This document shows positions 1-22,566 of a DNA stretch of 22,566 nucleotides, one piece after another (the first letter of the stretch is position 1; each line of letters starts with the position of its first letter). The stretch lies in IMG/VR virus record IMGVR_UViG_3300037070_004746, positions 1-22,566 of that record; one strand, written 5' to 3'. The translations under genes were made by a program, and so were the position numbers. The notes beneath the pieces were generated by a model. It was not told where the DNA came from and ran no database searches. It saw only the letters and a program-made list of their open reading frames with translations. Source of the DNA: a virus.

Positions 1-30
1 AGAGGGCGCCGGGTGGAGGGGCGGTCGGGG

Positions 31-130
31 GCGCAAGATTGTTACGTCCCCCCCCCCTTTCGGCGCAACATTATTACGCCTCGGCGCACGATTGTTGCGT
101 GTGTCAGCCGTTTCACGCAACATTATTACG
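31..130. repeat. Four phased 16-bp direct repeats (cosB-like candidate)
   Basis: Four copies of a 16-bp element with consensus GCGCAASATTRTTACG lie at 31-46, 63-78, 84-99 and 115-130. The second and fourth copies differ only at their first base. Start-to-start distances are 32, 21 and 31 bp, close to 3, 2 and 3 helical turns, which suggests protein bound to one face of the DNA. A run of ten C (48-57) lies between copies one and two. The last copy overlaps the stop codon of the HNH gene. In many phages the HNH gene sits beside cos and the terminase genes, and lambda cosB also uses 16-bp repeats, so a terminase-binding site is a reasonable inference. Another DNA-binding protein remains possible. 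Confidence 0.6.
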
Positions 131-485
131 CGCCGCGACCCCTTGGCCAGCCCATACCCCTCTCTGCCGCCTGCTTGACGCTGTCGTGGCAGCCCTTGCA
201 GACGCATTGAAGGTTGGCTTCATCCCAGAACAGGCGAGCATTGCCTCGATGTGGAGCCTTATGGTCGGCCACTGCCTCGCCCTTGCGGGTGATGCGATGG
301 CATAGCTGGCAGGTGAACAGGTCACGCACCCACACCCTCCAGCGCAGGCGCTTCCATCGGGCCGAGCCGTACCACACACGCCACGGTTCTGCGCCATAGC
401 GGTACTGGTTGCGCTGCTGCTCATCGCCACCGGCATAGCCAAGGCGAGGTGCAAGCGTTGAGAGTTGGGGTTTCAGGTTCTGCAT
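126..485 (-). CDS. HNH endonuclease
   Basis: This 119-residue protein carries a recognisable HNH fold: a first zinc knuckle C59-x2-C62, the D74-H75-K76 segment with the catalytic histidine, N91, and a second knuckle C96-x2-C99 followed by H100. The N-terminus with L..L.PRL spacing is typical of phage HNH proteins. In known HK97-like phages such enzymes act with terminase during cleavage at cos. It is the last gene of the left minus-strand block, and the repeats beyond its stop fit a packaging locus. The ATG has no clear Shine-Dalgarno sequence and lies directly after a terminator-like hairpin. Terminase itself would lie outside the window, so the packaging role is inferred from family and position. 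Confidence 0.9.
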   Translation of the reverse strand: MQNLKPQLSTLAPRLGYAGGDEQQRNQYRYGAEPWRVWYGSARWKRLRWRVWVRDLFTCQLCHRITRKGEAVADHKAPHRGNARLFWDEANLQCVCKGCHDSVKQAAERGMGWPRGRGA

Positions 486-512
486 ACAACAAAGCCCGGC
501 ACTGGCCGGGCT
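486..512 (-). terminator. Terminator-like hairpin before the HNH gene
   Basis: A perfect 8-bp stem (493-500 with 505-512, arm AGCCCGGC) with a 4-base loop is followed on the minus strand by TTTGTTGT and then at once by the ATG at 485. This looks like an intrinsic terminator placed between the preceding gene and the HNH gene. It could be a site of late antitermination or could control translation of the HNH gene. Confidence 0.55.
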
Positions 513-546
513 GGTGGGTGGGTTTCGCAGTTCCCCACTTAAGCGC

Positions 547-1053
547 TTATGCTCTCAGATGGTTACCGATGTCAACCCTACGGTGCATGTAGCCCCATAT
601 CCATGCCAGTTCATCCAAGGAAGCCCTCAGATTGTCTGCTGCGGTGAGCCTTTGCCGTTTCACGGGAAACATCTCTGGCAACGACTTGCCATAGCCACAA
701 ACAGCAACAAGCAGCATGTAGTTGCGCAACCCAAGCTGCTCCCGACAGCGCCTCATTTCCCGTCCTGCATCCACGACATCGTCGGGAATGGATGGCTGGC
801 GACGGATATCGACATATTCGTGTAAGCCATTGCGGCGGATTTCATGCATGGTTTCCCATGCGTGGCAGAACTGTATGGCCGCACGAAACTGGTGATCGTT
901 CAGAAGTTTGCGATGGCGCAGATTTATGATCGCCGATTCGCCGCGATTGACGAAAGCCCGCACCTTCCTGGGATTGCCGGCGCCTTCCGGATGATCGGTG
1001 GAAAAGAACGGGTTATCGACCTCGGTTTCGGCCAGTTCCAGCTTGCGGTTCAT
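547..1053 (-). CDS. Uncharacterised phage protein, possible late regulator (DUF6456-like)
   Basis: A 168-residue protein of no certain family. The C-terminal half (roughly residues 95-160) contains a helical stretch with GREMRRCREQLG, then VCGYGKSL, then a final helix ending in LAWIWGY. It recalls the alphaproteobacterial DUF6456 regulator-like domain, but the resemblance was judged by eye only. Its ATG overlaps the endolysin stop (ATGA), so the two are coupled. The position between endolysin and the HNH/packaging end, upstream of a terminator-like hairpin, is where lambdoid phages often have late regulators. A role in late transcription is therefore a guess from context. No signal peptide or membrane segment is visible. 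Confidence 0.75.
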   Translation of the reverse strand: MNRKLELAETEVDNPFFSTDHPEGAGNPRKVRAFVNRGESAIINLRHRKLLNDHQFRAAIQFCHAWETMHEIRRNGLHEYVDIRRQPSIPDDVVDAGREMRRCREQLGLRNYMLLVAVCGYGKSLPEMFPVKRQRLTAADNLRASLDELAWIWGYMHRRVDIGNHLRA

Positions 1054-1739
1054 CCGACCAATATCACTCCGTTGAGCGCCACCGATACGCTGACACCGGG
1101 CGACGCCTGGATGTTGAGGTGGACGCTGTTGACCTCGGTCGGCAGCACTGGTTCAGCCGCTTCGGCAGCCGCCTGCAATGCGGCCAGGAAGTCGTAATGG
1201 ATATCCGCGATCTTCTTTCCGTTCTTGCTGACGTCGTTGTTGATGATGGCCCTTGCCGCAACCGGATCGTTGATGTGGCTGGAGAAGTAGCGCTTGAGGG
1301 CTTTGCCCGTAAACCAGCCCTCGCTCATCCCGTAGAACATCACGTCGGCGCTGATTTTCGGATCGAGCGCCTTGACCGGATGCCACACCAAGTCGTCGTC
1401 GCCGGTCAGCCCGAGCTTGGTCGTGGCCTCGGCGTAGTTGTCCCTCCAGGTCAGTTGCACATCGCCGCGGCCATAGTAGGTCTGCCTAGTCTCGGGATCC
1501 GGCTTCCCGTAACTGTGGCCCTTGCCTTTCCCGATCTCCTCGATCGGCCACATGGTGCGCGCCGTCTCCCAGTAGGAGGTTGCAAAACAGTATGCCAACC
1601 AGCGCAGATCGTCCGACAGCGGGTGGTCTTCCCATTGGTCCAATTTGTAGTTCATGCCGTCGACTTGGCGCTGCTTCAGCGAACCGAACAGCGAATTGCG
1701 AACGGCATCGAAGAACACCTTGCGATCGAACATCGGCAT
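1050..1739 (-). CDS. Endolysin, GH19 chitinase/lysozyme type
   Basis: This 229-residue protein probably cleaves the glycan strands of peptidoglycan at host lysis. The region around residues 50-100 matches the GH19 lysozyme/chitinase core: YWETARTM with a candidate catalytic E58, PIEEIG with E67/E68, a YG turn, and YYGRGDVQLTW at residues 88-98. The remaining sequence to about residue 205 fits the helical GH19 domain, and a short beta-rich tail follows. No signal peptide is visible, so export would need a holin. A longer reading frame extends upstream, but the ATG at 1739 overlaps the stop of the fibre gene (TGATG) and is preferred. It is far in the window from the small membrane proteins at 14.6-16.3 kb, so the lysis functions seem split. 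Confidence 0.85.
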   Translation of the reverse strand: MPMFDRKVFFDAVRNSLFGSLKQRQVDGMNYKLDQWEDHPLSDDLRWLAYCFATSYWETARTMWPIEEIGKGKGHSYGKPDPETRQTYYGRGDVQLTWRDNYAEATTKLGLTGDDDLVWHPVKALDPKISADVMFYGMSEGWFTGKALKRYFSSHINDPVAARAIINNDVSKNGKKIADIHYDFLAALQAAAEAAEPVLPTEVNSVHLNIQASPGVSVSVALNGVILVG

Positions 1740-2884
1740 CAGGTGGTATCCACCCACACGTCGTTGACGGCCGGCGATGAGGGCGCGCTGGACGCCACGG
1801 TCATCTTGGGGATTGCCGTCCAATTTCCGCTGGCGCGCGCATAGCGCTGGCCATCCGTAGGCGCCTCGCCGATCGGGCTTGAAACACTTGCCCCTTCGCG
1901 GGAAACGATGATACGCGCCGCACCGATTGCAGTGCCGCCAGCCCGCCAGGTGACAGGCATCGTCGCATACGTGCCGCTGTCGGTGTAGGCGGCGTTCAGT
2001 TCATAGAGCTGCCATTTGGATGCGTCGTCGCGATCCTGGAAATAGAACGTGTCGCCAACCTTCACCCGCTGCGCAAAGTAGGTCTTGATGTCGACGCCTT
2101 CGTAATTCGTGTAGTTGATCCAGATGGTGGTGACGGCTGATGGCGTCGCGTTGTTGGCACGCACCGTGCCAGACGATGGCGGCGCCGATGTCGTGGCGTT
2201 GAGCATGTATTCATGCACTGCCGATGAAGTGAACGCCACCACCTCGACCCAGCCGCCATCGCGGCGGGCGTATTGTTTGGTGTCAACCGGTGCATCGGGA
2301 AATGTGACGCCGGCTGGTCCTGTCGCACCCGTCGCTCCGGTCGGCCCTGTCGGCCCGGTTGCACCGGTATCGCCCTTCGGTCCTGTCGCGCCGTTATTGC
2401 CGGGAATGCCCTGAATGCCTTGCGGCCCGGTTGCGCCGTCATCACCATCCGCTCCAGCCGGTCCTGTTGGTCCTGGTGCGCCATCGGCTCCAGCGGGACC
2501 AGGTGCGCCATCCGTTCCATCCGTTCCAGCGGGTCCAGGATCGCCCTGCGGCCCTTCCGGCCCTATTTCGCCGGGAGTGCCTGCTGGTCCCTGCGGCCCT
2601 GCTGGTCCGGGCGGGCCTTGTGTGCCGTCGCCCTCGCCGCTCGAGGAAGCGCCGCCGCCGCCGCCGGGACTGAATGCTTCCCACTTGCGATTGCGCCGCG
2701 CATACAGCGTCCCGTCCTTCGGCACGTCCGCCACCAGCGGCTTGCCCTTGACGGTGAGCTTGCCGGCAACATCGTCGAACACCAGGTCTTCCGAACCGGC
2801 GAGACGGCTGCCGCCGTCCCATACCGCGACCTGGCCGATCTGGCCCTTGCCGTCCACCGCGCGCTTTTTCAGGATCTGGTCCAT
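1739..2884 (-). CDS. Tail fibre protein with collagen-like repeat
   Basis: A 381-residue structural protein. Residues 1-75 form an N-terminal attachment-like region. Residues 87-192 have glycine at every third position without interruption (36 glycines), a collagen-like triple-helix segment rich in GPAG, GATG and GPQG. The C-terminal part carries a beta-rich tip. A YAR..x.W motif occurs three times (around residues 61, 206 and near the end). The last 20 residues, ending [17 protein letters not shown], closely match the end of the 106-residue protein at 17114-17434. Collagen-like triplets are well known in phage fibres, where they make rigid trimeric shafts. It lies between early-type genes and the endolysin, away from the main tail block, as if acquired separately. 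Confidence 0.88.
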
Positions 2885-2885
2885 A

Positions 2886-3068
2886 TCAAAACCCGTTGTC
2901 GTCTAACCCCGTCCAGTCAGGTGCATGCTTGCGCGACCTCCTGGCGCCGGACCTCTCCAACGGCTCGGCGCCAGCTTTGGCTTTCGAGTTCCGTTCTTGC
3001 TGCGGCGGGTGCTCGGTATGATCGTGCGGCTTGACCAACCACCACAGCGCATCCCAGAACCATTTCAC
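2886..3068 (-). CDS. Small uncharacterised protein, Trp-rich N-terminus
   Basis: A 60-residue protein read from a GTG at 3068. It starts [14 protein letters not shown] and continues as a polar, basic chain to WTGLDDNGF. The GTG overlaps the stop of the upstream 38-residue gene (GTGA), which decides the start. A longer frame reaching 3302 is open but runs through two other coupled genes and is unlikely. The aromatic N-terminus could be a short amphipathic or membrane-associating segment. No family is recognised. Confidence 0.55.
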
Positions 3069-3181
3069 TTCGCCCCCACCTTCGACAGCGTGATGCGCTC
3101 CTTGCGGTTGGCGAGCGCGGTCTGGTTGCCGGGAAGGTGCGGCTTGCGCTTGAGCGGGACTGTTGCCGGCTTCTTGCTCAT
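3065..3181 (-). CDS. Very small basic protein (38 residues)
   Basis: The ATG at 3181 overlaps the previous stop (ATGA) and the TGA at 3067-3065 overlaps the next GTG start (GTGA). The product starts MSKKPATVPLKRKPHL and ends ITLSKVGAK, so it is lysine- and arginine-rich. Coupling at both ends is the main evidence that it is translated. It resembles the short basic peptides often found in phage operons, whose function is unknown. Confidence 0.5.
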   Translation of the reverse strand: MSKKPATVPLKRKPHLPGNQTALANRKERITLSKVGAK

Positions 3182-3444
3182 GGCGTGTCGTCTTCGTCCT
3201 CCGCATGTTCGGCCGCTTCCGCTTCGGCGCCCTCGCTGGTGAGCTGGGTGGTGTGCGCCTGAAGCGCCGCAATGACGTCGACCAGCGAAACGCCGGCTTC
3301 ACGTGCGGCGTCGGTCAGTTCCTGTAGTTCCTGTTCGAAGTCCATGGTGTGGCCTCTCCTGTCCTGGAAATAGCTGATCCAATACGCGGCTAAACCTAAC
3401 ACCAATGCGCCGGCCGGCATAATGAGCAGCGCAAGCCAGATCAC
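3178..3444 (-). CDS. Small membrane protein with acidic tail, possible dual start
   Basis: Read from the GTG at 3444, whose GTGA overlaps the stop of the PP-loop gene, the product has 88 residues. A hydrophobic helix (IWLALLIMPAGALVLGLAAYW) is followed by a helical region and a strongly acidic C-terminus ending AEDEDDTP. An ATG further upstream at 3465 is also in frame. An internal ATG at 3345 has a strong Shine-Dalgarno (AGGAGAGG, 7 bases away) and would give a soluble 54-residue acidic protein without the membrane helix. Either two products are made from one frame or the soluble form is the real gene. The family is not recognised. Confidence 0.6.
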   Translation of the reverse strand: MIWLALLIMPAGALVLGLAAYWISYFQDRRGHTMDFEQELQELTDAAREAGVSLVDVIAALQAHTTQLTSEGAEAEAAEHAEDEDDTP

Positions 3445-4220
3445 ACGCCACACATGCCTTCGCATTCGTTCAAAAACAGGTTGAGCTGGCCGCGATCTTC
3501 GGCCGTCGACAGATCAACCTGGTCGAGCGGCTTCAGCGACCGGTGCATGTATTGCTCGCCGCGAAAGCCGGGCTGCAAGCGGATCGCCCGATCGACCTCG
3601 ACCGCGTCAGCGAACTCTTCCGGCGTAAGAGCGCGCCACTGTTCGTCGCTATGGTACGGGCATCCGATGCAGGACGACTTCGGCGGCGTTGGATAGCGGC
3701 GCGATTCCATCCATTCAAGGCACTGCCGCCGACTGATCCAGCGATCGATCAGCGGCCAGCGGTTGGTGATGTACTGCACCCGGCTGTCCTTCATGCGGTA
3801 GGCTTCATCGGACGAAATGCCGATCCACAATTCGCAGCCGCTTTTTGGCCTCCCACCGAGCAGTTCAACGACCTTCCGCTGGATCGGTCTCAGCTTGTAT
3901 TCCTTGGTGCATTGACGCAGCCCCATGCCCTTTTTGCCGCGTGGTGAGATGCTGTACCACGGCACGGCAGCTACACGGCTGGCTGTATTGCCGCGAGCCA
4001 TCGCATCGGCGCGCAAATCGCCGGCCGAGACGACATGCACCGGAAACGGCAGCATTTCACGAAGCGCATTGAGGTGATCGTAGACGGCCTTCGGCTCCCA
4101 GCCCGTGTCGGCGAAGATCGCACAGTCGGGCATCGGCGTGATCTCGCCATGCGCGGCCATGAGCGCCATGGTGGTCGACTGCACGCCAGCCCCCAGCGAG
4201 ATCACCGTGAGCTTGGTCAT
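3441..4220 (-). CDS. PP-loop ATPase, PAPS reductase-like family protein
   Basis: A 259-residue protein of the PAPS reductase/ATP pyrophosphatase superfamily. The PP-loop is SLGAGVQSTT at residues 8-17. FADTGWEP (residues 36-43) is the next conserved strand. Cysteines at 104 (CTKEYK), 129, 167 and the pair C184-x2-C187 followed by PYH could bind a metal or an Fe-S cluster or carry sulfur. The family adenylates or reduces sulfur-containing substrates. Phage members have no settled function, and sulfur modification of nucleic acid, as in DndC, is one possibility. A longer upstream frame exists, but the ATG at 4220 overlaps the previous stop (ATGA) and fits the family's N-terminus. Length agrees with phage homologues. 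Confidence 0.88.
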   Translation of the reverse strand: MTKLTVISLGAGVQSTTMALMAAHGEITPMPDCAIFADTGWEPKAVYDHLNALREMLPFPVHVVSAGDLRADAMARGNTASRVAAVPWYSISPRGKKGMGLRQCTKEYKLRPIQRKVVELLGGRPKSGCELWIGISSDEAYRMKDSRVQYITNRWPLIDRWISRRQCLEWMESRRYPTPPKSSCIGCPYHSDEQWRALTPEEFADAVEVDRAIRLQPGFRGEQYMHRSLKPLDQVDLSTAEDRGQLNLFLNECEGMCGV

Positions 4221-4486
4221 TGCTCGCCGCGCATGATCTCGAGCCGGCGTTCCATGTCGGCCAGCCTTGCCATGTCGCGCTCGTGCACATGGTCGAGCTT
4301 GACCAGTTCGTCGCGGATCGCGGCACGCTGCCGGCGCCATGCAGTATCAATCTCGATCGCCTTGTTGCGCACCATGCTCAAGACGCTGGCGGCCTTGTCG
4401 ACATAGGCGCGCACTTCGTCGCGATCGGTGCGGTGCGCTTCGAGGTTGGCGAGCGATGCGGCCATTGAGCGGGCTGGTTCGGTCAT
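4217..4486 (-). CDS. Coiled-coil protein of unknown function
   Basis: An 89-residue, highly charged protein that is likely to be almost entirely alpha-helical, with heptad-like spacing from about residue 20 to the end (ELVKLDHVHERDMARLADME). There is no membrane segment or cysteine. Its ATG at 4486 overlaps the stop of the gene before it, and its TGA overlaps the ATG of the PP-loop gene, so it is co-translated with that enzyme and may be its partner. No family is recognised. Confidence 0.7.
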   Translation of the reverse strand: MTEPARSMAASLANLEAHRTDRDEVRAYVDKAASVLSMVRNKAIEIDTAWRRQRAAIRDELVKLDHVHERDMARLADMERRLEIMRGEQ

Positions 4487-4662
4487 GCTGGTTTCCTTCT
4501 GGGTTTGCGTTCACGTTCGGCGAGGATCCGCGCCTTTGCCTTCAGCGCCTTTTTGAGCGCCGGGCTTATCTTCAGCGGCTCGCTTAGGTGCGGCAGTTTT
4601 GCGCGCACCGCGGCGATGTCTTCCGGGCTGAGTTCCATTGCCGGGTTTGGCGGTTTTGCCAT
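4483..4662 (-). CDS. Small basic protein overlapping the replication gene
   Basis: A 59-residue product starting MAKPPNPAMELSPEDIAAV and ending in a lysine/arginine-rich tail (RERKPRRKPA). The middle, PEDIAAVRAKLPHLSEPLK, reads like a real folded helical protein. It overlaps the 3' end of the DUF1376 gene by 152 bases in another frame, an unusually long overlap. Its TGA overlaps the next ATG (ATGA), which supports translation. Neither the ATG at 4662 nor the one at 4638 has a clear ribosome-binding site. The frame stays open upstream to 4800, so a frameshift out of the DUF1376 frame is an alternative way to express it. Confidence 0.5.
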   Translation of the reverse strand: MAKPPNPAMELSPEDIAAVRAKLPHLSEPLKISPALKKALKAKARILAERERKPRRKPA

Positions 4663-5275
4663 TGGGGTAAACTTTCGCGAGCAGTGTCGACGGTGGCGGC
4701 CACGGCTTGTCCGGAGGTGGTGCCCCACCTTTCGCAATAGGTGGCTGCGGCGAGCGGCCCTCAAGGCCGAGCGAGCCAGCAGACGCCGGTGCGCTTCCAT
4801 TTCCGGTTGTGCTCGCGTGGAAGCTAGGCGCTAAGGAAGAAAGGTTATTATTACTATCTAGATTCTGGTCGCGATCGCGCGCGTGAGGGCGCGCACGCGT
4901 AGTATTCGTTGACTTTTTTGGTGTTCCAGAGGGGTAGCTACTAGGGTAGCTACTAGGGTAGCTACTAGGGTAGCTACTACCCTCCAACAAGTTAAATTCC
5001 TTGTCGGCGCGGCCGTTGTGCAGGTTGCCCTCGCTGTCTGTGGATAGCTTGTGGATATCTATCAGCCGTTGCACCCGCTTGGCGGCGTCCGGTGCCTTCT
5101 GGCAACGCAGCAGCAGATGCCGCAGCACATAGGGATCATTCGGCACCTTGCCGCCCTGGTCATAGATGAAGGCCAGCAGCCGGATATAGTCGCCGGTTTC
5201 GCCTGGCGTCATGAAGCGCGTGCCGTCCAGGAAGTTGCTGGGATAGAACTTGAACCAGCTGCCCGCGCGCGTCAT
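4511..5275 (-). CDS. DUF1376-type replication protein (lambda O-like position)
   Basis: A 254-residue protein. Residues 1-95 match the DUF1376 N-terminal domain: FKFYPSNFLDGTRFMTPGETGDYIRLLAF, then DQGGKVPNDP and a helical segment. This winged-helix-like domain is common in phage replication genes. Residues about 100-115 are four SSYP repeats encoded by a 12-bp tandem array. The rest is low-complexity and basic, probably disordered, ending GKGADPRRT. The ATG at 5275 overlaps the VRR-NUC stop (ATGA). It is the second gene after the Cro-like gene, the place of O in lambda, so initiation of phage replication is likely. The repeats, AT-rich stretches and DnaA-like boxes inside the gene suggest that it also contains the origin. 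Confidence 0.75.
   Translation of the reverse strand: MTRAGSWFKFYPSNFLDGTRFMTPGETGDYIRLLAFIYDQGGKVPNDPYVLRHLLLRCQKAPDAAKRVQRLIDIHKLSTDSEGNLHNGRADKEFNLLEGSSYPSSYPSSYPSSYPSGTPKKSTNTTRARPHARDRDQNLDSNNNLSSLAPSFHASTTGNGSAPASAGSLGLEGRSPQPPIAKGGAPPPDKPWPPPSTLLAKVYPNGKTAKPGNGTQPGRHRRGARKTAAPKRAAEDKPGAQKGAEGKGADPRRT
4829..4866. other. AT-rich stretch inside the replication gene
   Basis: A notably AT-rich run (GGTTATTATTACTATCTAGA and flanks) within otherwise GC-rich coding DNA, about 65 bp from the 12-bp repeats. A second AT-rich run with six consecutive T lies at 4902-4922. These could be unwinding elements of an origin. This rests on base composition only. Confidence 0.35.
4932..4979. repeat. Four perfect 12-bp tandem repeats (iteron candidate)
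   Basis: Four identical head-to-tail copies of GGGTAGCTACTA, each with the 8-bp palindrome GTAGCTAC at its centre. They encode SSYP four times on the minus strand, so the reading frame is kept. A repeat array inside the putative initiator gene resembles the lambda origin inside gene O. Alternatively it is a simple coding minisatellite. Confidence 0.85.
5039..5058. promoter_or_regulatory. Pair of DnaA-box-like sites
   Basis: On the minus strand CTATCCACA (5047-5039) and ATATCCACA (5058-5050) each resemble the DnaA box TTATCCACA with one or two changes. Their starts are 11 bp apart, about one helical turn. They lie 60 bp from the tandem repeats in the same gene. Two near-matches can occur by chance, so this is weak alone. 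Confidence 0.35.
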
Positions 5276-5679
5276 GCGGCGATCCTCGCCTTGCACGCGC
5301 CCCAGAACCGCAGGATGGCCACCGCCTCGTTGAACGAGCGCGCCACCGCGCAGGTGCAGCACTCCTTTCCGCCATTGCGCTCGAAGAAAGCCTGTTGCGC
5401 CCCAGTCAGCGGCTGCTTTGCCCACTTCAGCTCAAGGAAATAGGAAAGCCCGGTCGGCGACAGGAACTGCAGGTCCGGCACGCCCGGCTTGGCGCCCATG
5501 CGCTTGAGCAATGCGCCGGTTTTCTCGGTGCGGAACTCGCCGTTGGGTATGGCGAAAAACTCCCAGCCCGGTGATAGCCCACCCTTATCGAGCAGGTCGC
5601 ACAGCGCGATCTGCATGCGGCGCTCGGCATGCACGCGCGGCGGCGGCTTCAGCAGATCGATCTGGCGCCAGGTGGTCAA
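5272..5679 (-). CDS. VRR-NUC domain nuclease
   Basis: A 135-residue protein made of one VRR-NUC (PD-(D/E)XK superfamily) domain. Conserved features are E19 near the N-terminus, NGE at 46-48, GVPD with D69, the catalytic pair E83-x-K85 in YFLELKW, and Q95-Q96. The family includes the nuclease module of FAN1 and many stand-alone phage enzymes that probably act on branched or recombining DNA. The frame starts at TTG (5679), supported by a strong GGAGGGG about 8 bases upstream. A nearby ATG at 5686 is out of frame. It is the first gene of the left operon, coupled to the replication gene, which fits a role in replication or repair intermediates. Confidence 0.88.
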   Translation of the reverse strand: MTTWRQIDLLKPPPRVHAERRMQIALCDLLDKGGLSPGWEFFAIPNGEFRTEKTGALLKRMGAKPGVPDLQFLSPTGLSYFLELKWAKQPLTGAQQAFFERNGGKECCTCAVARSFNEAVAILRFWGACKARIAA

Positions 5680-5900
5680 TGGCCATTCCCCTCCTTGCGG
5701 CGGGTTGGGTCCGGCCGCGGTTGACGTATCGAGTCAAAGGAAGGGAACGGGCATTGCCGGACGGGAGGTAGGCACCGTCCGACAACCCGTCAGCTGCAAC
5801 CGGACTCAATACATGACGGCAGCAGCAGCGACACATGTTCGGGCTAACGCAATGCTGGCCCCGCGCCGCCCGTGTGGCGCGTCGGCCCGAATGCACTAAG

Positions 5901-6155
5901 TTAAGCTGCGGAAGCAGGTGTCAGTGCGACTTCAACAGGATAGAGATCGGGGCGAAGAATGTGTCGTGAGACGCCAGAGGCTTTTTCGATCGGGATCGCT
6001 TGGTCAGCCGGAATCATCCCTCGATACTTCCACGTGGTCACATGACTACGGGTCTTGCCAATCAACTCGGCAAGCTTCGTTTCGCCGCCCACAGCTTCAC
6101 ATGCTTTTGTGAGAGCTGCACGCCGTTCGGATCGAACCGCCGCCTGCTCATCCAT
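5901..6155 (-). CDS. Cro-like/YdaS-type transcriptional regulator
   Basis: An 84-residue DNA-binding protein. A helix-turn-helix spans about residues 20-50 (VGGETKLAELIGKTRSHVTTWKYRG as its core), followed by IPADQAIPIEKASGVSRHILRPDLYP. This ending is the hallmark of the YdaS/Cro group of phage regulators. It is divergent from the CI-like gene and separated from it by three operators. The predicted -10 element lies only a few bases upstream of the ATG, and there is no convincing Shine-Dalgarno, so the message may be leaderless. By analogy with lambda it would turn down the repressor gene and commit the phage to lytic growth. Confidence 0.87.
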   Translation of the reverse strand: MDEQAAVRSERRAALTKACEAVGGETKLAELIGKTRSHVTTWKYRGMIPADQAIPIEKASGVSRHILRPDLYPVEVALTPASAA

Positions 6156-6160
6156 GTCTC

Positions 6161-6190
6161 AAATACATACAAATGTAGGCTTCCAAGTCA
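6161..6190 (-). promoter_or_regulatory. Candidate leftward early promoter
   Basis: On the minus strand TTGACT (6190-6185) is followed after 18 bp by TGTATT (6166-6161), with operator 1 in the spacer. Transcription would begin very near the ATG of the Cro-like gene at 6155. The -10 match is moderate, so the exact hexamer is uncertain. Confidence 0.5.
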
Positions 6191-6225
6191 ACACCAATGT
6201 ATGCGAAAAGCTGTCTACGTTAGTA
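6168..6225. promoter_or_regulatory. Triple operator of the CI/Cro switch
   Basis: Three sites fit TAC-N4-GTA: TACAAATGTA (6168-6177), CACCAATGTA (6192-6201, one change) and TACGTTAGTA (6216-6225). Sites 1 and 3 are followed by GGC and site 2 by TGC. Start-to-start spacing is exactly 24 bp in both intervals. The third site ends three bases before the CI-like ATG. The arrangement resembles the three-site operators of lambdoid phages, and near-identical sites recur at 9150-9180. Confidence 0.7.
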
Positions 6226-6228
6226 GGC

Positions 6229-6573
6229 ATGGCAACACTGGGCGACAGGGTCAGGGAAGAACGGGAGGCGCGAGGATGGAGTCTCCAGCGGCTTGCCAAT
6301 GAAACATCGAAAATCGCACAGGAGAAGTGCCCCAGGGTAACAATCGAGAAGATCGAATCTCGTGGCTCGGGGTATTCGAAATGGGGCCGGCCGATAGCGC
6401 TGGCTCTCGGCGTCAATCCCCATTGGCTTGCGACTGGCGAGGGATCAAAGACTCTCGGGCGGAGCATCGATCGCAAGCTGCAGCTGCTACCGCCTGCCGA
6501 CTATGACGAACTCTACAACCAGTTTGATACGCTTATTGAAGAGCGTCTGACACGCAAGCGCACCGGGACGTGA
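6229..6573 (+). CDS. CI-like repressor, short form (XRE HTH)
   Basis: A 114-residue protein with an XRE-type helix-turn-helix at about residues 5-72 (LGDRVREEREARGWSLQRLA, then VTIEKIESRG, ending ALGVNPHWLATGEG). The last 40 residues are a charged helix. There is no LexA/S24 peptidase domain, so RecA-stimulated self-cleavage is not expected and induction must work another way. The frame is open back to 6055, but the ATG at 6229 begins the standard domain and avoids overlap with the divergent gene. Its position opposite a Cro-like gene across three operators supports a role as the lysogenic repressor. Confidence 0.85.
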   Translation: MATLGDRVREEREARGWSLQRLANETSKIAQEKCPRVTIEKIESRGSGYSKWGRPIALALGVNPHWLATGEGSKTLGRSIDRKLQLLPPADYDELYNQFDTLIEERLTRKRTGT

Positions 6574-6604
6574 CGATGGTGAACGCACGTTGTTGAGTGG
6601 CGAG

Positions 6605-6844
6605 CTAACTGTCGCGAGGCAGCGGCTGCATGGCTGCTTGCTGCAGTTGTTTGACATTGATTTTTTTCGTCGCCAGCAAGCGCAGGATGATTGCCACCAT
6701 GCTCGGCACGCGATTTTCGGCCAATGCCCAGGAGCGCACGCTGCGCGGAGCGGCACTGATTAGGCGAGCAAAAGCCAGTTGCGATAGCTGCGCTTCGGCT
6801 AGGCCCTTACGGAATTCTTCAGCGTTCATCGTGACATAGAGCAT
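6605..6844 (-). CDS. Small HTH DNA-binding protein
   Basis: A 79-residue protein with a helix-turn-helix: FRKGLAEAQLSQLAFARLI, then APRSVRSWALAENRVPSMVA, then ILRLL. This is a common phage and proteobacterial family of one-domain regulators. The ATG at 6844 follows GAGGA by about 9 bases, and a second in-frame ATG at 6829 is possible. It is convergent with the CI-like gene and divergent from the 7009 gene. A palindrome (TAGGC-N7-GCCTA, 6869-6885) upstream of its start may be its own operator. Its target is not known, and control of the ParB-like genes to its right would fit the layout. Confidence 0.8.
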   Translation of the reverse strand: MLYVTMNAEEFRKGLAEAQLSQLAFARLISAAPRSVRSWALAENRVPSMVAIILRLLATKKINVKQLQQAAMQPLPRDS

Positions 6845-6918
6845 ATGCGAAATTCCTCGGCATCATACTAGGCATCGACAGCCTAATACACAGAAACCTT
6901 TCCCCGAGGTAAAGAGGC

Positions 6919-6947
6919 TTGACAAGTAGGCGCGGCGCGCCTATCCC
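6919..6947 (+). promoter_or_regulatory. Candidate promoter with a palindrome in the spacer
   Basis: TTGACA (6919-6924) and TATCCC (6942-6947) are separated by 17 bp. The spacer contains the perfect 13-bp palindrome GGCGCGGCGCGCC (6929-6941). The -35 is ideal and the -10 is weak, as expected for a regulated promoter. The message would have a leader of about 55 bases before the ATG at 7009. Confidence 0.45.
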
Positions 6948-7008
6948 GTTCGATCGGCTGGGCAGTTGTCCGATTGGATGGATGGACGCAGCCGAATGGA
7001 GGAAAGTC

Positions 7009-8028
7009 ATGAGTGCCGAGTCTGTAACGAGTACCGTAGCGGAGCCGACTGCCGCCGTGTGGCAGCCGCAATTCAAGCTCGATCTGAAGACCGCAAGCGC
7101 GGAGCAATTCGCCAATCTGGTCGATCAGTTCGAGGAATGGCGCAAGACGCAGCCCGAGGACGACGCTGATATGCTGGCCGATGGCTGGCATCTCATCACG
7201 CCCGAAAAGGCCGAGCGTCTGCTTCTCCGCAATCCGGCAGGGGCGAACCGCAAAGTCAGCTTCGCCGCTGTCGTCTACTATGCTCTCCAGATGCTGGCCG
7301 ACGATTGGCCGGAAACCGGGCAGGCGATCATCTTCGATATCTTGAAGCGTCTGCTCGATGGCCAGCACCGCTTGTGGGCGGGGTATCTGTCGGGCGTTCC
7401 GTTCTGGACGTATATCGTCAATCAGCGCAAGGCGATCCCCTCGGCCTTCGCTTATATCGACAACGTCAAGGCGCGCACGCCCAAGGATGCACTGGTCACG
7501 GCCGGACTCAATGGACTGTCCGGTCTGTCCACTCAGGTGGTCATCATGGCGCAGCATTATTTCAACGGCGCCTACACGCCCACCAAGAAGCACAAGATGC
7601 CAAAGATGTCGCCCAAGCAGGTGATCGACTATTTCGTGGCGCATCCGAACATCCGCCAGGCAGTCTATCTAATGGCCGGCGAACATGCCTCTGCATCCGC
7701 GATGATCTACCACAAGGATGTGGCTGCCTTCACGGCGGTCCTTATCCTTGATGCCCATAACGAGCTGACGCTCGATGACTTCATGGGCGAGGTCGGCGTC
7801 GAGGATGATACGCACTTCGCTGCCGGCAGCCCAATCGGCGCGCTCCAGCACTTGCTGAAGCAGGATCGGCTGGCCAAGGAGCCGATGACCAAACATCAGA
7901 TCCTTGGACACGTCATCAAGGCGTTCAACTATTGGCATCTCGGCGAGCAGAAAAAGAAGATCACCCTGCCCGTCAGCGAGCCGTTCCCGAGCATCATCGC
8001 GCCCGAGCCAGAAGCTCAAGCCGCCTGA
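7009..8028 (+). CDS. ParB-fold DGQHR-motif protein
   Basis: A 339-residue protein. Residues 55-140 contain the phage family signature: ITPEKAERLLLRN, then NRKVS, then TGQAIIFD followed by LLDGQHRLWAG with DGQHR at 117-121, and the PFWTYIV strand. The DGQHR loop belongs to the ParB/sulfiredoxin-like fold and is also present in DndB-type proteins. The C-terminal two-thirds is helical and of unknown role. The ATG at 7009 has GGAGG six bases upstream. The frame is open to 6919, which overlaps the promoter. It is followed by an attenuator-like hairpin and then another ParB-domain gene. No function has been proven for this phage family, and nucleotide binding or DNA modification are possibilities. 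Confidence 0.8.
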   Translation: MSAESVTSTVAEPTAAVWQPQFKLDLKTASAEQFANLVDQFEEWRKTQPEDDADMLADGWHLITPEKAERLLLRNPAGANRKVSFAAVVYYALQMLADDWPETGQAIIFDILKRLLDGQHRLWAGYLSGVPFWTYIVNQRKAIPSAFAYIDNVKARTPKDALVTAGLNGLSGLSTQVVIMAQHYFNGAYTPTKKHKMPKMSPKQVIDYFVAHPNIRQAVYLMAGEHASASAMIYHKDVAAFTAVLILDAHNELTLDDFMGEVGVEDDTHFAAGSPIGALQHLLKQDRLAKEPMTKHQILGHVIKAFNYWHLGEQKKKITLPVSEPFPSIIAPEPEAQAA

Positions 8029-8049
8029 TCGCGAAGGAAGGACGGGGGA

Positions 8050-8089
8050 GAGGGCGCGTCGGGAGTAGGGCGCGCCCTCTTTCATTTTC
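8050..8089 (+). terminator. Terminator or attenuator between the two ParB-like genes
   Basis: A perfect 9-bp stem GAGGGCGCG/CGCGCCCTC (8050-8058 with 8071-8079) and a 12-base loop are followed by TTTCATTTTC. The T-run is broken, so termination may be partial and the downstream gene would receive less transcription. Confidence 0.65.
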
Positions 8090-8110
8090 ATCTAAGGGGA
8101 GTTTCCGAAA

Positions 8111-9106
8111 ATGACCAGCAGATATAACGACCACCCGTTCGCCGCGATCTGGCCGCTGATGACCGACGATGCCCTTATCGCGCTCGCCGAGGACATCAAG
8201 GCCAACGGCCAGCACCTGCCGATCCTGCTCTACCAGGGGTCGATCCTTGACGGCCGCTGCCGCGACCGGGCATGCGGGATCGCCGGCGTCGAGCCGCGCT
8301 ATGAACCGACAGCCGCAGCCAACGACGACGAGGCGCTAGACCTCGTCGTGTCGCTCAACGAGCATCGCCGCCATCTAAGCATGGAAGAACGCGCCTTTGC
8401 CGCAGCAAGACTGGCCAACATGAAGCAAGGCAGTCATTGGGCAAATAAGCGCAAAGAAGAAAAAGTAAAACGTTCATTTGAAAGTTTTACTTCTGAAAAA
8501 CCGCAAAATCACAGTATCCAGGTTTATGATGCTGCGAAGCTTCTGGACGTGTCTGTCCCAGCTGTTGCCCGCGCCCGCGTCATCATCAAGCATGCGCCGG
8601 AACTCGAAAAGGATGTCGTCGCCGGGAACGCGTCACTTTCGGCAACAGCCGCGACCGTCCGCTCAAAGCGCAAGGCGAAGGCCGCCGCCAAGGCACCAGA
8701 GATTACGCCCTACCAGCGCGCACTCGGCAACTATGCACCCAAGGCAAAATTCCTGACCAGCGAGGAAGTCGATCCCGATTTCAAAGGTACGCCGCTGGAG
8801 TTCGCGACCAAGTACGGCCACGTCAATCTCAGCCCGGCCAGCGAGATCGAGCGCGAGGCGGCAACGAAACGTGCCGGCGACCTGATGACGTGGATGAAGC
8901 AATGCATCGGCTCGGCACCGGCCGAGGTCAGCGATGCCGACCTGCTCATCTGGATAACCGGCGACGGCAAGGAGCCGGGCCATCGGCGCGAGAAGCTAGA
9001 AAAGCGCTGGGCTGATTTTGAGGCTCTCTATTCGCGCCTTGCTGGCTTGCGCGCCAAGCTGGAGTCGCAGCTCACCGGCAAGCCGGTCGAGGTCAAGGGC
9101 GGCTAG
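8111..9106 (+). CDS. ParB N-terminal domain protein
   Basis: A 331-residue protein. Residues 5-70 form a ParB-type N-terminal domain: HPFAAIWPLMTDDALIALAEDI, NGQHLPILLY, and ILDGRCRDRA, which corresponds to the nucleotide-binding DGR loop. Residues about 75-190 resemble the helical ParB middle, with LNEHRRHLSMEERA and the helix VYDAAKLLDVSVPAVARARVI. The C-terminal third is charged and helical. The ATG at 8111 follows AAGGGGAG. A local AT-rich patch at 8441-8545 contains a 30-bp near-palindrome. Proteins of this group in phages act as regulators, partition-like DNA binders or nucleases, and the sequence does not distinguish these roles. No partner ParA is present in the window. Confidence 0.82.
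   Translation: MTSRYNDHPFAAIWPLMTDDALIALAEDIKANGQHLPILLYQGSILDGRCRDRACGIAGVEPRYEPTAAANDDEALDLVVSLNEHRRHLSMEERAFAAARLANMKQGSHWANKRKEEKVKRSFESFTSEKPQNHSIQVYDAAKLLDVSVPAVARARVIIKHAPELEKDVVAGNASLSATAATVRSKRKAKAAAKAPEITPYQRALGNYAPKAKFLTSEEVDPDFKGTPLEFATKYGHVNLSPASEIEREAATKRAGDLMTWMKQCIGSAPAEVSDADLLIWITGDGKEPGHRREKLEKRWADFEALYSRLAGLRAKLESQLTGKPVEVKGG
8463..8492. repeat. AT-rich 30-bp inverted repeat inside the parB-like gene
   Basis: Arms AAGTAAAAC (8463-8471) and GTTTTACTT (8484-8492) are perfect complements. The 12-base centre contains TTCATTTGAA, itself almost symmetric. The element lies in a clearly AT-rich patch of a GC-rich gene. It could be a binding site for the encoded ParB-like protein. 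Confidence 0.6.
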
Positions 9107-9149
9107 TGTGAATCAGACTCAACTCTTGTGCCCTGCACAAATTGCTGTC

Positions 9150-9190
9150 TACGTTTGTATTTGACACGCATACGTCTGTAGGCACATATT
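9150..9190 (+). promoter_or_regulatory. Repressor-controlled promoter of the recombination operon
   Basis: Two operator copies, TACGTTTGTA (9150-9159) and TACGTCTGTA followed by GGC (9171-9183), start 21 bp apart. A promoter is interleaved: TTGACA at 9161-9166, an 18-bp spacer holding the second operator, and CATATT at 9185-9190. The 16 bases at 9144-9159 differ at one position from 6210-6225 next to the CI-like gene. Binding of the phage repressor here would silence the operon beginning at 9225. Confidence 0.68.
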
Positions 9191-9224
9191 AAAATTTCGT
9201 AAATCCCTTCAGCGCGAGTGTGTA

Positions 9225-9521
9225 ATGTGTCCGCAGCTGAAAGTGCAGGGCGCACCGATTCAGTTCGCGCCACCCGTGTTCGCTGCCCAGCTCGAGGACT
9301 GGGTTGAGAGCGGGATCATGCCCGCCCAGGACCAGCCCAATAATCGGCTACTGCGCGCCATCCTCTTCAACGACCTCGCCCTCACCATCGCGTTGGCCAG
9401 TTCGCAGGACTGGGAGCTGATCCGCGAGACGCAGCGCTGGTTGTGGAACCACGCACCGGCCCAGAGCTATGGCGGCCGCCGGATTGTCACCACCTGGCAA
9501 GGCATGGGAGGACAGCAGTGA
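9225..9521 (+). CDS. Uncharacterised early protein
   Basis: A 98-residue protein and the first gene of the recombination operon. It starts MCPQLKVQGAPIQFAPPVFA and has a helical centre (LLRAILFNDLALTIALASSQD) and a C-terminus rich in tryptophan (WRWLW-like spacing around residues 70-76 and near 91). There is no membrane segment or metal motif, and the family is not recognised. The ATG at 9225 is about 35 bases downstream of the predicted -10 box. Its stop overlaps the next GTG. The position suggests an early lytic function linked to recombination or host takeover. Confidence 0.72.
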   Translation: MCPQLKVQGAPIQFAPPVFAAQLEDWVESGIMPAQDQPNNRLLRAILFNDLALTIALASSQDWELIRETQRWLWNHAPAQSYGGRRIVTTWQGMGGQQ

Positions 9522-9718
9522 AGCGCTTTCCGACGCTGGCCGACCTGCGCGAGGAACTGGCGCGCGCCGAGCAGCAGTTCATGTGCGCCGAGTTCATCGA
9601 CGACACCAACCGCATGATACGCGAGCGCGAAAGGTGGGCCATCGAGATCACACGGCTGCGCGCCGAGATCACCGCTCGCGATGAAGGCTGGTCGGGCATG
9701 TGGAAGATGTCGCTGTGA
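9518..9718 (+). CDS. Small coiled-coil protein
   Basis: A 66-residue charged, helical protein (LADLREELARAEQQF near the start, then IRERERWAIEITRLRAEI). It begins at a GTG whose GTGA overlaps the previous stop, with GGGAGGA upstream as ribosome-binding site. An ATG at 9443 in the same frame lies deep inside the upstream gene and is not favoured. The family is not recognised. It immediately precedes the exonuclease and is coupled to it, so it may be a small accessory factor. Confidence 0.65.
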   Translation: MKRFPTLADLREELARAEQQFMCAEFIDDTNRMIRERERWAIEITRLRAEITARDEGWSGMWKMSL

Positions 9719-10632
9719 CTATCGAGCGCCACCCCGTCACCGATCGGAAGTCCTGGCTGGCCATGCGCCGGGACTTCCTGACGGCAAGCGACGTGCCGGC
9801 GGTGGCCGGCGTCGATCCCTACAAGAGCGCGCTACGCGTCTATGCGGAAAAAACCGGGCTGGTGCCGGACGTCGTCGAGAACGCCGCCATGAAGCGCGGC
9901 CGGCTGTTCGAGGGCGCCGCGCTCGAATACCTGGCCGAGGAGCACCCGCGCTGGAAGATAGAGCGGCCGGCCATCTTCATCACCGACAACATCGATCGGC
10001 TCGGCTGCACGCCTGATGCTTATGCGAATGACGAGCACGGCCAGTTCATCAACTGCCAGGTCAAGACCATCAACCGCTACACGTTCGACAAGTGGAACGG
10101 CCATGCACCGCTCGGTTACCAGCTCCAGGTGGTCTGCGAAAACATGCTCACCGGCGCCGACCGCGGCATCCTGGCGGTGCTGGTGGTCAGCGCCTACGAC
10201 GCCGAGCTGCAACTGTTCGACGTGCCGCGCCACGAAGCGGCCGAAGATCGCATCCGGCAGATCGCCCTCGAGTTCTGGGACAGGGTGGCCAGCGGCCGGC
10301 GCCCGGATCCCGATTACAACAAGGACGCCGACTTCATCGGGCGGCTGTTCCCGCCGCAGCCCGACAGCGCCACGCTGGACCTCACTGGCGACAATCGCAT
10401 CGGAACCTTACTTGACAGCCTCGAGGCGGCGAAAGCCTCTGAGCGGGCCGCTGCGGCCGAGTGCAAGGCCCTCGAGGCCGAGATCATCGTCAAGCTGGAC
10501 GGCGCCGAGGAAGCCATCTGCGACGGCTGGCGCATCACCCGCAAGCCGCGGCACGTCGCCGAGTATATGCGCAAGGCATCGACCAGCTATCCGATCCGCA
10601 CCACCAGGACATCAGAGGAGCAAGCCGCATGA
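9715..10632 (+). CDS. YqaJ-type viral recombinase exonuclease
   Basis: A 305-residue protein of the YqaJ/lambda-exonuclease group (PD-(D/E)XK fold). Visible features are TASDVPAVAGVDPYKSALRVY near residues 23-43, GRLFEGAALEY with E66, LGCTPDAY with D101, and CQVKT with K117, followed by PLGYQLQVVCENML. The usual acidic residue of the ExK motif is replaced by Q115. The C-terminal 80 residues form a helical region with SERAAAAECKALEAEI. It would resect double-strand ends to make 3' single strands for the Bet protein two genes downstream. The GTG at 9715 overlaps the previous stop and has GGAAG upstream. Another GTG at 9700 is possible. Confidence 0.88.
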   Translation: MTIERHPVTDRKSWLAMRRDFLTASDVPAVAGVDPYKSALRVYAEKTGLVPDVVENAAMKRGRLFEGAALEYLAEEHPRWKIERPAIFITDNIDRLGCTPDAYANDEHGQFINCQVKTINRYTFDKWNGHAPLGYQLQVVCENMLTGADRGILAVLVVSAYDAELQLFDVPRHEAAEDRIRQIALEFWDRVASGRRPDPDYNKDADFIGRLFPPQPDSATLDLTGDNRIGTLLDSLEAAKASERAAAAECKALEAEIIVKLDGAEEAICDGWRITRKPRHVAEYMRKASTSYPIRTTRTSEEQAA

Positions 10633-10844
10633 CGGACAGCATCATCGTGGGCAGCTGGCGACTCGATGCGGGACCTTACCTAGTGGACCATAATGCTTTC
10701 GAGCTGGCCGAGCTGATGATCCGTGGCATTGACAGTCACCTGCCCGAAAAAGCGCGCGGCAAGGTAAGCCTGCTCCAATGCATCAGCTTCGTCCTGCTGG
10801 TCCGCGCAGTCGACAGCAAATACAAAAAGGAGCAAGCCGCATGA
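10629..10844 (+). CDS. Small uncharacterised protein between exonuclease and Bet
   Basis: A 71-residue protein starting MTDSIIVGSWRLDAG, with a moderately hydrophobic C-terminal helix (LLQCISFVLLVRAVD) too short and mixed to call a membrane segment. Its ATG overlaps the exonuclease stop and its TGA overlaps the Bet ATG. The two junctions are nearly identical: a 17-base stretch GGAGCAAGCCGCATGAC occurs at both ends, so this protein and the exonuclease both finish in EQAA. The gene looks like a cassette inserted between exonuclease and Bet, or one bounded by a duplicated linker. Its function may relate to these partners. Confidence 0.65.
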   Translation: MTDSIIVGSWRLDAGPYLVDHNAFELAELMIRGIDSHLPEKARGKVSLLQCISFVLLVRAVDSKYKKEQAA

Positions 10845-11839
10845 CCGGCACCAGTCTTATCGCCACCATGGCCGCCGAACGCGGCATGGATCCCGTGCAG
10901 TTCGCCCGCACCCTGCGATCCACCGTCATGCCGTCCGACCACACCGACGAGCAGTTCGCCGCGTTCATGCTCGTCGCCCACAAATACGGCCTCGACCCGG
11001 TCACCCGCGAGATCTATGCCTATCCAGGGCGCAAGGGCGGCATCAATCCCGTGCTGTCGATCGACGGCTGGATCCACCTGGTGAACAGCCACCCGCAATG
11101 CGACGGCTTCGAGATCACCTATAACGAAGACGACGCCGGCAAGCTGATCTCGGCCACCTGCAGCATGTGGCGCCACGACCGCACCCACCCCGTCGTCGTC
11201 ACCGAATATTTCAGCGAAACCTATCGCAACACCGATCCATGGAACCAGATGCCGCGCCGCATGCTGAGGCACAAGGCATTCAAGGAATGCGCCCGGCTGG
11301 CGTTCGGCTTTTCCGGCATCGTCGACGAAGACGATGCGCGCGACATGAAGCCTTTTCCCGCCCGAGAAAAAATTGCACAGGCACAGGCCGTCGACGATCT
11401 TGACGCGTTCGCGGCTGCTATCACATTGAATGCGGCCGACCTGTCTTCCCCCTCACCAGCGGCGGCCGAGCAAGGCGGTGGTGAAGGGCTTCAGCAAGCT
11501 TCAACCACCGCCGATCCCTTGTCTGCGGTATCGCCGGCGGTGGCCCCCCACACGTCCGGCGTAGGCAGCGGCGAGACCCTCGAGACCCCTCGCACCTCGT
11601 CGCTGCCGCCTGACGCGGCGCGCAAAGCCCTCATCGAATCGGCCATGCAGCTCGCCACCCGCCCCGGCTTCGAAACCGACGCGCGGCTGGACATGCTTGA
11701 TGAGCTGCGGAGGGACGCCGGCAATCTTTCGGGGTTGCCGGCCGACCTCATCAAGGACGTGGTCTCGACCGCCGTCAAGGTGGTGCGCAAGGAGCTGACG
11801 CCGAAGGCCGCCCTGAAATACCTGGAGAGCGCGCCATGA
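10841..11839 (+). CDS. bet: Phage recombination protein Bet (RecT/Redβ superfamily)
   Basis: A 332-residue single-strand annealing protein. Residues 10-185 match the lambda Bet family: TLRSTVMPSDHTDEQFAAFM, VAHKYGLDPVTREIYAYPG, GINPVLSIDGWIHLVNSHPQ, then CSMWRHDRTHPVVVTEY and MLRHKAFKECARLAFGFSGI. A low-complexity linker rich in S, A, P and G (about 200-265) leads to a helical C-terminal domain (about 265-332). It would coat resected ends made by the YqaJ-type exonuclease and anneal them. The ATG at 10841 overlaps the stop before it and follows AAGGAG. Lambda Bet is about 260 residues, so this protein is longer through the linker and the C-terminal domain. Confidence 0.93.
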   Translation: MTGTSLIATMAAERGMDPVQFARTLRSTVMPSDHTDEQFAAFMLVAHKYGLDPVTREIYAYPGRKGGINPVLSIDGWIHLVNSHPQCDGFEITYNEDDAGKLISATCSMWRHDRTHPVVVTEYFSETYRNTDPWNQMPRRMLRHKAFKECARLAFGFSGIVDEDDARDMKPFPAREKIAQAQAVDDLDAFAAAITLNAADLSSPSPAAAEQGGGEGLQQASTTADPLSAVSPAVAPHTSGVGSGETLETPRTSSLPPDAARKALIESAMQLATRPGFETDARLDMLDELRRDAGNLSGLPADLIKDVVSTAVKVVRKELTPKAALKYLESAP

Positions 11840-12033
11840 CAACGCTCGCACCAAAGCCCGGCTTTGACTGGAACCATGTCTCGTGGGGCAAGCCGGATTC
11901 GCCGCCGACCGTGATCTGCTCGTACTGCTCGGGCGGGCTGCCGGATGTGCCGCTCATGCTGTGGAAAGACGACGGCGGATGTGCGCAGTTCTGTGAAAAG
12001 TGCGCGACCAAATGGTGGGGCGTTCAGCGATGA
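11836..12033 (+). CDS. Small zinc-ribbon-like protein
   Basis: A 65-residue protein with two CxxC pairs, C28-x2-C31 and C53-x2-C56 (CSYC and CEKC), an additional cysteine at 49, and a loop containing LMLWKDDGG. This is the layout of a zinc ribbon. The ATG overlaps the Bet stop and the stop overlaps the next ATG. Such small zinc-binding proteins are common in phage recombination operons, and their partners are unknown. Nucleic-acid binding is plausible but not shown. Confidence 0.7.
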   Translation: MTTLAPKPGFDWNHVSWGKPDSPPTVICSYCSGGLPDVPLMLWKDDGGCAQFCEKCATKWWGVQR

Positions 12034-12140
12034 TGGTCCGGCCCGCTCCTGCCATGCGCTTCGTGGCGGTGTTCTGCACATCGTTCACCGTGGCGCTGGC
12101 CGCCTGGTTCGCGCTGGCGTGGTGGTTGTTCGGAGGCTGA
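12030..12140 (+). CDS. Very small membrane protein (36 residues)
   Basis: The sequence MMVRPAPAMRFVAV is followed by one hydrophobic helix rich in A, L, W and F, ending WWLFGG. The positively charged start and single span suggest a small inner-membrane protein. The ATG overlaps the previous stop (ATGA). The next gene starts two bases after its TGA and uses a GGAGG inside this gene. There is no family assignment. Confidence 0.5.
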   Translation: MMVRPAPAMRFVAVFCTSFTVALAAWFALAWWLFGG

Positions 12141-12142
12141 CG

Positions 12143-12322
12143 ATGAAGGATAAGCCGATCGGCATCGGCACTGACGTCTTCCTCGCCAAGAGCGGCGTCT
12201 GGTGGGCCGTGCATCCCGTCCGGCGCAACCGTGTCTTTTCGCTGCACACCAAGGACGCCGTGAAGGCGCGGGTGAAGTATGCCGAGATCGTCGACAACTA
12301 TGCCAGGGCAATGAAGGAATAA
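12143..12322 (+). CDS. Small uncharacterised protein
   Basis: A 59-residue protein, MKDKPIGIGTDVFLAKSGVW then WAVHPVRRNRVFSLHTKDAV and a C-terminal helix. It is probably a compact alpha/beta fold. The ATG at 12143 has GGAGG seven bases upstream. The family is not recognised. It is the penultimate gene of the early plus-strand operon and is followed closely by an excisionase-like gene. Confidence 0.65.
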   Translation: MKDKPIGIGTDVFLAKSGVWWAVHPVRRNRVFSLHTKDAVKARVKYAEIVDNYARAMKE

Positions 12323-12325
12323 TCC

Positions 12326-12580
12326 ATGTCCCTGAAGCCTGACCCCAAATCCTACCCGCCGCTCGGCATGTCGCGCGAGGACGCGGCCCACTATATCGGC
12401 ATCGGCCCGACCCTGTTCGACGAGATGGTCAGGGACCGGCGCATGCCGCGGCCGAAGTGCGTCAACAACCGCAAGGTATGGGATCAGGAAGCTCTGCGCC
12501 TCGCGTTCAAGGCGCTGCCCGGCGACGAGGAAAATACGCTCGACGCGCTGTTCGCCGAGGGTGCCAGGCGGCGTGGATAA
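12326..12580 (+). CDS. Excisionase-like HTH protein, copy 1
   Basis: An 84-residue protein with the pattern YPPLGMSREDAAHYIGIG, then LFDEMVRDRRMPRP, then VWDQEALRLAFKALPG. This is the MerR/AlpA-like winged helix seen in excisionases and phage regulators. It is clearly paralogous to the product of 12766-13002 on the other strand. The two genes point at each other across a 185-bp gap full of TGGATAA boxes, and the TAA stop of this gene lies inside the first box. It is made from the early operon, so it could provide the Xis activity during induction. Its C-terminus has a short extra tail (LDALFAEGARRRG). Confidence 0.78.
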   Translation: MSLKPDPKSYPPLGMSREDAAHYIGIGPTLFDEMVRDRRMPRPKCVNNRKVWDQEALRLAFKALPGDEENTLDALFAEGARRRG

Positions 12581-12756
12581 TCGGGCGGCAGAGTTGGATA
12601 ACCGGGCGGTACGATGCGGGAACAAGATGGATAACCGGCCTCGCAAGTCTTTGATTTTTGTACTGGCATGCCTCAACATGATACAAAGTCAAGGCCCCTA
12701 TCATTTCAAAGGCTTACGAGGCATTTATCCACACCCCTTGTACAATGATTTATCCA
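12574..12756. repeat. Five TGGATAA boxes, candidate attP or origin
   Basis: TGGATAA occurs on the plus strand at 12574, 12595 and 12628 and on the minus strand at 12725-12731 and 12750-12756, so all copies point inward. The first two share a longer GGATAAYCGGGCGG block 21 bp apart, and the third shares GGATAACCGG. Box four extends to TTATCCACA, the exact DnaA-box consensus. The others differ at the last bases. The centre (about 12641-12690) is AT-rich, with TTTGTA/TACAAA arms and the palindrome GGCATGCC. The gap is the only convergent intergenic region near the integrase. Arm-type recombinase or Xis sites and a DnaA-dependent origin are both possible. Confidence 0.65.
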
Positions 12757-12765
12757 TAGGCACGG

Positions 12766-13002
12766 TCAAGACGCCTTGCGGTCGAAGAAGTTCACATGAC
12801 CCTGGTGCGGCAGGTCGCTGAAAGCCATGTCCAGCTCGACCCGATCCCACACGACGCGACCATCGATCTGGCGCGGTTTCGGCATGCGCTTGTCGACGAT
12901 CATCTCATCGAACTTGGTGGTGCTGACGCCGATGTAGCGCGCAGCCATTTCGCGGCTCATGCCGCGGGGCGGATAGGCAATAGCATCTGGCTTCAGCGTC
13001 AT
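12766..13002 (-). CDS. Excisionase-like HTH protein, copy 2
   Basis: A 78-residue protein, MTLKPDAIAYPPRGMSREMA then YIGVSTTKFDEMIVDKRMPKP and VVWDRVELDMAFSDLP. It shares this whole pattern with the plus-strand protein at 12326-12580 and carries the same winged-helix layout. Its ATG overlaps the integrase stop (ATGA), so it is made with the integrase. The longer open frame to 13227 lies antisense-free but inside the integrase gene and is rejected in favour of the coupled start. A protein linked this tightly to an integrase is probably a recombination directionality factor or a regulator of int. Confidence 0.8.
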   Translation of the reverse strand: MTLKPDAIAYPPRGMSREMAARYIGVSTTKFDEMIVDKRMPKPRQIDGRVVWDRVELDMAFSDLPHQGHVNFFDRKAS

Positions 13003-14150
13003 CGGTTTCCGTTTCCCTGTTTCGGCACCAGCCGCAGCATGCCCTGCGAGGACATCCGGACCTGCGAGGCCTCGCGCGAATATAGCTCGGCGTGGGCGAT
13101 CGCATCGTGGCCGAGGATGTCCATCAACTGCCGGGTCGAGGCACCGGACTCGGCCAGCATGACGCCGAGCGTCTTGCGCAGACCGTGCAGGACATAGCCG
13201 CGCGGCAGCCCGGCCTGCGTCGTCCACCGCTTCATCGACTCGCTGAGCGAGCGCTCGGCATATGGCTCGCCGGTCTGCTTGGTCAGGATGGTGCCATTGC
13301 CGCGACGCAGCGGCGCCAGCGCCTCGGCCAGCATCGGCGTCAGCGGCACGAACAGGGTCTTGCCGCCGCCCTTGCGGTTGCGGCCCTTGTGCTGGGTGAA
13401 CTCGAAGCCCTGCACCCGCTCCTGCACGCCGTCAGCATTGATGACCTTCTTCCATCCGAGCTGGCTCCATGTGACGCGCGCGACATCGCTGCGACGGTCG
13501 CCAAGCCATAGCGCCAGCGCATAGGCGGTACGCGCCTGCGTGCCTGGCACCCAGTAGCCCTCGAATTGCTCGCGCACCTCCAGTGGCCAGGCCTTGTGGC
13601 CGTTCGTGCTCGCCTTGACCGGGATGTCGGTGCAGGGGTTATGGTCGATCCAGTCCTCGTCCATCGCCGCCACGATCATCTTCTTCAGCACCGTCATCAG
13701 GCGGCGCGCCTTGAACGGCTGCCGGACGTGCTTGCCGAGAATCGCCTTGATGTGCTTGCGGCGAACCTCCGAGATTTCGATCGCGCCCCAGCGGCTGCCT
13801 GGAACATCCGCGACCAGCGAGTCGAGGAACTCCTCGGCCTCGGTCTGGTAGCCGGCCTTGGTGCTGAAATTGTCGAGGATGTCCCATTCGCCGGATCGCT
13901 TGACCAGCCGCCATGCGGCATCGAAGGACTTGGGGACCACGGCACCGGGCAATCCAACGACCTCGGCCTTGAAGGAAGAGGGGTCAAATCGCCGCCCCTC
14001 GATCGCCGCCTGATAGGCCGCATCAAACAGTTTGGTATGCGGCTCGCCGGGCAGATAGATCGCCTTGCCGGCCTTGCGGAAACGCCAGCGGACGGTGCCG
14101 GCGAGGTCGGTGATCGACGAGACGCCGGGATAGTCGGATAGCTTAGCCAT
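12999..14150 (-). CDS. int: Tyrosine recombinase / phage integrase
   Basis: A 383-residue integrase. The N-terminal part carries a short arm-binding-like region, residues about 95-180 form the SAM-like core-binding domain (YQTEAEEFLDSLVAD onward), and residues 190-370 the catalytic domain. Catalytic residues visible are R219 in LGDRRSD, K255 in TQHKGR, H322-x2-R325 in LHGLRK, H348 in ILGHD, and the nucleophile Y357 in AELYS. All are present, so the enzyme should be active. The ATG at 14150 overlaps the stop of the upstream DUF551-like gene. It is followed by an excisionase-like gene and the box array. Phage genes lie on both sides, so this is not the edge of an integrated element. Confidence 0.95.
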   Translation of the reverse strand: MAKLSDYPGVSSITDLAGTVRWRFRKAGKAIYLPGEPHTKLFDAAYQAAIEGRRFDPSSFKAEVVGLPGAVVPKSFDAAWRLVKRSGEWDILDNFSTKAGYQTEAEEFLDSLVADVPGSRWGAIEISEVRRKHIKAILGKHVRQPFKARRLMTVLKKMIVAAMDEDWIDHNPCTDIPVKASTNGHKAWPLEVREQFEGYWVPGTQARTAYALALWLGDRRSDVARVTWSQLGWKKVINADGVQERVQGFEFTQHKGRNRKGGGKTLFVPLTPMLAEALAPLRRGNGTILTKQTGEPYAERSLSESMKRWTTQAGLPRGYVLHGLRKTLGVMLAESGASTRQLMDILGHDAIAHAELYSREASQVRMSSQGMLRLVPKQGNGNR

Positions 14151-14404
14151 TAGAGTTGCCCCCTCGCAGGATCGTCAGGCAGCGGTTGCCAGAGCGTCGG
14201 GATCGCGCCGCTCCTGCTTGCGAAATGGTGGCCGCTCCAATGGGCAAAGTCGATGAATTCAGTTGGCGCTGGCGAGAACGCTGGGCGCTCGATGCACCAC
14301 GCCAAGAACCGCGTGCCGTCCCTTGGAGCCGTGTCCATGTCTCGCCACGCTTCCATCAGAACGGCGAGTCCAGTAGAGCCGCCGGGATAATCAGGATGCT
14401 TCAC
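14150..14404 (-). CDS. DUF551-like protein
   Basis: An 84-residue protein with the DUF551 pattern: W-R-D-MDTAPRDGTRFLAW at about 20-36, then WSGHHF and a closing WQPLPDDP. The family is widespread in phages and has no known function. The GTG at 14404 has GGGAG seven bases upstream and overlaps the end of the HTH gene by 14 bases. An internal ATG at 14356 lacks a ribosome-binding site. It is coupled to the integrase by TAATG at 14152-14148. Confidence 0.75.
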   Translation of the reverse strand: MKHPDYPGGSTGLAVLMEAWRDMDTAPRDGTRFLAWCIERPAFSPAPTEFIDFAHWSGHHFASRSGAIPTLWQPLPDDPARGQL

Positions 14405-14582
14405 GGATGCGCTCCCTTGTGGCCTCGAGGGCGATCAGCAGCAGCTCCGGATAACGGAAGCCGTTGCCCTGCTCGATGTATTCCAGCGTGCGCCGGGGAA
14501 CGCCGATCTGCTCAGCGGCCACCCTGGCCGGCACCTTCCCACGCCAGGCTTTCACCTGGCGCGCGAGTTCGGTTGCATCCAT
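14391..14582 (-). CDS. Very small HTH protein
   Basis: A 63-residue protein: MDATELARQVKAWRG, then VPARVAAEQIGVPRRTLEYI, then QGNGFRYPELLLIALEATRE. The middle is a compact XRE-like helix-turn-helix covering most of the chain. AGGAGG lies six bases before the ATG at 14582, which is among the best ribosome-binding sites in the window, so the longer open frame to 14810 is not needed. It could regulate the integrase operon in which it sits. Its target is unknown. Confidence 0.75.
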   Translation of the reverse strand: MDATELARQVKAWRGKVPARVAAEQIGVPRRTLEYIEQGNGFRYPELLLIALEATRERIREAS

Positions 14583-14593
14583 GGACGGCCTCC

Positions 14594-14770
14594 TTAGCCC
14601 AGAAACAGTTTGGCGAGCGCGGCGCCGGCACCCAGCAGGGCAGCAGCGGCCAAGGCGGCGGCAGATACGATCTGCCACGGCATCCACCGGACCTCGGCCT
14701 GCAGCTTGTTGATCTCTGCCTGCAGTTTCAGGGTGCGGGCGATCTGCTCGTCGGCCTCGAGCGCGGTCAT
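14594..14770 (-). CDS. Small membrane protein with N-terminal coiled coil
   Basis: A 58-residue protein. An amphipathic charged helix comes first (ADEQIARTLKLQAEINKLQAE), then MPWQIV, then one hydrophobic helix rich in alanine (VSAAALAAAALLGAGAAL) and KLFLG. Its ATG overlaps the stop of the upstream gene (ATGA) and its TAA is 11 bases before the next ATG. The topology is like XhlA-type or other small lysis-associated membrane proteins, but no motif fixes the role. Confidence 0.62.
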   Translation of the reverse strand: MTALEADEQIARTLKLQAEINKLQAEVRWMPWQIVSAAALAAAALLGAGAALAKLFLG

Positions 14771-14988
14771 GGCTTGCGCTCCAGTGCGGTGATGCGTTGG
14801 CCTTGCGCATCGACGATCATGCGCAGCCCTTCGACGCGGCCATCGGTGCCGCGCATCATGTGGAAGCCGCCGTCGATCTCGGATCGCATGGCCGACAACT
14901 GTTCCTCGACACGGATCAGCCGCTCGTTCATATCTGCGCGCAATGCACGCAATTCGCGCAGCACGATGTTTTCAGGTTCGGCAGTCAT
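14767..14988 (-). CDS. Coiled-coil protein
   Basis: A 73-residue soluble protein: MTAEPENIVLRELRALRADM, then heptad-like helices (RLIRVEEQLSAMRSEIDGGF) and GQRITALERK. It resembles the short coiled-coil proteins commonly found next to phage small membrane proteins. The ATG at 14988 overlaps the upstream stop (ATGA). The longer frame to 15048 is rejected because it ignores this coupling. It probably works with one of the adjacent membrane proteins. Confidence 0.68.
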   Translation of the reverse strand: MTAEPENIVLRELRALRADMNERLIRVEEQLSAMRSEIDGGFHMMRGTDGRVEGLRMIVDAQGQRITALERKP

Positions 14989-15203
14989 AGCAGGATCACC
15001 TTCCAGAGAACGCCAACGGTCAGCGCGATGTTGGCGCCGACCATCCATTTGAGCAGCGTCAGGTTGAGCAGCATCAGGTCGGCATCGGCCTTGGTCCGCC
15101 GGATTTGATAGCCGGCGACCTCCTCGGCTGCCTTGCGGGCGTCGTCATCGGTTGCACCGGCGCTGATCAGCGCCTGATGCAATGAGCCAGACATGAGGGC
15201 CAT
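14985..15203 (-). CDS. Small C-terminally anchored membrane protein
   Basis: A 72-residue protein. The N-terminal two-thirds is a charged helix (SAGATDDDARKAAEEVAGYQ and IRRTKADADL). The end is a hydrophobic segment (LLKWMVGANIALTVGVLWKVILL) that should anchor it. The layout recalls DUF1640/CCDC90-like coiled-coil plus membrane-anchor proteins of phages. The ATG at 15203 overlaps the stop of the secreted protein gene (TGATG) and has GGAGG eight bases upstream. An ATG at 15218 is less well placed. Confidence 0.7.
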   Translation of the reverse strand: MALMSGSLHQALISAGATDDDARKAAEEVAGYQIRRTKADADLMLLNLTLLKWMVGANIALTVGVLWKVILL

Positions 15204-15415
15204 CAGAATCGCCTCCACGCGTCGACCTCGATCCAGCCGGATTTTTCGCAGGCATCATTTGCCCTATAGGCATCGTGGCTTTTGCTGCTGTCCACGATGT
15301 CAGTGGCAAAAGTTCGCGCGCCTTTTAGACAGGACCATTGCATGTAGCGATCCCGTGCGGCGACGCCGCCGGCTGTGATGATGATGGCGCAGGTAGACGC
15401 GATGAGTATCTTCAT
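15203..15415 (-). CDS. Small exported protein
   Basis: A 70-residue protein with a signal-peptide-like start (MKILIASTCAIIITAGGVAA, likely cleavage near VAA-RD). The mature part of about 50 residues has two cysteines (WSC and NDAC) that could form a disulfide in the periplasm. It is the first gene after the promoter at 15490-15462. GGGG lies eight bases before the ATG at 15415, while the ATG at 15421 is too close to it. The family is not recognised. Envelope location and company of small membrane proteins suggest superinfection exclusion, lysis control or a lysogenic function. Confidence 0.65.
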   Translation of the reverse strand: MKILIASTCAIIITAGGVAARDRYMQWSCLKGARTFATDIVDSSKSHDAYRANDACEKSGWIEVDAWRRF

Positions 15416-15461
15416 TTTCATTACCCCAATGGACCGGCAACCATTGCCGCCCCGCACCGTC

Positions 15462-15490
15462 CATATACGTGCAGCACGTATCCATGTCAA
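15462..15490 (-). promoter_or_regulatory. Promoter with 17-bp palindromic operator
   Basis: On the minus strand a perfect TTGACA (15490-15485), a 17-bp spacer and TATATG (15467-15462). The spacer and the first -10 bases contain a perfect 17-bp palindrome, ATACGTGC-A-GCACGTAT on the plus strand (15465-15481), so a bound dimer would block polymerase. A second perfect palindrome, TACTGA-TCG-TCAGTA, lies just upstream at 15498-15512. It would drive the small-protein/integrase operon. The cognate regulator is not known. Confidence 0.72.
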
Positions 15491-15526
15491 CGGAAAATAC
15501 TGATCGTCAGTAATTATTCGGGCAAC

Positions 15527-15555
15527 AAAAAAAGGGAGGAGCCGAAGCCCCTCCC
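15527..15555 (-). terminator. Strong intrinsic terminator
   Basis: On the minus strand a 9-bp GC-rich stem (15555-15547 with 15542-15534, one G-T wobble), a TTCG tetraloop and seven T (15533-15527). This is a textbook rho-independent terminator. It ends the tail operon and separates it from the promoter at 15490. Confidence 0.9.
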
Positions 15556-15561
15556 AATCAT

Positions 15562-15627
15562 CGATAGCCCGCTGGGCTGCGCGGGACTATCGGCTAGCAG
15601 CCCCGCCAGCGCGCGCGAGACGCTGGC
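15562..15627 (-). other. Structured 3' region before the terminator
   Basis: Between the holin-like gene and the terminator are two further hairpins. One is at 15562-15592, with CGATAG and CCCGC arms, one bulge and an 8-base loop. The other is at 15605-15627, with GCCAGCG/CGCTGGC arms and a 9-base loop. With the terminator they make a non-coding, highly structured tail of about 150 bases. It may be a processed 3' RNA or only mRNA stabilisation. Confidence 0.4.
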
Positions 15628-15683
15628 CGGTGATTTCCCCGTCCGAACGGCTGACGCGCGTCCTAGGGCCGTTTCTGTGGCGT

Positions 15684-15914
15684 CTAGCCGGCACCTGACG
15701 TGATGATGTGGATCGTCGGGATGCCGAGCAGCAGCGCGACCAGCATGTAAAGGCCGATCAGCGCGACCACGATGATGAAGCCGCGCCTTACCTGCTCCGG
15801 CACGGCGAGCTGCATCCACGAGCAGAACCACACGATGATCGCACCTATCAGCAGCAGGATCGCGATGACGATCGCGATGTTGATTACTCCAAGCAGCACA
15901 CCAGTCAGGGTCAT
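15684..15914 (-). CDS. Holin-like protein with two membrane segments
   Basis: A 76-residue, strongly hydrophobic protein with two clear membrane helices (about residues 5-35 and 45-70) joined by a short loop with QVRRG. Size and topology match class II holins and other small phage membrane proteins, but sequence alone does not prove holin activity. The ATG overlaps the upstream stop (ATGA). It is the last gene before the terminator of the tail operon. If it is the holin, it lies far on the map from the endolysin at 1050-1739. Confidence 0.65.
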   Translation of the reverse strand: MTLTGVLLGVINIAIVIAILLLIGAIIVWFCSWMQLAVPEQVRRGFIIVVALIGLYMLVALLLGIPTIHIITSGAG

Positions 15915-16252
15915 GGCTGTTTTTCCTTCTTCTCGATCCGCATCAGGATCTCTTTCATGACCGCGATGTCCGACCTGAACTCGCCCAGCGTTCCCTCAAG
16001 CTGGCGGCGCAGCGTAATGGCGTCACTTGCGATCTTCTCAAGCGCCTGCATCCGCTGCTCGAGCTGGTCGGTCTTGCTGTCGTTCTGCTCGAGGCCGATC
16101 GTCAGCTGCGCCACGCTGGCGCTGTTGCGATCGGTGTCCCTCTGGATGGCGGAAAGCGTATAACCCCATGCGATCAGCACGCCGCCGATGCCGGCCAGCG
16201 TGGCGATGGTCTGGAGGTTGAGCTGCCACTTGCCGGCCGGTTGCTCGCTCAT
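15911..16252 (-). CDS. N-terminally anchored coiled-coil protein
   Basis: A 113-residue protein. One membrane helix lies at about residues 14-34 (TIATLAGIGGVLIAWGYTL). The rest is a long coiled coil (LEQNDSKTDQLEQRMQALEK and on to MKEILMRIEKKEKQ). This is the topology of inner-membrane spanins and of several phage envelope proteins. No partner outer-membrane lipoprotein with a lipobox was found. The ATG is 13 bases after the stop of the lectin-like gene, and its stop overlaps the holin-like ATG. Confidence 0.68.
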   Translation of the reverse strand: MSEQPAGKWQLNLQTIATLAGIGGVLIAWGYTLSAIQRDTDRNSASVAQLTIGLEQNDSKTDQLEQRMQALEKIASDAITLRRQLEGTLGEFRSDIAVMKEILMRIEKKEKQP

Positions 16253-16265
16253 CCCGCGTGGCCAT

Positions 16266-17102
16266 TCACACCCAGGCGCTGCCGTTCCACACCTTGGCCG
16301 GCTTGGTGACCCATGCCGAGCCCGACCAAACCTTGACCGGCTTGATCACCCAGGCGCTGCCATTCCACACCTTGGCGCGGCCGGCAGGAGCGGCAACATG
16401 CTGCGCCATGAAATTGGCTACGATGGCGTTGCGGGTCGCCAGCGCGGGGACTGTCGACCACGTCGCTATCTCGAAAAACTTGATGTTTCCTTTGATGGTC
16501 TGTCCCGCGATTTGCAGCCCGCCGCTCACGCTCGACGTGTTGCCGGATGCAACAGAAGTCTCTGTTCCGCCGTTGACGCGCACATAGAGATTGCCGCCCT
16601 CGTGCCGCCACTCCGCGACATACGGTGTCGCCGTCGTGATCGGCGTAAACAACGCTGCGTCGGCATTCCCGTCCCAGTTAAAGGCTCCAAGAATATTGGG
16701 GCTTTTCATAAAGAGGCCGATATAGCCAGCGCCGTCCGAGAATACGGGATTGTTGTCGTATATGCTTGAAGCGGACGAAGTGATGGCGTCGGCAATGAAC
16801 GAGACGACAACGTAGCCGCTACTGGCGGTTATAAAATTGCTTAGGCTACCGCTCGCTAAATCGAAAGAGTCGTTGGACCCGTCGAAATCGGCACAGGTGC
16901 GGCTATTCGGCCCTGCCGTCGTCACAACCGGCTGAAAGGTAGTGTTTGTTTGGCGTAAATGCCGCGCACTGCCGGTCTGTTCGGTCACCTGATTGACCCC
17001 GGTCGCCGTCGTGTAGCGCGTCCCGCCCACGAACGAAGTCAGCAGGTCGCGGTACATCGACCACGCGCCGGTCGCGGAAGTGCCGTCGAGGATCAGGGCC
17101 AT
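16266..17102 (-). CDS. Lectin-like tail appendage protein with C-terminal repeats
   Basis: A 278-residue protein. Residues about 60-230 look like a concanavalin/LamG-type beta sandwich: FDGSNDSFDLASGSLS, GYVVVSFIADA, IGLFMKSPN, YVAEWRHEGGNLYVRVNGG and IKFFEIATWS. The C-terminus has three copies of KVWxGSAWVxKP at 13-residue spacing, encoded by 39-bp DNA repeats with copies one and three almost identical. Such Trp-rich repeats occur at the tips of phage tail fibres. The ATG at 17102 has GAGGAAG upstream. The position directly after the hub protein suggests a receptor- or glycan-binding appendage. Confidence 0.8.
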   Translation of the reverse strand: MALILDGTSATGAWSMYRDLLTSFVGGTRYTTATGVNQVTEQTGSARHLRQTNTTFQPVVTTAGPNSRTCADFDGSNDSFDLASGSLSNFITASSGYVVVSFIADAITSSASSIYDNNPVFSDGAGYIGLFMKSPNILGAFNWDGNADAALFTPITTATPYVAEWRHEGGNLYVRVNGGTETSVASGNTSSVSGGLQIAGQTIKGNIKFFEIATWSTVPALATRNAIVANFMAQHVAAPAGRAKVWNGSAWVIKPVKVWSGSAWVTKPAKVWNGSAWV

Positions 17103-17113
17103 CTAGATCTTCC

Positions 17114-17434
17114 TCATGTCGTGTCGATCCAGACATCATTGGTGGCGGGCGATGACGGCGCCGACGAGGCCACCGTAATCTTGGCTGACACGCGCGCGTT
17201 GACTGTCGTCTGCACAAAGGCGCTGGTCGCAATCGAAGTGTCGTTATCGCCCGTGCTTGGCGTTGGTGCCTTGGGATCGCCGGTAAGAGTGGGGCTCGCC
17301 AAGACCAACCCCAGGATATCGGAGAGCTGCGCCTTGTAGGACGCGAATGCACCGCCGCCGGCGTCGCGGATGAAATGAATCCAGTCGGCAACGAGCGGCC
17401 CGCCGCCGACTGTGCTGCGTGCTGAAAGTTTCAT
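17114..17434 (-). CDS. Small tail protein sharing a C-terminal module with the fibre
   Basis: A 106-residue protein: MKLSARSTVGGGPLVADWIH, then a segment with SDILGLVLASPTLTGDPKAP and TSIATSAFVQTTVNARV, a motif common in tail-fibre connectors. It ends in [17 protein letters not shown], nearly the same as the end of the collagen-like fibre at 1739-2884. The ATG at 17434 follows GAGG by nine bases and lies four bases after the hub stop. A TTG at 17449 is less likely. It may be a tip or attachment element that the two fibre systems share. Confidence 0.78.
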   Translation of the reverse strand: MKLSARSTVGGGPLVADWIHFIRDAGGGAFASYKAQLSDILGLVLASPTLTGDPKAPTPSTGDNDTSIATSAFVQTTVNARVSAKITVASSAPSSPATNDVWIDTT

Positions 17435-17438
17435 CGCG

Positions 17439-20400
17439 TCAGTCCTCAAAACTCTTGGTTAAGCCGTCCTCGAATTCATAAGCGCCACCGTCCTCGAACG
17501 TGAAGGAGGAGGCCAACAGCACATGCGCCCGCCAGGCCTGCAGCGACTCCAGCCCGTCGCGTTCCGACGAGACCACGATATAGCCTTCGCTCTCGCCGGC
17601 GAAGTCGGCCACATCGACATTGTAGGACGTCCCGGCAATACCGGTATAGGCATGCAGGACGGCGCCGGCGGTGTCGGTCAGCGTGACCGTCGTCGTCTGG
17701 CCGGCCTCCGGTGTCACGTCGCCGTCGTCCCATGCCTTGATGATCGCGGTCTCGGTCTCGCGGTTGCGGCGCGCCCAGGTCACCGGAATCGGATCCACGC
17801 CGACGCAATCGATGGCGCCGGCAAACCCGGCATCGGAATTGACCATCACGTCGGCCGGCCGCAGCGGCAAATGCGGGCGCGCCGTCATCACCGCGCTCGA
17901 TACCGGCGCCGAGCTTTCAGCCAGCGTGCCGCGCGAGGTCGTCGGCAGCACCTTGTAATTGACCGTCTCGGCGACTGAGCGGATGGTATCGTCGGAGAAC
18001 GCCATGTCGCCGTCGACGAACCACACCGGCGTCCCCGCCGGCCAGGCGCGCGGCACCGTGTCGAGCACGCCGCGCTTGAATGTCCAGCCGCCGACGCCAA
18101 GATCGGACACCAGGCAGATCTCGCTGACTGTCTCATCGGCGCCCTCGATCAGCATCAGCCCGCCAACCACCGGCCCGTTGCCTTGCGTGCGATCGGGAAA
18201 CGACAGGATCGTCGTCTCGACCTCTGCAGCGATCGCGGCGGCCAGCGTGGCGCGGCTGGCGATGGTCCTGGTGCCGAAGTTGGCATAGCCGATGACCCCG
18301 GCCGCGTTGGTCTCCTGGCCGAGCAGTTCGAAGGTCTGCGTATCCTGGCCGGCTTCTGCGGCAAGCACGCCAGCGAACACCTCCGGATAGTCGACGCCGG
18401 CCACGATCGATGCGTCGATCAGATTGGTCACCAGGTAGTAGGGTAGCGTAACGATCTCGGTATGGTCGGCAGCCGACGGCGACTCGGACGTGTCGACCCA
18501 CAGGCTTTCGGGCGGTTCGCTGTAGTCGGCCAACGCCAGCGAAAAGACATCCTCCATCAGCGATGTCCGCACCGTCGAGTCGCCGGGCTTGCCGTAGTCG
18601 ACCGGGCCGACCCGCATGACGATCGAATCGATGCCATCTTCCGGACTGTTGAGCACGCAGCAATCGCCGGGCAGCAGATCCCAGGCACTGCGATTGACCT
18701 CGATGTCGCACTTGGCCAAGGGCGTCGATGCCGAACGCAGATCGCGATGCGCCAGCCACGCCGCCAGATCGGAACGGCGCACGCCGTAATAGTTGCGGCC
18801 GTCCGAAATCACGCCGCCCTGCGCCTCGATGTTGGCGAGGTCCTGGGCGACGACTGTTTCCTCCTCCTCGTTGTCGGGATTGGTCCAGGTCACCACGATC
18901 TCGTTGATCGTCTCGCCCCACAGCTTTCGCGAGAAGGCGGTCACCACGGAATTGTCCGGCGTGAACACCGGCAGCGACGGGATCGAATAGTCATTGCGGA
19001 TGAGCTTCAAGGTGAGCAGGCCTGTCCGCGGATTGACGAACAGCGTCGCCTCGATGTGGTCCAGCACCTCCGAGATGAAATCCTCGATGCTCGCCTGCTG
19101 CGTCCAGATCATAGACAGGCCGAACCGCTCGTTGAAGAGCGTCAGGCCGGCGGCTTCGAATGCGCCGATGTCGATGGCGCTCGACGGCGCGCCCATGCCC
19201 CAGTTCGGATTGGTCAGGCACTCGTAAATGATGTGGGCGGGGTTGGAATCGAAGGGACCGAGCGGCGGAAGGAACCAGAATACCGAGGGCTGGGAACCAA
19301 CGTTAACAGCCATGAAGACGCCGGCATGCTTCTTGTTGACGCCCGTCTGATCATAGTTGTTGGTCTTGTTTACAAAATTGGAGGTCGGGATATCGATCGT
19401 GTAGGCCGTTCCCAGAGTTGCGACATCGATGAAATGCAATTTTGGCGGCGGCCCGCTCTCATGGAGCACGATCTGTCCGCCGCCGAGGTCCAGCCTTTTG
19501 CAGGCCATGCCGGCGATCAGCCCGAGATCATCCGGCAGCCCGGTTCGCGATCGCTTCAGCACGCTCAGATCGGAACTGTAGATAAGCAGATCGCCATTGC
19601 CGCAGACGATGATGACCTCGTCCGTGTTTTCGTAATAATGGATGATCCGGACGGTGCGGGAACCGATCCCCGCCGGCGGCATGAGCACTTCATCGAAATA
19701 GTCGGGCGGCCCTAATCCCCACTCCACTCTGAACACTTCGTTCGTCGAGACGGCATTCCGCGCATAGGCGTATTGCCGGCCCATCGAGATTTCCTCGCTG
19801 TCGGCGCCGCCGCCGGCGGCGGTCGCGACCAGCACCCAGTCATCAGCCGCACTGGACTTGCTGAGCAGCGCCCAGTTGTTGAATGCCTGCTGGCGCAGAC
19901 AACCGAACAGGTGGCGGCTGTCGTCCGGCATGACGATGTCGTCACACACAAACCCAAAGTTGTAGAGATAGGCCCCTACCGCTGGCGGCACATCGATCGT
20001 GTGCACATCGGTCAATGTGGCGGCGTCACGGAATTCAAGGTAACAGTCGGTCGGCGGACCGATGAGCTGGACGATCTCCATGTCCTCGGTGATATGGACT
20101 CTGCCCAGCAGTCCATCGAGGTTGGCTGGCGTGAACTCGCGATGCTCTCCCGATGGCAGGGTTATGACCGTGCAGGCGCCGCCGTCGGCCACCCCGACGG
20201 ACGCCTTGACGCAATAATCGCCATTGGTATCCCAAACATAGGTTGAACCACCGGCGAAGCTGCCGAGAACGCCCAGGTCGAGACCCGGCTGGGTCGTGAC
20301 GGTTATCGAGCGATAAATGCGGGCATGGATCGCGTTGAGATCCGTGGACGCCCGCGCCACCCCGACCCAGACGCCGGGCAGGTAGGGCGAGTTCGCCCGC

Positions 20401-20774
20401 CAGTAGAAGCCGGGCAGGTTGCGCGCGCCAGGTCCGGAAAAGAAGATCGAGGCGATGCCGCGATAGGCCGGCATGGTCGCCGAGGTGAGGCTGAACCTCG
20501 AGGCGAGGTTTTCCGGCATGACCTGGTTGGCCTCGCCAGGCAGCCAGGTGACGAGGCCGACAAGGCCGCCCTCCTTCTTCTCGCCGCCGAACAGGTCGGG
20601 CAGGCTCATGCCGAGCTGCGTCAGGCCGGTCAGCTGCGCCGGCCAATCAGCCGGCCACGCCCGTTTCTCGTCGATGATCAGATTGGACATGTAGTCGACC
20701 GGCCCGGCGCAGACGCCGAAGTGGATCGACATGCCGTAGGCGACGATCTCCTGTTTCGGCTTCTTCTTACCCAC
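17439..20774 (-). CDS. Tail tip/central hub protein (gpJ-like)
   Basis: A 1111-residue protein. The N-terminus (IVAYGMSIHFGVCAGPVDYM, then DEKRAWPADW and VTWLPGEANQVMPENLASRF) and the central block at about 505-760 (NPAHIIYECLTNPNWGMG, TLFVNPRTGLLTLKLIRNDY, then NEIVVTWTNPDNEEEE) match alphaproteobacterial tail-tip proteins with a Phage_tail_3-like domain. Residues about 150-500 are an insertion of short beta strands such as DEVIIVCGNGDLLIYSSDLS, resembling beta-propeller blades. The C-terminal 300 residues look like Ig/FN3-type beta modules. It begins at a GTG overlapping the previous gene. Its role is the baseplate hub that contacts the host and passes DNA. Confidence 0.88.
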   Translation of the reverse strand: MGKKKPKQEIVAYGMSIHFGVCAGPVDYMSNLIIDEKRAWPADWPAQLTGLTQLGMSLPDLFGGEKKEGGLVGLVTWLPGEANQVMPENLASRFSLTSATMPAYRGIASIFFSGPGARNLPGFYWRANSPYLPGVWVGVARASTDLNAIHARIYRSITVTTQPGLDLGVLGSFAGGSTYVWDTNGDYCVKASVGVADGGACTVITLPSGEHREFTPANLDGLLGRVHITEDMEIVQLIGPPTDCYLEFRDAATLTDVHTIDVPPAVGAYLYNFGFVCDDIVMPDDSRHLFGCLRQQAFNNWALLSKSSAADDWVLVATAAGGGADSEEISMGRQYAYARNAVSTNEVFRVEWGLGPPDYFDEVLMPPAGIGSRTVRIIHYYENTDEVIIVCGNGDLLIYSSDLSVLKRSRTGLPDDLGLIAGMACKRLDLGGGQIVLHESGPPPKLHFIDVATLGTAYTIDIPTSNFVNKTNNYDQTGVNKKHAGVFMAVNVGSQPSVFWFLPPLGPFDSNPAHIIYECLTNPNWGMGAPSSAIDIGAFEAAGLTLFNERFGLSMIWTQQASIEDFISEVLDHIEATLFVNPRTGLLTLKLIRNDYSIPSLPVFTPDNSVVTAFSRKLWGETINEIVVTWTNPDNEEEETVVAQDLANIEAQGGVISDGRNYYGVRRSDLAAWLAHRDLRSASTPLAKCDIEVNRSAWDLLPGDCCVLNSPEDGIDSIVMRVGPVDYGKPGDSTVRTSLMEDVFSLALADYSEPPESLWVDTSESPSAADHTEIVTLPYYLVTNLIDASIVAGVDYPEVFAGVLAAEAGQDTQTFELLGQETNAAGVIGYANFGTRTIASRATLAAAIAAEVETTILSFPDRTQGNGPVVGGLMLIEGADETVSEICLVSDLGVGGWTFKRGVLDTVPRAWPAGTPVWFVDGDMAFSDDTIRSVAETVNYKVLPTTSRGTLAESSAPVSSAVMTARPHLPLRPADVMVNSDAGFAGAIDCVGVDPIPVTWARRNRETETAIIKAWDDGDVTPEAGQTTTVTLTDTAGAVLHAYTGIAGTSYNVDVADFAGESEGYIVVSSERDGLESLQAWRAHVLLASSFTFEDGGAYEFEDGLTKSFED

Positions 20775-20958
20775 GGCCGCGCTTCGCCCTCACGACCTCG
20801 ACCGCCAGCGCATCGCCCGCCGCCAGGAATCTTTCCTCGGTAATGCCGTTCCTGATGAAGTCGCGAAAGTCGAGGCCATGCCGGCCGAACCAGTCGCGGG
20901 CGCCCGCCACGCAATGGCCGGCCTGCCGGACGTCGTCAATGGTGATGCGCGCGCTCAT
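20767..20958 (-). CDS. Small tail-tip operon protein
   Basis: A 63-residue helical protein: MSARITIDDVRQAGHCVAGA, then RDWFGRHGLDFRDFIRNGIT. It is conserved in character with small proteins preceding the hub in Rhizobiales phages, where its role is not known. The ATG at 20958 overlaps the stop of the upstream gene (ATGA), so the longer frame to 21000 is not needed. The gene sits where lambda has K and I, but it has no NlpC/P60 peptidase features. Confidence 0.75.
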   Translation of the reverse strand: MSARITIDDVRQAGHCVAGARDWFGRHGLDFRDFIRNGITEERFLAAGDALAVEVVRAKRGRG

Positions 20959-21182
20959 ATCTTGACCTGGTATTTGACGTACTTCTTGTCGCCGTACCAC
21001 AGGACGTTGAGGCCCTTGACCGTGACCGTGCCGAACACCACCGGCACCGGCTTGCCGCGCTCGGCGACCGGGTTGTCGAGGTCGGTCGTCTCAGGCGGCT
21101 TTTCCTTCTTCGGCTTTGGCGCGAGCAGGAAGGCGACGACCTGGAAGGCGATGGCCACCAGCAGCCAGATGAACCATGCCAA
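20955..21182 (-). CDS. Small tail-tip operon protein with N-terminal hydrophobic helix
   Basis: A 75-residue protein. Residues 2-20 are hydrophobic (AWFIWLLVAIAFQVVAFLL), followed by APKPKKEKPPETTDLDNPVA and a beta-rich end with PVVFGTVTVKGLNVLWYGD. The end resembles the N-terminal strands of tail-tip proteins. It starts at a TTG (21182) with GGGGAG seven bases upstream. An ATG shortly downstream is out of frame. The hydrophobic helix may act in tail assembly or in membrane penetration. The proteins on both sides are tail-tip components. Confidence 0.75.
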   Translation of the reverse strand: MAWFIWLLVAIAFQVVAFLLAPKPKKEKPPETTDLDNPVAERGKPVPVVFGTVTVKGLNVLWYGDKKYVKYQVKI

Positions 21183-21194
21183 AACGTTCTCCCC

Positions 21195-22034
21195 TCAATA
21201 GTAGTTGTTGCGATAGCCGGTCGGATTGTTGAGCGGGATCCAGGGACAGCCGCCGTGGTTGAGGATGTTGCTGTGCAGGTACCGGCAGTCGTCCATCTGG
21301 TGATTGCAGCCGAGGATGATGTTGACCGGATCGCCGACATCGAGATCCCGCAGCAGCCCGCCGAGCGCCAGCGTGTTGCCGGAGACCGACAGGATCTTGC
21401 GCTTTTCGGTGCCGCCGTCATCGTTGGTCCATTCAACGATGCCCTCGCGGAAGCTGTCCGCGCTGAAAGCACCGTTCCAGCCGCTGCCGACCGTGATCGA
21501 CGTGCCGGATTTCGACGCCACCGTGGACGTTCTCGTCGCATGCGCGCGATCGGCCTTGCATTCGTCCCCATACAAAACATGCGGGCAGCCGAGCTGATAG
21601 TTGCGGCGCAGTCCAGGCCGGCGCAGCGACGACGACACCGGCTCGCAGGACACCACGCACTCGTCGCCCTCGCGGCCGACCGACAGCACCCGGCCGGACC
21701 ACACCACCAGGAACTCGGGCGTCGGCGTGTCGGTCAGATGGCCCTGGCGGATGATCAGCGTCACCGGCACGGTCGGCGGATAGACGCGGAACTTTTCCGC
21801 GAACTCGATGTCGCGCGGCATCCGCACGGCGATCGTGGTGCGATCGAGCGTGCCTGACGAGACGATGGCGTCGCGCATGGCCGGCACCGGATCGTAGGTG
21901 ACGCCGGCGTGAACGATGTTCTGGTCGGCGTCGGTGATGGTGAACTGCGCCAGCGGTGCGGTGTCATAGATGAACTGGTAGAGCGTGACCGGCGTTGCCT
22001 TCTGCCGGCTTTCCTCGAGCGGCGCGAAGGCCAT
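21195..22034 (-). CDS. Tail tip protein, phage BR0599/DUF2163 family (gpL-like)
   Basis: A 279-residue protein. The first 150 residues carry the beta-rich DUF2163 domain (LYQFIYDTAPLAQFTITDAD, then RDAIVSSGTLDRTTIAVRMP). The C-terminal part carries the cysteine-rich BR0599 signature: LGCPHVLYGDECKADR near 148-163, and CNHQMDDC, then HGGCPWIPLNNP at the end. In lambda gpL the equivalent cysteines hold an iron-sulfur cluster, so a cluster here is plausible. The ATG follows directly after the TAG of the upstream gene. It would join the tail tube to the hub. Confidence 0.88.
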   Translation of the reverse strand: MAFAPLEESRQKATPVTLYQFIYDTAPLAQFTITDADQNIVHAGVTYDPVPAMRDAIVSSGTLDRTTIAVRMPRDIEFAEKFRVYPPTVPVTLIIRQGHLTDTPTPEFLVVWSGRVLSVGREGDECVVSCEPVSSSLRRPGLRRNYQLGCPHVLYGDECKADRAHATRTSTVASKSGTSITVGSGWNGAFSADSFREGIVEWTNDDGGTEKRKILSVSGNTLALGGLLRDLDVGDPVNIILGCNHQMDDCRYLHSNILNHGGCPWIPLNNPTGYRNNYY

Positions 22035-22566
22035 CTATTCCACCGCCAGGGTTTCGATCATCTGCATGGACAGCTTGATGCGCGCCACGTCCTCGCGCGG
22101 CCACGAGCACGTCATGATGTCGGACGCCATCCGCCACAGCGGCAGCCAGGATACCCGCTCTATTGCCGGCAGCGCGACATCCTGGCCCCAGGCGGCGCCG
22201 ACCGTGATCACCGAATTGCCGCCCGACGAGCCGATCGACGTGACGGCGCGGGTGATCCATGTGCGGTCCGTCTTGCGCACCGCCACAGCCTTGTAGACGG
22301 TGCTGGGATCGAACGTCGCATCGGTCGCCGTGCCTTGCACGACAATCGTCGTTCCCGCCGCCGTGATGCCGCTGACCGGCACCAGATCCTTTTGCCAGGT
22401 CGGCATGTAGAACTCATGCTGGCGTCCCATCATGCGATCGAAGAACTGGCGCAGCCGGTCGGCATGATCGAAGTCGCAGGCGGTGTATTGCGCCTCCCAC
22501 ATGCGCGTCGAGAAAGCGACCGGAAAGAAACGTCGGACCCGGCCGAAGCCATAGTCGATCGCCGCG
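22035..22566 (-). CDS. Tail tip assembly protein, gpM/DUF2460-like (5' end off window)
   Basis: A partial gene. The frame is open to the right edge, reading AAIDYGFGRVRRFFPVAFST before the first ATG at 22502, so the true start lies outside. About 177 residues are visible. MWEAQYTACDFDHADRLRQF, then MMGRQHEFYMPTWQKDLVPV suggests a minor tail protein of the type that precedes gpL-like genes. The assignment rests mainly on position immediately before the BR0599 gene and on the aromatic, beta-rich content. The TAG at 22035 is adjacent to the next ATG. Confidence 0.7.
   Translation of the reverse strand, partial: AAIDYGFGRVRRFFPVAFSTRMWEAQYTACDFDHADRLRQFFDRMMGRQHEFYMPTWQKDLVPVSGITAAGTTIVVQGTATDATFDPSTVYKAVAVRKTDRTWITRAVTSIGSSGGNSVITVGAAWGQDVALPAIERVSWLPLWRMASDIMTCSWPREDVARIKLSMQMIETLAVE

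Follow-up and report, generated by a model that had tools for sequence, protein, structure and literature searches.

Iteron-like repeats within DUF1376 genes suggest a replication origin embedded in a phage initiator gene

A DUF1376 gene in a 22,566-nucleotide virus record (the window; at 22.6 kb, it looks partial) carries four perfect 12-bp repeats, which we interpret as the iterons of a theta-type phage origin located within the gene for its own initiator, in a lambda-like layout but with an unrelated initiator. We put the probability of this reading, which is based on comparative sequence analysis, at about 0.78. A preliminary description of the same DNA had likened the region to the origin in lambda gene O; the core of that proposal is strongly supported by the relatives of the gene and by the presence of the same palindrome pair in other initiator genes, whereas the part that involved DnaA boxes is not. 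If the reading is correct, a DUF1376 gene would allow the origin to be located from sequence alone in many phages and prophages of proteobacteria, and a domain that is still named for its “unknown function” would acquire a biochemical role. To our knowledge, most temperate phages that do not belong to the lambda group lack a mapped origin, and a search of the open-access literature turned up no report of an origin within a DUF1376 or ydaU gene.

Table 1. Features in and around the DUF1376 gene (window coordinates)
Feature	Position	Strand	Basis
YdaS/Cro-like regulator gene, first in the gene run that holds the DUF1376 gene	5901-6155	minus	Pfam YdaS_toxin, E 3.8e-15
Nuclease-like gene, directly upstream of the DUF1376 gene	5272-5679	minus	phrog_824; resolvase/endonuclease profiles
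DUF1376 gene, candidate replication initiator, 254 aa	4511-5275	minus	ORF, Pfam, PHROGs, AlphaFold2 model
Two DnaA-like boxes, CTATCCACA (5039-5047) and ATATCCACA (5050-5058)	5039-5058	minus	One mismatch each from TTATCCACA
Four perfect 12-bp repeats GGGTAGCTACTA (putative iterons), each with the 8-bp palindrome GTAGCTAC	4932-4979		Repeat search
AT-rich stretch adjoining the repeats (candidate unwinding element)	4903-4922		Sequence, A+T track
GC-rich inverted repeat, CGCGTGCGCGCCC..CACGCGCGCG on the coding strand	4876-4905		Stem found computationally
Second AT-rich stretch, GACCAGAATCTAGATAGTAATAATAACC on the coding strand	4840-4868		Sequence, A+T track, relatives

The DUF1376 gene and its repeat array

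The Pfam match to DUF1376 covers residues 7-93 of the protein (E 8.9e-6; 26.4 bits, slightly below the Pfam cut-off of 30.1), and in PHROGs the gene falls into phrog_9327, “primosomal protein” (E 5.6e-12). Confidence in the AlphaFold2 model is limited to about residues 10-100, which form a winged helix (domain boundaries at approximately residues 8 and 100) with helices at positions 24-40, 48-56, 64-73, and 88-100 plus the wing; beyond it are a low-confidence linker without predicted secondary structure and a tail. Among the folds nearest to this model are winged helices of ORC2, regulators of the Fur/Zur type, and a replication initiator; Z stays below 8 throughout, and a Foldseek search returned no matches at E 0.001 or better. 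The winged-helix assignment is made at the level of the predicted fold, and the domain may bind DNA. The position of the gene after a Cro-like gene, as previously described, holds in that it is downstream of the YdaS/Cro-like gene, but the nuclease-like gene intervenes. No gene for a helicase loader, DnaB, or P was found among the scanned genes of this seemingly partial record. A 59-aa ORF (MAKPPNPAMELSPEDIAAV..., 4483-4662, minus strand) overlaps the 3′ end of the DUF1376 gene in another frame, and a similar ORF is found in the same arrangement in the related locus L002; this arrangement suggests two genes on shared DNA.

The four copies of the 12-bp unit are positioned head to tail at 4932-4943, 4944-4955, 4956-4967, and 4968-4979; all are exact, and the palindrome within each of them is perfect, in agreement with the preliminary description. 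They occupy nucleotides 296 to 343 of the gene, immediately after the winged-helix domain, and the window contains no second array with four perfect copies. The exact periodic run of 36 nt compares with a maximum of 14 in 200 random 22.6-kb sequences of the size and composition of the window, and the longest period-12 run across 2,000 peptide-preserving codon shuffles of the gene was 23. In the reading frame of the gene, the array translates as (SSYP)n; because an in-frame 12-nt unit could also be explained by recent duplication, its perfection alone is not diagnostic of selection at the DNA level. The repeats could be a coding minisatellite: slippage that copied a 12-nt unit would have extended a flexible linker of Ser, Tyr, and Pro, and the DNA as such would have no function. 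The period of 12, which keeps the frame, the perfect copies, and the low-confidence linker without secondary structure all fit that explanation; the evidence that makes it unlikely comes from other DUF1376 genes (see below). A 21-nt piece of the array had no match in viral contigs, and no close relative sharing these iterons was detected, the searches for relatives yielding only L002 and distant proteins.

On one side of the array, the two AT-rich stretches reported earlier are real, though modest, with A+T contents of 65% at 4821-4860 and 57% at 4901-4940 against approximately 38% for the window (i.e., the region is approximately 62% G+C). The GACCAGAATCTAGATAGTAATAATAACC stretch resembles the ACCAGA/AATAATAA stretch seen in relatives, including L002, and GC-alternating stretches like the inverted repeat in Table 1 also follow the repeats in the Rac, Moraxella, and Ruegeria phage genes. 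The single-stranded fold of 4820-5000 has a z-score of -5.4, and the GC skew along the window has no clear turning point at the repeats.

On the opposite side from the AT-rich stretches, the two DnaA-like boxes are indeed spaced by 11 bp, one helical turn, with a single mismatch each. Their assignment to a conserved origin was nevertheless rejected: such boxes are not enriched in DUF1376 genes (8, compared with 10.2 ± 2.8 in shuffles) and are not conserved in the family, and among the DUF1376 genes compared, two one-mismatch boxes in a single gene are confined to the window. They are probably incidental.

Repeats in the linkers of DUF1376 genes

The preliminary description had proposed comparing the repeats in related phages. 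DUF1376 genes were collected from viral contigs, species genomes, and phage records and reduced to 111 non-redundant genes by a shared-12-mer threshold; the linker was scored as gene nucleotides 270 to 480 and a repeat as a 9-mer recurring within 50 nt. Linker repeats, with differing sequences, are present in 76 of these 111 genes, some of which are still kin by descent so that the counts are not fully independent events, as opposed to 17.2 ± 4.4 (maximum, 27) in peptide-preserving codon shuffles. The periods are not divisible by 3 in 52 genes, compared with 5.2 ± 2.2 (maximum, 10) in the shuffles, and therefore these are DNA repeats beyond what peptide repeats could produce. Short palindromes in the linkers are doubled (171 versus 86.8 ± 10), and hairpins with arms of at least 8 nt are found in 36 genes (3.6 ± 1.6 in shuffles). 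Outside the linker, there is little or no enrichment, with repeats in 8 genes at nucleotides 0 to 210 and in 10 genes at nucleotides 480 to 690. In neighboring genes of the same loci, repeats were detected in 68 of 882 tiles (7.7%), 18 of them with periods not divisible by three.

Among the repeat periods, 12, 11, 7, 22, and 24 bp occur most often, with peaks at 11, 12, 22, and 24 bp. The 11/12-bp and 22/24-bp periods equal approximately one and two helical turns, and the 7-bp period represents an additional element. Periods of 11, 7, or 22 bp, which are not peptide derived and are far more frequent than in peptide-preserving shuffles, argue against a coding minisatellite, as do the abundance of palindromes in the linker repeats of the family and the recurrence of the palindrome pair in other initiator genes.

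The sequence of the iterons varies from phage to phage. GCAATGC-like iterons are found in most alphaproteobacterial genes, GTTCAAC-like ones in phiLM21, in Moraxella, Pseudomonas, and Methylophilaceae phages, and in the Rac ydaU gene, and there are many other types. The order of elements is more uniform: iterons come first, followed by short A- or pyrimidine-rich repeats (AGAAGCC, ACCAATA, TCTCCG, CCTTCT) and often by an inverted repeat. Of the 35 genes with iterons as well as short repeats, 33 have the iterons first, and of the 17 genes with iterons and a hairpin, 16 have the hairpin second. A basic segment in front of the iterons (of the A..RW or AGxxSAxxR type) and short tandem repeats behind them are common but not universal among the DUF1376/YdaU genes with embedded iterons. 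The window fits this group in its winged-helix domain and near-helical-period (12-bp) linker repeats but is an unusual member of it: the domain leads straight into the iterons without an intervening basic segment, and behind the iterons the linker has only an AT-rich stretch in place of short (5- to 8-bp) tandem repeats. In Rac-SA53 YdaU, a DnaT domain lies behind the linker, and in several phages DUF1376 genes adjoin those for DnaC-like loaders, replication protein P, or DnaB.

The palindrome pair in other phage genes

Searching viral contigs for GTAGCTAC-N4-GTAGCTAC yielded 30 loci. At three of them, L196 and the related pair L184 and L190, the palindrome pair is inside a gene assigned by PHROGs to replication initiation proteins, and the L196 gene is directly upstream of a DnaB gene; this overlap is suggestive, not a formal test, and at several other loci the pair falls within structural genes or outside coding sequence. 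Origins of this embedded kind may be widespread among phage initiator genes. Three genes that do not belong to DUF1376 (L196:3552-4388, L197:8431-9672, and L208:13528-14295) have GTAGCTAC pairs 12 bp apart, followed by purine-rich stretches; those in L197 and L208, where the stretches are repeats, have no replication-initiation match. In L186, L188, L192, L199, and L201, GTAGCTAC pairs, several of them clustered, are located in short or non-coding stretches of other phages and are possibly operators or origins.

Comparison with known origins

In lambda gene O, the origin likewise comprises four repeats of imperfect dyad symmetry, situated midway through an initiator gene and beside an AT-rich, purine-rich stretch. 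The repeats are at nucleotides 348 to 432 of gene O versus 296 to 343 of the window gene, and, as a control, gene O was detected by our repeat analysis, with AAAAGA repeats after the iterons. The window shares with lambda the dyad repeats inside an initiator coding sequence and an adjacent AT-rich stretch (modest, at 57 to 65% A+T). The lambda iterons, however, are 18 bp long and separated by spacers, whereas those of the window are 12 bp long and head to tail. The earlier remark that DUF1376 is not visibly homologous to O is consistent with the profile comparison, which gave no match; the protein has no Phage_rep_O (PF04492) hit, and Pfam gives DUF1376 only. In Stx phages, extra iterons lengthen the O protein (PMC7466680).

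The Rac prophage has the gene order ydaS-ydaT-ydaU, with ydaV downstream; its DUF1376 gene, ydaU, lies behind ydaS and carries TGTTCAAACA/TGTTTGAACA linker repeats, and the window likewise has a YdaS/Cro-like gene at the head of the run. The repeat sequences differ, and the ydaV ATPase is present in Rac. An active origin, oriJ, has been reported for Rac (PMC3945230). In Sinorhizobium phage phiLM21, gp32 is also a DUF1376 gene annotated as coding for a primosomal protein and also has linker repeats, but these are 11-bp GTTCAAC repeats (a period that is not a multiple of three) followed by 7-bp AAGCCAG repeats, and a DnaB gene lies upstream. A putative origin with four repeats in an AT-rich region inside a replication gene was proposed, by analogy with lambda, for Francisella phage KIRK, whose protein belongs to a different family, Phg_2220_C (PMC7924643).

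We infer binding, unwinding, and replication by the DUF1376 protein at the repeats as follows. The protein, a winged helix with a disordered linker, would bind to the GTAGCTAC palindromes, which fall at successive turns of the helix, melt the adjoining AT-rich DNA, and recruit the replicative helicase, either directly or via a loader. Alternatively, the DUF1376 protein or the YdaS/Cro-like protein could bind the repeats in order to control the operon instead of initiating replication, given that the repeats are palindromic and lie downstream of the Cro-like regulator gene on the same strand. We consider such operator sites very unlikely: approximately 300 nt of the gene precede the repeats, a scan of 4400-6700 revealed no promoter-like site, and the order of iterons, short repeats, and hairpin in the family resembles the lambda origin.

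Other sites in the window

The origin could also be located elsewhere, at a cluster of TGGATAA/TTATCCA repeats at 12560-12760 that includes the sole perfect DnaA box of the window (12725-12733) along with several related repeats. This is highly improbable, as the cluster lies between two excisionase-like genes beside an integrase, as expected of attP arm sites, and its TGGATAACCGG/TTATCCA repeats look like such sites.

Two adjacent genes occupy 6919-8028 and 8111-9106, the latter with weak ParB-like profile matches. Tandem repeats can act as partition sites, and a centromere-like site used together with the 8111-9106 gene is the least probable of the alternatives, in view of the repeats accompanying the DUF1376 gene across many unrelated phages.

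Exchange of iterons together with a protein segment

If the repeats are an embedded origin, natural exchanges between related genes would open the evolution of origin specificity to direct tests. The DUF1376 proteins of loci L051, L052, and L056 are 78 to 84% identical to that of L046, and at the DNA level the four genes are very similar outside a stretch of approximately 95 nt (gene nucleotides 299 to 395). In L046, this stretch consists of RRAGIISAEKRKQNQ followed by CGTTCAACG-type repeats; in L051, L052, and L056, a RAARARWSKK-type segment precedes GCAATGC-like sites. Across the collection, the A..RW segment is accompanied by GCAATGC-type sites in 58 of 71 genes and never by GTTCAA-type sites, and the AGxxSAxxR segment is accompanied by GTTCAA-type sites in 7 of 9 genes and never by GCAATGC-type sites; the segment and site classes were defined after inspection of the data, and these tallies are descriptive, not a blind test. 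We tentatively propose, at somewhat less than even odds, that DUF1376 initiators have exchangeable origin cassettes of approximately 95 bp, in which a short protein segment that would set DNA specificity is encoded directly beside the iterons it binds, so that segment and iterons would be swapped in one step while the remaining gene is kept, as between L046 and the L051, L052, and L056 genes.

In the window and L002, the nuclease gene is 73% identical, the tail of the DUF1376 protein 68% (a value raised by the overlapping small ORF), and the following gene 95%, with the domain and linker unmatched. Since L002 shares the flanks but not the domain and linker, the latter two were replaced together in this pair.

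In the four genes with the swapped stretch (L046:3001-3807, L051:3001-3810, L052:3001-3804, and L056:318-1127), the cassette is flanked by nearly invariant DNA blocks, with CTACCTC...GAGGTAG before it and AACCAGAAGCCAGAAGCCAGA together with a GAAGAACCTACCGGTTCTTC hairpin after it.

Follow-up and report, generated by a model that had tools for sequence, protein, structure and literature searches.

The stretch of DNA analysed here, referred to as the window, is the 22,566-base IMG/VR virus record IMGVR_UViG_3300037070_004746. Two small genes encoding excisionase-like proteins, named xis1 and xis2, converge in it on a gap of 185 bases (12581-12765), as had been claimed for this site, and a tyrosine integrase gene (int) is read towards the same gap. 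The five TGGATAA boxes described earlier, three forward and two reverse, were all confirmed at their places. The heptamer occurs six times in the window against 0.73 expected, a number reached in none of 100 shuffles; the sixth copy, at 8951, lies away from the array. In the left arm the repeat unit is longer than the box itself (15 nt, at spacings of 21 and 33). The presumed core is bracketed by a 17-nt inverted repeat (12638-12654 and 12706-12722). The features of the locus are listed below; the sister is the phage carrying the closest relative of the window integrase (L002).

12326-12580, plus strand: xis1, 84-aa winged-helix (wHTH) excisionase-like protein; ends the rightward gene run, its TAA stop inside arm box 1
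12574-12580, plus strand: arm-type integrase box 1, P arm, predicted; TGGATAA match in the 15-nt repeat unit
12595-12601, plus strand: arm-type integrase box 2, P arm, predicted; TGGATAA match in the 15-nt repeat unit
12604-12635, minus strand: candidate excisionase-binding repeats; two overlapping motif matches, 11 bp apart
12628-12634, plus strand: arm-type integrase box 3, P arm, predicted; TGGATAA match in the 15-nt repeat unit
12644-12656, minus strand: IHF-consensus-like site, P side; 0 mismatches
12670-12697, no strand assigned: probable strand-exchange core region; 28 bp identical to the sister, both immediate flanks differing
12704-12716, plus strand: IHF-consensus-like site, P' side; 1 mismatch
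12725-12731, minus strand: arm-type integrase box 4, P' arm, predicted; TGGATAA match, with TGGATAG boxes on the same side of the sister
12750-12756, minus strand: arm-type integrase box 5, P' arm, predicted; TGGATAA match, with TGGATAG boxes on the same side of the sister
12766-13002, minus strand: xis2, 78-aa wHTH excisionase-like protein; not at this place in the sister
12999-14150, minus strand: lambda-Int-like tyrosine integrase with an N-terminal arm-binding-type domain; Pfam PF00589 (E 5e-12) and AlphaFold2 model
14391-14597, minus strand: small HTH protein upstream of int, kept in the sister

The AlphaFold2 model of the integrase had a mean pLDDT of 92. Residues R219, H322, R325, H348 and Y357, which we take to be the catalytic residues of a tyrosine recombinase, were invariant in 52 of 52 aligned integrase sequences, including that of the window. 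Two structures tied as closest to the model: lambda Int, at Z 20.3 with an rmsd of 2.9 over 263 residues, and Tn1549 Int, at Z 20.0. Full-length lambda Int chains aligned with model residues 5-369 (Z 19.7 and 19.2); the high rmsd of this alignment (11.6 over 309-310 residues) is probably due to domain placement. Since the full-length chains align from residue 5, the integrase has a lambda-like N-terminal domain, whose modelled residues 10-51 form three strands and one helix, and the fold suggests that this domain binds the arms. As in the window, int is preceded by a similar-looking HTH gene in L069, L082 and L083. Further upstream, a terminator-like hairpin at 15534-15555 (minus strand, nine pairs, T-rich tail) may separate the int genes from the leftward genes beyond it.

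Besides one close relative, that of the sister (89% identity), the integrase scans returned loci in bacterial genomes (37) and in viral contigs (24, the sister's own among them). The family is found mainly in Hyphomicrobiales genomes, as the records name them, and the host of the window phage is probably an alphaproteobacterium. When the zone from 15 bases before to 70 bases after the int stop was inspected (leaving out 14 of 80 integrases, with too little downstream DNA), at least three TGGCTAACC-like boxes were present in 34 of 66 distinct relatives, against 0.03 expected from shuffles. Fewer than two were found in 28 of the 66, some of which carry another box, e.g., TGGAAACC. With the TGGCTAACC consensus, one box is counted for the window and none for the sister, since their own box is TGGATAA or TGGATAG; in the window, xis2 also intervenes. 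In 29 of the 34 relatives having at least three boxes, a box contains the int stop codon. Over all 66 distinct integrases, 34 have the int stop within an arm-type TGGCTAACC-like box (L009, L011, L012, L014-L017, L021, L023-L025, L029-L033 and others), so that coding sequence and attP overlap.

The family also provided integrated prophages. In 25 of the 37 genome loci a tRNA gene begins no more than 200 bases from the int match, on the opposite strand in 24 of these 25, and a 16-bp tRNA-Glu core was looked for in three lysogen genomes (G002, G008 and G009). In Xanthobacter sp. YC-JY1 (G002, locus L030) the core was repeated 43.4 kb away and in the lysogen L036 (G009) 40.4 kb away, whereas the two copies in G008 were on separate contigs. 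The same boxes occur at both inner sides of the prophage, of the TGGCTAACC type in G002 and of the TGTCTAA type in G009. Box sequence thus varies from phage to phage and agrees between the two arms of one phage, as expected of integrase arm sites. The comparison with attL and attR that had been proposed as a check could be made for two lysogens of the family, which show core and boxes at both ends; a lysogen of the window's own type was not found. The more distant relative phi2LM21 (int 27%) has the same xis-int order and an attachment site annotated in tRNA-Phe (GAA) beside int; a passage of PMC5537653 describes its integration in tRNA-Phe with a 17-nt repeat. A third copy of the 16-bp core in Xanthobacter sp. 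YC-JY1 (G002:C1:4181750-4181765, L157), 20.8 kb past the second, points to a further element inserted in tandem at this tRNA-Glu.

In the window, as in the family, the same arm-type box stands on both sides of the core. The sister has a three-box TGGATAA arm like that of the window and, on the int side, two TGGATAG boxes, the first of which holds the int stop. The window core sits between two sites resembling the IHF consensus WATCAANNNNTTR, as does the tRNA-derived core of relatives, and an inward-facing pair of such predicted sites around the core was present in 10 of 22 attP regions picked by eye, window and sister included, while about none was expected from shuffles.

These comparisons with relatives, together with the two mapped lysogens, lend strong support to the proposal that this gap is an attachment site. 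The gap is most likely an attP of the lambda type with the boxes as integrase arm-type sites, and as a whole the best explanation, to which we assign a probability of about 0.9, is the attP of a temperate phage run by Int, IHF and excisionase. Its order would be box 1, box 2, excisionase repeats, box 3, IHF-like site, core (within 12670-12697), IHF-like site, box 4 and box 5. The comparisons themselves show the architecture of the arm boxes, attL and attR in the family, the order of the genes, the relationship of the excisionases and purifying selection on xis1; protein binding, expression timing and the roles of Xis1 and Xis2 are what we infer on this basis. The integrase would contact the boxes through its N-terminal domain and the core through its catalytic domain, with the DNA between them bent by IHF, and an excisionase filament formed on the repeats lying between box 2 and box 3 would shift the reaction to excision. 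Integration at the core would leave xis1 at one prophage end and int with xis2 at the other; int and recombination directionality factor (RDF) genes at opposite prophage ends are thus what the attP layout leads us to expect for the window phage.

That both small genes are excisionase-like, as proposed, is supported by sequence, fold and phylogeny. Their products are indeed paralogous (57% identity over 65 aa, E 2e-27), and the predicted winged helix agrees with an AlphaFold2 model of Xis2 (mean pLDDT 77.6), whose nearest solved structures include excisionases at modest scores. The best Foldseek match was the excisionase RdfS (E 0.005), and the fold matches included RdfS, Pukovnik Xis and GIsul2 Xis (best VIA Z 6.9). 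The PHROG matches of the small proteins were 25900 (transcriptional regulator) and, weakly, 66 (excisionase). No Pfam match was obtained for the two proteins at E 1, and HTH_17 was recognised in 35 of 59 relatives at E 0.1; an Xis profile matched nothing among PDB sequences. In the xis tree, whose support values are rough owing to the few columns and a bootstrap that had not settled, xis1 grouped with L002, L120 and L064 (90/84) and xis2 fell into a clade of 17 rows (95/90). A recent copying of xis1 into xis2 is not supported, given these separate clades, and the two look like old relatives. The integrase tree placed the window and the sister in a clade of 12 rows (99/97); 9 of its 10 other members, L010 being the exception, carry an excisionase of the xis2 clade, which makes xis2 look like the usual partner type.

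The arrangement of these genes is rare in the family. An xis gene accompanies int in 77 of 79 loci, and both of the remaining loci start near a contig end. Among the 79 distinct integrase genes, xis precedes int on the same strand in 71 cases and on the opposite strand in four; only in the window and the sister does it lie across the attP and converge on int, and only the window has two xis genes, as judged from locus flanks of at most 4-10 kb, in which a second xis at the far prophage end could escape notice. A search of 20 lysogen genomes, all of which gave a strong xis match, revealed no second close copy; five had a weak second match (37-50% identity), four on other contigs and one on the same contig about 9 kb off. 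The window and the sister are collinear in pieces, and the segment from 12726 to 13008 measures 282 bases in the window versus 26 in the sister, the difference being mostly xis2, which is absent from the corresponding place in the sister, where xis1 stands alone. An inversion of the int-attP cassette relative to the early operon would give the layout of the sister, after which xis2 would have been gained by the window phage or lost by the sister.

Between the window and the sister, xis1 shows 10 synonymous and one nonsynonymous codon differences plus one codon indel (dS 0.19, dN 0.01), i.e., strong constraint at the level of codon comparison. According to the original prediction, one of the small proteins is expressed together with the early operon and the other together with the integrase, which strand and gene order suggest for xis1 and xis2, respectively. 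Xis1, produced with the early genes upon induction, would then be the likely switch to excision, and xis2 would encode a second factor, either auxiliary or, as proposed earlier, competing. A full lysogeny switch, in which Xis1 appears only early in the lytic cycle and Xis2 with Int, integration separates the two genes, and the ratio of the paralogs competing for the repeats between boxes 2 and 3, and not the presence of one of them, sets the direction, seems to us unlikely in this complete form. It is somewhat more plausible, if still doubtful, that within the same attP xis2 is an AlpA-like transcriptional regulator of int, or a relic, rather than a recombination factor. The label of its best PHROG and its absence from the sister would fit this, as would a passage of PMC11963761 according to which the wHTH factor RdfS acts on promoters too. 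Against it, xis2 is intact and has a dN/dS of approximately 0.12-0.23 relative to four relatives (with dS near saturation in three), and it belongs to the very xis clade that accompanies the integrase clade of the window. A dual role of xis2, in recombination and regulation, is possible.

The candidate sites of excisionase action were deduced from the attPs of other family members, one arm of which contains repeats (TTYCCG...GTTCYCG) spaced by about one helical turn. A motif model was built from 16 such arms chosen by eye, with the window and the sister kept out; one of 17 arms (L028) was dropped as the anchor rule failed, and L004, L005 and L038 were viewed and left out. Across all positions of the window, the two highest-ranking matches were 12604-12624 and 12615-12635 on the minus strand, both between boxes 2 and 3, and in the sister the first and third best matches fell in its attP. 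In the leave-one-out analysis, which covered 14 of the 16 arms, the omitted arm ranked first in 11 cases, second in two and third in one. The repeats between boxes 2 and 3 are thus probable excisionase sites, as far as a motif comparison can indicate. Direct repeats one helical turn apart are the form of RDF sites described in PMC7498355, and for RdfS a passage of PMC11963761 states that a consensus motif was not found. In L026, L085 and L147 the arm with the excisionase-like repeats is found between int and the core, so that attP appears to be flipped relative to int in these relatives.

Given that both xis genes flank the array, the TGGATAA boxes themselves might be read as excisionase sites instead of integrase arm sites. 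We consider this improbable, because relatives with a single xis upstream of int still have attP boxes, and because the boxes vary by phage and agree across arms, whereas a separate and more constant repeat motif was seen in one arm. Even less credible is a replication origin or DnaA-titration site, which the original prediction named as the main alternative and in which the boxes would be DnaA boxes around an AT-rich unwinding element. One box does belong to a perfect TTATCCACA (12725-12733), the sole TTATNCACA of the window, but the only TTATNCACA of the sister is at 5151 of L002, outside its attP, so that a single perfect box, not kept in the sister's attP, stands in place of a conserved cluster. 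The boxes of the family (TGGCTAACC, TGTCTAA or TGGAAACC) are not DnaA boxes and adjoin tRNA att cores in lysogens, and the GC skew, which had been suggested as a check, turns from +0.02 to −0.03 near the gap, a weak change of sign of a kind seen at many positions of the window. That the gap is merely a bidirectional terminator between convergent operons is the least probable explanation, since, for all that the 17-nt inverted repeat can form a hairpin on both strands, a scan of 12300-15700 gave three sites (one of them in the gap) versus 2.3 in shuffles, and the boxes and core are better explained as attP; the gap may terminate transcription as well.

The attP reading can be set beside known systems. 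The lambda attP has arm boxes on both sides, IHF sites and excisionase repeats in one arm. The window resembles it in the predicted tyrosine integrase with an N-terminal arm-binding-type domain, the arm boxes flanking the core, the IHF-like sites, the candidate excisionase repeats in one arm and the reading of int towards attP; it differs in that int and xis1 are on opposite strands and on opposite sides of attP, with a second xis between int and attP. The Bacteroides conjugative transposon CTnDOT has two small DNA-binding excision factors, Xis2c and Xis2d. As predicted for the window, it thus combines two such factors in one element, but it is no phage and has the factor genes together in one operon. 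The Rhizobiales prophages of the type of Agrobacterium phage Rivra share with the window the integrase family (Rivra int 45%), the kind of arm box and the excisionase family; they differ from the window in carrying a single xis, as a rule upstream of int and in the same direction, and in frequently using tRNA cores. Two excision factors in one element are already known from CTnDOT, as are, from KplE1, int and RDF genes at opposite prophage ends.

The latter arrangement is described for KplE1 and its relatives in passages of PMC2951348 and PMC3509656. In the KplE1/HK620/Sf6 module (IntS, TorI), as these passages present it, the intS promoter overlaps attL and there is a single RDF, whereas int of the window is read towards attP and accompanied by two xis genes. 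ICEMlSym(R7A) has, according to a passage of PMC11963761, an attP with five arm-type sites, to which a wHTH RDF binds at about one subunit per 10 bp. Its IntS/RdfS system is like the window in the five arm-type sites and in RdfS being the best Foldseek match to Xis2; it differs as a conjugative element with the box TGKTGGTATC and a single RDF, whose gene belongs to a conjugation operon at a distance from intS. Among the papers listed in searches of the open PMC literature, none was found to describe a phage attP with an RDF gene on either side, and the 'two excisionases' in a passage of PMC7379572 are one in each of two phages.

Several searches were directed at the attB and the lysogen of the window phage itself. 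With the 24-bp core and up to 3 mismatches, 391 Bradyrhizobium-family genomes gave only one match, at 3 mismatches, and with the 17-bp core and up to 1 mismatch, 397 genomes of the order gave one match, at 1 mismatch; by estimate, both are within chance, and the reversed control patterns had no match. The window core was found in the sister alone among viral contigs, in none of 10 relatives' genomes, and in plasmids with one match (E 2). For a lysogen of the same type, genome contigs scanned by two short peptide patterns contained no integrase above 51%, and the 391 genomes none above 47%. A tRNA target was rejected for the window phage, as its core, unlike those of many relatives, does not look like a tRNA by eye; over the whole window, no Rfam match reached the gathering score.

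By this analysis, an unexplained box array becomes a defined attP with predicted binding sites, and an attP anatomy of arm boxes, IHF-like sites and excisionase repeats is obtained for a mainly Hyphomicrobiales integrase family. The window and the sister form a natural pair with two versus one excisionase genes around the same attP, in which it can be asked whether a phage can use two directionality factors.

Elsewhere in the window, divergent genes for YdaS/Cro-like (5901-6155, minus strand) and repressor-like (6193-6573, plus strand) HTH proteins probably form a lysis-lysogeny switch. The segment 9700-11839 (plus strand) encodes a RecE-like exonuclease (YqaJ) followed by a RecT-like annealing protein. 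On the minus strand, 3441-4340 encodes a PAPS-reductase-like protein (phrog_424) and 1739-2884 a collagen-like tail fibre protein with Gly-X-Y repeats.
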